Below are positions 1-64,000 of a DNA stretch of 64,000 nucleotides, in pieces. The stretch's first letter is position 1. Each line of letters opens with the position of its first letter. The stretch comes from Endozoicomonas sp. GU-1 (GTDB lineage: Bacteria; Pseudomonadota; Gammaproteobacteria; Pseudomonadales; Endozoicomonadaceae). The notes beneath the pieces are model-generated. The model had not been told where the DNA came from. It did not search any database and worked only from the letters and a program-made list of their open reading frames with translations. The DNA lies in contig NZ_CP114771.1 of assembly GCF_027366395.1 (NCBI RefSeq), positions 310,001 through 374,000 of the forward strand, read 5' to 3'. A program made the translations under genes and the position numbers.

Positions 1-1068
1 GTGGCAGTGGCCAGCAGTTTGTGGGTGCTCAGTCCGTTACCGCTGCCAATGTCCGAAGGAATCCCGATATTGTTCAGGTAAGTGGTTAACGCCTTCAGGC
101 GGGAATAGACCCTGGCACGGCTGATACGCAAGTCATTGCGTTCTTCCTCAAGCTTATCCAGGGCCCTGGCAAGATCCCAGTGACCGGTGTACTCAATTTT
201 CAGGTAGGCAATTTCCCGGCCGCAGATCAGCTCAAAACAGAGGGTGAGTATCTCCTCCACGTCGTGCAGGGTCATCAGGTTTTCATTGCCTTCCTCAATG
301 GCGGAAAGAATCCGCTCAATAAAGAGGGGTTCCCGTTTCTGTCCATCATGGGGGCGGGCTACCATGCCGTTCAGGCGCTTTTTCAGGGCCTCAGCGGTTC
401 GTGGGTGGTTCTCATTGAGGGCGAGCCAGGCGCTGTCGGCTTCTTCTTTGGCCTCATGGATGATGTCTTGCATCCGGTTATAAAGTCCGGCGCGGCGGAA
501 TATTTCAATGCGCTCTGCCTGTTTTGCCAGTTGCTGGTTACCGGTCAGGTCTTCTATTGCGGCAGCGACCCACTCGGGGCCGAGATCAAGCTTGCGCAAA
601 CAGGATACCTGCTGAGTGTATACGACGTTGTTCTTCTGTCATATTCACCTGGCCAAGGTCACGAACCTGGTAGATCAGCTCGGAAATCTGGTCGATCAGG
701 TTCAGAAGGTTTATCCGGTCTCTTATCTGTTGCCGACCGTGGGTCATGTTATGAAACAGACGGTAGCCCATACCCAGCGCCACCGCGATAACCGAGTAGC
801 CGAGGAAATAAAAAGCCCGTTCCACCGGCATTATTTCGCCATAGGCAAAATAGTAGCCAAAGTAGGCGGCCATCAGGGTGACCGGGCCGGCCGTCCATGC
901 GTACTGCAAAATGATGACACTCCAGGGCTCCTGTTGCGGGGCTCTGGCCACTTTTTCAAGCCAGCGAAGGTCACGGCCTTCCAGTTTAAGGTCAACGTTG
1001 TCCAGCTCTTTTTTCTGTGGCTCCTGGTTATCGGGAGCATTGTTATGAAGGCCGGTTGCATTCGACAT
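1..1068 (-). CDS. Membrane protein of unknown function, 3' part, frame change near 588
   Basis: The gene starts at the ATG at 1066-1068 and runs off the window at base 1. Residues 1-160 hold a polar N-terminus and two hydrophobic segments (roughly 48-72 and 80-103), then an amphipathic helix. This frame stops at about 586, but the next frame has no stop from there to base 1 and reads as a convincing soluble helical protein rich in Glu, Arg and Leu (for example LGPEWVAAAIEDLTGN). One extra base near 588, in the GCTTGAT context, would split one gene this way. I do not recognise the family. The cause could be a real frameshift, a sequence error, or less likely programmed slippage. Confidence 0.6.
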
Positions 1069-1334
1069 GTTGGCGTTAACCTGCGGCGGGGGGCTCTTTT
1101 ACGAGGTATTCTAATCAGCCTCAACCGTAAATCCCTATATGTAAATCTACGATAGTGGCAGGTGCCTGTTCCTGAAAACGTTGAACTATGTCTGTTTAAA
1201 TGAATCAGACGTCAGGGAAGGACATTCGTTGCTTTAATAAGCAAAGGGTTTGGCTTTGCCGTGAGTTGAACTTTTGGGCATACATTTTGTCAGAGATTTT
1301 AAGAGTGTTGTTGCAAATATAGAGTAGGGAGCTT

Positions 1335-2783
1335 ATGGAAACCAATGCCCTGTTACCGGCAAAAATGGCTGAAAGTCGTCCCCCTGATCCAGGAAATGAA
1401 CAATGTGGATCCAGCAGTGGCGGGCAAGGTCAGGTAGTGGCCTTTGCCCGTGATGTTGTAGCTGCCCAGAGTGATGAGCCGAGTCTCAGCCACCCAGGTT
1501 CTGACAGCGATGCAGCAATCTCTTCCGGAAATATATTTGAATCAAAGATAACTCCATTAACTGACGATTCCACCACCTCATCTGTAGCTTCATCTGTAGC
1601 TTCGAGAGTGGCAACATCAGAAGATGTCCCTACCCCTGCCAACCGCGCCGGGCATGATAGTGATCATGCAACAGTCCTGGAGCAACTGACAGCAGATATA
1701 CGTGCACTGCCAGACACCAGTATACTCAGTCGGGGAATAACCGAAACCATGCTTCTGTCGCTACAGAACAAACCTTCACGCCATTCAGCACACCAGGCCT
1801 TCGCCACTGGCAGTAATAGGCCGGGGATGGCCAATAGGGCGTTGGGGGAACCGGGCTATTTCAGACTCTGAACTTCCTCCCGGGCATACTTATCAGCCTT
1901 ATTTCTGGATGTCGCGCCTGGCTTGCAGTCAGCTGTTGCCGGACTTTCAATTGAATCAAGCTTTGCAACCCCGCCTGGTGAACCAGTTGATCATGTCTGA
2001 GCAAGAGGCCCGGCAAGCCTTTCAGGCGCGATTTGAATACCGTTTTGTTGATTATGGCTTTAGCTGCTCTGATGCTTCGGGTGCAGAGCCAGAAAAAAAT
2101 TACGGGGTATTTGCCCGTGCACCCGTTAAGGGGGGGGGGAGTTGATCGGGGTCTATTCCGGTATTGGCTATGTGCTCAACAAAAGTGAGTGGGCCAGGTA
2201 TAACCACGATTGGCAACCTGAACATGTGCATCAGAAAGTGACGACTGAAATGCCGGATTTCATGAGTTACTACCGGACCCTGATGGCAGGTCTCAGAGGT
2301 AAGGATCAAACACAGCGAACGCTTTCGAAATACTCAATGGCGGGGCTTTCTTCAGATTCTACGAACATGGTTGTCATTTTACCGGATAACGAGCGTTATA
2401 CACCGATGCATTTCCTGAATGCGGCCAACAGGACCAAAGATAACAATGTCAGCATGTCGTTTGTTTCAGTGAATACCCGTTCTGGTAATCTTACCCTCCC
2501 TATCTATTTTGCCTTAAGGGATATCGCTGTCGGGGAGGAGTTATTGGTTAATTGCCGTTCACTTTCGCCGGACGAATGGGAGCAATCAGGCTTGATGATG
2601 ACAGCCGCCCGGGAAAGAGCAAAATACGAGAGAAATCTGCATAGCCAGCTTGGCTTTATCAAGACACTTAATAATGAGGTACCGGGTAAGCAGGCAATAT
2701 CGCCGTTTGTTGCAGCGCCCGCATATTATGCCTCAGAAGCACTTCGCAAAAGCTACAGGCAGACAAAAAAACAGCAACACTAG
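1335..2783 (+). CDS. SET-domain protein, split by a G5 run and a G10 run
   Basis: AGGGAG precedes the ATG at 1335. Three open pieces (1335-1871, about 1840-2145, 2142-2783) join into one protein of about 481 residues if the G5 near 1846 loses one base and the G10 at 2130-2139 is 8 or 11 long. The joined sequence across the G run reads YGVFARAPVKGGELIGVYSG, a typical SET-domain opening. The third piece carries MHFLNAANRTKDNN, in the place of the SET NHxxxPN motif, and a GEELLVNC end typical of the post-motif strand. SET proteins are lysine methyltransferases; in host-associated bacteria some are secreted nucleomodulins. Substrate and secretion are not visible. The first 180 residues are low-complexity, Ser/Ala-rich and unrecognised. 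As written the SET fold is interrupted, so the product would be OFF or the gene is broken. Confidence 0.7.
2130..2139 (+). repeat. G10 homopolymer inside the SET gene
   Basis: Ten consecutive G within the coding sequence. With 10 G the upstream frame stops at 2143-2145 (TGA). With 8 or 11 G it continues into the SET core. This is the geometry of a slipped-strand contingency locus, but a homopolymer length error in the assembly would look the same. Confidence 0.8.
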
Positions 2784-2818
2784 TACATGGTTTCAATGAG
2801 TTTGACGTGTAAGATCTC

Positions 2819-2940
2819 CGTTCACCCTGAAGCGGAGTCGAAGGGTGCTTGGCACGATCTATCAGAGTCCGGAGTTTCCGCCTTTAGGCCCTATGGGTCC
2901 TTCGATGCTTCGACAAGCTCAGCACTCAGGACGTACGGAT
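2819..2940. repeat. Dispersed palindromic repeat, family A
   Basis: Imperfect inverted repeat bounded by CGTTCACCCTGA and a TCGACAAGCTCAG arm, between the SET gene and the 3' end of the diguanylate cyclase gene. Related copies lie at 5449-5543 and 49149-49215. All are intergenic, and their translation gives meaningless short reading frames. Confidence 0.75.
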
Positions 2941-3036
2941 TGCAGAGGCACGACAACCCGTCAAACTCATTGAAACCATGTACCAGGGCTTTTAGATACG
3001 TTGAGGTGGCAAACCTGTTCTTTCTTTTTGAGTGGC

Positions 3037-5277
3037 TTATGTGGCTGGCAAACGAACATCGTTCAGGCTTGTGCTGATTGACGTCCGGTTTTTACCTGTC
3101 TGTTTTGCCTGGTACATTGCCGTATCCGCCTCCTCAAGCAGTTTGTCCAGTGAGTGCACATCTTTGGACAGGGCGGCAATACCGATGCTCACGGTTGTGG
3201 GCTGACTGTTCGCCCATTGATTGTTTTTTGCATGTTCACTGGCGATGGCACTTCGCATTCGTTCAGCCACATGGAATGCCTGCCAGGGCTCTGTATCGGG
3301 CAATAATGCCACAAACTCTTCTCCGCCGTAACGCCCCAGTAAATCTTGATGCCGGAGAGACTTGCGGCATATAACCGCTGTCGTTTTAAGTATCTGGTCT
3401 CCGGCATTGTGACCTTGCAGGTCATTCAGTTGTTTAAAGTTATCAATGTCCATAAACAGGGCACAGCAGGGGCGGATGGGGTCAGGGCCAAGAGCCGCCC
3501 GAATAATATTTTCTGCTTCCTGACAAAAGGCTCGCCGGTTCAGCAAGCCGGTCAGTGGGTCAAGGTTGGCCTGCTGCTGCCAGAAGAGTGATTGTCGATT
3601 TGCCTGAAAGAGGGTACACGCATGGTTGCTGATATCGCTGGCGGTTTGCCAGGTGATGGCATTTCGGTGATATCTGGAAGGGGCCAGTACCATAAGTACT
3701 TTGTTTCCGGCATCTATATTCAGTGGGAATAGCCAATAGATGGTGCCAAACCGGTCTTTAAAGTTGATTTTTGTTTCGATGCCCGAAGCGATGAGACTGA
3801 GCAAGTCCTCTTCGATATCTGGCAGCTGCCTGGCTAAATTTTCAGCGGCTTTTGAGTAATCAGTGGTTTCCCCGGGGTTGAAGTGCCATTCATCCTGCTG
3901 GTGGCGAAACACCATGGCAGGAATGCCGGGTAATACCTGGTCGAAGGTGGTCAATACTTTCTGGATCAGTTCGTTGTCGGAAAGTGGTGAGTCCGGGGTT
4001 TGCAGGTGCTCACGCAGTGCTGACTCAAAGATACGCCGTTTGCTGCTGGCAGGGGCGATGGCATTAATCGACATGGCATGGTTCAGGTTCTGCTGGTGCC
4101 CATACCAGTAAAACAGAGGCAGGAGGGCTGCATGAACAGAGAGGAGTATAAGTTGAGGGTAGGGCGTCAGGCTTCCTGACTCTGCGATGGGATACCACAA
4201 CCATGAGTGTAAAATGAGCATGGTCAGTGCTGAAGGAAAGGCCACTTTTGCGGGACGAATGCCATTATAGAGACAGTAAGCGGTAGCCAACACCACCAGG
4301 GTGAAACTGGCCAGAAGTGAATAGGCGGCTAGTTTCAGGGTTGCCGCTGATGCATTGCTGGCAGAGGTGATTCCATAAACCACGAGCGCCATTGTAACGA
4401 TGTTCAGTGCAAGAATCAGTCGGTTCGTTTTGGGGGTGTAGACCGGCAGCAGTGCCAGGGTTCGATAGCTGGCAATACCGGTGACCAGCACCACCGCGGT
4501 TATCAGAATAAGCCAGTGGCCCGGCTCCCCCGGCCATGAAACAACACGAAAAATGTCGCCTTCCCACATCAGAATCATCAGGTTGGCAACAAAAAGATGG
4601 CTGATCAGCAGATACAAGGCGGGGGTTCGATTTCTGAGGGTGAGGGTAAAGATGAAAATCAAGGCGACGATCAGCAGCGTCTGAATCGAGCTGATGACGG
4701 TTTGTTGCTCACTCAGCAGTTCATAGTAGTTCAGAGATGGCCATAACTCAGGATTGAGCGGATTGAGCGCTACCGGATCATGACGTAGATACCAGGTTTT
4801 GGTTTCCCCGGGCTTGAGTGTCAGTTTCATGGTGTTGGGAGCCATGCCTGAGGGTGAACCATCAATGCCCATTTTTGTCAGTTGATACCCGTTGTTGACC
4901 GGGATAAAAACATCCAGCTTTTTATGGGGAACCTGGTGGAATACCATCAGCCAGTCATGGGGGGAGTAGGGCGACAGTTCAATATCCAGGCGATACCAGT
5001 TCAGGGGGGTATCTTTATTGGGGAGCGAGCTTTGAAAAATGTCTGAGGGTGGGTTTACCGGCACCAGGGGCAGGGTGGTGATGGCATCATCACCACTGAG
5101 GTAAATGGGTTGGGCGACCAATGAACCGGAAAACGAAAGCCATAACAGCAAAAAAAACAGGCGAAGATCCCTGGCAGGTTGACAAATGACCTGGCACTTA
5201 GGATTTTTCCCGGGTATGAGTAAATGTTGCAGTAATAACAACAATGTCGTCTTCCCTAACGAGGAAACCAGTTCCAA
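3037..5277 (-). CDS. 7TMR-DISM diguanylate cyclase (GGDEF)
   Basis: 746-residue inner-membrane protein predicted to make cyclic di-GMP from two GTP. Order: hydrophobic N-terminus and signal-like stretch (about 38-55), an extracytoplasmic 7TMR-DISMED2-type sensor (about 65-190), seven hydrophobic helices (about 195-400), a linker, then a C-terminal GGDEF domain. The active-site motif is GGEEF at about residue 650. An RHQD sequence five residues before it fits the RxxD inhibitory I-site, so product feedback is likely. A typical NLDPLTGLLNRRAF entry motif is present. DISM sensors usually bind carbohydrates or other small ligands; the ligand here is unknown. The start is uncertain: TTG at 5277 has only a weak ribosome site, and a later start just before the signal-like stretch is possible. 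Confidence 0.9.
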   Translation of the reverse strand: MELVSSLGKTTLLLLLQHLLIPGKNPKCQVICQPARDLRLFFLLLWLSFSGSLVAQPIYLSGDDAITTLPLVPVNPPSDIFQSSLPNKDTPLNWYRLDIELSPYSPHDWLMVFHQVPHKKLDVFIPVNNGYQLTKMGIDGSPSGMAPNTMKLTLKPGETKTWYLRHDPVALNPLNPELWPSLNYYELLSEQQTVISSIQTLLIVALIFIFTLTLRNRTPALYLLISHLFVANLMILMWEGDIFRVVSWPGEPGHWLILITAVVLVTGIASYRTLALLPVYTPKTNRLILALNIVTMALVVYGITSASNASAATLKLAAYSLLASFTLVVLATAYCLYNGIRPAKVAFPSALTMLILHSWLWYPIAESGSLTPYPQLILLSVHAALLPLFYWYGHQQNLNHAMSINAIAPASSKRRIFESALREHLQTPDSPLSDNELIQKVLTTFDQVLPGIPAMVFRHQQDEWHFNPGETTDYSKAAENLARQLPDIEEDLLSLIASGIETKINFKDRFGTIYWLFPLNIDAGNKVLMVLAPSRYHRNAITWQTASDISNHACTLFQANRQSLFWQQQANLDPLTGLLNRRAFCQEAENIIRAALGPDPIRPCCALFMDIDNFKQLNDLQGHNAGDQILKTTAVICRKSLRHQDLLGRYGGEEFVALLPDTEPWQAFHVAERMRSAIASEHAKNNQWANSQPTTVSIGIAALSKDVHSLDKLLEEADTAMYQAKQTGKNRTSISTSLNDVRLPAT

Positions 5278-5448
5278 ATCGATGGCCTGTTCATTTATTA
5301 ATGTCGCAATTGAGCTTTCTCCGTCCCGGAGAAATATTTCAAGATATTCTTACACAGTCGTGGGAGTTCTGTGAAGCGTTCAGGTTGGCTTTATGGGGGC
5401 TTTCCTGCAAAAGTAGCTAAGGAATTGTCTTTTAATAAGTTCCCGATT

Positions 5449-5543
5449 TCCGTTCACCCTGAGTGCTGAACTTGTCGAAGTATCGAAGGGTCGTGCCACC
5501 GAACTTCGATACTTCGACAAGCTCAGCAACTCAGTCCGAACGG
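5449..5543. repeat. Dispersed palindromic repeat, family A
   Basis: Near-perfect inverted repeat: CGTTCACCCTGAGTGCTGAA with TTGTCGAAG on the left, CTTCGACAAGCTCAGC and CCGAACGGG on the right. It lies in the 5278-5676 gap between the GLUG gene's 3' end and the diguanylate cyclase start. I see no gene in that gap; a 92-codon frame across it is largely repeat translation. Confidence 0.8.
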
Positions 5544-5676
5544 GGGCAGGCAATGAAAATAGGGAAGTTATTGCCAGACAACTCCTAACCCCTGAAATCA
5601 TATACTTCTGGCTCCTGGCACAGTACCAGCCCAAGAAGCCAGAAATATTCGATTCCATCTGGCCAGCTACTCCAGC

Positions 5677-8600
5677 TCAGTTAGTCTGTACCGAACTCAT
5701 TTCATGGGCTGGTTCCTGCGCAGGAACACTCTGCCTGTTCATTCGTTCTCTGATTCCCTGAATACCCTGTGATACTGAGTTGACCGCAGCGCTTGCCAGT
5801 TCTTTACCACGGGTAAGTGGTTTCATCGCCAGCTCCTTACCACGCAACCCATCCTGGTAACCGGTAATCCATTGATAGGTTGAATAGCCGGCAATCCCCA
5901 ATCCCAATCCGCCCGCCAGAAGGGAACCTGTGGTAATTCCTCCCACCGTAGCGGCTGTTGACGCTGTAACGTCTGTTGACACTGTGTCGGCGGCTGCCGC
6001 AGGTGTTGGCTCTTTAGCGGCTGTTGACGCTGTAGCGGCAGTTGATGCTGTAGTGGGTGTTGACTCTTTAGCGGCTGTTGATGCTGTAGCGTCTGTAGAC
6101 ACTGTAGCGGCATTTACCGGACAAACCGATAAATCCAGCGCATCCCGAAATTCAGTTCTCGAAGAGCAATTGGCTGTTAACACACGAGGGTCTGCATTTT
6201 GGCAAAAAAGTTGATCATTGGAGATAGATCCAAAATTCTTTTTATTGCCATTGACATAGCTGTTCACCGCCTGGGTGTTGGTAACCTTTCCTCCAAGGCC
6301 GAATTTCCCCCCGATGTAGGCTTGTGCAGCATAACCCCTGGTATTGACATAGCTGTTCACTGCCGTGGTTTTGTCAACCGTTCCTCCAAAGTAAACCATC
6401 GCCCCCCCGATGCCGGCGTTTGCATGCTGACTCCTGGTTTCGACCCCGCAGTTCAACGCTGTGGTTTTGGCAACCGTTCCTCCATCGTGAACCGACCCCC
6501 CCCCCCCGATGCCGGCGTATGCATAGTCACCCGAGGTTGTGACATAGCTGTTCACTGCCGTGGTTTTGTCAACCGTTCCTCCATTTACTACCTCCCCCCC
6601 CCCCCGATGCCGGCGAATGAACCCCAAGCCGAGGTTGTGACACGGCTGTTCACCGCCATGGTGTTGGCAACTTCTCCTTCAACCCACCCACCCCCGATGC
6701 CGGCTTTTGATTGCCAACTCACGGTTTCGACCGTGCAATTCAACGCTGTGGTGTTGGCAACCGTTCCTCCACGCTTAACAGCCCCCCCCCCCCCGATGCC
6801 GGCGTCTGCACGCGAACCCACGGTTTTGACCGTGCTGTCCACCGCCATGATGTTGACAACCGTTCCGTAAACCCACCCCCCCCCCGATGCCGGCTTTTGC
6901 ATCACCCGAGTTGACAATATGAACATTTTCCGCCCAGATATTACTGACTGTGCCAGTATCATCAACAACACAGGCTGCTAACCCGGTCGTCTTGTGGGAA
7001 TTTATATCGGCACCAGTAAAGTTAAGGTTCCTGATGCTGCCTTGCAGAGTGTCAACAAAACAGTCAGACAGGCCGCTGATGGTACGGCACTGCCCATCGA
7101 ACTCCCCGGTGAATGGATGGGTATGATTGCCAATGGATTGATAGTCTTTAGTGACAACAATATCCGCTGTCTGTTGATAGGCACCGTTTAGTGGATAGTC
7201 GGGGTGTCGGCCAATCTTGCCCAGGTTTTCTGCATCATTAATCTTTATGGGTGTTGATGCGGTAGTGGGTGTTGACTCTTTAGCGGCTGTTGATGCTGTA
7301 GCGGTTGTTGACTCTTTAGCGGCAGTTGTTGCTGTAGTGGGTGTTGACTCTTTAGCGGCTGTTGTTGCTGTAGTGGGTGTTGACTCTTTAGCGGCAGTTG
7401 TTGCTGTAGTGGGTGTTGACTCTTTAGCGGCTGTTGATGCTGTAGTGGGTGTTGACTCTTTAGCGGCTGTTGATGCTGTAGTGGGTGTTGACTCTTTAGC
7501 GGCTGTTGATGCTGTAGTGGGTGTTGACTCTTTAGCGGCATTTACCGGGCAAACCGATAAATCCAACGCATCCCGAAATCCGGTTCTCGAAGAGCAATTG
7601 GCTGTTAACACACGCGGGTCTGCATTTTGGCAAAGAAGCTGATCATTGGAGATGGATCCAAAATCCTTTTTATGGCCATTGACAAAGCTGTTCACCGCCT
7701 TGGTTTTGTCAACCGTTCCTAAATTGTCCCCCCCCCCCCCCGATGCCGGCGTGTGAACGGTCACCCTCGGTTGTGACATGGCTGTTCACCGCCGTGGTGT
7801 GGGCAACCGTTACTCTGTATACCCACCCCCCCCCCGATGCCGGCGTGTGAACGGTCACCCTCGGTTTTGACATGGCTGTTCACCGCCGTGGTTTTGTTAA
7901 CTGTTCCGTAAACCTCCCCCACCCCCGATGCCGGCGAATGCAAATTCACCCTCGGTTGTGACATGGCTGTTCACCGCCGTGGTGTGGGCAACCGTTCCTC
8001 CATTTATCCCCCCCCCCCCCCCGATGCCGGCGTATGCATATTCACCCTCGGTTGTGACATGGCTGTTCACCGCCGTGGTTTTGTCAACCGTTCCGTAAAC
8101 CCGCCCAGCCCCGATGCCGGCGCTTGCCGATGTACCCGAGGTTTCGACACTGCTGTTCAACGCTGTGGTGTTGGCAACCGTTCCTTCAATCCGCCCCCCC
8201 CCCCCTATGCCGGCGTCTGCATCGTCACCCGAGTTGACAATATGAACGTCTTTCGCCCGGATATTACTGACTGTGCCAGTATCATCAACAACACAGGCTG
8301 CTAACCCGGTCGGCTTCGCGGAATTTGTTATATTGGCACGAGTAAACTGAAGGTCACTGATGCTGCCTTCCAGAGTGTCAACAAAACAGTCAGACAGGCC
8401 GCTGATGGTATGGCACTGCCCATCGTACTCCCCGGTGAATGTGCCAATGGGTTTATGGTCTTTATTGACAACAATATTCGCTATCTGTTGATAGGTGCCG
8501 CTTAGTGGATAGGCGGGATCTCGACCAATCTTGCCCAGGGTTTTTGCATCCTCTATGGGTACCGGGCAAGACGATAAATCCAACGCAACCCGAAATTCAG

Positions 8601-10625
8601 TTCTCGGAGAGCAATTGGCTTTTAGCACACGTAGGTCTGCTTTTTGGCATAAAAGCTGATCATAGGAGATAGATCCAAAATTCTTTTTATTGCCATTGAC
8701 AAAGCTGTTCACCGCCTTGGTTTTGTCAACCGTTCCTAAAATGTACCCACCCCCGATGCCGGCGTATGCACGGTCACCCGTGGTTGTGACATGGCTGTTC
8801 ACCGCCGTGGTGTGGGCAACCGTTCCTTCAATGTAAACCACCCCACCCCCGATGCCGGCGGATGCATATCTACCCTCGGTCTTGACCGTGCTGTACACCG
8901 CCGTGGTGTTGGCAACCGGTCCTGTGACCGCCCCCCCCCCCCCGATGCCAGCGTATGATTCATCACCCGAGGTTGTGACATGGCTGTACACCGCCGTGGT
9001 GTTGACAACCGTTCCTCCATTTAACCCCCCCCCCCCCCGATGCCAGCGTATGATTCATAACCCGAGGTTGTGACATGGCTGTTCACCGCCGTGGTGTCGG
9101 CAACCTTTCCTTCACCCCCCCCCCCCCCCCCCCGATGCCGGCTTTTGCATCTCTACCCTTGGTTTTGACATTGCTGTACACCGCCGTGGTTTTGGCAACC
9201 GTTCCTCCACCGTCAACCTCCCCCCCCCCCCCGATGCCGGCGTCTGCATACCAACCCGAGGTTGTGACATGGCTGTTCACCGCCGTGGTGTCGGCAACCG
9301 TTCCTCCACGTCGAACCCCCCCCCCCCCCGATGCCGGCGTCTGCATACCAACGCGAGGTTGTGACATTGCTGTTCATCGCCGTGGTGTTGGCAACCGTTC
9401 CGTCAACCCGCCCACCCCCGATGCCGGCTAATCCCCATGTACCCGAGGTTTCGACCCTGCTGTTCAACGCTGTGGTGTTGGCAACCTTTCCTCCAGCGTT
9501 AATCCCCCCCCCCCCCCCGATGCCGACGTATGCATGAAAACCCACGGCTTTGACTGTGCTGTTCACCGCCGTGGTGTTGGCAACCGTTCCTCCACGTTCA
9601 ACAATCCCCCCCCCCCGATGCCGGTTTCTGCCCGAGGACCCGTAGTTTTGACATGGCTGTTCACCGCCCTGGTATTGGCAACCGTTCCTCCAGCTTTAAC
9701 CTCCCCCCCCCCCCCCGATGCCGGCGTCTGCCCGAAAACCCGAGGTTGTGACATGGCTGTTCACCGCCATGATGTTGGCAACCATTCCTTTAACCCGCCC
9801 CCCCCCCCCGATGCCGGCGTCTGCATACATACCCGAGTTGACAATATGAACATTGACCGCCCGGATATTACTGACTGTGCCAGTATCATCAACAACACAG
9901 GCTGCTAACCCGGTCGTCTTCTGGGAATTTATATTGGCATCAGTAAAGTGAAGGTTCCTGATGCTGCCTTGCAGAGTGTCAACAAAACAGTCAGACAGGC
10001 CTCTGATGGTATGGCACTGCCCATCGTACTCCCCGGTGAATGTGCCAATGGGTTTATGGTCTTTACTGACAACAATATCCGCTGTCTGTTGATATTTGCC
10101 GTTTGGTGGAAATTCGGGATGTCGACCAATCTTGCCCAGGTCTTCTGCATTATTAATCGATTTCGAATTCGCATACTGAAAAGAACTGGCCAGCGTGCCA
10201 AGTGCAAGCAGTCCCTTGGCTCCCTGACTCCCTTGATAGTAGGCCGTGGATGGCTGTTGAAGGGGTACGGTTTTCGAGCCGGGTTCTTTTTCCCGGGTTT
10301 CTTTTAATATCTGTGGTAATTCCGGTTTTGCATCCGGCCCGGGCAAACCGCTCCCGGACCAGGCATTGGCCATATCTTTCGCCATGAAAAGGATGGAACT
10401 CGATGGCAGGATAGTTGTTGTGGCCAGTCGCAAAAGATCTTTCACTGCTTTGCGGGAATTAAAACTGAGGTGAGGGTCTTCTGTTGGAATCAATGATTTC
10501 ATAAATGCTTTAGAAACAGCAACGCCATGGCCGAGCCAGGAATATTCGGCACCATTCCCTGAACATTGGGAAGCGCTGTCGCAAATTGGTTGCTGAATTG
10601 ATTGCTGAATGGGTTGCTGAATCAT
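5677..10625 (-). CDS. Giant modular GLUG-like repeat protein with poly-G coding tracts, frames broken
   Basis: Starts at ATG 10625 with CAGGAG nine bases upstream and ends at 5677. As one gene it would encode about 1,650 residues. Order: 115-residue head with QQP repeats, no signal peptide; then three super-modules. Each has a lead-in domain (about 10160-9833, 8560-8226, 7250-6905; GKIGRxP, FTGEYDGQC, GLSDCFVDTL), a block of 32-residue repeats (about 12, 6 and 7 copies; VANTTAVNSHVTT then AGIGGGG), and a cap with SISNDQLLCQ and paired Cys (about 8720-8565, 7700-7545, 6265-6110). A Thr/Ala-rich stretch, one hydrophobic segment (GSLLAGGLGLGIAGYSTYQW) and a charged tail end it. The repeat resembles GLUG motifs of surface adhesins and proteases, probably a beta-helix. 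The Gly runs come from poly-G, and the frame changes about ten times. Function is inferred: surface or effector protein. Confidence 0.75.
6496..9809 (+). repeat. Seventeen poly-C tracts (C10-C19) inside the GLUG gene
   Basis: Start positions and lengths on the plus strand: 6496 C12, 6594 C12, 6782 C13, 6876 C10, 7728 C14, 7826 C10, 8008 C15, 8194 C12, 8931 C13, 9025 C14, 9115 C19, 9220 C13, 9316 C14, 9504 C15, 9606 C11, 9703 C14, 9798 C12. Each sits just before GATGCCGGC, once per 96-base repeat, and encodes the Gly run of AGIGGGG. The protein frame is kept across 9798, 9504, 9220, 8931, 8194, 8008, 6782 and 6496. It changes at the other nine tracts and at an interrupted G5-T-G5 stretch at about 7915-7925. 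Several units (for example near 6690, 7920, 8112 and 8850) have an interrupted run instead. Confidence 0.9.
7250..7541 (-). repeat. 36-bp tandem repeat encoding AAKESTPTTAST
   Basis: About eight copies of a 36-base unit, recognised by GTTGACTCTTTAGCGG recurring every 36 bases on the plus strand. On the coding strand each encodes a 12-residue Thr/Ser/Ala/Lys unit forming a flexible linker between the second cap and the third lead-in of the GLUG protein. A shorter degenerate version lies at about 5945-6105. Being a multiple of three, copy-number change keeps the frame. Confidence 0.85.
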
Positions 10626-10697
10626 AAACAGGACTCCTGCTGTTGTATGTATAACAGTGCATTAGAAAGTGCACAAAAAATGACGGTGCACTCCCTT

Positions 10698-10935
10698 GTT
10701 CGTTTATGCAGTGACGTAAAAGTTCCCGGGTTATGTTTTTTTTATAGTGGACGCGATGCCTACGTTAAAAGTGTCGTGTTATCTTTATACTTGAATGGTG
10801 GTAAAACTAATTAAAATTAGCGGAAAAAGTAGCGTTTTAATCCTTTTACCTTATTGATGGCCGTTTATTCAGATGTAATTTTGTATTCCTATTCGTCTAT
10901 GCAGTGACGTAAAATTTTCCATTTTTTTTATTTTA
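10698..10935. promoter_or_regulatory. Direct repeat pair upstream of the GLUG gene
   Basis: The string TATGCAGTGACGTAAAA occurs at about 10704 and again at about 10898, about 193 bases apart. Both copies follow TTCGT and are followed by similar CC-containing and poly-T/AT-rich bases. They lie in the AT-rich 10626-11184 gap upstream of the minus-strand GLUG start, with no credible gene between them. A pair of regulator sites or duplicated promoter DNA is plausible; no regulator is identified. The rest of the gap shows nothing I can name. Confidence 0.45.
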
Positions 10936-11184
10936 GGGTATAAAAAGTCACACCGTCGTTTATCCATTAGACAATTTCTTTTTTTGCACCATCGAAAACC
11001 AGCCCCATCAACCGCCCAAAAAAGAAGCATTCCTGATCAGCATCGTTTTATTCAGTCTGGGAAAATGTCGCCGCCCGCTTCCCGAAAAGCTGGAACCACT
11101 TGTGCTTTTGCGGGCAGCGGGGGGCGGGCAGCGTCCGTAGAAATGTCGAAGTTATTTCAGGACAGCTCATCAGCCATTGGGGAA

Positions 11185-12189
11185 TCAGCGCTCTGGTGCA
11201 GTGGTCAGGCCAAAATGTTGCTGTGAAAAAGCAACTCGTTCTTCAATAGGCAGGTCATGCTTGCGCAGGGATTCAATCATTTTCAGCCTGGGCTCAATCC
11301 CCTGGCCATTGGCAATCTGAATCGCCAGGCCCGGTCGGGCGTTGAGTTCCAGAATCAGAGGGCCAAGATGTTTGTCCAGCACCAGATCGACACCCAGGTA
11401 GCCCAGGTTGGTCATCTCATAGCAGGTAGCAGACAGGCATAATATCTTGTGCCAGTGGGGCACGTTGAGGGTTGCGAAATTGTGGCCCGTATCCGGATGC
11501 AGGCTGACCGGCAAATCATGCTGCACACTTCTCAGGCTGTTGCCGGTTGCCATGTCCAGGCCGACGCCGACTGCCCCCTGGTGCAGGTTGGCCTTGCCAT
11601 CGGATTTCCGGGTGGCCAGGCGCATCATTGCCATAACCGGAAAGCCCCGGAACACAATGACCCGGATATCCGGTACACCTTCAAAGCTGTAGTCATTAAA
11701 AATGGGGTCAGCAACGATCAGGTTTTCGATGACGGCGACGTCTGATTTGCCGCCCAGACTGTAGAGACCGCCGAGAATATTGGACACATCACGGCTAATG
11801 GCGTCAAAGGATAGACTTTCGCCGCTGGCCTTGACGTATCGATCACCATCACGGCCGGTAATCACCAGAATGCCTTTGCCGCCGCTGCCCTTGGCCGGTT
11901 TGATAACAAACTTCTCCAGTGGTTCCAGAATGCCCTTTAACTTGCGGATATCGGACTGGTATTCAATCACGCCAATCAGTTTTGGAACATCAACACCGGC
12001 TTTCTCGGCCATGCGTTTGGTGGTCAGTTTGTCGTCCACCAGGGGCAGGAGGCGTCTGGGGTTATATCGGGAGATATAATTCAGGTTGCGGCTGTTCATG
12101 CTCAGTATCCCGGTCTCTTTGAGCCGGGAGGGTGAGGTAATTGAGTGTTTTGCCAGCGCGTTGTGCACCAGGCTTGTTAACCATCCCAT
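11185..12189 (-). CDS. RimK-related ATP-grasp (alpha-L-glutamate ligase-like) protein
   Basis: 334-residue cytoplasmic ATP-grasp enzyme of the RimK-related E-ligase-like family. Visible elements: a lysine-bearing FVIKPAKGSGGKGI glycine-rich loop (about residues 94-107), a DIRVIVFRG segment, and LILELNARPGLAIQIAN near the C-terminus, which supplies the Mg-binding Glu and Asn. RimK proteins add glutamate to protein C-termini; here the acceptor is unknown. It is the last gene of a minus-strand set after the 7TM/transglutaminase-like gene (12 bases between them) and the retropepsin-like lipoprotein gene. That trio recurs in Pseudomonas and relatives, which supports a common pathway at the cell envelope. 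Confidence 0.85.
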   Translation of the reverse strand: MGWLTSLVHNALAKHSITSPSRLKETGILSMNSRNLNYISRYNPRRLLPLVDDKLTTKRMAEKAGVDVPKLIGVIEYQSDIRKLKGILEPLEKFVIKPAKGSGGKGILVITGRDGDRYVKASGESLSFDAISRDVSNILGGLYSLGGKSDVAVIENLIVADPIFNDYSFEGVPDIRVIVFRGFPVMAMMRLATRKSDGKANLHQGAVGVGLDMATGNSLRSVQHDLPVSLHPDTGHNFATLNVPHWHKILCLSATCYEMTNLGYLGVDLVLDKHLGPLILELNARPGLAIQIANGQGIEPRLKMIESLRKHDLPIEERVAFSQQHFGLTTAPER

Positions 12190-12201
12190 GGAAACCGACC
12201 T

Positions 12202-13735
12202 CTACTTATCTGAATGAACCAGTGGATAGAACCGCTTGAGTTCAAGCAGTCGATAGCCGGTGTACTGACCAAGCAGCAGAACAATGCCCAACAAGGTGAG
12301 CATCAGTTCAGGGAAGTTGAAGGTGAGCTGTTCAACAATGGGATTGGACATCAACAGGTAACTCAGGGTGGCTACCAGAAGACTGCCGCCGCCTTCTTTC
12401 ACGACATCGCCGGGGCCTTCTTCTTCCCAGAGGATGGACATCCGCTCAATGGTCCATGCCAGAATGATCATCGGGAAGAAAGTGACCGTCAGTGCCTGGG
12501 TAATGCCCAGTTTCCAGCTGAAGATGCTCATGGCGGCCATGATCAGAATGACAACAATGATGACAGCCCCCAGCCGTGCCACTAGCAGCATGTTTTGCTG
12601 ACTAAGGAAAGACCGTATCCATAAACCAATGGATACCAGGGGAGGTGAAAATCACCAGCCCGGGTATTAATTGAGTTTGCAGGAAAGCCATGGCAATAAG
12701 CACCGGCATAAAGGTACCGGAGGTGCGCAGGCCAACGATGATGCGCATAAATAGCACAACCAATACCCCGATCGGTATCAACAGAATGATCTTGAAGGCA
12801 TTCTGGACTTCCAATGGCAGGGAGTAGATGGAAAAGTCTATTAAGGCGGCACCATCCTGGTTTGCCTGGGTGAGTGCCAGCTCCCGGGTCGGGGCATTCT
12901 GGGAAATAATAGAGAACCTGACGTCAGAGTTAACCCCGCCCATCACATCCAGCAGTGATTTGGCCCCGCGCTGCCAGAGAAAGAAGGCGTCCGGGTTACC
13001 TGCTTTACCGGTTTTGGGATCAAAGAGCTGCCATTCGGTGCCATCATACACCTCTATCATGTCGATAATGGGTTGTCTGCGTCGGCCATCTTCCAGGTGC
13101 AGGCCCCGGACAATGCGAGCGGGGATATTATTCATGTGGAGTAGATTGACCAGCAAGTCCGGAAGCTTGACCCCTTCTTCCACCATGCCGAGCAGCATAT
13201 TGGTGTTCTGGCCGGGTTCTTTGGCATTAAACTGGCTGATCATGGAGCCGACAAAACTGACCGTGTCGGCTGAGTGTTCAGTCACCTGTTTTAACAGGCT
13301 TTTGGCCGCGGTTTGATAGGGTTCGGGCAGCACGGGCGCAATGAACGGTTCGGGCTGGTCATTCACGTTGGGGTTGATGCCGGGCTCCAGGCGGATCTTA
13401 ACCTTATAAAACAGATCCTGGCGACCATCCGCTTTGCGGATACTCCAGACGGCACGGCGCTGACCGCCATCGTTGGTCTGGTTAATGCCATAGCCGGGTG
13501 AGGCAAAGGATTCATCGAGAATTCTTACATCGGGCTGCTGATCCGGAAGGGTCAGGCTTGCCTGGGCAGCCTGTCCCCGGGCTTTGAAGCTCACCCAGGC
13601 TTCAATACTCCAGACAGTAGAGACATCCTTGCCCAATAGCGGAAAACCCAGTGCAAAGTGTTTGTACAGGGTTAATCCCAGGCCGGCGACAATCAGTCCG
13701 GCAATCATAAGGCCAAGCTGAAAACGACCTTTCAT
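12202..13735 (-). CDS. Inactive-transglutaminase / 7TM membrane protein, frame change near 12643
   Basis: Two frames, 13735-12602 and about 12640-12202, join into one 510-residue protein if the C4 near 12643 (coding strand TCCCCTGG) loses one base. The junction then reads GLVIFTSLVSIGLWIRSFLS. Order: N-terminal membrane anchor (about 7-27), a periplasmic transglutaminase-like domain lacking an evident Cys-His-Asp triad, then seven hydrophobic helices with a conserved GLRTSGTFMPVLIA loop. This is the family described as inactive transglutaminase fused to seven transmembrane helices, which normally has about this length. It lies between the retropepsin-like and ATP-grasp genes, probably one operon. 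An assembly error is at least as likely as a true break. Confidence 0.8.
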
Positions 13736-13789
13736 TCTTTTCCTCGCTTTTAACTGTCTATCCTGGGTTCAGTTGATAGGAAGAACCTG

Positions 13790-13965
13790 AACCTGCTAAC
13801 GGCTTTCTGCCGCTCAGGGTGATGTTGCCAACGGCCTTTTAAAGAAGGGAACCACAAAGGCACAGAGACACAAAGTTTTTTCTGGGCTCAGCAAGCAAAA
13901 AAGGCCTCCTTTGTGCCTTCGTGTCTTTGTGGTTCAGGGCTTTTATCGCTTTTGCGACACCCACT
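13790..13965. repeat. Dispersed palindromic repeat, family B
   Basis: Inverted repeat with GAACCACAAAGGCACAGAG on the left and CTTCGTGTCTTTGTGGTTC on the right, ending at the stop codon of the retropepsin-like gene. A related copy in opposite orientation lies at 19019-19200 downstream of glnD, and the similarity extends into the flanks on both sides. Both copies sit just past a gene 3' end, like BIME/REP elements. Confidence 0.8.
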
Positions 13966-15128
13966 CAAGGCTGTTTGGTATCCGATGTGTATTCCCTGGA
14001 TACATCCACAAGCGCTCGTTTCTCAAGGAAACGGGCACCGATCAATGCCGGGAATTCATAGTTTTCCCGGCTGCGCAAAGTGAATTGTGTCGGCACAAGG
14101 ATGTCACCAATGCTGGCATTCAGCGTGATCACCGGGCGTCGTTCAGGCTCTTCTCCATGACGTTTGATCCGAACAAACCGGGTGACCGGCTCCTGCATGG
14201 AGATAAGATCACCAGTGGAGTTTGCCAATCGGAAGCGAACCCAGTCTTTGCCATCTTTTTCAAAAAACTCAATATCCCGTGCATCAATGGAGGAGGTCAG
14301 GGCTCCGGTATCAATTCGGGCTTTGAGGACTGTATCGGCATCAGGCAGCGTCATATGTTCAACAGCGCCCACGGTGACCAGACCTTTAATGCTGACCGGT
14401 TTGATGATCGCCCTGGTGTAGGATTTCTGGGTAACGGGAACCAGGGCTTTACGGTTATTGGAGCTGATCACCGTTTTAGTGGCAATATGCTTCTGATTGA
14501 CGTCGATAACGGCCAGATCCTGCATAAAGCTGCGCCCGATCAGCAGTGGTGACTCATAGTTGCTGCGATCTGTCAGTGAAACAGGCACTGACTGGGTAAT
14601 GTCACCGATGGTTATGGTCATCATGACAATCGGGCGCTCCACCGATGGGAGCCCCGGACGTTTGATCCGGGTGACACTTTTCAGCGGTAACTCCATCAGC
14701 TCAGTCCCTTTGGACGTACGATGCAGCTCAAACCTGACCCACTTTTTGCCATCACGCTCAAAAAACTGGATCTCTCTGGCATCCACGGAACTGTTTTCTG
14801 CGCCGGTATCCAGCTTTGCCTCCATTTTGAGGTTCAGGTTTGGCAGGGTAGCGGTTTCGTTGATGCCAAGAACGAGCAGGCCATCCTGGTGAGCCGGTGT
14901 CTGGATGGTCTGCTCACGAATGGTAATCGTATGGGTATCGGCAGGAGGTTTTGTTTGTGCCTCGGGCTTTGCTGGCACCATGGGGTGTTCCGACGTCTCC
15001 GGAACCGGAACGGGTTGGGTAATACGAGAATCGTCCTTGGCAGGACGCTCTTTATTAAAAGCTGTCTGGCATCCGGTTAAAATCATGGTTAAAACAAATA
15101 AAGCAGGCAGAGCCAAGTTGCGGAACAT
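13965..15128 (-). CDS. Lipoprotein with two tandem retropepsin-like (RimB/zinc protease family) domains
   Basis: 387 residues. A lipoprotein signal ends at LTGC (Cys20), so the mature protein is predicted to be membrane-anchored in the periplasm. After a Pro-rich linker come two copies of the PF05618-type retropepsin-like domain, each opening with an aspartate motif: KLDTGAENSSVDARE at about 107 and RIDTGALTSSIDARD at about 272. Each ends with a LLIGRSFMQD or ALIGARFLEKR segment. Family members usually have a single domain of about 150 residues, so this is an internal duplication that could act as a single-chain pseudo-dimer, as in pepsin. It is the first gene of the set with the 7TM protein and ATP-grasp ligase. 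Stop codon TGA at 13965-13967. Confidence 0.85.
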   Translation of the reverse strand: MFRNLALPALFVLTMILTGCQTAFNKERPAKDDSRITQPVPVPETSEHPMVPAKPEAQTKPPADTHTITIREQTIQTPAHQDGLLVLGINETATLPNLNLKMEAKLDTGAENSSVDAREIQFFERDGKKWVRFELHRTSKGTELMELPLKSVTRIKRPGLPSVERPIVMMTITIGDITQSVPVSLTDRSNYESPLLIGRSFMQDLAVIDVNQKHIATKTVISSNNRKALVPVTQKSYTRAIIKPVSIKGLVTVGAVEHMTLPDADTVLKARIDTGALTSSIDARDIEFFEKDGKDWVRFRLANSTGDLISMQEPVTRFVRIKRHGEEPERRPVITLNASIGDILVPTQFTLRSRENYEFPALIGARFLEKRALVDVSREYTSDTKQP

Positions 15129-15506
15129 GTGACAAGCACTACGTTTTTTGGGGACTATTTAAGGCGCACACATTTTATGCGTGCAGCCATGGCGGTTGCC
15201 TGTCATCAACAAAACCGTAGAGCCTAAAGGAGTCCGGTGATAGTGGCTGAAGTATTGGCAACTAAAAGCGAGGAAGCTTACTTGATCTGCCTTCGCTTGC
15301 CAATTGTTAATCTTGACTAAATTCTGAGATGTGACGGGAGCCGAAGGTTTATGTCCATAGGGGAGGGAGCAGAAACAGGGGGGTGTTGAAAAATAACTTT
15401 TGCTATTAAGGACCTGCTTGCATTTGAGACTGATATTTCAGTAGCCGCTCTATAAGGCAGCCCGGATAGCCAGGCTACCCGGGCAACAAAAAATGGTTGT
15501 GATTTA
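15129..15506. other. Intergenic region with a stable palindrome
   Basis: 378 bases between the brnQ 3' end and the retropepsin-like gene start. A strong hairpin is formed by GCCCGGATAGCC and GGCTACCCGGGC at about 15460-15484, just past the brnQ stop, without a clear T run. It may be a weak terminator or RNA-stabilising end. Nothing else is evident. Confidence 0.4.
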
Positions 15507-16838
15507 TTATGGCGTTTGACAGTTCGAAGCAGGTCTGATGATCAAGCCAATTAGAACGGTAATGATTAATACCGCCAGAGACGGAAGTAGCCAGACCATA
15601 TGTGCTTCATAGCCGGGAATCATGCTAAAAGGCTGTAATGCTGCCTGTAGCATTGCAAAATCTTTTATGCGCAGAACATCAATGATACTGAAGATGAAAA
15701 TGACCGCCAGTGTGGCCCGGTAAGTCAGGACGGGCCCGGGCAGCCAGTCACGAATAAGCCCCAGGAAAATCAATGTTATGGAGATTGGGTAGAGAATCAG
15801 CAGTACCGGAATAAAAAGGTCAATAATCTCGTTTAACTCCATATTGGCAAAAAAGACACAGACAATGCTGATGATGGTGACGATGGTTCGATAGCTGACC
15901 CTATCGAACATTTCATCAAAGTACTCACTGGCGGCGGTGATACAGCCAATGGCCGTGGTCAGGCAGGCCAGGGTGACCACAGCGGCGAGCAGTGCTATCC
16001 CGGTGGTTCCGAACAGTGTCTCGGCATAAAGGGTCAGGATTTGCCCGCCGTTGTCCGGCTCGGGGGCTATCTCCCGGCTGGTGGCTCCCAGGTAGAAAAG
16101 CGAGAGGTACACCAGGGCAAGCCCGGCCGCTGCGATGATGCCGGTAATGATACTGTAACGAAACAGGCTGGACTTATCTTCAATACCATGGGATTTGAGA
16201 TTGGTGATGATGACAATGCCGAACATCAGTGCTGCGAGGGCATCCATGGTCATATAACCCTCAAGGAATCCCTTGATAACCGGCGATTCGGTATAAGTAC
16301 CCATGGCCTGCCCGGGAATGCCGAGCGGTGAAAAAATGGGTGAGAGGCCGAGAATGACCAGCAGGGCAATTAATGCTGGAGTGATCAGTTCGCCTACCGA
16401 CTCCAGCAGTTTTCCGGGCCGGATAGACAGATACCATGAGATACTGAAAAAGATCAGACTGAATATCAGCTGACTGAGCTTGCCGGGTTCGGCCAGAAAC
16501 GGTGTGATTCCCACTTCAAAAGAGACCAGGGCGGTTCTTGGAACGGCATACAGGGGGCCAATGATCAGGTAAATGCAGGAGCCAAGGGCGATGATCAGGG
16601 CTCTGGGCATTTCGCCACTGATTTCGTTGAATCCGCCACCCACTCTGGCGATGGCAACAATGCCCAATAGTGGCAGGCCGACGCCGGTAAGCAGGAAACC
16701 TGCAGCGGCATACCACATATCTTGCCCTGCCAGTTGTCCCACCATGGGGGGGAAAATCAGGTTTCCTGCCCCGAGAAACATGGCAAATACCATAAACCCC
16801 ATACCGACAATATTCTGTAAACTCAGTTTTTGTTTCAT
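15507..16838 (-). CDS. brnQ: Branched-chain amino acid:cation symporter
   Basis: 443-residue polytopic inner-membrane transporter of the LIVCS family, importing Leu, Ile and Val with Na+ or H+. The N-terminal signature GMGFMVFAMFLGAGNLIFPP is characteristic, and about twelve hydrophobic helices follow along the whole length. Length matches family members (about 440). It stands alone on the minus strand with its own upstream gap. Confidence 0.93.
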   Translation of the reverse strand: MKQKLSLQNIVGMGFMVFAMFLGAGNLIFPPMVGQLAGQDMWYAAAGFLLTGVGLPLLGIVAIARVGGGFNEISGEMPRALIIALGSCIYLIIGPLYAVPRTALVSFEVGITPFLAEPGKLSQLIFSLIFFSISWYLSIRPGKLLESVGELITPALIALLVILGLSPIFSPLGIPGQAMGTYTESPVIKGFLEGYMTMDALAALMFGIVIITNLKSHGIEDKSSLFRYSIITGIIAAAGLALVYLSLFYLGATSREIAPEPDNGGQILTLYAETLFGTTGIALLAAVVTLACLTTAIGCITAASEYFDEMFDRVSYRTIVTIISIVCVFFANMELNEIIDLFIPVLLILYPISITLIFLGLIRDWLPGPVLTYRATLAVIFIFSIIDVLRIKDFAMLQAALQPFSMIPGYEAHMVWLLPSLAVLIITVLIGLIIRPASNCQTP

Positions 16839-17015
16839 GTTTTCAGCTTCCAGAATTCCCGATTATTGAAGTTTTATCGGGATCTGCTCCTTTTTTACAT
16901 TAATTAAATGGCCTTTCTGATGACAGATAACCAGCTGCCTGCTATCAGTATGGACGCTATCTGTGAAAGTGGTAGCAGGGCAATCGACGAGCCCGAACAG
17001 TGTGGCGGCAATCAT

Positions 17016-17501
17016 TTAATGATTTCCCGGAGGTGCTGAACAAAGGTCATCATGGGGCTGATCATTGCTGATTTGCTGCAAGCTTTCCTGCAACAGGCAA
17101 ATCAGGGTTTCATGATCACCGGCTTCCAGGAAAACATCCGGGCTTTGGCACAGCCGGTTGTCCCAGAGCACTGCCATATTGTAGGGCTCACCAAAGGGTG
17201 GAATGGCTCCGGGTTCGCAGTCTTTGAACCTGGAGTTCAGTTCGTGTTCTGTGGCGAACTGCAGTTTTGAGTTGGTGATTTGGCTCACCTGGTGAATATT
17301 GACCCGGTTAGCGGCCGGTAAAATGGCCATCAGGTAGTGATCAAGGCTATCTTTCAGGATCACTGCCTTGGCCAGCTGGTGCAATGGAATTCGGGCGGCG
17401 ATGGCGCTCTGCACGGAACTTTTGCTGGGTTGATGTCGGATGGTTTGATAGGGAATATGCTGCCTGGCAAGGTAATCGTAAACTGTGTTGGCAATGCTCA
17501 T
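17016..17501 (-). CDS. YbaK/ProX-type aminoacyl-tRNA deacylase-associated protein
   Basis: About 161 residues from ATG 17501; a GTG four codons earlier is possible. The CEPGAIPPFGEPYNM motif at about residues 100-114 is the hallmark loop of the YbaK/ProXp superfamily, trans-editing domains that hydrolyse mischarged tRNA such as Ala- or Cys-tRNA(Pro). The lysine in KAVILKDS is the usual substrate-proximal Lys. The exact substrate class cannot be read from the sequence. It is a single-gene unit, with a MITE-like element and corA upstream of it. Confidence 0.85.
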   Translation of the reverse strand: MSIANTVYDYLARQHIPYQTIRHQPSKSSVQSAIAARIPLHQLAKAVILKDSLDHYLMAILPAANRVNIHQVSQITNSKLQFATEHELNSRFKDCEPGAIPPFGEPYNMAVLWDNRLCQSPDVFLEAGDHETLICLLQESLQQISNDQPHDDLCSAPPGNH

Positions 17502-17583
17502 GATGGAAATCACCCCAGTAAATTTTGGCTTGAGGTGAAAAGAGTATAGCCGCTGATGGTTTTATTTCAGTGGCTATCGGTAT

Positions 17584-17795
17584 TAAGTAGTTGGCCAAAT
17601 GGAATCGTATATTTCTGGCTAAGTGGGCAGTTGCTATGCAAGGCGCAACGTAGGGAGCATAGCCGTAGCTATGTGACCGGAGTTGCAACGCCGCACGACT
17701 GCATGGATGCAGGAGATAGAGCAACGCAGGAGCAGTTGCCGGGAGTGACTGACAACTTAGTCAGAAATATATGATTTCATTTGGTTAACTACTTA
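17584..17795. mobile_element. MITE-like element with 40-bp terminal inverted repeats
   Basis: Left end 17584-17623 (TAAGTAGTTGGCCAAATGG...) and right end 17756-17795 are near-perfect inverted copies, about 35 of 40 positions matching. The 212-base element has no reading frame for a transposase, so it would need one in trans. Its right end supplies the TAA stop of corA at 17793-17795. The core carries GACTGCATGGATGCAGGAG plus AGCAACGCAGGAGCAGTTGC, which recurs near 49750 and in part near 35560. Confidence 0.85.
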
Positions 17796-18746
17796 CAACC
17801 AGCCTTTACGTTTAAAAAACAGAAAGGTGGCTAACGCGCTCAACAACATCAGTCCGAGTGCAATTGGATAGCCGAACTCAATCGAGAGCTCTGGCATGAT
17901 TTTGAAATTCATCCCGTAAATACTGGCAATCAGTGTCGGCGGAAGGAACATAACGGCGGCCACTGAGAAAATCTTGATTATGTTGTTCTGCTCAAGATTG
18001 ATGTAGCCCATGGTGGACTCCATCAGAAAGTTGATTTTCTCGAACAGGAAGCCGGTGTGTGGTGTCAGGGATTCAATATCCCGAAGCATATCCCTGATAT
18101 TGTCTTTCTGTTCATCATTGAGCATATGGCTGCATGCGCGCATCAGGTAACGAAGTGAGCGCTGGGTATCCAGCAGATTCAACCTGACTTTGCCATTCAG
18201 GTCCTCCTGAAGTGTGATGGTGCGCAGCTGCTCATCAACATCTTTATACTGCTCTGACAGCGCATTCTGGCTGACTTCTTCCAGGTCCTCGTACACTTCT
18301 TCCAGAGTATCAGCAAGGTATTCAACCTTGGCATCAAACAGCGCAATGATCACCTCCAGAGGCGTTGTTGCCTTGATATGCTGGGTTTTAAGGTGTTTAC
18401 GCATCAGCCTGAATAAGCCGGTGGGCTCATCCTGAAGGGTGATCAGTTTATCGGGTCTGAGGTTGAATGCGACGTTAATATTTCTCAGCTCGTGGCCGGA
18501 CCTGTGGGGAAACAGGGAGCGAATATGAATACCGCTTTCGGTTTCAAAGTAACGGGAGGAAATTTCAATCTCTCCCAGATCTTCTTCTTCGGGCAGGCAG
18601 CCCGGGAAGTGGGTTGTTAACCATTGGTGCTCAGCACTGTCCGGCTCTGTTGCTTCCAGCCATATAGTGCCCTTGGCCGACGGGAAATCTGGCGTTACCC
18701 GGTCAATGGAGAATTGGTCATCCTGAGCACTATAGGCAAAGATCAT
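17793..18746 (-). CDS. corA: CorA-type magnesium/cobalt transporter
   Basis: 317 residues from the ATG at 18744-18746, chosen because AAGG lies at good spacing and the length matches E. coli CorA (316). A longer frame to 18809 is unlikely to be used. The N-terminal two thirds is a cytoplasmic alpha/beta domain with long coiled helices. The C-terminus has two membrane helices joined by the selectivity loop YGMNFKIMPE (GMN motif) and ends in the basic FFKRKGWL. Pentameric Mg2+ channel of the inner membrane. Its last codons abut a MITE-like element that provides the stop. Confidence 0.93.
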   Translation of the reverse strand: MIFAYSAQDDQFSIDRVTPDFPSAKGTIWLEATEPDSAEHQWLTTHFPGCLPEEEDLGEIEISSRYFETESGIHIRSLFPHRSGHELRNINVAFNLRPDKLITLQDEPTGLFRLMRKHLKTQHIKATTPLEVIIALFDAKVEYLADTLEEVYEDLEEVSQNALSEQYKDVDEQLRTITLQEDLNGKVRLNLLDTQRSLRYLMRACSHMLNDEQKDNIRDMLRDIESLTPHTGFLFEKINFLMESTMGYINLEQNNIIKIFSVAAVMFLPPTLIASIYGMNFKIMPELSIEFGYPIALGLMLLSALATFLFFKRKGWL

Positions 18747-19018
18747 AGTTACTGCCTTATTGATAACGAAATAGATTGGCCGACTCGAAGTTATAGTGCC
18801 AGCCACCAAACTATCTATCTGAACGACCAGACCCTGAATATTTTAAAAAACAACGGAGGATATTGTCATTTCAGATGTCAGAGGGTTGCACCGTTTGGTA
18901 ACAAAAAAGGGGAGGAATTGTACGATAATTGACTTCTATTAGGATAGTGGGAATGTGCCAGGTGCTAATAACCTGGCAGGGCATTATCAGGAAGATTACG
19001 GGGCTGAACAGCCTGCAC

Positions 19019-19200
19019 ACATTCAGAGGGTGTTTGCAAAAGGTATAAAAGCTTTAAACCACAAAGACACTAATTCACAAAGGAGGTCTCTTTTGTTTGC
19101 TGAGCGTAGCTCAGACAAGCCCAAAAAAAAACTTTGTGTCTCTGTGCCTTTGTGGTTCCCTTCTTTTTAATTAAGGCCTTTCACAACACCCTCAGGTTGT
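19019..19200. repeat. Dispersed palindromic repeat, family B
   Basis: Opposite-orientation copy of the element at 13790-13965: AACCACAAAGACAC on the left, TGTGCCTTTGTGGTTCCCTT on the right, with shared flanks. It occupies most of the 485-base gap between the corA start and the glnD 3' end. The remaining AT-rich bases near 18830-18950 show no gene. Confidence 0.8.
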
Positions 19201-19231
19201 GTGGGCAGCGTGCAGGTACAGTACAGGCTAT

Positions 19232-21945
19232 TTACGGTGTAATGGCATCATGGCTTGAAGCTTCACGCAGTACATGGATTAATGCACTGCATATCTCGTT
19301 ACAGCTCGCCGCCTCCTGAATGGCCTCACCATTATGGTCAGCTATGATAAAACTGTCTTCGACCTTTTCCCCAAAGGTGGCAATTTTGGCACCGTGTACC
19401 TGCAGATCCAGTCTGGCGAAGGTCTTGCCGATCAGGGCAAGCAGTCCGGGGCGGTCTGTTGCGGTAATATCCAGCACTGTTTGCCTGGGTTCAATCTGGT
19501 TGCTGATCAGCACCGCAGGCTCCCGGTTAAAATAGCGCAGTTGCCTTGGTGTTCGACGGCGGATAAGGTCCGGGAATGTGTCCGGCGCAGACAGGGTATT
19601 TTGCAGGTGCGTTTTGATGTCCAGTATCCGTTCGGCATTGGGCCCGATGGCAGAGCCATCTTCTTCAAGCACGGTATAGGTATCAAGGCTGTAGTTACTT
19701 CTGGAGGTAATGATACGGGCATCCTGAATGGCCAGTCCCAACTGATGAAACGCCGCTACCGTGGCGGCAAACAGGTTGGACTGGTCATGGGTATAGACAA
19801 ACACGCTTGACCCCTGGTGCTCATAACCATCGGCAATTTCCGGAATCAGGATCAGTGGTTCTTCTGAGTCATGCTGGAGAATACCTTCGGTCTGCCAGCT
19901 GATTTCATCACTTTGATGACGGAGAAAATACTCATCATTAAACTGATCCCAGAGATAGGATATGTCTTCCTCTTTCAAGCCTTGTTCGATTAACAGAGCC
20001 ATCGCCCGTTGTTTGGTGTTGGCGATCTGCTCATTCATTTCCGGCAGATTATCGACGCCCCGTTTCAATAGCTGGTGGGTTTGCGAGAAAAGCTGTTGCA
20101 ACAGAGAGGCTCTCCAGCCATTCCAAAGCCCGGGGTTGGTGGCATTAATATCCGCTACAGTGAGAAGGTAAAGGTATTTCAGTCGTTCCCGGGTACCGAC
20201 ACGTCGGGCGAAGTCCTGAATCACTTTCGGGTCAGACAGATCTTTTTCTGAGCGGTGACGGACATGGTCAGGTGTTCCTGCACCAGCCAGACAATCAGCG
20301 CAGTATCTTCCTTATTCAGGCCATGAACACGACAGAATTGCTCTGCATCCTCGGCACCGAGCTGGGAGTGATCGCCTCCACGGCCTTTACCGATATCATG
20401 GTAAAGGCCTGCCAGATATAGTAATTCCGGTTTGGGAATTCTATGGATGATTCTTGAGGCAATAGGAAACTGCTGGTGGCTCTTTTGATAGGAAAAACTT
20501 CGCAGGTACTTTATCAATAACAGGGTGTGGGCATCCACCGTGAGTGTGTGGAAAAGATCGTACTGCATCTGCCCTATGATGCGACCAAACTCCGGAAGGT
20601 AGCGACCCAGTATGCCGTAGCGGGCCAGCCTTCTTAACGACGCTGTTAAAGCATAGGGGGCACGCATGAGTTCCAGAAAAAGTCTTGTGCATCTTGGGTC
20701 TTTGCGAAAAGTACTGTCTACCAGGTGGCGGTAATCTCTCAGCAGTCGTATGGTTTCAGCGGTGGGGCCCTGGATTGTCTGATCCCGGGTGAGCAGCACA
20801 AACATCTCCAGAATAGCGGGCGGGTGTTCGGCAAAGACTCTATCGTGCACGGTTTCAATGTAGTTATTGCATACCTGAAAACGTTCATTAATGGCATGAA
20901 CTTTATGAACGATGCCAGCGCTGAGGATATCGTCGTCAAAATGTTGCAGCAGCAGGTCTTTCAGCTGGCTGACAATCATGACCGTGCGAAAGTAGCTCTG
21001 CATAAACTGCTCTACCGCCAAAGCCCCTGTGTGGTCGTGATAACCGAACTGGCTGGCCAGTGTTCGCTGGTGGTCAAACAGCAGGCGATCTTCTCCCCGC
21101 CCGGTCAGGGAGTGAAGTGCCCAGCGGATTTTCCAGAGAAATGCCCGGCATCTCTGCAGCTGCTGATATTCAACATTGCTGAGGAATCCAAGCTCCATAA
21201 GCTCAGCGGGATCATGAGTCCCGTAGTGGCGACGGGCTACCCATCCCAGCATATGCAGATCCCGAAGGCCGCCCGGTGAACCCTTGATATTTGGCTCCAG
21301 ATCATATTCGGTATCATTATATTTACGGTGTCGTTTACGTTGTTCATCGAATTTTGCCTGAAGGTACCGTTGACTGGGCCACATATGTTCAGTATCAATC
21401 AGGTCCAACAGGTGTTCGTGCAGAAATGCCGGACCGGATATCACCCGGGACTCTATCAGGTTGGTGATGATGGTCAGATCGTCAGCGGCCTGGCTGGCAC
21501 ACTCATCAAGGGAGCGGACACTGGAGCCGACTTTTAATCCGATGTCCCAGAGTAAGGTCAGGAAATGTTCAATCGCATCCTGATGTTCATCATAATGGTC
21601 TTTTTCCAGCAGTATCAGAATGTCGATGTCGGATCCGGGGTGCAGTTCCCCTCTGCCGTAACCGCCAACGGCCAGTAGGGCAATGGGACAGCTGTCACTC
21701 CAGTTCAGATGTTCCCAGGCCAGGCGCAGAATCTGATCCATCAACCATGCCCTGGCAAATACCAGTTGCTCTATATCCATACCATCCAGAAACCATTGAT
21801 CCATTTTGGATGTGGCTTCCTTGAGGCATTTCTTATAGGCCGGAATCGGGGTTTTGGAAATTGTTAAGTCCGCCCGGAACTGACTCTTATTAAAAAGATG
21901 GTCCAGAACAGAGGCTGGTATTTTCTGAAACGGATTGCTCATCAT
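19232..21945 (-). CDS. glnD: Bifunctional PII uridylyltransferase/uridylyl-removing enzyme, frame change near 20246
   Basis: Restored protein of about 904 residues (E. coli 890). It covers the nucleotidyltransferase domain (VGGYGRGELHPGSDIDILIL, with the catalytic Asp pair), the HD domain (LYHDIGKGRGGDHSQLGA), and two C-terminal ACT domains (one with DRPGLLALIGKTFARLDLQV). It modifies PII by glutamine level and so controls glutamine synthetase and nitrogen regulation. The frame stops at 20221, and the C-terminal 330 residues continue in another frame. Restoring one A to an A5 run (coding strand, near 20246) rejoins them as AQKKDLSDPKVIQDFAR. The start ATG overlaps the map stop (TGATGATG), so translation is coupled. 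Because such an indel in glnD is unexpected, a sequence error is likely. Confidence 0.9.
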
Positions 21946-22739
21946 CAAAAGTTTTCTTCTTTTCGTTTGGTGAGCACTTCGTAGCCTGTAGCGGTTACAG
22001 CAATGGTGTGTTCCCACTGGGCAGAAGGGCGTCGATCTCTGGTTACCGCAGTCCAGCCATCGCCCAGAAGTTTGGTTCCTTTCTTGCCAGCATTGATCAT
22101 TGGTTCGATAGTAAATGTCATGCCCTCTTGCAGGACACAGTTATTTCTGTCGTTATAACCCTCATAGTGGATGACCTGTGGGTCTTCATGGAACACACTG
22201 CCAATGCCATGGCCGCAGTACTCTTCCACAACCGAGAAATGATTGCCGTGGGCATGTTTGGCTATTACACGACCGATATCGCTTAGACGATTGCCTGGTT
22301 TCACTTGCTCAATGCCCAGATAGAGACACTCCTGGGTCACCTGTACCAGCCTCTGGTTAAACGGTTGAACGTCACCAACCAGGAACATTTTGCTGGTATC
22401 GCCATGGTAGCCATCTTTGATCACAGTGATATCGATATTGACAACGTCGCCGCTTTTCAGAAATTTTTTGTCACTGGGAATGCCGTGACAAACGACCTGG
22501 TTGATGGAAATGCAGGTGGACTTGGGGAAGCCGGGTCTGCCCGGGGCTGCGCCGTAGTTCAATGGGGCAGGGATTGCCTTCTGCACATTGACAATATAAT
22601 CATGGCAGAGGCTATCCAGTTCGCCGGTTGAGACGCCGGGCTGCACATGGGGTTCGATCATTTCCAGCACTTCAGCGGCCAGGCGGCCAGCGATGCGCAT
22701 CTTTTCAATTTCTTCAGGGGTTTTGATGGTTACATTCAT
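21945..22739 (-). CDS. map: Type I methionine aminopeptidase
   Basis: 264 residues. Removes the initiator Met from nascent proteins. Metal ligands are visible in order: Asp in NIDITVIKDGYHGDT (two Asp), His in CGHGIG, Glu in FTIEPM, Glu in QWEHTI. The catalytic His is in VCHGIPSD. Upstream of glnD with a stop/start overlap, as in many gammaproteobacteria. In relatives map lies close to and divergent from rpsB; here about 11 kb separates them. Confidence 0.95.
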   Translation of the reverse strand: MNVTIKTPEEIEKMRIAGRLAAEVLEMIEPHVQPGVSTGELDSLCHDYIVNVQKAIPAPLNYGAAPGRPGFPKSTCISINQVVCHGIPSDKKFLKSGDVVNIDITVIKDGYHGDTSKMFLVGDVQPFNQRLVQVTQECLYLGIEQVKPGNRLSDIGRVIAKHAHGNHFSVVEEYCGHGIGSVFHEDPQVIHYEGYNDRNNCVLQEGMTFTIEPMINAGKKGTKLLGDGWTAVTRDRRPSAQWEHTIAVTATGYEVLTKRKEENF

Positions 22740-22877
22740 TGTCAGGTCAGGCCACTTAAAGATGCGAAAGTCAAATGATAATTCTTATTATCTTACCAGA
22801 ATCCCCAAGCGAAGTATTAACAATATGATATACGTCAGCTGTTGCTCAAAACGAGGGGTGACTTCTGCGTTTAAGTC

Positions 22878-24539
22878 CTAAAGCAGGTAAGATGCCGATA
22901 AAGCCACAGCCCCTAACGGTACTGCAATTTGGGCATATCTGACCAGGTGCCAGAAGGAAGATAGCCAGGTTCTCTGGTCTACTTTGGGGTTTGATCTGAA
23001 CCTGACATCAAGGCTTTTCTTTGAAAAATAATTATCTTCATAGCGCTTGGAACTGAAGAGTCCCCACAAGGTATACCACTGGCAATCCCAGGCGTCAGGA
23101 TCGGATTCGCAGGACTGATGGTAGAAAGGCAGGTTTTTCTGATAAACCGTTAACTTCAGTGTGTATATTGTGTTCGGAGCCAGCTGGTCGTCGTAACTGA
23201 GGGCCTCGTTGGACAGGAAAATTTTTCCGGGGTAGTAGAACAGTGTGGGCACATAACTCCGGTAAATATTTTTGTCAGGGTTATCACCATTTTTCAGTTT
23301 GAACTCCCAAAGCGTGGACCTTCGAATTTTCTGGTCGTTGGAAATGGCGTTCAATGTTTGCTGAATACCTTTTGCTTCATCGATATAGATAGTGGACTTC
23401 AGTCTGTCGCCAAATATGGAGGGTTCATAGAGCTGGACTCTGACGATGATATTTTTCAGCTTTTCAGTGACATCTTCTGATACCTCGTTGAGTGCTGCGG
23501 CAGAGAAGTCCTGGGCCCTCATGATGAATGGGTAGCCTTTCTCTTGCCTTGAGCCATCCAGGCCAGGGGCAGACTGCCATACCAGTGGGTCAATGTGCTC
23601 GTTGTCAAAAGTTTTGGGAAGCGAAAAAGCGTTGGGAGAGTCTGAAGCAATTCTTTTTCGTGTGGTTACGGTAAAGCTGACTTCGTCTTCACCCTTGAAG
23701 CGACAGGAAAGGCTATCCGGTTGCGGGTTGTGGATATGCTCGTTGAAGATGTACTCGTTTTTAGGGTCTTCAATAAACAGGGTTGGCGCTAATCTGGCAG
23801 ATTGTGAGGTACGCGCGATGTTTTTCAGATTGCTGACAGTGACCACTTCCTCTTCACCCGGTAGCAGATCATAGCCATTGGCAAGACGGTCAATAAAGCC
23901 GGGGGAATCAGGGCTCCAGCGGGCTTTGTCTTTTTTCAGAAACTCAACGTCAAAGACCATTTTTCCCTCACCATCCTGACAATACCGGCTTTCGTGCATA
24001 GTGATATCGGCGTAACAGGTTTTTGCCTTCCAATGGCAATGTTCGACTTGTTTCATGCCACCGTCCGAGGTGGGCAGGTATGTCTTTTCACATACATGGT
24101 AAGAACCACAGTGATGTGCATCGGTGACCAGCTGGCACTCCTGCCAATTCCAGTGAAGGTATGTGCGGTAGTTAATAACACCTTTCCAGGCTGGTGACGG
24201 CTGTTGCCGCAAAATATCTGCCGCATCGTGGCGGCTGATATTTTTCAAGTCCTGCCATGCTTCTTCGTCAAAGGATTCCGGTAAGCGAACATGGGTATAG
24301 TGGTTGGCCGAACATCTTAACTCTTCAGAGTGGAGGTTGCGGGTTTGATGGGCAGGGATAACGTGTCCGGGGCATGACTGGCTTGCTGTTATCCTCGGAG
24401 CAGACACTTGCAGGCAATGGTTATTAATAAGAAAAGGCACGGCATAAGAGGTGTATGGCTTGGAAAATAAAAGTATGAGCAGCAAAGCCACATACACAAG
24501 TTGCTTTTTGATAGCCATCACATCAACCTGCAAAAACAT
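22878..24539 (-). CDS. Secreted or membrane-anchored protein of unknown function
   Basis: 553 residues, family not recognised. An N-terminal signal peptide is clear (LVYVALLLILLFS, cleavage near TSYA). The ectodomain is Cys-rich in its first 180 residues (CSANHYTHV, CQLVTDAHHCGSYHVCEKTY), suggesting disulfides and export. A hydrophobic C-terminal segment (YAQIAVPLGAVALSASYLL) could anchor it. It follows the gene at 24602-26146 by 62 bases on the same strand, so the two are probably cotranscribed and act in the periplasm or at the surface. No catalytic motif seen. Confidence 0.7.
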   Translation of the reverse strand: MFLQVDVMAIKKQLVYVALLLILLFSKPYTSYAVPFLINNHCLQVSAPRITASQSCPGHVIPAHQTRNLHSEELRCSANHYTHVRLPESFDEEAWQDLKNISRHDAADILRQQPSPAWKGVINYRTYLHWNWQECQLVTDAHHCGSYHVCEKTYLPTSDGGMKQVEHCHWKAKTCYADITMHESRYCQDGEGKMVFDVEFLKKDKARWSPDSPGFIDRLANGYDLLPGEEEVVTVSNLKNIARTSQSARLAPTLFIEDPKNEYIFNEHIHNPQPDSLSCRFKGEDEVSFTVTTRKRIASDSPNAFSLPKTFDNEHIDPLVWQSAPGLDGSRQEKGYPFIMRAQDFSAAALNEVSEDVTEKLKNIIVRVQLYEPSIFGDRLKSTIYIDEAKGIQQTLNAISNDQKIRRSTLWEFKLKNGDNPDKNIYRSYVPTLFYYPGKIFLSNEALSYDDQLAPNTIYTLKLTVYQKNLPFYHQSCESDPDAWDCQWYTLWGLFSSKRYEDNYFSKKSLDVRFRSNPKVDQRTWLSSFWHLVRYAQIAVPLGAVALSASYLL

Positions 24540-24601
24540 TTAGTGAATTTATTTTGAAAATGAGTATCTCGTCACAGATACTCATTGCTTTGTATTGATG
24601 T

Positions 24602-26146
24602 TTAAAAGAGCTGTCGTCTTTTTCTGCGATCAGCAAAGACGTTGTCCCTGGTCAGCATATCAACCACGCTTTGCAGCTTTCTGGCTTCATCGAGACGGTT
24701 TTCCTGGTTTTCCAGGGCGTTGATGCACATGGCAACAGCTCCTTTGAGTGTGCCAGCCTCAACCATCATGACGTCGCTCTCAATATCATCGTCATCTTCT
24801 GATGAGCTGAAAACCTGCTTTGCTTTTGCCTGGTAGAGGGCTCTTGCCATGTCTGAACTGAGGTAGTGCTGACGATATCCATCTCGAACCTTTCTGAGGC
24901 CGCCTGAGCGGCTGATGGCCAGTTCTTCATCAATATCTTTTTTAATCAGGGCGATAATGAAATATTTGGTATCCATCTCATTGGATTTACCGCCCAACCA
25001 GGTAACCCATGAACTGACAGATAACCACTTTTTGCTGGCGGAATTTTCAATGGTTAACATTGCTTCCTGAGCGAGATTGGCGTAACGCATGAGCTTATTC
25101 TGATCATAAATGGGTGCAGCACCAACGGTCATATCGTTCAGGTAATAATCCAGATTGAAAATACGCTTGTCATATTCAACCGGGATGCACCCAATTTGAA
25201 TTCCATAGGTGGCACGAATGTAAGATCTAGCCCAGAATGCATCGATCAGCATATCTTTGGCTCTTTTGCTGCCTTCCCGGTCGGAAATGGTTCTGTATCT
25301 CTCTGACGTACCGAAGGTATCTATAAAGGTTTCAATGGCATCTTTGGTAAAACGGTTGATCCCTTCATCAATGACTCGCTTATCCTGGGTTCGCATGGCC
25401 CGTAGCTGCAACGCATTACGTTTCATATCAGCGATCTGCTCTGCAGTATACAGTGACATCGACTTGAGCTGGTCGCTACTGATGCCGAGCTGCTGATGAA
25501 GGACGCCATTGGGCAGGATGATATTGAAATGAAGCTGGCTCATTTGGGTATCAAGCCTGCGCAAGGTTGACTGGTATTGATGAACCAGCGGGAGCATATC
25601 AACCTCACTGTCGGGATCTGCAGTTATGTCTGGTCTGAGGGTGGGGAAATGTTCCAGGTTGTTAACGTCTTGAAGGAACAGGTTTGATTCCTGTGTGAAG
25701 GTTCTCACATGGTCAAGAAATTCCCTGACGGGTATTGGTTGAAGGATGCTCTCGTCAGAAATTTTCTGCAGCTCTGTGGCAACGGTGGTTAGGTCTCTGA
25801 GGCTGCGGCCAAGATCGTTAATGGTTTTCAGCAGGATGTCACCATCACGCTCACCTCTCAAATAAAAGGCCTGTATGTACTGCTTCTCGATTTCTGTTTT
25901 GTTGGCAAGGTTGATGGTTAATTCGTCACTGTTTTCCGGAGTGACACTGATAACCGGTGGGAATACTGCATCAGCGTCAGATCCTGGAGCCTGTTCGTAA
26001 TAGTGACCTGGAGATACCTGTTGCCCATGGTATTGCTCCAACCGGGTCGGGTCACTCCGTGAGGAACTGCTTGCCGAAACAGTGTCGAAAGACGTAAAAG
26101 CAAAACATATTGCGCAGCATATTATGCTGCCAGTAGCTCTGTTCAT
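24602..26146 (-). CDS. Secreted helical protein of unknown function
   Basis: 514 residues, not recognised. N-terminal signal-like segment (IICCAICFAFTSF, then SASSSS). The rest is predominantly helical and charged, with long amphipathic stretches (about 95-290) that could form coiled coils. An acidic SSSEDDDDIESD tract lies near 435, and a basic RRKRRQLF tail ends it. Upstream partner of the 22878-24539 gene. The gap to the divergent paralogue pair at 26400 is AT-rich, with T8 to T9 runs near 26220-26240. Confidence 0.65.
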   Translation of the reverse strand: MNRATGSIICCAICFAFTSFDTVSASSSSRSDPTRLEQYHGQQVSPGHYYEQAPGSDADAVFPPVISVTPENSDELTINLANKTEIEKQYIQAFYLRGERDGDILLKTINDLGRSLRDLTTVATELQKISDESILQPIPVREFLDHVRTFTQESNLFLQDVNNLEHFPTLRPDITADPDSEVDMLPLVHQYQSTLRRLDTQMSQLHFNIILPNGVLHQQLGISSDQLKSMSLYTAEQIADMKRNALQLRAMRTQDKRVIDEGINRFTKDAIETFIDTFGTSERYRTISDREGSKRAKDMLIDAFWARSYIRATYGIQIGCIPVEYDKRIFNLDYYLNDMTVGAAPIYDQNKLMRYANLAQEAMLTIENSASKKWLSVSSWVTWLGGKSNEMDTKYFIIALIKKDIDEELAISRSGGLRKVRDGYRQHYLSSDMARALYQAKAKQVFSSSEDDDDIESDVMMVEAGTLKGAVAMCINALENQENRLDEARKLQSVVDMLTRDNVFADRRKRRQLF

Positions 26147-26399
26147 TTTAAAAGCTCTGAAAAGTTAAAAATTATTCAACTGGTATATTGACCATGGTGA
26201 AAGAATATAGTTCCGTTTTTTTTGGCAGTGATTTTTTTTTGTTAAAGAGTTATTCAGGTGTTGTCCAAATTTAGATGGTGCGATTTTATTGTTTGCTCAT
26301 GATTATTGATGAACTTATTCAATTGCCCAAAGTCTAAGGTTCAATCAATTGTAAATTGATCCCATATATTAAAAACTTATAACTATTGGAGAGCTCATT

Positions 26400-26864
26400 A
26401 TGATCAATACTGGAGCCGGTCAAATTATTACACGTGACCCTCAAGCTGTTATTACTGTCAGTCCAGAGGGGGAAAACGATGTAGGTGGCTCTGGCAATGA
26501 AAGCCTTGCTACTGCCTTTTTCAGAACCATAGCAACAAAGCCCCTCTGGCGGGGGCTGTTCATTGTTTCCGTGAATACAGCATTGTATGCATGCAGTGAG
26601 GCACTGAGTAGTTACTTCGCAGATGAACGGGATGGGCATTTGCCATTGTACCCGTTCAATATATCGCAGCCATTCTTGGGAGGAGCAGTCCTGGGTTTTG
26701 TTCAAGGGACTTACCAGGCCTGTTTAACCGAGGCGTATATTGCAATTAATACTTGTATTGAGAACAGATCGATCAGCGTGGTACCAGGTCAGCCAAATGT
26801 CATCACTGCCAAGGATGAAATCTCTGGTGATCTGCGTCCCGTTGAGTTGGGAAGTAAACACTGA
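26400..26864 (+). CDS. Small membrane protein, tandem paralogue 1
   Basis: 154 residues. GAGAGCTCATT immediately precedes the ATG. Shares a pattern with the next gene: a polar Ser/Gly-rich head with SGSGNE or similar, then WRGLFIVSVNTALYACSEAL (membrane helix 1), a charged loop with RDG, a Pro-Gln then GG-rich helix 2 (QPFLGGAVLGFVQGT), and a NRSISVV segment in the tail. Probably a two-helix inner-membrane protein. No family recognised. Confidence 0.65.
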   Translation: MINTGAGQIITRDPQAVITVSPEGENDVGGSGNESLATAFFRTIATKPLWRGLFIVSVNTALYACSEALSSYFADERDGHLPLYPFNISQPFLGGAVLGFVQGTYQACLTEAYIAINTCIENRSISVVPGQPNVITAKDEISGDLRPVELGSKH

Positions 26865-26905
26865 CGGTCCGCCTGCTGTAGCTCGTTAATTTTTGAGAGT
26901 TCATT

Positions 26906-27364
26906 ATGAACCCCGTAACCCATATTTCCCGCACTGGCAGTGTACAAATTGATATTTCCGGCACATCAGAGGGAGCAAGCGATGCAAGTGGTTCTGGCAA
27001 TGAACGCCAAACTGCTACTCCCTGGTACCGAACAGAGAAGGCAAAAACTGTCTGGCGGGGGCTAACCATTATCTCCGCTGGTGTAGCCCTGGGGATAGGT
27101 GGTGAGTCACTGAGTAATTACCTTTGGAAACGGGATGGGGTCATATCAACGTACATGGACGATACTCCGCAGCCAATCATGGGGGCCATCATGGGCTTTT
27201 TAGCAGGGAGTATTATTTTCTTACTCGATGAACGTCGCCGCACAATACAGGAATACTCTCTGGCAAGCAGATCAATCAGTGTGGCATCGAGTCAATCAGA
27301 GGTCTTCAACACCCGGGTTAAAATTTCTGATCTGAACTCCACTGATAGGTCAAGTAGAGTCTGA
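26906..27364 (+). CDS. Small membrane protein, tandem paralogue 2
   Basis: 152 residues. Follows the first copy by 41 bases, and GAGAGTTCATT precedes its ATG, nearly the same bases as at the first copy. Matching landmarks: SGSGNE, VWRGLTIISAGVALGIGGE, RDGVIS, PQPIMGAIMGFLAG, SRSISVAS. The pair is an old tandem duplication, now strongly diverged. Lipid-facing helices are clear; function unknown. Confidence 0.65.
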   Translation: MNPVTHISRTGSVQIDISGTSEGASDASGSGNERQTATPWYRTEKAKTVWRGLTIISAGVALGIGGESLSNYLWKRDGVISTYMDDTPQPIMGAIMGFLAGSIIFLLDERRRTIQEYSLASRSISVASSQSEVFNTRVKISDLNSTDRSSRV

Positions 27365-27514
27365 TATCCTTGGCTTATTAACTACTGGTTTATCAGGGGC
27401 TTTAGCCTCTTCTGAAGTTGAGTCATATGCTGCATTGCCAGGAAACTGACGTGCCCGGGCTTGCCGGGCGAGATGACCAGATATTGCGCTCACTGTGCCG
27501 AACGATCCAGGAGA

Positions 27515-29230
27515 TCACCGGGTGCCTGAAACCAGCCATAGAGTTTGATAGGGCTTTAAATGTTCAGAGGTAAAGGTCTTGCCGCTAAGCAGGTCAAGAC
27601 GGCCTTGGTATTTTTTTGCATTTATGTCCAAATGAGTTGCTGTCAGATTATGAATGGCAACCAGGCTTCTACCCGTTTTGGGCTCAGTCCTGGAAAAGGC
27701 CAGAATGCCCGGTGCGATATCAATGATTTGCTGAGGGCAGTCTGGGTGAAAACAGCGCTCTTTTCGGCGGATTCCAATAATGGTTTTCAGGGTTTTAAAG
27801 ACCATGCTCTGCATTGAGACGGGGTTTTCCAGTTCTGTGCGCAGCTCTTCAATATCCCATTTACGGCGATTGATGGATCGGGTGCGGCCAGATCGTTCAA
27901 CGCCGACAATATCGTTCGGAGTCGCCAGCAGGCTATGAATATAGATGGCCGGAATACCTTTCATGCCGAGCATAATGATTTGTGAGCAGAGAAAGCGTTG
28001 TGCCTGCCAGTGATCCTCGCCACGGCGTGTGCCTTTCATGGCGTCAAATAGAGAGATATTGATCTCATAAGGTTTTTCGCTTTGATCCTGTAGTGTGCGC
28101 ATGCTGACGAACCCGCCAAAACGGTGCATGCTGTCCACCAGTTCGGCGACTTCACTGTCGGGAACGAGCCCTTCAAGCGGTCGCAGCCCAATGCCATCAT
28201 GGGAGGCGGTGAAATTCAGTGTTGTACAACCCTCAGGGTACTCCGGTAATGCCCTTGCCCAGTGCGTCAGGTATTTTTCTGTGCCCCGGTTCAGTGCATG
28301 GAGTATCAGTGGCGGCAGTGCAAACTGGTATACCAGATGCGCCTCATCACCCCGGGCGAAATAGCTGAAGTTTTCCGGGTCAGGTACATTGGTTTCGGTT
28401 ATCAGTAATGCACCGGGGCGGACCTGTTCAATAATCAGTCGCATTACTTTTACCATGGCGTGGGTTTCCGGCAGATGTACGCAGGCTGTATTGAGCTTCT
28501 TCCATAGGAAAGCTATGGCATCAAGACGCACTACGCTGGTGCCCCGGGCAAGGTAGAAAAGCACAATATCGACCATGTTTATCAGTACATCCGGGTTTTT
28601 GAAGTTAAGGTCGATCTGGTCCTCACTGAAGGTGGCCCAGACGTGGCGGGTTCCCCGGCGTGTCTGGGTGGGAACCAGCAGGGGGGAGTTTCTGGGGCGG
28701 GTGACCATGGTTAGATCTGTGGATGGATCTTCCTCAATAAAGTAGTCCCGCCCAGGCTGGATGCCGCTGACAAAATCCGCAAACCACAGGCTTTCCCGGG
28801 ATACGTGGTTGATAACCAGGTCGGTCATTAACCGATAGCGCTCAGCGATGGCCCTGACGTTATTCCAGTCACCAAGAGCAGGGTTAACCTGCAGATAATC
28901 AATGATGGAGAATCCATCATCAGAACTGTAGGGAAAATAGGGCAGTATATGCACGGTGGAAATCAGCTGCCGGATGTGCCTGCCAAGGAATTCACTGAGT
29001 ACTTTCAGTGGTGGTTTCCCGTGCTCTGTGAGGCTGTCGCCATAAGTGATCAGATAGATATCCTGCTCTGACCAGGCGTCAAAACTTTTCGGTTCATGGT
29101 TGTGCAGAAAGTGCTCAACCCGGCGGACGATAATACTGGCGAGGTCATCCGATTGATCGCCATAAGGGATGTGAAGAAGCCTGGATAGCGATTGATGAAA
29201 TGACGCAAAGATAGGGGGATAGCTTGGCAA
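27515..29230 (-). CDS. GH13_18 sugar phosphorylase, probably glucosylglycerate phosphorylase
   Basis: 571-residue alpha-amylase-fold phosphorylase. Catalytic residues are visible: nucleophile Asp in VVRLDAIAFLWK, acid/base Glu in LLITETNVP, transition-state Asp in TASHDGIGLRP. YGDSLTEHG and HILPYFPYSSDDGFS are typical of sucrose/glucosylglycerate phosphorylases. It cleaves an alpha-glucoside with phosphate to glucose 1-phosphate. The glucosylglycerate assignment rests on the nearby gpgS and gpgP-like genes; sucrose or glucosylglycerol phosphorylase are alternatives. The start is TTG at 29230, supported by AGGAGAGG six bases upstream. Glucose 1-phosphate released could feed GalU, encoded nearby. 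Confidence 0.85.
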   Translation of the reverse strand: MPSYPPIFASFHQSLSRLLHIPYGDQSDDLASIIVRRVEHFLHNHEPKSFDAWSEQDIYLITYGDSLTEHGKPPLKVLSEFLGRHIRQLISTVHILPYFPYSSDDGFSIIDYLQVNPALGDWNNVRAIAERYRLMTDLVINHVSRESLWFADFVSGIQPGRDYFIEEDPSTDLTMVTRPRNSPLLVPTQTRRGTRHVWATFSEDQIDLNFKNPDVLINMVDIVLFYLARGTSVVRLDAIAFLWKKLNTACVHLPETHAMVKVMRLIIEQVRPGALLITETNVPDPENFSYFARGDEAHLVYQFALPPLILHALNRGTEKYLTHWARALPEYPEGCTTLNFTASHDGIGLRPLEGLVPDSEVAELVDSMHRFGGFVSMRTLQDQSEKPYEINISLFDAMKGTRRGEDHWQAQRFLCSQIIMLGMKGIPAIYIHSLLATPNDIVGVERSGRTRSINRRKWDIEELRTELENPVSMQSMVFKTLKTIIGIRRKERCFHPDCPQQIIDIAPGILAFSRTEPKTGRSLVAIHNLTATHLDINAKKYQGRLDLLSGKTFTSEHLKPYQTLWLVSGTR

Positions 29231-29330
29231 AATGCCTCTCCTGAAATAGCAGCGTTATGGAGTTTTGATTCACGTTCTTAATACCAGGAGCATGAGTTGT
29301 GCCATGTAACGTTGGCATATTATTCGACCA
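29226..29330. repeat. Direct repeat copy 1 flanking the 29527-30291 gene
   Basis: The leader of the phosphorylase gene, with its ribosome site, reading CCTCTCCTGAAATAGCA, GATTCAC, ATGAGTTGTGCCATGTAAC and TTGGCAT on the plus strand. It matches 30358-30455 in the same orientation at roughly three positions in four. Confidence 0.75.
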
Positions 29331-29526
29331 TCTTTGCGGGTATATGGTAGTGATATACGCCATTATCTAAAAAATTTTGCGATATATCACTTTAAGGCAT
29401 TGAACTATTTTTTGCCATAATGGTCAAAAATTACACATGGCAATTTTTGCAATATGCGCCATTTAATAACCATGATGGCAGCCCTTAACTTTTGTGTATT
29501 GTGCACCCCGATAACAGGAAGAAAAA

Positions 29527-30291
29527 ATGAACGTCTCACCAGCAGGTTCATTACCACTTGATAATGCCCTTAAACCCGGCACTCCAGCTGATGCTCAAGC
29601 CGTTCTCAGTAAGTCAGGCCTGGTAAGTCTGGTCATGGAAAAACTGAGTTTTATCAAACTTCACCATGGTCGCAAAGCAGAGAAGCAGAGTGTTAAAGCA
29701 TTGTATGAGCGTCTGATATCCGAATACCCTGGAGCCGCCACCAATGGAGAGCCGCCATGTATTACACGAGCACTGGACGAAAGTCATAAAGACTTTCTTA
29801 AAAGATTTATCTTGGAGGTGATCACTCAATACCCGCTGTTGAAATTTCAGGAGGTCAATAGCCGAGATGAGGCAGAGCAATCAAGCCATAATCTGACTCA
29901 ATTCTATGACACAGTTAATTGTGTAGATATCAAAATCTGTAAAATATCTGAAGTCATCGAAAGTGTGAAAATACTGGTCAGCATGTACAAATATCCCTGG
30001 ATCGATCATTTAAGAAAAGATCAACACAAGTGGGGCGAATATTCCGGTCTGCTTAACGGTGATTTATTCATTTCAGCCGGATCAGCTGACGTGGTGGATT
30101 TATCGCATAAGAGGGTGATGAAACGACTGAAAAAGGCAAATGCCCGTACCAGCTACTCTCCGCTGTTCTTTTTTCGCAATGAAGACAGCCTCCAGAAAGG
30201 TATGTTGATAATCTGTAGATCTACTCACCCTGTGACCCCAAAAGGGAAATGGGTATATTCATTCGATCTATCAAGCAGAAGTCATAAATAA
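29527..30291 (+). CDS. Orphan protein of unknown function inserted in the glucosylglycerate cluster
   Basis: 254 residues, family not recognised. GGAAG precedes the ATG. No signal peptide or membrane helix. Polar and helical first 170 residues; C-terminal part with LFFFRNEDSLQKGMLIICRS. It lies between two imperfect direct repeats of the phosphorylase leader (29226-29330 and 30358-30455), and its composition looks more AT-rich than the sugar genes around it. This suggests it arrived as an insertion. The N-terminal Ser/Pro/Gly-rich 25 residues resemble effector-like leaders elsewhere in the window (for example at 63814), but that is a weak hint. Confidence 0.65.
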   Translation: MNVSPAGSLPLDNALKPGTPADAQAVLSKSGLVSLVMEKLSFIKLHHGRKAEKQSVKALYERLISEYPGAATNGEPPCITRALDESHKDFLKRFILEVITQYPLLKFQEVNSRDEAEQSSHNLTQFYDTVNCVDIKICKISEVIESVKILVSMYKYPWIDHLRKDQHKWGEYSGLLNGDLFISAGSADVVDLSHKRVMKRLKKANARTSYSPLFFFRNEDSLQKGMLIICRSTHPVTPKGKWVYSFDLSSRSHK

Positions 30292-30357
30292 GAGCGGGTT
30301 TCACCCAACGATTGGGTCGACTATAAAGAAAGCTTCGGAAGAAGCAAACCGGAACCT

Positions 30358-30455
30358 GCTATTGCAAAATACCTCTCCTGAAACAGCAATAATGCTCTGA
30401 TTCACACTCTTTACCTTCTTGACATGAGTTGTGCCTTGTAACATTGGCATGGGAA
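30358..30455. repeat. Direct repeat copy 2 flanking the 29527-30291 gene
   Basis: Matches 29226-29330: CCTCTCCTGAAACAGCA, GATTCAC, ATGAGTTGTGCCTTGTAAC, TTGGCAT. Here it does not lead into a reading frame on the minus strand (TTG CAA TAG), so it is a relic of the leader sequence ahead of galU. Confidence 0.75.
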
Positions 30456-30504
30456 CTGCATTGTATTAACGCATTCAAGATCAAGTGATAAACGGAGTTA
30501 TTGA

Positions 30505-31329
30505 ATGATTACAAAATGCCTCTTTCCTGTTGCCGGTTATGGCACACGTTTTTTGCCAGCCACCAAATCCATGCCCAAGGAAATGCTGCCCATTGTTGAT
30601 AAGCCGCTGATTCAATACGGGGTAGAGGAGGCGATGGAAGCAGGATTAACGGATCTCGGTTTTGTTAATGGCAGGAATAAGCGGGCGATACCGGATCACT
30701 TTGATATTAACTATGAACTGGAGGCGGAGATTGCCGGTAGTGGCAAGGAGGAGAAGCTGTCGTCGATCCGGGATGTGATGTCTGCCTGTACCTTCTCATA
30801 TACCCGGCAGAATCAGATGCTGGGGTTGGGGCATGCCATTGCCTGTGGTCAGACATTAATAGGTGATCAGCCCTTCGGTGTCATTCTGGCGGATGACCTT
30901 TGTGTCAATGATAAGGGGTCATCGGTGATGGCTCAGCTGGTCAATCTCTATAAGCAGTTCCGATGTACGATTCTTGCGGTACAGGAAGTGCCCGCGGCAG
31001 AAACCGAAAAGTATGGAGTCATTGCCGGGGAGGCTCTGGATGAGCATTTGATTCGGGTAACGGATATGGTGGAAAAGCCTGCGCCCTCAGAGGCTCCCAG
31101 CAATCTTGCGGTGATTGGCCGTTACGTTCTGACCCCCGATATCTTTGACATTATTGCCAACACCGAGGCGGGAAAAAACGGTGAGGTACAACTGACCGAT
31201 GCCATTTTGTCTCAGGCCAGAAGTGGTTGTGTGATTGCCTGTAAATTTCAGGGCAGGCGATTTGACTGTGGCAGTATGGGGGGTTTTGTCGAGGCCACCA
31301 ATGCCATTTATCAACAACGTTTTGGCTGA
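30505..31329 (+). CDS. galU: UTP-glucose-1-phosphate uridylyltransferase
   Basis: 274 residues. Makes UDP-glucose from UTP and glucose 1-phosphate. N-terminal nucleotide-binding loop PVAGYGTRFLPATKSMPKEM, then KPLIQYGVEEA; sugar-binding stretch VEKPAPSEAPSNLAVIGRY; C-terminal FDCGSMGGFVEA. It opens the run galU, gpgP-like, gpgS on the plus strand (15 and 31 bases between genes), so here it probably supplies UDP-glucose for glucosylglycerate synthesis besides envelope sugars. Confidence 0.93.
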   Translation: MITKCLFPVAGYGTRFLPATKSMPKEMLPIVDKPLIQYGVEEAMEAGLTDLGFVNGRNKRAIPDHFDINYELEAEIAGSGKEEKLSSIRDVMSACTFSYTRQNQMLGLGHAIACGQTLIGDQPFGVILADDLCVNDKGSSVMAQLVNLYKQFRCTILAVQEVPAAETEKYGVIAGEALDEHLIRVTDMVEKPAPSEAPSNLAVIGRYVLTPDIFDIIANTEAGKNGEVQLTDAILSQARSGCVIACKFQGRRFDCGSMGGFVEATNAIYQQRFG

Positions 31330-31344
31330 GCGGATGGTTTTTTG

Positions 31345-32154
31345 ATGGCAGCGACAACGCCGAGGATGCTGGTTTTTACCGATCTTGATGGCTCCCTTCT
31401 GGATCATCATGACTATGGCTGGGCAGCCGCTCAACCTGCCCTGGAATTGCTGGTTGAGCGTGAAATACCGGTCATTTTTAACACCAGTAAAACGCTGGAA
31501 GAGGTGCTGGTTATTCAGCGACAGATGGGAATTGATCAGCCATTTATCAGTGAAAATGGCATGGTGACGACGATCCCGGCGGATTATTTTCGGGATTTCT
31601 GTGGGCGTACCCACCTTTGTCATGGTCAGCCTTATCGCAGCATACGGCGAATTTTATCCAATATCCGGCTTAAACAGGGTTTCAGGTTTACCGGCTTTGG
31701 TGACCTGACCGGGGATCAGGTGGCAGAAGTTACCGGGTTATCAATCGATGAAGCGGGTAAAGCCATGACCCGAAAGGCCAGTGAACCGGTGATCTGGCGT
31801 GATGGTGATGCGCAATTGCGGGAGTTTGTCAGGTTGCTTGAGTCGCAAGGGCTTTATCTGACGAGAGGAGGACGTTTTTATCATGTTTCCGGGAAAGGGA
31901 GTAAAGGGCTGGCTTTGCAGGCATTACTGCAAAGGTATCAGCAGGAATATCCGGAAGAGACCTGGCAAACCTGTGCGCTTGGGGATGGGATGAACGACTT
32001 GCCGATGCTGGAGGCGGCGGATTATCCGGTGCTTATCCGTTCGGAGCATGGCCGGGCACCGGATGTGAATCATTTAGTGAATGTTGTCAAAACCCGCAGC
32101 GTCGGCCCTGAGGGTTGGAATCAGGCCATACTCGACTTGTTTGGCAAGTCATAA
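31345..32154 (+). CDS. HAD-type (mannosyl/glucosyl)-3-phosphoglycerate phosphatase
   Basis: 269 residues from ATG 31345. HAD motif I is FTDLDGSLLD (Asp nucleophile, general acid Asp), motif II NTSKT, and motifs III/IV GKGSKGLALQAL and LGDGMNDLPML. This is the MPGP/YedP subfamily that dephosphorylates hexosyl-3-phosphoglycerate. The partner gpgS just downstream makes glucosyl-3-phosphoglycerate the likely substrate, giving glucosylglycerate. Confidence 0.87.
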   Translation: MAATTPRMLVFTDLDGSLLDHHDYGWAAAQPALELLVEREIPVIFNTSKTLEEVLVIQRQMGIDQPFISENGMVTTIPADYFRDFCGRTHLCHGQPYRSIRRILSNIRLKQGFRFTGFGDLTGDQVAEVTGLSIDEAGKAMTRKASEPVIWRDGDAQLREFVRLLESQGLYLTRGGRFYHVSGKGSKGLALQALLQRYQQEYPEETWQTCALGDGMNDLPMLEAADYPVLIRSEHGRAPDVNHLVNVVKTRSVGPEGWNQAILDLFGKS

Positions 32155-32185
32155 ACTCACTTTCAAGAGTAGAAAAGGGTAGGGA

Positions 32186-33406
32186 ATGGGTGACTTTTAT
32201 CAGAATGGCATAATTACCAATTTTCACAATCTGAGAGTTCGGTCAACCGAGGATATGGAGCGTGACCTGCTGGCATTTTCCCGCCAGCGTCCCATGTCAC
32301 TGGTCTTGCCTTCATTGTTTTCAGAATTGGAAGGGCCTGCCCTGGGCCATATTGTCGAAGAGCTGAGCCAGGTGCGCTATCTCTCTGAAATAGTGATTGG
32401 CCTTGATCGTGCTGATCAGGAGCAGTTTGCCTATGCCAGGGATTTTTTTCGACGGCTGGATCAGCATCACCGTATTCTCTGGCAGGATGGACCGAAGTTG
32501 CAGGCAATTGATGCCCTGCTGGCTGAAAAGGGGCTGGCCCCGAAAGAGCCAGGGAAAGGAAGGAATGTCTGGTATTGCTACGGTTATGTGCTGGCATCGG
32601 CAAAGTCAGAAGCTGTGGCGCTCCATGACTGCGATATTGTGACCTATCAGCGGGATCTGCTGGCCAGGCTGCTCTATCCGGTTGCTAATCCCGCCTTTAG
32701 CTATGACTTCTGCAAAGGCTACTATGCGCGAATCGCTGACAATAAGTTAAATGGTCGGGTCAGTCGTTTGCTGGTTACGCCCCTTTTGCGGGCGCTGAAA
32801 AAGATCCTCGGGCCGATGGAGTATCTCGAATATCTGGACAGCTTTCGGTATCCACTGGCGGGTGAATTCTCCATGAGGACCAGTGTCTTTAACGATATCC
32901 GGATTCCCAGTGACTGGGGGCTGGAGATCGGCGTATTGTCGGAGGTTAAGCGCAATTACTCCAGTAAGCGGCTCTGTCAGGTGGATATTGCGGATATTTA
33001 TGATCATAAGCATCAGCCGCTGTCTGAAGGGGATGTCAGTCGCGGGCTGTCGAAAATGAGTCATGACATCATCAAGGCGATTTTCCGCAAACTGGCCACC
33101 AATGGTGTTCAATTTAATACCGAGACTTTCAGGACCATCAAGGCAACCTACTACCGGGTGGCCCTGGACTTTATTGAATCCTACTATGATGATGCCATGA
33201 TCAATGGCTTGCATGTGGATCGTGACAGTGAAGAGCGGGCTGTTGAGTTGTTTGCCAGGAATATCATGGAAGCGGGTCAGCATTTTCTGGAAAACCCCAT
33301 GGAGCGTCCCTTTATTCCCAGTTGGAACCGGGTTATGTCTGCTGTTCCGGATATATTGGAGCGACTTTATGATGCGGTGGAAGAAGATAACCAGCGTTTT
33401 GGCTGA
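32186..33406 (+). CDS. gpgS: Glucosyl-3-phosphoglycerate synthase
   Basis: 406 residues. GT81-type glycosyltransferase joining glucose from a nucleotide sugar to 3-phosphoglycerate, the first step to the compatible solute glucosylglycerate. Visible: SLVLPSLFSELEGPAL in the donor fold start, the metal-binding ALHDCDIVTY motif (about residue 150), and the acceptor region RYPLAGEFSMRTSVF and WGLEIGVLSE. Length fits bacterial GpgS (about 400). Last gene of the galU-gpgP-gpgS run, presumably osmotically induced; no regulator site seen. Confidence 0.87.
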   Translation: MGDFYQNGIITNFHNLRVRSTEDMERDLLAFSRQRPMSLVLPSLFSELEGPALGHIVEELSQVRYLSEIVIGLDRADQEQFAYARDFFRRLDQHHRILWQDGPKLQAIDALLAEKGLAPKEPGKGRNVWYCYGYVLASAKSEAVALHDCDIVTYQRDLLARLLYPVANPAFSYDFCKGYYARIADNKLNGRVSRLLVTPLLRALKKILGPMEYLEYLDSFRYPLAGEFSMRTSVFNDIRIPSDWGLEIGVLSEVKRNYSSKRLCQVDIADIYDHKHQPLSEGDVSRGLSKMSHDIIKAIFRKLATNGVQFNTETFRTIKATYYRVALDFIESYYDDAMINGLHVDRDSEERAVELFARNIMEAGQHFLENPMERPFIPSWNRVMSAVPDILERLYDAVEEDNQRFG

Positions 33407-33419
33407 TGGCAGAAAAAGT

Positions 33420-33663
33420 TTCGAAAATTGTCCGGGTATGGTATAAAGCGCCACTTGATTTCGAGATGCGATTTCAAAATGGGGTACATGGCGGTTAGTC
33501 TCACGACTGGGCAGCATGGACTTCATTAAACTTAACGTTGATAAAAGATCTCACATTCACCGACACATGGTTCCGGGTGCCAGTTTTTAATCCTTCAAAC
33601 GGATGATGATCTGGTCGAACACATGGGGTGTTTGGAGGCATAACCCTGAATCAGGAGATTCCC
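33420..33663 (+). promoter_or_regulatory. rpsB promoter and leader region
   Basis: GTATGGTATAAAGCGCC at about 33436 resembles a -10 region, with TTTCGAA about 16 bases upstream as a weak -35. A leader of roughly 215 bases follows, rich in short complementary stretches near 33560-33650 and ending in AATCAGGAGATTCCC before the start. In gammaproteobacteria the rpsB leader binds S2 for autoregulation (t44-type RNA). I infer the same here from position, not from a matched structure. Confidence 0.4.
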
Positions 33664-34446
33664 ATGACTCAAGTCACTATGCGTGACATGCTCAAGGCCG
33701 GCGTGCATTTCGGTCACCAGACCCGCTACTGGAACCCGAAGATGAACAAGTTCATCTTTGGTGCACGCAACCGCATTCATATCATTAACCTTGAGCACAC
33801 CCTGCCTGCCTTTAATGGCGCTCTGCAGTTCATCGGCAAGCTGGCTGAAGGCAAGAACAAGGTCATGTTTGTTGGTACCAAGCGTGCTGCTGGCAAGATC
33901 ATTCGTGAAGAAGCTGCTCGCTGTGGCATGCCTTACGTTGATCACCGCTGGTTGGGCGGTATGCTGACCAACTACAAGACCATTCGCCAGTCCATCAAGC
34001 GTCTGCGTGATCTTGAAAGCCAGCGTGACGACGGTACTTTTGAAAAACTGACCAAGAAAGAAGCGCTGATGCGCAGCCGTGATCTGGAAAAACTGGATCG
34101 CAGCCTGGGCGGTATCAAGGATATGGGCAGTCTGCCAGACGCTCTGTTCGTTATCGACGTTGAGCATGAGCGCATCGCTATCCAGGAAGCCAACAAGCTG
34201 GGTATTCCGGTTATTGGTATCGTGGATACCAACTCCAGCCCTGAAGGTGTGGACTACATCATTCCAGGTAACGATGATGCGATCCGTGCTATCCAGCTGT
34301 ACCTGAAGGCTGCTGCTGATGTGATTCTGGAAGGTCGTAACCGTGCGAGCACTGGTGCTGAAGACGAGTTCGTAGAAATCGAAGAAGCGCCAAAGGCTGA
34401 GGAAGCTCCCAAGTCTGAAGAAGCGCAAGGTTCTGAAGAAGCCTGA
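33664..34446 (+). CDS. rpsB: 30S ribosomal protein S2
   Basis: 260 residues from ATG 33664 (CAGGAG at good spacing). [20 protein letters not shown] and [16 protein letters not shown] are classic S2 signatures. The tail is acidic and repetitive ([20 protein letters not shown]). Binds the 16S rRNA near S1 on the small subunit. First gene of the translation and envelope block, followed by a terminator before tsf. Confidence 0.97.
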
Positions 34447-34564
34447 GGCTTCGAAGACCTGGTGCCAGGCAGTATCTGATTAAGCTGGTCTTATGACTGG
34501 GGTGCAGGCTTTTGGATTGCTCTGCATGAATAACAGATGCTGCTTGCCGATTTTGGAAAAGAGT

Positions 34565-34587
34565 AAGGGGGCTTTGCCCCCTTTTTT
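34565..34587 (+). terminator. Rho-independent terminator between rpsB and tsf
   Basis: GGGGGC and GCCCCC around a TTT loop, followed by T6. The partial terminator in the rpsB-tsf gap is a common arrangement that lets S2 exceed EF-Ts. Confidence 0.9.
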
Positions 34588-34669
34588 CCGATGTACAGAT
34601 AACTATTCTTTTATGCCGCTGTTATTGCTGGTGGCATAAAAAAGACTGTCAATTTGCGAGGAATCAACC

Positions 34670-35530
34670 ATGGCAGCTATTAGTGCAGCACTGGTAAAAG
34701 AACTGCGTGAGCGTACTGGCCTGGGCATGATGGAGTGCAAAAAAGCACTGGTTGAAGCACAGGGTGACATCGAAGTTGCAATCGAAGAAATGCGTAAGTC
34801 CGGTCAGGCAAAAGCTGCCAAGAAAGCCGGTCGTATCGCAGCAGAAGGTATTGTCGCCGTTAAGGTGGCTGATGATGCCAGCTTTGGTGTACTGGTTGAA
34901 GTCAACAGTGAAACTGACTTCGTAGCCCGTGATGATAACTTCCTGAACTTCGTTCAGCAGGTGGTTGGCGCTGCTTTTGCCTGTAAAGAAGCTGACGTTA
35001 ACGCGCTGATGGACGGCGAGCTGGAAGAAGCCCGTCAGGCGCTGGTTCAGAAGATCGGTGAAAACATCGGCGTTCGTCGTATCGCTATCGTTGAAGGCGG
35101 CGTGATTGGCTCATACGTTCACGGTAACAACCGTATCGCTGTTCTGACCAAACTGGAAGGTGGTGATACTGAACTGGCTCGTGATATCGCCATGCACGTT
35201 GCGGCGGTTAACCCACAAGTGGTTAACAAGGAAGATATGCCGGCTGAACTGGTAGAGAAAGAGAAAGAGATCTTCCAGGCTCAGGCTGAGCAGTCTGGCA
35301 AGCCAGCCAATATCATCGAGAAGATGATTGAAGGCCGTATCAGCAAGTTCCTGGCAGAAAGCAGCCTGGTTGAACAGCCTTTCGTTAAAGATCCTGATAC
35401 CACTGTTGGTGCACTGGCCAAAAAAGCCGGCGCTACTGTAGCCAGCTTCGTACGTTTCGAAGTGGGTGAAGGTATCGAGAAAGAAGAAGTGGACTTTGCT
35501 GCTGAAGTCCGCGCTCAGGCAGGACTGTAA
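34670..35530 (+). CDS. tsf: Translation elongation factor Ts
   Basis: 286 residues. GDP exchange factor for EF-Tu. N-terminal UBA-like domain with [20 protein letters not shown], then [13 protein letters not shown]; core [12 protein letters not shown] contains the residues that insert into EF-Tu. Full length for the family (E. coli 283). Own ribosome site CGAGGAA. Confidence 0.97.
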
Positions 35531-35540
35531 TAACCAGAAG

Positions 35541-35612
35541 CCTGTCGGACAGCCTCCCGGGGCAACGCAGGATCAGTTGCCACAGAGGACAGTCCTGATT
35601 CCGACAGGCTCC
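35541..35612. repeat. Partial copy of the GCAACGCAGGA repeat (family C)
   Basis: GGGGCAACGCAGGATCAGTTGCC and AGGACAGTC match the core of the MITE-like element at 17584-17795 and the sequence at 49743-49812. It is flanked by a CTGTCGGA/TCCGACAG inverted pair. It lies in the 333-base tsf-pyrH gap, which otherwise shows only the tsf terminator. Confidence 0.6.
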
Positions 35613-35614
35613 TG

Positions 35615-35639
35615 GGCCAGCCCATTGGGTTGGCCTTTT
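35615..35639 (+). terminator. tsf terminator
   Basis: GGCCAGCCC and GGGTTGGCC around an ATT loop, followed by TTTT. Good hairpin; short T run. Confidence 0.75.
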
Positions 35640-35863
35640 CATGTTTATCTATAGCTGATGGTTGATTTTCAGGTTTTCTTCATGGGAAAGTTTCATGGAC
35701 AAGAATGTCAACTGTCAGAACACATCAACTCGCTGGCTGATTGGTCAGAACAGATCATTTTCGGCCAGGCGGTTCATCGAATGCCGCTTTCATGGCTGGT
35801 CTCCCGATGGCAGCGCATTTGCGGGATGTGTGTAATTTAGCCAACCAGACTCGGAAACTGAAC

Positions 35864-36595
35864 ATGCCGGCAAGTGATAGTCAACCGAAATACAAACGTA
35901 TACTGCTGAAGCTCAGCGGTGAAGCTCTGCAGGGCGAAGGTGAGTTTGGTATTGATCCCAGGGTTCTGGATCGAATGGCCCTGGAAATCGGTCAGTTAGT
36001 AGGGATCGGTGTACAGGTTGGTATCGTTATTGGCGGTGGAAACCTCTTCCGTGGCGCTGCGCTGAGTGCCGCAGGCCTGGACCGGGTCACCGGTGATCAC
36101 ATGGGGATGCTGGCAACCGTGATGAATGCCCTTGCCCTGCGTGATGCCCTGGAACGCTCCAATATCAATACCCGGGTGATGTCTGCCATTCCCATGAGTG
36201 GTGTTGTGGAGCATTATGATCATCGTCGTGCCGTGCGGTATCTCAACTCTGGCGATGTGGTGATTTTTTCTGCTGGTACCGGAAATCCATTTTTTACCAC
36301 TGACTCTGCGGCCTGTCTGAGAGGCATTGAGGTGGGCGTTGATATCGTTCTCAAGGCCACCAAGGTTGACGGTGTCTATGATAAAGATCCGGTAAAGCAT
36401 TCTGATGCGGTTAAATTTGATCAGCTGACCTATGATGATGTCCTGGCTCGCAAGCTGGGCGTTATGGATTTAACGGCGATTTGTCTGGTGCGCGACCAGC
36501 AGATGCCTGTTCGGGTGTTTAATATGAACAAATCCGGCGCTCTGTTAAATCTTGTGGTTGGCGGTAATGAAGGAACACTGGTAAACGGGGGTTAA
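35864..36595 (+). CDS. pyrH: UMP kinase
   Basis: 243 residues from ATG 35864; a longer frame to 35741 lacks family similarity. Hexameric UMP kinase of the amino-acid kinase fold: [15 protein letters not shown] (ATP site), [23 protein letters not shown], and [17 protein letters not shown]. Phosphorylates UMP to UDP. Its stop overlaps the frr start by one base (TAATG). Confidence 0.96.
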
Positions 36596-37155
36596 TGATG
36601 ATCAATGAGATTAAAGATGATGCCAAAGAGCGTATGGGCAAAACCATTGAATCGTTGACGGTTGCCTTCAACAAGATTCGTACCGGTCGCGCCCATCCAA
36701 GTCTTCTGGATGGCATTAAGGTGTCTTACTACGGCTCAGAAACACCGCTGAGCCAGATGGCTAACATTTCTGTTGAAGACGGTCGTACGCTGGCTGTACG
36801 TGTCTGGGAAAGACAGATTGTGCCTGATGTTGAAAAGGCGATTCTGAAGTCTGACCTGGGGCTGAACCCATCGACTGCCGGTGAAGTTATTCGTATTCCT
36901 CTGCCACCGCTGACCGAAGAGACCCGTAAGGGCTATATTCGTCAGGCGCGTCAGGATGCGGAGAATGCCCGCATTGCCATCCGCAATATCCGCCGTGATG
37001 CTCTGGCTGATATTAAAGAGCTGGAAAAGGAAAAAGAGATCAGTGAAGACGACGAGCGTCGTGGTCAGGATGATGTCCAGAAGCTGACTGATCAGTTTAT
37101 TGCTGAAGTTGATAAAAATCTTTCTGTTAAGGAAGAAGATTTAATGGCGATCTAA
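36595..37155 (+). CDS. frr: Ribosome recycling factor
   Basis: 186 residues. Three-helix-bundle/beta domain protein that with EF-G splits post-termination ribosomes. Signatures [34 protein letters not shown] and REARQ-like [21 protein letters not shown]. Starts at ATG 36595 or 36598, directly coupled to pyrH. Confidence 0.97.
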
Positions 37156-37351
37156 TGGCTGACTGTACTGGATTGCAGTTATTGCCCTTGTCTGGCTGGC
37201 GTCAGACAGAATCCTGCTGGTAATGACGGCAATATTTCAGGCGTCAGTTGTCTTTTGATACTTTGTGGGCGCTTGCTTTTTACGGCGGGCTCCTGCAAGG
37301 TTCTACTGTTACACTTTTTTTTACCTGCCAATTTTCAGATCGTCTTAATCC

Positions 37352-38131
37352 ATGGCCAATACATCGTTACAGGGAAAAAGCGGCATTCAGGGAGTTCCGC
37401 CAGAGAGGCTGCCGCGCCATGTGGCTATTATTCTTGATGGGAACAACCGCTGGGCCAAACGGAAACACCTGCCCGGGCTCGCCGGACACCGCGCGGGTGT
37501 TAACCGGGTTCGTGAAGTGGTTGAAGCCTGCGATGAACAGGGTGTTGAAGTGCTCACGCTGTTTGCGTTCAGCAGCGAGAACTGGAATCGGCCGGTCATT
37601 GAAGTCAATGGCCTGATGCGCCTGTTCCTGGGAGTTCTCAAGCGAGAGGCTCGTCGGATGAAGAAAAATCGCATCCGGCTGAAGGTCATTGGCGACATTA
37701 CCCGATTCAGTCCTGAAATTCAGAAATATATTCAAGAAGTAGAAACGCTCACTGCCAATGATTATTCAGTGACCCTGGTCATTGCTGCCAACTATGGTGG
37801 CAGGTGGGATATCGCTTCTGCTGCGAGGCTACTGGCTGAAAAAGTGGCGCGTGGTGAGCTTGATGCTAAAAATATTGATGAGTTTGCCATTGAACAGCAT
37901 CTCAGTACGTCGGGTTTGCCTGCCCCTGATCTATTGATTCGTACCAGTGGTGAACAGCGAATCAGTAACTTTCTATTGTGGCAATGTGCTTACAGTGAGT
38001 TTTATTTTACCGACACCCTGTGGCCGGATTTTGGCCGTAATGAATTACAGCAGGCCCTGCTGAGCTACGCCCGTCGGCAGCGACGGTTTGGCAAAACCAG
38101 CGAGCAAGTGGAGGCTGAAACACTGTGCTGA
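37352..38131 (+). CDS. uppS: Undecaprenyl diphosphate synthase
   Basis: 259 residues. Cis-prenyltransferase making the C55 lipid carrier for peptidoglycan and LPS. Motifs: HVAIILDGNNRWAKRK (catalytic Asp; the usual DGNGRWA has N for the second G here), GHRAG, TLFAFSSENWNRP, ELLIRT-like DLLIRTSGEQRISNFLLWQ, and YSEFYFTDTLWPDF. A 196-base gap follows frr. Overlaps cdsA by seven bases. Confidence 0.95.
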   Translation: MANTSLQGKSGIQGVPPERLPRHVAIILDGNNRWAKRKHLPGLAGHRAGVNRVREVVEACDEQGVEVLTLFAFSSENWNRPVIEVNGLMRLFLGVLKREARRMKKNRIRLKVIGDITRFSPEIQKYIQEVETLTANDYSVTLVIAANYGGRWDIASAARLLAEKVARGELDAKNIDEFAIEQHLSTSGLPAPDLLIRTSGEQRISNFLLWQCAYSEFYFTDTLWPDFGRNELQQALLSYARRQRRFGKTSEQVEAETLC

Positions 38132-38931
38132 AAGAAAGAATCATAACTGCTGTCATATTAGCGCCAGTGGCGCTGGCAGGCGTTTTTTTATTACCTTTAA
38201 CCGGTTTTGGCTTTTTTATTGCTGCGATTATTATGTTAGCGGCTTGGGAATGGGCAAACCTTGCCGGTTTTGAACAGCGATCTGTACGTTTGTTCTATAC
38301 GCTGGCTATTGGTGTTTTTTGTGCTCTGACACTTTTTTTACCTTCTTCTCTGATTCTTGGTCTGGCTGTTGTCTGGTGGCTGGTCGCCTTTATTCTCGTC
38401 GGGCAATATCCCAAGAGCGCGCGCTGGCTTGAGAATAAGCCCCTGAGATTATTGATGGGGGCGCTGACTCTGGTGCCGCCATGGCTTGGTCTTTATGAAC
38501 TCAAACAAATGCCAGACTCTGCCTGGTTGGTTGTTACCCTTCTGGTGATGGTCTGGGGGGCAGACTGCGGTGCTTATTTTGCTGGCAAGCGTTTTGGCAG
38601 AACAAAACTGATTGAGCGGGTCAGCCCGAAAAAGACGATGGAGGGACTGGTCGGCGGCCTACTGGTCTCAATGCTGATTTCAAGTCTGGTGACGTTATTC
38701 GCCAGTATCAGCTTTTTTCAGGGAGTGTTGTTGTTGATTCTGACCATACTGACTGTTCTGGTTTCCGTTCTGGGTGACCTCTGGGAAAGTGTCTTGAAGC
38801 GTCACCGCGGCGTTAAGGACAGTGGAAGCCTGCTGCCAGGTCACGGTGGTGTGCTTGATCGAATTGATAGCCTGACGGCTGCCGTGCCGATATTTACTCT
38901 TTTTGTCATGATAACCAGGGGTGTATTTTAG
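38125..38931 (+). CDS. cdsA: Phosphatidate cytidylyltransferase
   Basis: 268 residues, GTG start inside the end of uppS. Inner-membrane enzyme forming CDP-diacylglycerol from CTP and phosphatidate. About eight hydrophobic helices; C-terminal signature SVLKRHRGVKDSGSLLPGHG followed by GVLDRIDS carries the Asp and Lys residues of the CDS family. SPKKTMEGLVGG is also typical. Confidence 0.95.
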   Translation: MLKERIITAVILAPVALAGVFLLPLTGFGFFIAAIIMLAAWEWANLAGFEQRSVRLFYTLAIGVFCALTLFLPSSLILGLAVVWWLVAFILVGQYPKSARWLENKPLRLLMGALTLVPPWLGLYELKQMPDSAWLVVTLLVMVWGADCGAYFAGKRFGRTKLIERVSPKKTMEGLVGGLLVSMLISSLVTLFASISFFQGVLLLILTILTVLVSVLGDLWESVLKRHRGVKDSGSLLPGHGGVLDRIDSLTAAVPIFTLFVMITRGVF

Positions 38932-38934
38932 GTC

Positions 38935-40149
38935 ATGACTGCATCATGTTCTCAATCCGGCAGACAGCGGGTTTGTGTGTTGGGTTCCACCGGGTCCATT
39001 GGCAAAAGTACTTTGGATGTGATCGCGCGGAACCCGGATCAATACACCGTGCATTCTTTAGTCGCCGGCAGAAACGCAGACGTTATGCTGGAGCAGGCCC
39101 GTCAGTTTCGCCCGCAATATATCGTTATGGCGGACCAACAGGCGGCCAATAAACTCAGGGCAGATCTTCACTCTGAAGGTTTGCGCATTTCTGTCGAATC
39201 CGGCCTGGATGCCATGAACCAGGTGGCGGCGGATGGCGATGTTGACGTGGTTATGGCGGCCATTGTAGGTGCTGCGGGGCTGCCGCCCACCATGGCTGCG
39301 GTTCGTGCCGGAAAAAAAATACTGCTGGCGAACAAGGAAACGCTGGTGATGACCGGTGCCTTGTTCATGGATGCGGTTAAGACATCTGGTTCTGTTCTTC
39401 TTCCTATCGATAGTGAACATAACGCCATTTTTCAGTGCCTGCCTGCTGATCACCAAAGGGGGCTCGAGCGGGTGGGGGTCAGACGAATATTGCTGACCGC
39501 TTCCGGCGGTCCATTCCGACAGTCTCCGGTAGAAAGTTTTGCCGCTGTGACGCCTGAACAGGCCTGTGCCCATCCAAACTGGTGTATGGGGCGTAAAATT
39601 TCCGTAGACTCTGCCACGATGATGAATAAAGGGCTTGAGTTTATTGAAGCCTGCTGGTTGTTTGATGCCCGTCCTGAGCAGGTGGAGGTGGTGATTCATC
39701 CGCAAAGCATCATCCACTCAATGGTGGATTATGAGGATGGCTCGGTACTTGCCCAGATGGGGAATCCGGACATGAGAACGCCCATTGCCCATGCCCTGGC
39801 ATGGCCGGGAAGAATAACATCCGGTGTTGCTCCCCTGTCTCTGACCGAGATTGCCAGACTGGATTTCTATGCGCCGGACATGATGCGTTACCGATGTCTG
39901 AAGCTGGCCCAGGACGTAGCGCGCAGCGGTGGTACCGCGGCGGCTATGCTCAATGCTGCCAATGAAATTGCCGTTGATGCATTTCTGGAACGCAAACTGC
40001 GTTTTGATCGCATACCTGAAGTCATTAATGCCACATTGCAGACCTTACCGGTCATGCATGCCGGCGACATGGATCAAGTGCTGGAAGCTGACAGGGAAGC
40101 CCGCTATCTGGCCCGGAAACAGGTTTCACAAATGCAGGGTGTTGCATGA
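38935..40149 (+). CDS. dxr: 1-deoxy-D-xylulose 5-phosphate reductoisomerase
   Basis: 404 residues. NADPH-dependent step of the MEP isoprenoid pathway. Rossmann motif [16 protein letters not shown] at 14-29, then [21 protein letters not shown] (metal-binding Asp and Glu), TASGGPFR, and [20 protein letters not shown]. Full length. Stop overlaps the rseP start (ATGA). Confidence 0.96.
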
Positions 40150-41550
40150 TTTTTGAATCGCTCTTGTCGGAGATTGCTGGCTCAGCACAGACCATTTTTG
40201 CTTTTGTAGTAACCCTTGGAATACTGGTGAGTATTCACGAGTATGGTCACTTCTGGGTGGCTCGCCGTTGTGGTGTCAAAGTGCTTCGTTTCTCCGTGGG
40301 CTTTGGCAAGTCATTATGGCGCTGGACTGATCGTCACGGTACTGAATTCAGTATTGCAGCAATACCGCTGGGTGGCTATGTCAAGATGCTGGATGAGAGG
40401 GAAGGGCCGGTACCCGAAAATGAACAGCACCTTTCCTTTAATAGTAAGCCCGTCCTTGCCCGGATTGCCATTGTCGCTGCCGGGCCTGTTGCCAACTTTC
40501 TGCTGGCCATTTTTGCCCTCTGGCTCATGTATATGGTGGGGGTTCGTACCCTGATGCCTCGGGTTGGCGAAGTGATTCCCGATTCTCCATCTGCCGTTGC
40601 CGGTATTCACCCCGGTGATGAAATTGTTGCTGTGAACGGTGTGGAAACACCGGGCTGGCAGGCCGTGAACATGGAGCTGCTGTCTTTCATTGGTGAGAGT
40701 AGAAATCTTGATGTCTCTATCCGGGCAGGTGAGCCCGGAGAGACCTCAGAGGGGGCTGTCCGGGATAAGAATATCGTGATAGTTGACTGGCTGGTTAATG
40801 AGGAGCAGCCCAATCCTGTGCGTTCCCTGGGTATTGTGCCGTACTCTCCTGTTATCCCTGCGGTCATTGGTCAGCTATCGGACGATGGGGCGGCAGCAAG
40901 AGATGGTCTGGAGTCGGGTGATAAAATCCTGCAGGTTAATGGCGAAACCGTCATTGACTGGATGCACTTTGTTGAACTGATTCGTGACAATGCCGGTCAA
41001 ACTCTGCAATTGCTGGTTGAGCGGGATGGCGTCAGTCAGGAAATGCCGTTGACCCCGGGCAGTCGATCCACTGACGGGGTGACAACCGGTTTTATCGGTG
41101 CAGGTGTCCAACAGGTTTCCTGGCCAGAAACCATGATTCGCCATTTACAGTTTGGGCCGATTGATTCGCTGGTAAAAGGTGCCCAGGCGACCTGGTCACT
41201 GACCAGCATGACCCTGGAATCCCTCTGGAAGATGGTTGTCGGGCTGGTTTCCGTGAAAAACTTGAGCGGTCCGATAACCATTGCTAAAGTGGCTGGCGCG
41301 TCGCTTGAGTCCGGGTTGGAAAATTTTCTCTATTTTCTGGCCATGTTGAGCGTCAGCCTGGGGGTGTTGAACCTGCTCCCCCATACCCGTGCTGGATGGC
41401 GGTCATCTGCTTTTCTACCTCGTTGAAATGGTCAGGGGCAAGCCGCTTTCCGAGAAAACCCAGACACTGGGTTTGAAAATCGGGGTAACCTTGGTTGTCG
41501 GAGTGATGATGCTGGCCATGTATAACGACCTGAGCCGACTCCTCCAATGA
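40146..41550 (+). CDS. rseP: Site-2 zinc metalloprotease RseP, frame change at 41378-41382
   Basis: Inner-membrane protease that cuts anti-sigma factor RseA in the sigma-E envelope-stress cascade. Zinc motif HEYGH at 31-35 in the first helix, two PDZ domains (about 110-290), C-terminal helices. As written the frame ends at 41426 after NLLPHTR. Removing one C from the C5 run near 41380 restores [20 protein letters not shown] and runs to TGA 41548-41550, about 467 residues (E. coli 450). The third zinc ligand, Asp of LDGGH, lies only in the restored frame, so the gene as written would be inactive. rseP is essential in E. coli, so a base-calling error is the best explanation. Confidence 0.93.
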
Positions 41551-41653
41551 AAGAAAAGCACTTTGCGCTCTGCGCGTCATGAATAGCGATGTGGAAATTG
41601 AAGAGCATGTTTTTCACGTTAATGCGAAATGAACACGGATAAGAACGGATTCC

Positions 41654-43969
41654 ATGAAGCGATCACTGTTGTCTCTGCTGATTGGCTCTTTAGCCATCGC
41701 GCCTGCTGCCCAGGCCTTCGTCGTCTCAGATATCCGGATTGATGGCCTTCAACGGGTTTCAGCCGGGACAGTTTTTAATGCCCTGCCGGTTGAGGTGGGC
41801 GATGATATTGAATCACCGGATATCGCCGGGGCCGCCCGGGCGCTCTATCAAACCGGGTATTTCAATGATATTCGTATGGCCCGTGAAGGTGATGTTCTGG
41901 TAGTTGCCGTGGTTGAGCGACCCTCCATCAGCGGAATTGAGATCAAGGGCAATAAGGCGATCAAGACGGAAGATCTGATAACCGGCCTGGAGCGGTCCGG
42001 TCTGGCGGAAGGTGAGATTTTCCAGCAGGCCACCCTGGAAGCGATCCGTCTTGAGCTTGAGCGTCAATACGTTGCCCAGGGGCGATACGGTGCCAGGATC
42101 ACCGCCGATGTTGAAGCGCAGCCCCGTAACCGGGTGAAGTTGCGCATCAATGTCAAGGAAGGCAAGGTGGCGACCATACAGCATGTTAATGTTGTGGGTA
42201 ATACGGCCTTCCCCAGGGATGAACTGATTGACCTGTTTGAGCTGCAAAAAACCGAGTGGTATCAATTCTTCAGTTCTGCGGATAAATACTCCCGGGAGAA
42301 ACTGTCCGGTGACCTGGAGCGCTTGCGGTCATGGTACCTGGACCGGGGTTATATCAACTTCAATATTACCTCCACCCAGGTTTCTATCAGCCCTGACAAG
42401 CAGAGTGTGTACATTACGGTCAACGTTGCTGAGGGTGATAAGTACACAGTCAGTGACGTTAAGCTGGCCGGTGATCTGGTGATTCCCGAAGACGAGGCAA
42501 AAAAGCTGCTGCTGGCCCAGCCGGAGCAGGTGTTCTCCCGCAGACTGATTACTACCACGGAAGAGATTCTGAGCCGTCGCCTTGGCAACGAAGGGTATAC
42601 CTTTGCCAATGTGACCGGCATTCCCAAACCAGACCATGACAACAAAACCGTTGAGTTGACCTTCTTTGTTGATCCGGGCCGCAGGGCGTATGTCCGACGG
42701 ATTAACTTCTCCGGAAATACCAAGACCGATGATGAGGTGCTGCGTCGGGAAATGCGCCAGATGGAGGGTGCATCTGCCAATACCCAGAAGATTGAGCAGT
42801 CCAAGGTGCGGCTTGAGCGTCTGGGGTATTTCAAGGAAGTCAATGTTGAAACGCCGCCGGTGCCGGGAACCAGCGATCAGATTGATGTTAATTACACCGT
42901 AGAAGAGCAGCCTTCCGGCAGTGTTACGGCCAGTATCGGTTTCTCCCAGTCTGATGGTCTGTTGCTCGGTGGCTCGGTCAGCCAGAATAACTTCCTGGGA
43001 ACCGGCAACAAGGTCACCGTTGGTTTGAACAAGAGTGATGTCAGCCAGCTCTACAATTTCAGTTTTATGGATCCCTATTACACCATTGACGGTGTATCCC
43101 GTGGTTATGATATTTACTATCGGACCTACGATTACAGTGATTCGGACATCTCCAGTTATGCGGCTGACACTTTTGGCGGTAACGTTCGTTTCGGGTATCC
43201 ATTGTCTGAAACAGAGTCCATTAATTTCAGTCTTGGGGTGGATGGTACGGAAATTACCACCGGTTCCGGCACTCCCCGGGTTATCCTGGATTATCTGGAT
43301 GAAGAAGGGCGCAAGTTTACCAATATCAAGGCGTCACTGGGCTGGTCGCAGTCAGAGTTGAACCGTGGGCTGCTGCCAACGGCGGGTTATTCCCAGAGTT
43401 TGTCGCTGTCTGCCGCGATGCCGGGCTCAACCACTACGTTTTATAAGCTGGTGTATCGAGGTCAGTACTTCCAGCCCATTACCCGCAGTCTGACGGCGCG
43501 TTTTGCCACTCGCCTGGGTTATGGCGGTGCCTATGGCAGTACTTCTGAAATGCCGTTCTTTGAGAACTTTTATGCCGGTGGTTTTGGTTCTGTCAGGGGT
43601 TACAATGATAACTCCCTTGGACCCAAGGCTGCGCAACGGGATAACGGCGATGACTTCAACAGCATGGGGGGTGATGTGCTGCTTGAGGGTACGGTTGAAG
43701 TGCTATTCCCGTTGCCTTTTGTCAAGGATCAGCGTTCATTAAGGACCAGCGTGTTCTTTGACTACGGTAATGTGTTTGATACGAGCTGCAGCTCACAGGT
43801 GGTCGATTGCTACAAGCCGGACCTGGGCGAGCTGCGTTACAGTGCTGGTGTGGGCCTGACCTGGATTACCCCCCTTGGCCCGCTGACTTTCAGTCTGGCT
43901 AAGGCTCTGAATGCCAAAGGCAGGGATGAAACCCAGACCTTCCAGTTCTCTCTGGGGACTCCATTCTAA
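41654..43969 (+). CDS. bamA: Outer membrane assembly factor BamA
   Basis: 771 residues. Signal peptide (MKRSLLSLLIGSLAIAPAAQA), five POTRA domains (about 22-420), and a 16-strand Omp85 barrel. The lid motif appears as GGFGSVRGYNDNSLGP, with the conserved VRGY. The last residues FQFSLGTPF end in Phe as usual for outer-membrane proteins. Core of the BAM complex, next to its chaperone Skp. A terminator separates them. Confidence 0.97.
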   Translation: MKRSLLSLLIGSLAIAPAAQAFVVSDIRIDGLQRVSAGTVFNALPVEVGDDIESPDIAGAARALYQTGYFNDIRMAREGDVLVVAVVERPSISGIEIKGNKAIKTEDLITGLERSGLAEGEIFQQATLEAIRLELERQYVAQGRYGARITADVEAQPRNRVKLRINVKEGKVATIQHVNVVGNTAFPRDELIDLFELQKTEWYQFFSSADKYSREKLSGDLERLRSWYLDRGYINFNITSTQVSISPDKQSVYITVNVAEGDKYTVSDVKLAGDLVIPEDEAKKLLLAQPEQVFSRRLITTTEEILSRRLGNEGYTFANVTGIPKPDHDNKTVELTFFVDPGRRAYVRRINFSGNTKTDDEVLRREMRQMEGASANTQKIEQSKVRLERLGYFKEVNVETPPVPGTSDQIDVNYTVEEQPSGSVTASIGFSQSDGLLLGGSVSQNNFLGTGNKVTVGLNKSDVSQLYNFSFMDPYYTIDGVSRGYDIYYRTYDYSDSDISSYAADTFGGNVRFGYPLSETESINFSLGVDGTEITTGSGTPRVILDYLDEEGRKFTNIKASLGWSQSELNRGLLPTAGYSQSLSLSAAMPGSTTTFYKLVYRGQYFQPITRSLTARFATRLGYGGAYGSTSEMPFFENFYAGGFGSVRGYNDNSLGPKAAQRDNGDDFNSMGGDVLLEGTVEVLFPLPFVKDQRSLRTSVFFDYGNVFDTSCSSQVVDCYKPDLGELRYSAGVGLTWITPLGPLTFSLAKALNAKGRDETQTFQFSLGTPF

Positions 43970-44005
43970 GCAAATCCCTCTTGAAAGAGGGTATTTTACG
44001 TAATT

Positions 44006-44029
44006 AAAAGGTGCTATCAGGCACCTTTT
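44006..44029 (+). terminator. Terminator after bamA
   Basis: AAAAGGTGC and GCACCTTTT around a TATCAG-containing loop, with a T-rich tail. A second, smaller hairpin (CCCTCTTGAAAGAGGG) sits just before it at about 43977-43992. Confidence 0.85.
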
Positions 44030-44069
44030 CTTTATAATGCCTCTTTTTACCGTTTTCAGGAGATTTATT

Positions 44070-44579
44070 TTGAAATCCATCAGACTGGCATTCCTGGCCC
44101 TGATTATGTTGGCCCCCCTGGCCAATGCAGCCACTACTGGCAGTAAAGTGGGTGTGCTTGATACGGTGATGGTGTTAAGTGAATCCGATGCGGGCAAACA
44201 ATACGCCAAAAAGTCTGAAGCCAAGTTCAAGCCTCAGTTGACTGCTCTGCAGAAGCTGGAGAGCGACGTTCGTAATATGCAGGAAAAGCTGCAGAAAGAT
44301 GGCCCGACTTTGAGCGCCGAGCAATTGAAAGTTCGTCAGCTGGAGTTACAACGCAAGTATGAAGACTGGCAACTGAAAGGACGTCAGTATCAGACTGAAA
44401 GGGCAGAAGCGGATAATGCAGAGCGTGAAAAGCTGCGGCCAAAACTGCAGACTGCCATTGATACGGTTATTAGTGAATTAAAGCTGGACCTGGTCATTGA
44501 TCGTCAGATGGCCATCTATGGCAGTCCGGGTATTGATATCACTCGCAAGGTCATTGAAAGCCTCAACCAGATGAAGTAA
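44070..44579 (+). CDS. skp: Periplasmic chaperone Skp/OmpH
   Basis: 169 residues from TTG 44070, chosen because CAGGAG precedes it at good spacing and it begins a clean signal peptide (KSIRLAFLALIMLAPLANA). Helical charged tentacle region (about 55-130) and a core beta strand with VGVLDTVMVL. Holds unfolded outer-membrane proteins for BAM. Placed between bamA and lpxD as in E. coli. Confidence 0.93.
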   Translation: MKSIRLAFLALIMLAPLANAATTGSKVGVLDTVMVLSESDAGKQYAKKSEAKFKPQLTALQKLESDVRNMQEKLQKDGPTLSAEQLKVRQLELQRKYEDWQLKGRQYQTERAEADNAEREKLRPKLQTAIDTVISELKLDLVIDRQMAIYGSPGIDITRKVIESLNQMK

Positions 44580-44585
44580 TGAATC

Positions 44586-45605
44586 ATGACTGTTGTTTAT
44601 ACTTTGTCCCAACTGGCAGAACAGTGTGGTGCCCGGCTGCAGGGAGATGGGGATAAGCAGGTCTCAGGTCTGAATACCCTTCAGGATGCCGGGGGGCATG
44701 AGTTAAGCTTTCTGGCTAATCCGGCCTATGCCCGATATCTGGAAACTACTCAGGCCGGTGCGGTTATTCTCTGCCCGGATTCCGCCAGTGGCTTTGCCGG
44801 CAATGCCCTGGTTCTTGATAACCCATATCTGGGTTATGCCCGGCTCTCCTCCCTGTTCGATACTGACCGTGGTGGCAATGCAGGTATCCACCCCAGTGCC
44901 GTGGTTGATGAGACCGCTGTTGTGGATGCGACTGCTGCCATTGGTGCCAACGTTGTTATTGAGGCAGGCGTTCAGATTGCCGCCGGTGTTCGCATTGATG
45001 CCGGTACCGTGGTGGGGCACGACTCCGTGCTTGGTGCCGATGTCCACCTCCATCGCAATGTTACGGTTTGCCACGGTGTCACCATCGGTGATCGGACCAT
45101 CATTCACTCTGGAGCGGTGATTGGTGGTGATGGTTTTGGTAATGCACATGCGGATGGCCGCTGGTACAAAATCGCCCAGATAGGTGGTGTGGTGATCGGC
45201 AGTGATGTTGAAATTGGCAACAACACCTGTATTGACCGTGGTGCTCTTGGTAATACGGAAATACACAGTGGAGTTCGCCTCGATAACCTGATTCAGATTG
45301 CTCACAATGTGGTAATCGGCGAGAACACAGCTATTGCGTCCGGTGTCGGTATTTCCGGAAGTACAAAGATTGGTAAAAACTGTACTATTGCCGGAGCCGC
45401 CGGTTTTGCCGGTCATCTGACCATTGCTGATGGGACGTTTATCAGTGGCATGGCCATGATTACGCGCTCAATTACCAGGGCTGGTTCCTACTCTTCCGGT
45501 ACTGGTTTTATGGAGAGTCGTGAGTGGCGGAAAAACGTGGTTCGTTTCCGGCAACTGGATGATCTGGCCAGGCGGGTTAAACAGCTGGAGAAGCAGTGCG
45601 ACTGA
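44586..45605 (+). CDS. lpxD: UDP-3-O-acylglucosamine N-acyltransferase
   Basis: 339 residues. Third step of lipid A synthesis. N-terminal domain (FLANPAYARYLETTQAGAVI), then a left-handed beta-helix of hexapeptide repeats. Catalytic His in IAQIGGVVIGSDVEIGNN followed by RGALGNT and IAHNVVIGENT. Last helix with RRVKQLEKQ. Starts six bases after skp. Confidence 0.95.
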   Translation: MTVVYTLSQLAEQCGARLQGDGDKQVSGLNTLQDAGGHELSFLANPAYARYLETTQAGAVILCPDSASGFAGNALVLDNPYLGYARLSSLFDTDRGGNAGIHPSAVVDETAVVDATAAIGANVVIEAGVQIAAGVRIDAGTVVGHDSVLGADVHLHRNVTVCHGVTIGDRTIIHSGAVIGGDGFGNAHADGRWYKIAQIGGVVIGSDVEIGNNTCIDRGALGNTEIHSGVRLDNLIQIAHNVVIGENTAIASGVGISGSTKIGKNCTIAGAAGFAGHLTIADGTFISGMAMITRSITRAGSYSSGTGFMESREWRKNVVRFRQLDDLARRVKQLEKQCD

Positions 45606-45658
45606 TATAAGTACACTGAAACCTGGCTGTTACCAGGGTAAGAATTTTTACGGTAAAG

Positions 45659-45684
45659 AAAAGGCTGGTTGTCCAGCCTTTTTC
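45659..45684 (+). terminator. Terminator between lpxD and fabZ
   Basis: AAAAGGCTGG and CCAGCCTTTTT around a TTGT loop, ending in a T run. Partial termination here would set lpxD and fabZ levels apart. Confidence 0.85.
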
Positions 45685-45704
45685 TGTTATAGAGTTTAAG
45701 GTGA

Positions 45705-46145
45705 ATGAGACGAATTGAGGTAATTAAGGAGATCCTGCCCCATCGGTATCCTTTTCTGCTGGTGGATCGGGTTCTTCATGTGGATACAGAAAATGGCTCC
45801 ATCGAATGTCTTAAAAATGTATCCAGTAATGAGCCGCATTTTAATGGCCATTTCCCACAGCATCCGGTGATGCCGGGGGTATTGATTATTGAAGCGATGG
45901 CTCAGTCAGCAGGTATCCTTGGTTATCACATTCGCAAGACGGATGGCGACACAATCTATTTTTTTGCCGGGGTTGATAAGGTGCGTTTTCGCAAACCGGT
46001 GGTTCCCGGTGATCAGCTGATTCTCCGGGCAACACTGTTGGCGCTGAAACGGGATATCTGGAAATTTGCCTGTGAGGCGGTGGTTGATGGTAATATTGTC
46101 TGCTCTGCAGAAGTTACGTGTGCAAGAAAGGAAATAAAATCTTGA
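45705..46145 (+). CDS. fabZ: 3-hydroxyacyl-ACP dehydratase FabZ
   Basis: 146 residues. Hot-dog fold dehydratase of fatty acid elongation. Catalytic His in [13 protein letters not shown] and catalytic Glu in [24 protein letters not shown] four bases before the ATG is also possible but not in frame with better support. Overlaps the lpxA start. Confidence 0.96.
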
Positions 46146-46999
46146 GCGACACACTCTCCGTTACTGATTCTGAAGCTGCCGGGGCGGTTGAAGCCATTAG
46201 CCCGTTGCAAGCCGATATTCATCCAACCGCCAAAGTTCATCCGTCAGCTATTGTCGAACCGGGTGCCCGTATTGGTGAAGATGTTGAAGTTGGGCCATGG
46301 ACTTATATTGGGTCCGGTGTTGAAGTGGGTATGGGTAGCCGTATTCACTCCCATGTAGTGATCAAGGGCCCGACGGTGATCGGGAAAAATAACCGTATTT
46401 TCCAGTTTTCCAGTGTTGGTGAAGAGTGTCAGGATAAAAAATACGCTGGTGAACTCACTCGCCTGGTGATTGGCGATAACAATATTATCCGTGAAGGCTG
46501 TACCATCCATCGTGGCACCATTCAGGATCAATGGCTGACTGCTATTGGCAGTAACAATTTGCTGATGGCCTATGTGCATGTGGCCCATGACTGTGTTATA
46601 GGCGACAACTGTATCATTGCCAACAATGTGGCACTTGCCGGTCATGTGATGGTTGGCGATAGTGCCATCCTGGGCGGTTACACGACGGTGCATCAGTTCT
46701 GCAAGATTGGTGCCTTCAGTATGAGTGCTGCCCATACGGCACTGTTCAAAGATGTGCCGGCATTTATCATGTCCAGTGGTAATCCTGCTGAAGCCCATGG
46801 TATGAACTTTGAAGGCATGCGTCGTCGGGGATTTACGCCTGAACTGATCAGCAAGCTGAGACAGTGCTATAAGATCATTTACCGTCAGGGGTTGAGAACG
46901 GCTGAAGCGATTGATCGTCTCGAGAGTATGGAGCCGTTGCCGGAAATTCAACTGCTGATTGACTCTCTGAAATCATCAAGTCGTGGTATTACCCGGTGA
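46142..46999 (+). CDS. lpxA: UDP-N-acetylglucosamine acyltransferase
   Basis: 285 residues from TTG 46142, which overlaps the fabZ stop (TTGA) and has AAGGA nine bases upstream. First step of lipid A synthesis. Beta-helix hexapeptides follow a 25-residue N-terminal extension absent from E. coli LpxA (262 residues). Catalytic His in [23 protein letters not shown] near the C-terminus is the usual acyl-site region. A GTG at 46118 would give a longer form. Confidence 0.93.
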
Positions 47000-48189
47000 T
47001 GCAGTCGGCTGTTTCCTCTCCGGGATTATCATTACGTGTTGCATTGGTTGCAGGAGAAGCCTCAGGGGATATTCTCGGGGCCGGGCTGATCCGGGAGATC
47101 AAACGACATTATCCGGATGCTTACTGCTATGGTATTGGCGGTCCCCTGATGCAGTCAGAGGGTTTTGACAGCGTGTTCCCCATGGAGCGGTTATCGGTGA
47201 TGGGGCTGGTTGAGGTTCTCGGGCGTTTGCGAGAACTGCTGGGTATTCGCAAACAGTTGCGGGAGCGACTGATTGCCGATCAGCCCGATGTGTTTATTGG
47301 TATTGATGCCCCTGATTTTAATCTGGCGCTTGAACGCAGGCTGAAAGCGGCCGGTATTCCAACCGTGCATTATGTCAGCCCCCAGGTATGGGCATGGCGT
47401 GAAGGTCGTCTGAAAAAAATCCGCCACTCCGTAGACCACATGCTGGCGCTGCTCCCGTTTGAAGCGGACTATTACCGGGATCATGGTGTACCTGTGACCT
47501 TCGTTGGTCACCCCCTGGCTGACCAGATTTCCATGAATCCGGATCAAGACGCAGCCAGACATACCCTGGGTGTCAGTCATGGTGGTGGGCCGGTGATCGG
47601 GCTCTTGCCAGGCAGCCGCAAACCAGAGATCGCCAAACTTGGTCAACTATTTCTTGAGACCGCCCGCCTGCTCAGGAAAGACTTCCCGGATGCCCGCTTT
47701 TTAATTCCCTGTGCCAATGAGCGACGAAAAAAGCAACTTCTACCCATTGTCCGTGAGTTTCCGGATCTGGACGTAACGGTCTATGATGGTCAGGCACAAT
47801 CGGTTATGGCCGCCTCGGATGCGATTCTGATCGCTTCGGGAACCGCTGTTCTTGAGGCTGCACTGCATAAAAAGCCGCTGGTTGTCAGTTATAAAATGGC
47901 ACCGCTCAGTTTTGCCATTATCAGCCGGATGGTTAAGGTCAAATATGTCTCACTGCCCAATCTTCTGGCCGACAAAGAGCTGGTACCTGAAATGTTACAG
48001 GACGATGCGACCCCTGAAAATCTCCGGGTTTTGATCAAGAAGGCCATTGAAGATCAGGCGTACAGAGATACTCTGAAACAGTCTTTTAAGGAGATTCACC
48101 ACCAACTGAAGCAGGATGCCTGCAGGCTGGCCTATGAAGCGGTGATGTCAGTTATTCAGCAGACCAGGCAGCGGGTAGAGAGTCAATGA
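46996..48189 (+). CDS. lpxB: Lipid-A-disaccharide synthase
   Basis: 397 residues. GT19 enzyme condensing UDP-diacylglucosamine with lipid X at the inner membrane. [51 protein letters not shown] and [10 protein letters not shown] are diagnostic. GTG 46996 or ATG 46999 start, overlapping the lpxA stop (GTGATG). Overlaps rnhB by four bases. Confidence 0.95.
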
Positions 48190-48803
48190 AGCAAAATCAA
48201 TTTGACTGGTGTGACGCCAGTGACACAGGCATTATTGTTGCCGGTGTTGATGAAGTGGGCAGAGGTCCACTGTGTGGCCCGGTGATTGCTGCTGCTGTCA
48301 TTCTGGATCCTGCTCGCCCGATTGAAGGTCTGAATGATTCCAAAAAACTGTCAGAGAAAAAGCGAGAGGCACTTTTTGACGTTATTTGTCATAACGCCCT
48401 GGCCTGGTCACTGGGCAGGGCTGAAGTAGCAGAGATTGATGAACTGAATATTCTCCATGCCACCATGCTGGCAATGCAGCGTGCCGTTGCGGGATTGTCG
48501 GTCAGGCCCGAACTGGCTTATATCGATGGTAACCGTTGTCCAGCGCTTTCCTGTCGTGCTGAAGCCATTGTAAAAGGCGATAGTCGTGTTCCTGAGATTG
48601 CTGCCGCTTCCATTATTGCCAAGGTGACCCGCGACCGGGAAATGTTGCTTATGGACAGGGAGTGGCCGGGTTATGGCATCGCAGGGCATAAAGGTTATCC
48701 TACTAAAGTCCACCTTGAAGCATTAAAAAAGCTGGGGCCAGCTCCCGTCCATCGTCGTTCCTTCAAGCCGGTTCGGGAGCTCCTGGCTGATGTGGTCAGT
48801 TGA
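48186..48803 (+). CDS. rnhB: Ribonuclease HII
   Basis: 205 residues. Removes ribonucleotides from DNA:RNA hybrids. [16 protein letters not shown] supplies the DEVGRG metal site, [12 protein letters not shown] the conserved Lys pair, and [16 protein letters not shown] a third acidic site. In most gammaproteobacteria dnaE follows directly; here 11 kb of other DNA intervenes. Confidence 0.95.
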
Positions 48804-49282
48804 CATAAAAAGCAACGGACGCAACAAGCCCTGCCAGGAGGCTGACCGGGAATAGCGTCCGTCTAGGCGACCCCGTAGCGAGGATGGCAGAAAATTGAGG
48901 ATAATAATTTCGTTTTGTGAGGTGAATAGCGGGGCTATTTGCCGAACAAAACGGAATTTTTAGACCAATTTGCTGCCACCGCAGTAGGGCAGTTAACTGC
49001 CATGTCTGCTGTGACCAAGCGGTGATAATTCTGAAGGAACTTTTTCTAAATAACTTACTCTAATAAAACACTCACAAACACTGAGTATTTTAACCATTTC
49101 TGAAAACAAGAACCAAGAACCAATAATATGGTCCAGAAAAGCGTTAATACCCGTTCATCCTGAGTTTGTCGAAGGATGGTGCCACCGTACTTAGACAAGC
49201 TCAGTACGAACGGTATGGGTATCAACGTTTAGCTGCACTGGAGCTTTGTTGTTTCAGAAATAAACAATCTTGATTTATAAGA
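48804..49282. other. Intergenic region with repeat fragments
   Basis: 479 bases, no gene seen. It holds an ACGGACGC/GCGTCCGT hairpin just past rnhB (48814-48862) and a segment at about 48875-48908 (GTAGCGAGGATGGCAGAAAA then TTGAGGATAA) that recurs with few changes at 58100-58132 after the giant gene. An AT-rich stretch follows, then the family A palindrome at 49149-49215. Confidence 0.6.
49149..49215. repeat. Dispersed palindromic repeat, family A
   Basis: CGTTCATCCTGAGTTTGTCG and AGACAAGCTCAGTACGAACG form an imperfect inverted repeat like those at 2819-2940 and 5449-5543. Confidence 0.75.
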
Positions 49283-49699
49283 ATGAATATGAATATGACT
49301 GGTATTACTCAATTTAAACCTTTTCCGCCTGTGACCAAACAGCCACAACCACCCGTGACCAAACAGCCACAACCAGAGGTACATCCAATTTCAGACTATA
49401 CCCTTAATTGTGACTCCAGAGTTAAAAAAGATGCTGTCACGATTGCAGGCTTTATCGCGGGGGGGACCAGTTTAGCCACTGTTATTAGCGGTGCTCTTTC
49501 CGGCTGGAAACTTGTTGCAGTTATCGCTAGCGCCCTGCCTGTTTGTGTTGCCAGCACTGCCGCTGCTACCTACGTCTGTGTCTGCATAGATGACTGCCCG
49601 TGCTGTAAGCCGCTTCCGGAGCGACAGGTCGAGCACGCCAACCCGGGTTACCTGAGCGATGAGGAGCAGTACATAACTCCTGGTGCAGAAAAGCGTTAA
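49283..49699 (+). CDS. Small Pro-rich membrane protein of unknown function
   Basis: 138 residues. Met/Asn-rich start, then a tandem PPVTKQPQ duplication (about 49326-49377 in DNA). Two hydrophobic segments follow (VTIAGFIAGGTSLATVISGA and KLVAVIASALPVCVASTAAA), then a Cys-rich stretch YVCVCIDDCPCC that could bind metal or be disulfide-bonded. Not recognised. First gene of the accessory block between rnhB and dnaE. Confidence 0.55.
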   Translation: MNMNMTGITQFKPFPPVTKQPQPPVTKQPQPEVHPISDYTLNCDSRVKKDAVTIAGFIAGGTSLATVISGALSGWKLVAVIASALPVCVASTAAATYVCVCIDDCPCCKPLPERQVEHANPGYLSDEEQYITPGAEKR

Positions 49700-49742
49700 T
49701 ATCCGTATACCCCGCTTCAGTACAAATGGTATGGATATCAAC

Positions 49743-49812
49743 GCAACCCGCGACTGCATGGATGCAGGAGCTAAAGCAACGCATGAGCAGTTGCCGTGCA
49801 GGACAGTCTTAA
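49743..49812. repeat. Copy of the GCAACGCAGGA repeat (family C)
   Basis: GACTGCATGGATGCAGGAG, then AGCAACGCATGAGCAGTTGC and AGGACAGTC, matching the core of the MITE-like element at 17584-17795, here without its terminal repeats. Confidence 0.7.
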
Positions 49813-49949
49813 GGCAGCCTACTGGCATTGAGAACCTGTTAATCGTGTGATTGAAATATTCCCAGTCGTAAGCTCCCCCTTCAGGTTCCGATCGTGAACT
49901 ACCTTTTAAATCGAATATCGATCCACTGGGCTTTATCAACACATAGCCT

Positions 49950-50126
49950 GAACTAACCCGGATATTTCATAAACGTGCTCCCGCTCTCACTTGTCCTTTG
50001 TCGCTCTAAGGGAGTTTTGATCGGTCGACCGTACTCCCCGGTACGGCGCTCCCTCACAAAATCCCTTAGAGCGACAAAGTCCTGCGCGAGATTCGGGGCA
50101 GTTTATGAAATACCCGGGCTAAACCG
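49950..50126. mobile_element. MITE-like long inverted repeat, about 175 bp
   Basis: The two halves are inverted copies over about 75 bases. Outer ends: ACCCGGATATTTCATAAAC and, reversed, GCCCGGGTATTTCATAAAC. Inner arms: CTTTGTCGCTCTAAGGGAG and, reversed, CTTTGTCGCTCTAAGGGAT. There is no reading frame. It lies in the 576-base gap ahead of the giant AAA+ gene; the rest of that gap (about 50130-50270) is AT-rich and may hold that gene's promoter. Confidence 0.8.
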
Positions 50127-50275
50127 TGGTCAGCTATTTGTGTTCTAAACTACCTGACAATTTTCAGTTCTAACGCAGTATTTCTTGAAAGGTGTCATTT
50201 CTGATACCGGGTGTTTTTTTCTGTAAAGAATAGTTCAGCAGTCTGTAATCCAAAAAGAACCTGAAGGTTAATGGA

Positions 50276-53200
50276 GTGGTGGGATCTATGAACATTCAAA
50301 ATAGTGGAAACAATGTACAATTGGCATCAGAGCGTAACTTGTCGGCCAAAAAGGCAAAATTGAAGCAGCCGTTAAAGCCAGTGGATATGTGCGTTGAAGT
50401 ACAATCCAGGCTGCATTTAACGTTACCCCGGATTCCGCTGTCTGACAATGCGAGAACTGTATGCTTACAGGTTTCACCAAACCTGAGGTTTGCACATTCC
50501 TTTGATTTTCGTTTTGTCGCTAATAATAATCAGGTTCGACATCTTTTATCTGCGCAAACCCATGATGAGCAGCAAGACGTAGTCATTCTTTCTCATCCGG
50601 ATGATCTCTCGCAGGGGAACCTGCTCAGCCGCTTGAGTATTTCCGGGACCGGTCATCACTCTCTGAAACCGGGCAAGCTATTTGAAAATAATGAGCCTTT
50701 GACCCTGGTTATCGATATCCGAATGCTCACCAGTGACGAGCTGCCAAAACTTAATGATTTGCTGGATCCGGATAATCCTTGTCTGTTTGACCAGGTCACT
50801 CAGAAAAAACGTGCTCTGGGTGAACATGTTTCGCTGCTGGTATTGGCCAGTCATGAGCAGTTGGCGATGGTGGGGAAAAGTGACGAAGCACCGGGTGCGG
50901 ATTTCTGGCGACGCATTAATCGACCGGGCAATACCTGGCAGTTTGACGCAGACAATGGCAATCACCAGACAATGGACATCGGTGATGTGCCACCGATATT
51001 GGCTGAACTCTCCCCGGGCAGTGCTATGGATGATGGCAATACCGTTATTATCCACTGTCATTTGCACAGTAATTGGCGACAGCTGTTTTTTGGTGGACCC
51101 GGGGTGGATAAGCAGGGGCGTATCCGGCACCTGCCAGGCAAATTTGAGCAATTGGAAACCGGGCAGCGGGTGATTCTTAAAGGAGCCGACTGGAATAATC
51201 TGGCATTTGAACAGACCATTCGCCAACTGTTGGCGCAAAGGCGTTATGAGAGCAACGGTGCGGTCTGTACGCTGCCAGAAGATATTCAGTTTTACCGGAT
51301 GCCGGTGGGAGATGACGAGCTGCTATCGCTGTTGCAAATCATGGCTAACTCTGGGGATGCAAGACTTGCCAGTAATGAGCCACAAAACCCATTGATTATT
51401 AACCATGGCAATATTATGGAATGGTTGGGGCCAATCAGTATCGGGCAGGAGGGTTTTGCGGTTCCTAACACCAGCTTGCTGGACCAGATGAAGGCCGGTG
51501 ACGTGGTGACAGTCACTTCACCTCTCAGTGAAGCGCGCTGGTTTCTTTTGCTGGGTGCACTGCAGAATATCCAGCAGACCACAGGGGTAAAACCGAAGCT
51601 TCAGGTTGCTCATTCACAGCGGCAACCGCAATCACTTGGGCTGACAGAAAAAGCCGGGCAACCCGAACTGGCCAGCAGTATTGGCGGTAAAGATAATAAC
51701 GGGGATCACGCCCCCGTTAACACAGTGACTTATCAGCACAGTGCCCAGGCAAATCATTGGATTAATGGCCATCAGGAAATTCCCCTGGTGATACAGATCA
51801 ATAACCAGACCGGCTTCAGCCAGTTGTTTGACAATATCTTTGTCACTTCGGAGCAAAAGGCGTATTTTGGCCGCTGTCAGAGCGGCTTGCAGGCAGCTTT
51901 GACCACGGGCAAGCCAGTTGTATTCCGGGGGCTGGAGAGCAATCCAAAGCTTCAGCAGCTGCTTGAGCCCCTGGTATCTGGACAACCCCTGCTGGTTAAC
52001 GGCATATTACAGGCTTACCCGAAAGCCTGTATCACAGTACTCTGGCCTGAGCTTGCCCAAAGCCCATCCCCGGTATGGAGCGCAATGATCGCCGCTGCAG
52101 AGTTGTGTCCACCGGTAGATATCTGGAATATCACCGCCGAACATCATGGTATGTCCCGGACTGAACTCCCGGAACAGGCGCTCAGGCAACTCTGCGAAGC
52201 TTTTAAAACCGTACCTGCCACCCTTTGTCATCCATTGCCTGAAATCACAGAAGGGCTGTTGAATAACCTGATATTGGCTGCCCGGCGGGCACAGCAGGTT
52301 GACCATGCACCGCAGCTGCAACCCTGCCATTGGCGCAAAGCCATCGATAGCGTATTCAGCCATGGCACCCGTCAGAATCGATCAGTTCGTGATTTTATGA
52401 AGGTGGCTTGCAGACAGCTATTGCCGGATACAGCGCAAACTGCCTGGGTGGATCCTGATCGTTTGAATGCTGTCATTAACAGTGCCCAGCCGTTGGACAG
52501 GAGTTTTGTCCGCCTCAATGTGTGGCAACTGGCCAGGGCTTTTGGCCCGACTGTATTTGAACAACTGAACCTGTCCTATGAATATCCATTTCAAGCGTGC
52601 ATGTCCAACGAATGTATGGATTGCCTCTGTGCCTTGATTGTCGCGCAAACGCCCCGGATGCAGCGAAGTTCGGTGGCTTTTCAGCTGCAGGTTGACCCAC
52701 GGCAGGCAGAGCAGTACCAACAGTTAGCAATCAGGCCACAACATCAGATCAGGCGGTTGGAAGATGCGCTGGCTTCTGGCTGGCAGTTACGTCCACATTC
52801 AGCACAGACTCGATCTGATGCCATTCATACTCTGGCGATGGATTGTTATCGTGTTAGCCAGGAGAGAGTGTCCAGAAATAGTGACCCAGAGCGTATTTCA
52901 CGCCTGGAGCATCTATTGGTGCAATCACTTGAATGGCAGGGTTGCGCTCAGGCTCCACTTCAGGCGCTGGCCCATGATCTTTATTACGGTTCGGTTGACC
53001 AGAAGGATCGGGAACTTCGTCGTTTATCCAGGCTGCATGACCGGCTTGAGGATTCCCCCGTCATTTTCCTGCAGGGAGAAACCGGGACTGGTAAAAGTTA
53101 TTTCGCCGCCAAAACTGCCGAGGCGTCCGGATTGGCTTCGCTGATTTCTCTGGGCCCCTGCGACAGCGAACAGACCCTGATGAAACGCTGGCAATGGCGG

Positions 53201-56200
53201 GAACATACCGGCTCTGGGGCTGGTGGTGACCGTTATATGGCATTACAAGAACGGGCGTTACTGGAGTGGGCCAATACTCAACCCGCTGCTGCAGGTCATT
53301 ATATTACAGTGGTTCTGGATGAGGCCAATCTGGCCAATACCGGATTGCAGGCTTCACTGAATGGTTTATGGGAACCGGCACCGTGCATCTATGTTAACGG
53401 TCACCCGGTCAAGGTGACTGCTCAGCACCGAGTGATTTTGACCGGTAACCCGGGCCATTACGCCGGGCGCCAATTAGACCCTGTGCTGAAGGAGAAACTG
53501 TCCGGGGCATACTACCTTCCCTTAAATCGGGCTTTTCTCCGGGACCGGGTGGTTGAACCTGCTCTGCTCAGGCAGTTACAACGGTATTTGCCAGAACCGC
53601 AAACAGACGACATTGTACGCAGCGCCAGTGACCGTGTGATGGTGCTTTGGCAATATTATCCGGAATTGCTGCCGGAACATGAGTTTACCCCCAGGGATTT
53701 GACCGATATCTGCAGCTGGGTGGGTTGGTATCTGGATCGTGCATTAGCCAATAGGCACAGACAGGGCAGCGTTACCCGTGAGCAGGTGGATGGGTTGATC
53801 TTGCAGAGTTTTCAGGATGTACTGGGCTCAGAAATTCCCGGGGTGAGTCAGGATGCCAGGACAGCACTGGAACTCTGGTTTTCTGCCCGTGACCAGGTAG
53901 ACAACACTTTGAGAGACCTGGTACATAATCAGGTCCTGGAGGTTATACGTAACACTTTTATCCGGGCGACGTTACAAACCCGGCCTGAGTTTGATACCTC
54001 CGGATCAGCGGTCAGTGAATTGGTGCAACGGCTTGGTCAGGATTTAAGCCGATGTCAGCAGGCGCATCATCACGTCAGAAAACATCATGGTCGTCAGGCT
54101 ACCCTGATTGAAGGCCCCGCCGGGCGGGGTAAGGATGTCACCCTGAACCTGTTGCTTGAAAGCTTCAAACAGCAGGTTGCACAGCGGGGAGAATCCATGC
54201 CGGAGGTATTTTATTGCAATGCCGGGGATTGTTCCTGGGACAGAGTGTGCGAAGCCATCCAGCGGGCGAAAGTCAATGGCGGCATCGTAGTCATTTCTGA
54301 ATTGAATCTGATTGATAGCCAGCACCTGGAGGGGAAACTTAATGCTATTCTGGCCGGTGATGCTCATCCGGGTTTCCACCTGTTTGCCACCACCAATCCT
54401 CCCCGGTACAGTGGCCGGAAACCGTTATCGCCAGCGCTCAAAGGACGTTTCCGCTATTTGCCCATCCGACAATATAATCCGGCGGAACTGCTGGCCATTG
54501 TTGAAAAAGTGTTGCCACAAACGCCAGAGGGAAAGTCCGCAGCTGCATTGTTGACACAGTGGCACTGTCAACTGAGGGCCTGTTTGCAACAGCAAGGCCT
54601 GCCCTTGCAGCCCACCGGCCTGGATTTACAAAAGCTGGCCAGGGCCGTCATTAAAGACGGAGACTTTACCGAAAATGCGCTCCGTCAACACATCAATCAT
54701 CACTATCAGCTTTATTTTATCGCGGTCAGGGCAACCCTGGAGAAATTGCCAGAATTATCGGCTGTACCCATTGGCCAGTGGGGGATTGATCCTGTACTTT
54801 GCAATTGGTTTCACCACACCAGGGCTGGCTCTGATCGCCCCTGGTTGATACGTCGCAGCAATCTCAACCATATTGATGAACAGCACCGTGAAATACACAT
54901 CAAGGCTGACCTGAGTGATGCAGAGGCCCGAACGGAAATCATCAGGCGTGTGGCTCAGGCCCAATGGCTGGCTTCGGGTCTCTCCCCCGAAACCGAAAGA
55001 TGCGGATGATATTCTGACCCAGACTCTTTATCGATACTGGCAGCACTGCTGGTTTGATCACAGGTTTAATCAGACTGGGGTGGAGGCAAATACTGTTTTT
55101 ACCCTGACGGATGCCCAAAAGCAAACCCTGGAAATGTCCACTAACCAGCCATACTTCCGGGAAGCTGACAAACAGATAAGTGCATGGGATGCCAACAAGG
55201 TTTTTTTGTGGCCTGCCTTTTGGCAGAAAATTTCACGGATACTATCAAACCCCGTCAGACACTATTCCTGCAGTGGCAGAAAAAGGTCAGATTCTCCCAG
55301 TTCCGACGCAGAAGCGATGGCCCATAAACTGACAAAAACTGGTGGACAATATCCTGGTGCTGTTTCAGTAAAATATCCTGGTGCTGTTTCAGTAAATAGT
55401 GGCGATACACACAACGCTCCGGGAAAGCCACTCTCTGAAGCAGCTCAATCTGCACCACGGGAAAATGGCAAAACAGAGGCTGCCACTATCTGTGCAAACG
55501 ATACCCTGCCTCTTGATAATCAGGCAGAACTACCCGCCAAAACGACTCATTATCTGGATGTTGATACCGCTTATGAACACAGAGCGTTACGTCAGTTGGT
55601 GATGAGAAAGATTTTTGCCTCTCGTGAAAGTCCCGGGATGTATCGCCTGGAGGTCTTTGATGTGGCTTTGAATAATCAGGGTAATGTTGAACTACGAAGT
55701 TTTAGCCCCGGGGCGCACGGTCTTGAGCTGGTGTTTCCCGCCACTCTGCCTGATGGAGAAGTAACCCTGGGCAGAGAGCAGAGTCTGGGTGTTCATTGCC
55801 TGCGGGTACACAAGGATAAGTATTTTTACCTGCCAGGTCTGAACCCGGATGAAACTATCCGGGCTTTGCGAATAAAACCGTCTCTGGATTACCGGTTGAT
55901 AAAAGACAGGTATACAGGCCTTCACATGGTGCTTTTTTCAAATGTCGGGGATGATCAGGAAGTAACAGTTAATTACGTTGTAGAAAAAAGAGTGACAGAA
56001 AGTTCGTGTGAAAAAACATCGGTCGACACGTTGGATTTATTGCAGCAATCTGGCGACGCGAGGTTAGACTGCACTGTTTCTGAACCCATGAAATTACAAT
56101 TAACTGAATTCTTTAACGGCTTCGCAGCAGCTGATATGGCAGAGAATCAAAAGGAACAGATTCGTTGTATTCAGTCGGCAAAGATCCTGAAAGATCGTAT

Positions 56201-58105
56201 TGCTGCAATAGCAGAGTACTGCAAAAATTTTAAGGGCTCAGAGAAATATGAAAGTGGCGAAGGTTTTTTTCGCTTTCTGCTGTGGCGTCAACAGGGCAAG
56301 TGTCAACACAGAACGCCCATATTTGTGGCGCTCTGCCGCTATTTTGGAATTCCTGCACGCGCAGTAAGCGGTAATTACCACCTATATCCGGAGTATTCAC
56401 TGGATGGCGGAATGAGCTGGAAGTCAGAGGATCTCGGAGGCGCTCCTGCACAGGTAAAACGAATCGAACCTGGCTTTCAGCCTTTCCGGCAGGGAAGTGG
56501 TTCCAGCACCGAGTCAAGAATATTAAGGCGTTTCTGGAAAGTGCTGATCCAGAGCAACTGCAGCGCCTTGCCAAAGCTTATGGTCGGAGTGTCGAAGATC
56601 TGCACAAAGCTCTTGAGGCAGGCTGTGCATTACCAAATAAAACGCCAGGTACCAGCGAGGTGGTAAGAAGGCTATGGGAAGGCAAAGACTTAACCGGTTT
56701 TTCTCTGGGAGTCTCAATCCTGGTAAAGAAAGAGACACTGAACTTTGAGGAATATCGGTTGATTGGCAAGGTGCTTTGTAGGCATACCGATACCTACTAT
56801 AAACCGATGTCTGAGGCGGTGATTCAAATATTGTCCAGCAGTAGTGAAGATCAGGTGACCGGACTGCTCAAGGCGCTCTACTCAAAAACGATTGTTCACA
56901 ACCGTTCTGGAGATCATGACGATTGGCTGGGTTCAATGGTGGATATACTGACAGAGAGTAATTTAGCCCACCCCCCAGTCATTCATTTTGCCGTTGAAGC
57001 ATTCAAGGCGGGTTGGCTAAGACCCCCGCAAAGTTACCCTAGCCATATTATTCCAGCTGGTAAGTATCATGACCTGATGGTACGTCTGGAAACTGTCAAG
57101 GAATTGAAGGCTCAGACCGTCAGTTACCTGGAACATTGGTATAAAGCATTGCTGACTCCGTTGGGGAATAGCCAGAATTGGCTGAGTCTTTACGATTGGG
57201 AACTGAAAGGAAACGATCATTTTTTCGTAACCCAAAGCTTTAATGGGGTTTCGCCATTCCTGGAAGAAAAAATCGACTGTTCGTTTTTACAGTTGTCCTG
57301 GACGAACAACCCTGAGGGCATTCCGGACATTGAGCGAATGTTGGTGCGAAAACCCGCTTTTCCACAATTTAACGCCAGTAAGACTGGCATTCGCCCGGTT
57401 ATTATACTGGGTAAGCCTGAGTGGGCCTACACAGTTATCGCGGATGAAGTAGAAGCCCATTATTCATCAGAACCATGGCAGGTTATGGAAAAAAACTTCA
57501 GATTTAATCTGACAAATGATCAATATCACGCTGAAGTTTCTAAAGTATCCGGAAAACATACTAATAAAACTCACAGGACTGTTCGTCTGCCAGCGAAGCG
57601 AGAAGGTAGTCGAGATCAAAAAGAGTCTGAAGAGATTAATAAAAAAACCAAGGAAATCTGGGCCAGGTACATGCCAATTATAAATTCCCTCCGTGTGTCT
57701 GGTAATGACCGTTCAAGTGTCCCTGAAACTGTCGTTAAACAGGCTATTTACCAGGCATTCATTTATTACCTGTATCATATGACAAAAACCAGGGGCAGTC
57801 GTTTAACTTATTGTTTTCTGGAGGCCTATGTCGGACGCAGATATTCCAACAGATATGGTGCCCATGAGGTATCCTCACCGGAAGAGCTGTATGCCATGAT
57901 GATTAAAACACAGAATAATTCTGCTCTTGAAAGATCTGTTAAGGCCCGTTATCTGAGGCAGGCACACAACTCGGGCAATGCGCTGGTGCTTAAATCTGAG
58001 GAATTAACCACCATTGCCAGGGAATTCCTGAATACGGTAAATTTTAAGTCGATTTATGAGTCACTGCTAAATGCTCGGGATCCTGTCGGATTTAAGCGCC
58101 CGTAG
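50276..58105 (+). CDS. Giant twin-AAA+ ATPase / transglutaminase-like protein, two frame changes
   Basis: Three overlapping frames (50276-55009, up to 56666, about 56480-58105) join into one protein of about 2,609 residues. One C less in the C5 near 54981 gives GLSPKPKDADDILTQ; one T more in the T3 near 56486 gives GFQPFPAGKWFQHRVKNIK. Start GTG 50276 or ATG 50288. Residues 1-900 are unrecognised. AAA+ module 1: Walker A QGETGTGKS (about 937), Walker B VVLDEANLA (about 1015), sensor VILTGNPGHYAGR. Module 2: EGPAGRGKD (about 1280), VVISELNLID (about 1340), FATTNPPRYSGRKPLSP and GRFR. Both resemble the MoxR/midasin/dynein branch. A transglutaminase-like domain follows (about 1985-2060; GKCQHRTPIFVALCRYFGIP, then NYHLYPEYS and SEDLGG) with candidate Cys, His and Asp. 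The last 500 residues are unknown. MoxR ATPases commonly pair with transglutaminase-like proteins; here they are fused. Confidence 0.75.
55347..55396 (+). repeat. 24-bp tandem duplication in the giant gene
   Basis: AATATCCTGGTGCTGTTTCA occurs twice, 24 bases apart, encoding YPGAVSVK then YPGAVSVN in the linker before the transglutaminase-like part. In frame and probably recent. Confidence 0.8.
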
Positions 58106-58227
58106 TGAGGATTGCGAAAAATTGAGGATAAGTAACTGCTCAAAATTTGGTGGAAAGTCCCATTTCAAGACACCCAGATCAAAACTCAGTGAGCTGGATT
58201 CAGGTATAATCCTGAACCATGAATCCG

Positions 58228-58715
58228 TCAAAAACCACATCGCTCCTGTTTTTTCAGCTCGTGCCTTATTCCGTGCTGGATAGCAGCATAGACCATCAGA
58301 CACAGTGTCATCACCATTAACAAAGCATTCAGCCTGCACAAAGTATTCGAAGTGATCCATCCGGCGATGGCCGTCCCTTGCCCGAATAGCAGGGTTTACC
58401 GGTAACCTCAGGCTCAGTTGCACTCTGGCAGCGTTTCGATTGTTTCTGCCACAAGGTAAAAGCCTCCAATGCATCATCCCTGCACAGAAAAACCTTTTTA
58501 CCCAGTTTTTCCAGATCACGGGCCTCTTTCAGTGACTGCTTCTGCATCTTTCGGGTCAGTGTTTTCTGTTCAACCAGCCTGCACTTTTTGTTGAGAAACA
58601 AGAACCATCGTTGTTTAACATCTCCATAGCAGGAAGGCACTTCAGCAGAGTAATAATCTTCATAGCCTTCAACCGGTTCCAATGACATGGCTGGCGCTTT
58701 GCCGACCAGCTCCTT
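58228..58715 (-). pseudogene. IS1634-type transposase remnant with internal deletion
   Basis: On the minus strand, 58688-58340 encodes VEGYEDYYSAEVPSCYGDVK, QRWFLFLNKK, a run of KEARDLEKLGKKVFLCRDDA and YSGKGRPSPD. This matches the N-proximal half of IS1634-family DDE transposases (tyrosine-rich strand, QRW, Cys-Asp-Ala helix, GRGRP turn). It then jumps, in another frame (58375-58228), to the family's C-terminal helix (LNALLMVMTLCLMVYAAIQH, then RHELKKQERCGF and stop). The central catalytic part is missing. Neither end shows clear terminal repeats. The 58106-58227 bases beyond it hold no gene. Confidence 0.7.
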
Positions 58716-58856
58716 AATCTATATAGCCGGGCTGAAAGAGGCAACTGGGAGAATTTTCAGCTGTGTTACTTGAGTTATTTACGCTTCCAGTTGAACTACT
58801 TGTTCAATGTCTGATCCAACTCCTGAAATAACATTGACCAGACCAAGGGGGGAGTT

Positions 58857-59855
58857 ATGGAGTCAATTAGCGGGCATTCCGGATTCTTCTACCAGCGATT
58901 TGATGGATCTGATTCTGCCATTTCTGAAGTAAACTGTGACAATCCCTACAATGAGCCCACACCGTTGGCGGCTTGCAGGGTCGGCGATCTCAATGTCCTG
59001 AAAAGGGAACTGCAAAAGGACCCCGCTGTCGTTTGCAAAGATTACCGCTGCGCAAAAACCGAAGATATGGTTTCCTTGCTGTTTGTTGCAGTTACTGAAA
59101 GGCACGTTGATCTGGTCCAGCTGCTGATCAGCAAAAATGCTGATGTTAACTATGTCACTCAAGTTGGTTGGACGCCGCTCAGTTATGCTGCGAAGGAAGG
59201 GCATATTGAAGTGGTCCGGATGCTGCTCAATAATGGGGCTGATATTAACCTGGCCTCCTTGGACGGATCCACGCCGATCAGTTATGCAGCGGAAGAAGGG
59301 CATGTTGAGGTGGTTCGGCTGCTGATCAACAAAAGGGCTGATGTTAACCTGGCTACTTCAGACGGATTCACGCCGCTCAGTTTTGCAGCGGATAAAGGGT
59401 ATGTTGAGGTGGTTCAACTGCTGCTCGACCACGAGGCCAAGGTCAATTTGGCGACGAACAAGGGCACTACGCCGCTCTCTTTTGCTGCACAAGAAGGGCA
59501 TGTTGAGGTGGCCCGGCAACTGATTGAAAAGGGTGCTGATGTTGATCAGGCTACTATAAAAAAGGCCACGCCACTCTATTTTGCTGCCAAGCTGGGTAAC
59601 AATAAGATGGTTGAACTGTTATTAGCCAATGGTGCAGATCCAAACAAAAAAGCGGAAAGATTTCGACTGTGGTTTTTTCCGATCACCAGGTCACCTCGTG
59701 CCGCTGCCCGACGTTATCATGGAAATAAAGAAACGGTGGAAATGATAAGGGCAGCCAAAGCCCTGAAAAAAAGAAACATTGTTCGATCCAGTGAATACTC
59801 ACCACTGCTTGCTGGTCAATTTCCATCTTTTGGTTCCATTCGACAAGATCTATAG
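58857..59855 (+). CDS. Ankyrin-repeat protein
   Basis: 332 residues. Strong GGGGGGAG ribosome site before ATG 58857. After a 40-residue head come about seven ankyrin repeats (about 45-275), with five consecutive near-canonical units such as GWTPLSYAAKEGHIEVVRML and DGSTPISYAAEEGHVEVVRL. A basic C-terminal tail follows. No signal peptide or membrane helix. Ankyrin repeats bind proteins; in symbionts and pathogens such proteins are often delivered to the host, but no secretion signal is visible. The close similarity between neighbouring units points to recent internal duplication. Confidence 0.88.
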   Translation: MESISGHSGFFYQRFDGSDSAISEVNCDNPYNEPTPLAACRVGDLNVLKRELQKDPAVVCKDYRCAKTEDMVSLLFVAVTERHVDLVQLLISKNADVNYVTQVGWTPLSYAAKEGHIEVVRMLLNNGADINLASLDGSTPISYAAEEGHVEVVRLLINKRADVNLATSDGFTPLSFAADKGYVEVVQLLLDHEAKVNLATNKGTTPLSFAAQEGHVEVARQLIEKGADVDQATIKKATPLYFAAKLGNNKMVELLLANGADPNKKAERFRLWFFPITRSPRAAARRYHGNKETVEMIRAAKALKKRNIVRSSEYSPLLAGQFPSFGSIRQDL

Positions 59856-60072
59856 CGCCAGAATAATAAGTGCAGATCAACGACAGCACGCTTTAAAGGA
59901 ACATTGTTGCCTGAAGGGGCAGGCCTTTGGGTGGCCCGCTGGTCACGCCGGATGCGGTGGTTGAGGACTATGAACGCGGTAGTTGGTTGCAATAAAGCAA
60001 TATTTTTTATTGGTGTATTTATCAGAGGATTCATTATCATTACCGGATTGCCATTCAGGACTTCCTTCTTCC

Positions 60073-63000
60073 ATGACAGCACGATTTATCCACTTACGGG
60101 TGCACACCGAATTTTCCCTCAGCGACGGGCTGGTGCGAATAAAACCGTTGATCAGCGCGATTTCCGGCTCTGGCATACCGGCGGTGGCGGTGACCGACCA
60201 GTCCAATCTCTGTGCGCTGGTGAAGTTTTATTCGGGGGCCATGGGCGCAGGCATCAAGCCCATTTGTGGCGCTGACCTCTGGGTGGAAAATCCGGCGGAC
60301 AAGTATGCACCGTCCCGTCTGGTGTTGCTGTGTATGGATGAGCAGGGTTATCACAATCTGACCGAGCTGATCTCCCGGGCGTTTATGGAAAATCAACACC
60401 ATGAAAAGGCGCTGGTGAAACGGGAGTGGATCATGGCCCTGTCAGAAGGGCTGATTGCGCTCTCCGGTGCCAGGGAAGGTGAGATTGGCCGGGCACTGTT
60501 ATCGGGCAAAAAGTCGCTGGCAGGTGAGTTATTGCAGGAGTGGATGGGAGCGTTTCCTGATCGCTTCTACCTGGAACTTCACCGTACCAACCGGGCAGGG
60601 GATGAAGAGTGCGTTCATGGTTCCGTGGCTCTGGCGGCAGAGTTCAACTGTCCGGTGGTGGCCACCAATGATGTGATGTTTATGACCCGGGATGATTTCG
60701 AAGCCCATGAGTCCAGGGTCTGCATCGGCGAAAGTGTGGTTCTGGATGATCCCCGCCGGGAACATCGCTACAGTGAAGAGCAGTACCTGAAGTCTGAACA
60801 GGAGATGGCTGAACTCTTTGCGGATATTCCTGAAGCACTGGCCAACTCCGTTGCCATTGCCCAGCGCTGTTCTATTAATGTCAAACTGGGTGAGTACTTT
60901 CTGCCGGAATATCCCGTGCCAGAAGGTAAAACCATGGATCAGTTTTTCCGTGAATTTTCCCATGATGGCCTGACTGAGCGCCTTTCGTTTCTGTTTGATA
61001 CGTCGGCACCGGACTTTCCGGAAACCGAAAAAATCTACCGGGACCGACTGGACTTTGAGCTGAACACCATTTTGCAGATGGGGTTCCCGGGGTACTTCCT
61101 GATCGTTATGGACTTTATCCAGTGGTCTAAAAATAACGATATTCCCGTTGGCCCCGGACGTGGTTCCGGTGCCGGGTCACTGGTGGCCTATGCCCAGAAA
61201 ATCACCGATCTGGACCCGATCAAATACGACCTGCTGTTTGAGCGATTCCTGAACCCTGAGCGGGTGTCGATGCCCGACTTTGACGTTGACTTCTGCATGG
61301 AAGGCCGGGACCGGGTGATTGATTATGTGGCCCGTACCTATGGACGCAATGCGGTTTCCCAGATCATCACCTTCGGTACCATGGCGGCCAAGGCGGTGGT
61401 GCGGGATGTGGCCCGGGTTCAGGGTAAGTCCTATGGTCTGGCGGATCGTCTTTCCAAAATGATCCCCTTTGAAATCGGCATGACGCTCGGTAAGGCCTAT
61501 GAACAGGAGGAAGCCATTCGGGAGTTTCTGGAGTCCGATGAAGAGGCGGCGGAAATCTGGGAGATGGCGCTCAAGCTGGAAGGGGTCACGCGCAATGTCG
61601 GTAAGCACGCCGGTGGTGTGGTGATTGCCCCCACCAAGTTGACGGACTTTGCACCGCTTTACTGTGATGAGCACGGTAAAGGGGTGGTCACCCAGTATGA
61701 CAAGAATGATGTGGAATACGCAGGTCTGGTGAAGTTCGACTTCCTGGGCCTACGCACGCTGACCATTATTGACTGGGCCCTGAAACTGATTAACCCCCGT
61801 CGGGCGCAGCGGGGTGAAGAGCCTTTGGCCATTGAAGCCATCGATCTTGAAGATAAAAGCGCCTACGACATGCTGAAGCGGGCGGAAACGACGGCGGTCT
61901 TCCAGCTGGAATCCCGTGGGATGAAAGATCTGATCAAACGTCTCCAGCCCGACTGCTTTGAAGATATTATCGCTTTGGTGGCCCTGTTCCGTCCGGGTCC
62001 GCTGCAGTCCGGGATGGTGGACAACTTTATTAACCGTAAGCATGGCCGGGAGGAACTCTCGTTCCCGGATGCCCAGTATCAGCACGAGTGGCTTCAGCCT
62101 ATTTTGCAGCCCACTTACGGCATTATCCTGTATCAGGAACAGGTGATGCAGATTGCCCAGGTGCTGGCCGGTTACACCCTGGGCGGTGCGGATATGCTGC
62201 GCCGGGCCATGGGTAAGAAAAAGCCGGAGGAGATGGCCAAGCAGCGGGCGGTGTTTGAAGAGGGCGCTATCAGCCAGGGCGTTGATGGTGAGCTGGCCAT
62301 GAAGATCTTCGATCTGGTGGAGAAGTTTGCGGGCTATGGCTTTAACAAATCCCACTCGGCGGCCTACGCCCTGGTTTCCTACCAGACGCTGTGGTTGAAG
62401 GCTCACTATCCATCGGAATTTATGGCGGCGGTCATGAGCTCCGATATGCAGAATACCGATAAGGTGGTGACCTTTATCGAAGAGTGTCGGGATATGGGCC
62501 TGACCGTGCTGCCGCCCAGCGTGAACATTGGCGAATATATGTTCGGTGTAAACGACGATGGGCATATTATCTATGGGCTGGGGGCCATCAAGGGCGTGGG
62601 TGAAGGCCCGATTGAGGCGATTGTCCGGGCTCGTAAAGAGGGTGGTCCATTCAAGGACCTGTTTGACTTCTGTGAGCGGGTGGATGCCAAAAGCATCAAC
62701 AAGCGGGTGCTGGAGGCATTGATCAAATCCGGGGCGCTAGACCTGCTTGGGCCAGTTCCACAAAAGCCGAAACAGTTGAATTTCAACCGTGCCGTGCTGG
62801 AAGCGAGCCAGCTTGAGGCGATCAAGGCGGCGGACCAGGCGGCGAAAAGCCTGGATTCTGGTCATATGGATATGTTTGGTGCCCTGGTGCCCGCCGGAGA
62901 AGAGGCTGTTTACGACACTTATCTGAAAACCAGCGAATGGACGGACAAGGCTCGTTTGGGTGGCGAGAAGGATACCCTGGGGCTCTATCTGACCGGTCAC

Positions 63001-63582
63001 CCTATTGATGAATACGAAAGTGAAATCCGGCACTTTATCCGCAACCGTATTAAAGACCTGCAGCCTGCCCGGGGCGATAGCCAGAATATTGCCGGGCTGG
63101 TGGTGGATATGCGGGTGATGAAAAACAAGAAGGGGGACAAAATGGCGTTTGTTACCCTGGATGACCGCACCGGCCGGATTGAAGTGTCGGTGTTTGCCGA
63201 TGTGTTTGGGGAGTATCAACACCTGCTCCATAAAGACGCGGTGCTGGTAGTGGAAGGGGAAGTCACCTTTGATGATTATTCCGGTAGCCTGAAAGTCCGC
63301 TCGAAAAAAGTGATGAAAGTGGTGGATGCCCGCAGCCATTATGCCCGTCGTCTGGTTCTTGAGGTTTCCCATGAACAGATTGATGGTCATTTTGAACGAA
63401 AATTGTCGTCCATGTTGGGTGGGCAGCCGGGTCGGCTGCCGGTCAGGATTGATTACCAACGGGACGATGCCCGTGCCAGCCTGATGCTGGGGGAGCAATG
63501 GCTGGTCAGCCCCAGTGATGAATTGGTGCTGGAACTTCGGCAGTGGCTGGGCAAAAATGCTGCTAACGTTGAGTATGCCTGA
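60073..63582 (+). CDS. dnaE: DNA polymerase III alpha subunit
   Basis: 1,169 residues from ATG 60073; an upstream in-frame start at 59983 is unlikely because the conserved protein begins [22 protein letters not shown] domain (about 5-270), polymerase core with [15 protein letters not shown] and the catalytic [18 protein letters not shown], fingers with [20 protein letters not shown], HhH motif [17 protein letters not shown] fold with [16 protein letters not shown]-terminal tau-binding region. Length matches E. coli (1,160). Downstream is not accA, so the usual rnhB-dnaE-accA order is broken on both sides. Confidence 0.96.
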
Positions 63583-63813
63583 GCAAGTGCTTGGGAATTG
63601 AGGTATGAAACGGAAGCTGTGGGTCTTGTGCAGTTTCCCTTTTTCGATGGAATAGTAAAATCAACTTTCTTAGAACTTTCATTGGCGTATGAGGTCTGAC
63701 TTTTCGATCAGGTAAACTCACCGGTTTTCCTGGTTGCAGACTGCACCGGGCTTAAGGACTGCCTGAATGCAAATGGTCATGTACTTGGTGAAATTTTTAT
63801 GAGAGGAATTTTT

Positions 63814-64000
63814 ATGACTCCTGTTAAAGCTTGCTCACCGATGTTGCCGAAAGAAGCCAACCAAGAGGCTACAAAAACAGCCGATCAGGGAAAGTTTAAC
63901 GATCGCTCCACTACCGTTGTTAGCAGGGCTCCCGCCTCGATAACACAGGATCCTGGTTCCACTTCTGGTGGCAATACGGCTGAATTTCAAAAAAGGACAA
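63814..64000 (+). CDS. 5' end of an unrecognised gene
   Basis: ATG 63814 with GAGAGG seven bases upstream; an in-frame ATG at 63799 is possible but has no ribosome site. The visible 62 residues are polar, rich in Ser, Thr, Pro, Ala and Lys, with no signal peptide. Similar low-complexity heads begin the SET and 29527 genes, so an accessory or effector-like protein is possible. The rest lies outside the window. The 231 bases between dnaE and this gene show nothing else. Confidence 0.55.
   Translation, partial: MTPVKACSPMLPKEANQEATKTADQGKFNDRSTTVVSRAPASITQDPGSTSGGNTAEFQKRT

Follow-up and report, generated by a model that had tools for sequence, protein, structure and literature searches.

A repeat gene with a G tract in most of its units

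The window, as we call the 64,000-nucleotide stretch of Endozoicomonas sp. GU-1 DNA analyzed here, carries on its minus strand a gene (5677..10625) that is best read as a large, fast-evolving repeat gene of this coral symbiont. Its product begins with an N-terminal region and ends in a C-terminal tail; between them lie three M26-like domains, with an array of repeat units after each. The start codon, with AGGAG upstream, and a conserved N-terminal region of 154 amino acids lie at 10164..10625, followed by the first M26/GLUG-like domain (9819..10154) and unit array 1 (8737..9818). A closing segment and the second M26-like domain (8218..8736) lead to unit array 2 (7720..8217), and a closing segment, a linker, and the third M26-like domain (6895..7719), with eight copies of a 36-base linker repeat at 7252..7539, lead to unit array 3 (6286..6894). 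The last part of the gene (5680..6285), consisting of a closing segment, a linker, a hydrophobic stretch, and the conserved tail, is 3' of all of the G tracts described below. The unit is ~32 residues (~96 bases) long and reads AGIGGG..V.GTVANTTAVNS.V.TSG..A; there are 25 in the three arrays, 24 found by pattern and a divergent one at ~6320 recognized by eye. The alignments behind this segment layout excluded the duplicate loci L009 to L015, as did the dN/dS comparisons described below, and those shorter than 60 codons were also left out.

A pure G run of 10 to 19 bases occurs in 17 of the 25 units, one run per unit and always at the same place, the GIGGG turn. On the forward strand, these are the only C runs of at least 10 bases between 5677 and 10625 (exactly 17, plus one C7). 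When both strands of the window were searched, the C10 pattern occurred 71 times, 70 of them inside the gene, whereas 100 dinucleotide shuffles averaged 0.28, so that mononucleotide tracts beyond chance, a feature of genes that are phase variable by slipped-strand mispairing, lie within this coding sequence. The anatomy of the gene (domains, units, and tracts) is well supported.

We compared the reading frame of the residues before and after each tract. In the assembly, the frame is kept at eight tracts, G12 (9798..9809), G15 (9504..9518), G13 (9220..9232), G13 (8931..8943), G12 (8194..8205), G15 (8008..8022), G13 (6782..6794), and G12 (6496..6507), and changes at nine. Five of the changes are +1, at G14 (9703..9716), G14 (9316..9329), G10 (7826..7835), G14 (7728..7741), and G10 (6876..6885), and four are +2, at G11 (9606..9616), G19 (9115..9133), G14 (9025..9038), and G12 (6594..6605). 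An interrupted unit (7902..7935) holds a further, tenth change (+1). Some short runs coincide with frame changes as well, namely, a run of 5 in the window and a run of 6 in each of the family loci L108 and L119. The start codon (10625) and the stop codon (5677) are in different frames in the assembly. The initial annotation had counted 17 C10 to C19 runs, 25 units, and eight kept and nine changed frames, which is exact as a reading of the assembly, and its description of one gene with a G tract at the same place in each tract-bearing repeat was borne out.

Predicted fold of the protein

In a structure model of an intact 849-amino-acid relative, residues 188 to 686 form a solenoid, mostly with pLDDT values above 90, and the C terminus is helical, at low confidence. 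The intact relative is thus predicted to be a β-solenoid with one ~32-residue unit per coil. Matches to PF05342, the N-terminal region of M26 IgA1 protease, which we take to be a GLUG-type solenoid, scored 23.2, 20, and 13.2 bits for three pieces of the window protein and 12 and 25.3 bits for two relatives, all below the curated cutoff of 27.7; the Pfam scans also differed from an M26 protease in naming no protease domain. The β-solenoid fold is common to many adhesins, tailspikes, and lyases besides the M26 IgA1 protease region. Autotransporter passengers such as Vag8 and UpaB differ in having a translocator barrel, which Pfam did not name in the three proteins or pieces scanned; no autotransporter translocator family appeared at E values of up to 1 in the window C-terminal piece or the 849-amino-acid relative. 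The product had been proposed to be a surface protein, a putative location: inspection by eye revealed no obvious signal sequence at the N terminus, and each end of the protein has no more than a moderately hydrophobic stretch nearby. A sequence search of the 849-amino-acid relative against solved structures gave no match, Foldseek alone gave none at an E value of 0.001 or better, and NCBIfam returned three weak, unrelated matches for three proteins, all of them to one protein.

Frame breaks at G/C runs in the GU-1 assembly

The GU-1 genome is a single contig of 6,085,864 bases. The part of its report consulted describes Nanopore sequencing (kit LSK112), Flye assembly, and Medaka polishing without short reads for CP114771 (PMC10019302). 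As a control, we scored the coding frame on each side of 62 G/C runs of at least 9 bases outside the gene family, among 100 places listed of 110. Forty-one were unclear; at the 21 runs with clear coding sequence on both sides, the frame changed at 18 and was kept at 3. Because picking runs that are called long favors overcalled ones, 18 of 21 should not be taken as an error rate. Among 160 random points in eight long genes, which also served to train the frame classifier, 152 were in frame, 8 were unclear, and none were shifted. Among clear runs in the same stretches plus the window, stretches mostly picked around long runs, the classifier called a shift at 21 of 307 for G/C (4 to 6 bases) and at 37 of 571 for A/T (4 to 8 bases).

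Three of the affected genes are ispD, aroB, and ctaD, and ispD and ctaD are hardly dispensable. In GU-1, the two sides of the run match one family in each gene, in different frames, at runs of G10 (ispD), G9 (aroB), and G10 (ctaD). In two relatives, each of the three genes is one open frame with 1 or 2 bases fewer at the run site, which reads G8 or G6AG in ispD, G7 or G6T in aroB, and GGTGGTGGC in ctaD. Genome-wide, GU-1 has 110 G/C runs of at least 9 bases, 43 of them in units of the family, versus 18 to 42 in five other genomes (G001, 21; G004, 42; G002, 18; G003, 20; G005, 28); GU-1 has 183 exact G7 runs, and the same five have 257, 274, 70, 220, and 195, respectively. The gene adjoining the repeat gene is also split in GU-1, with one gap in 2640 bases aligned with Endozoicomonas acroporae.

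Very likely, then, the GU-1 assembly inflates G/C runs. It is likely that runs of 7 to 9 G's are lengthened by 1 or 2 bases and longer ones by unquantified amounts, possibly through a mismatched polishing model. The housekeeping genes reveal the error process; they do not establish that all nine changes are errors, and for none of the individual tracts is the called length proven wrong. The evidence for assembly error at G runs is nearly as strong as that for the gene anatomy, and the many frame shifts in the GU-1 repeat gene are best explained as sequencing errors. Since G runs in ispD, aroB, and ctaD are also sites of frame breaks in this assembly, the nine frame changes, which had been offered as a sign of variation and in which assembly error and variation look alike, are no evidence of phase variation. 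In this Nanopore-only genome, a frame called across a long G/C run should be regarded as unreliable whatever the gene.

Tract length and frame across the family

The family unit pattern gave 189 hits, of which 3 were judged spurious, leaving 186. In GU-1, the frame was kept in 55 of 57 units with runs of up to 6, in 2 of 3 with runs of 7, in 8 of 19 with runs of 8 to 10, and in 11 of 29 with runs of at least 11. The units fetched from relatives were in frame in 53 of 54 cases for runs of up to 6 and 20 of 24 for runs of 8 to 10, with none longer, and the in-frame share at runs of 8 to 10 differed between GU-1 and its relatives (P = 0.009). The four shifted units among those 24, all at G8 or G9, imply that slips occur independently of the GU-1 assembly, as the initial annotation had supposed of these tracts. 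One of the four comes from E. acroporae, the one relative whose platform the analysis covered: MiSeq, at 448×, in the part of the Acr-14 (G001) report consulted (PMC5805887). In this family member, on contig C78, a single slip at a G8 run (the unit at L116 4003) cuts the gene into two open frames of 387 and 381 residues, of which the second reaches the normal tail. The syntenic E. acroporae gene, whose neighbors share about 97 to 98% DNA identity with those in GU-1, has runs of up to 10 and is open for 738 amino acids to the end of its contig.

Among the contig ends listed, 5 of 7 in G004, 1 of 1 in G008, 0 of 8 in G001, 0 of 1 in G009, and 0 of 1 in G007 fell at a tract; the value for G004 is weakly significant (P = 0.03) and assumes that 30 of the 96 bases count as tract. 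These ends could hide runs above 10 in G004, and longer tracts may truly exist. The contigs of this genome ("Salinisphaera sp. G21_0") bear SPAdes-style names.

A candidate phase-variable gene and alternative explanations

Slipped-strand contingency genes with intragenic poly-G/C tracts are known from Campylobacter, Neisseria, and Helicobacter, usually with one or two tracts per gene. The gene described here resembles them in having pure G tracts of at least 8 bases in coding sequence and shifted units in relatives. It differs in being a repeat gene with many tracts, one per protein repeat, in having a coral symbiont as its host, and in being known here from sequence alone. A full-text literature search for Endozoicomonas together with "phase variation" found nothing, Endozoicomonas went unmentioned among the matches listed in a broader search on related terms, and no multitract gene was described in the parts covered of the matches listed for such genes.

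The gene is otherwise intact, as expected of a phase-variable gene. The unit bodies between tracts contained no stops and no off-frame lengths in 138 cases (21 in the window and 117 others), these being the hits, of the 189, with a neighbor near enough for the test. The start codon, ribosome site, and upstream element are kept. The tail 3' of all of the tracts gave dN/dS values of 0.29 to 0.59 in all seven comparisons, with a nominal P value for dN < dS below 0.05 in three, and from these sequence comparisons it looks to be under purifying selection. The dN/dS comparisons are listed for the best 14 rows per segment, excluding rows with stops and alignments covering <70% of the segment. The M26-like parts gave dN/dS values of >1 in many of the pairs listed; the lowest nominal P value was 0.027 among dozens of uncorrected tests, and positive selection is not claimed for them.

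We therefore favor, with a probability of about 0.65, a gene that is open, or nearly so, and has an unusually large number of slippage sites; on this reading, the assembly lengthens the G runs and slips truncate the product. In the cell, where an open state is likely, the tracts would be roughly 8 to 12 G's long. A one-base slip at any of them would give a truncated protein, so that a population would consist mostly of full-length cells together with many kinds of truncated OFF cells, and a slip by three would add a glycine to the turn or remove one. At most, the repeat gene is a candidate for on/off switching, at an unusually large number of sites. That phase variation is of use to the bacterium is plausible, given known contingency genes and the slips in relatives, but is something that we infer. 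If such variation is real, the tracts in this gene would far outnumber the one or two that phase-variable genes usually carry, and the genus concerned is a dominant one in corals.

The tracts might instead be a mutational by-product that arose as the middle turn codon became GGG, with occasional slips purged by selection and no adaptive switching, an account that we regard as possible but rather unlikely. The Gly-Ile-Gly-Gly-Gly turn is mostly encoded GGC ATC GGG GGG GGG, and most coils therefore hold a pure G run. In the paralogues L103, L105, and L109, the turn is mostly Gly-Ala/Val-Gly with mixed codons, and the interrupted units often have GGG GGT or GGA GGG where tract-bearing members have GGG GGG GGG. 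Judging from these codons, one synonymous or one Ala/Val-to-Gly change would suffice to make the run, and such an origin, like the 20 of 24 tracts in frame in relatives, suits a by-product. However, when the glycine codons outside the tract were counted over 70 unit bodies from four GU-1 loci (GGC, 73; GGT, 63; GGA, 5; GGG, 2), GGG made up only 2 of 143, yet it is the rule at the tract, which thus does not reflect ordinary glycine codon use. Tracts are also found repeatedly, across many units and in several genomes, and the fetched family units hold 5 of the 21 (G001) and 9 of the 42 (G004) runs of at least 9 bases in their genomes; both points likewise count against a by-product.

A bolder reading is that of a contingency gene in which every protein repeat has its own switch. 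As many as 17 G tracts, each acting independently, would then produce a ladder of truncated β-solenoids that differ in length, and in-frame slips would tune the coil turns. A single locus would thus yield a graded family of products, and in this coral symbiont several paralogues would do so simultaneously. This reading is speculative, and we think it unlikely.

The initial annotation had proposed that each unit could shift frame on its own, giving many truncation lengths or frame-swapped segments. In a true combinatorial locus of this kind, the GU-1 tract lengths would really be scattered and each tract could adopt any of three frames. Seventeen tracts in one gene, the slips in relatives, and the near one-third share (11 of 29) of GU-1 family tracts of at least 11 that are in frame would all fit such a locus. 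Against it stand the similar frame breaks in ispD, aroB, and ctaD, the frame kept in most relatives' units with runs of 8 to 10, and a tail that looks to be under purifying selection below all of the tracts. The direction of the shift moreover tracks the called length, with 10 plus-one and 1 plus-two shifts at runs of 8 to 10 and 6 and 12, respectively, at runs of at least 11 (P = 0.006). In the other two frames, 17 and 10 of the 21 window units contain stops. Over 70 units, stops occur in 50 in one alternative frame and 44 in the other, versus 30.8 (standard deviation [SD], 4.0) and 48.6 (SD, 3.9) in shuffles with family codon use and 53.6 and 53.5 with uniform codon use. One frame thus falls somewhat short of the stop count predicted from uniform codon use (44 versus 53.5), a point in favor of a combinatorial locus; relative to family codon use, it has slightly fewer stops and the other frame has more. 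These counts give no support to frame-swapped peptides, combinatorial frame swapping is not supported, and a combinatorial locus appears quite improbable. What stands of the initial proposal is one gene with slipping, per-repeat tracts; the GU-1 frame changes as variation and the frame-swapped segments are not supported, and the surface location is putative.

It is very improbable that the gene is a pseudogene copy in decay, its frame lost at many sites; such a copy would fit the absence of a single open frame in the assembly and the frame breaks outside unit tracts in paralogue L106, but not the undamaged unit bodies, the retained start, ribosome site, and upstream element, or the apparent purifying selection on the tail.

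We also considered loss of mismatch repair and rejected it. mutS1 is present, scoring over the cutoff, and the mutL match covers the first 194 residues, the part examined.

Upstream element and paralogues

Upstream of the poly-G repeat gene (5677..10625, minus strand), the element TTCGTYTATGCAGTGACGTAAAA is present in two copies, at 10699-10721 and 10892-10914. Two copies were also found at the Endozoicomonas acroporae locus L010, and a single copy, with 0 to 4 mismatches, was found at each of four other loci (L009, L011, L106, and L108). The same search of L012, L013, L102 to L105, L107, and L109 gave no match to the element. L009, L011, and L012 come from a record that is titled Salinisphaera sp. 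G21_0 and yet is classed in the genus of the window, and the Salinisphaera label is probably wrong.

Among the paralogues of the repeat gene, L105 has an 875-amino-acid open frame containing an in-frame G12 run (L105 position 2058), which sits elsewhere in the repeat unit than the usual tract place. In L106, the frame is broken at sites other than the unit tracts, and this paralogue is likely a decayed copy.

Other genes and homopolymer runs in GU-1

The gene at 12202-13735 is in two pieces in GU-1 (377 and 129 amino acids), whereas its E. acroporae counterpart is a single 510-amino-acid frame; the alignment of the two covered 2640 bases and contained one gap, which was placed by eye near CCTCCCCTGG. 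An intragenic G10 run lies at 2130-2139, with a different reading frame on either side, in a gene whose SET-domain match was weak and fell below the cut-off. At position 1620 of GU-1 locus L133 (genome position ~489620), a G15 run has a major facilitator transporter gene in two frames on either side of it.

The region at 50276-58105 holds a large gene with an AAA domain (1577 amino acids) followed by two further genes; a PADLOC search with four proteins from this area returned no match.

A C18 run (C1 positions 2858138-2858155; L132 3639-3656) lies ~160 bases upstream of a gene identified as mutL by its MutL match, and the adjoining gene looks like a putative transposase. This run could be a switch for mismatch-repair expression or could be an inflated run.
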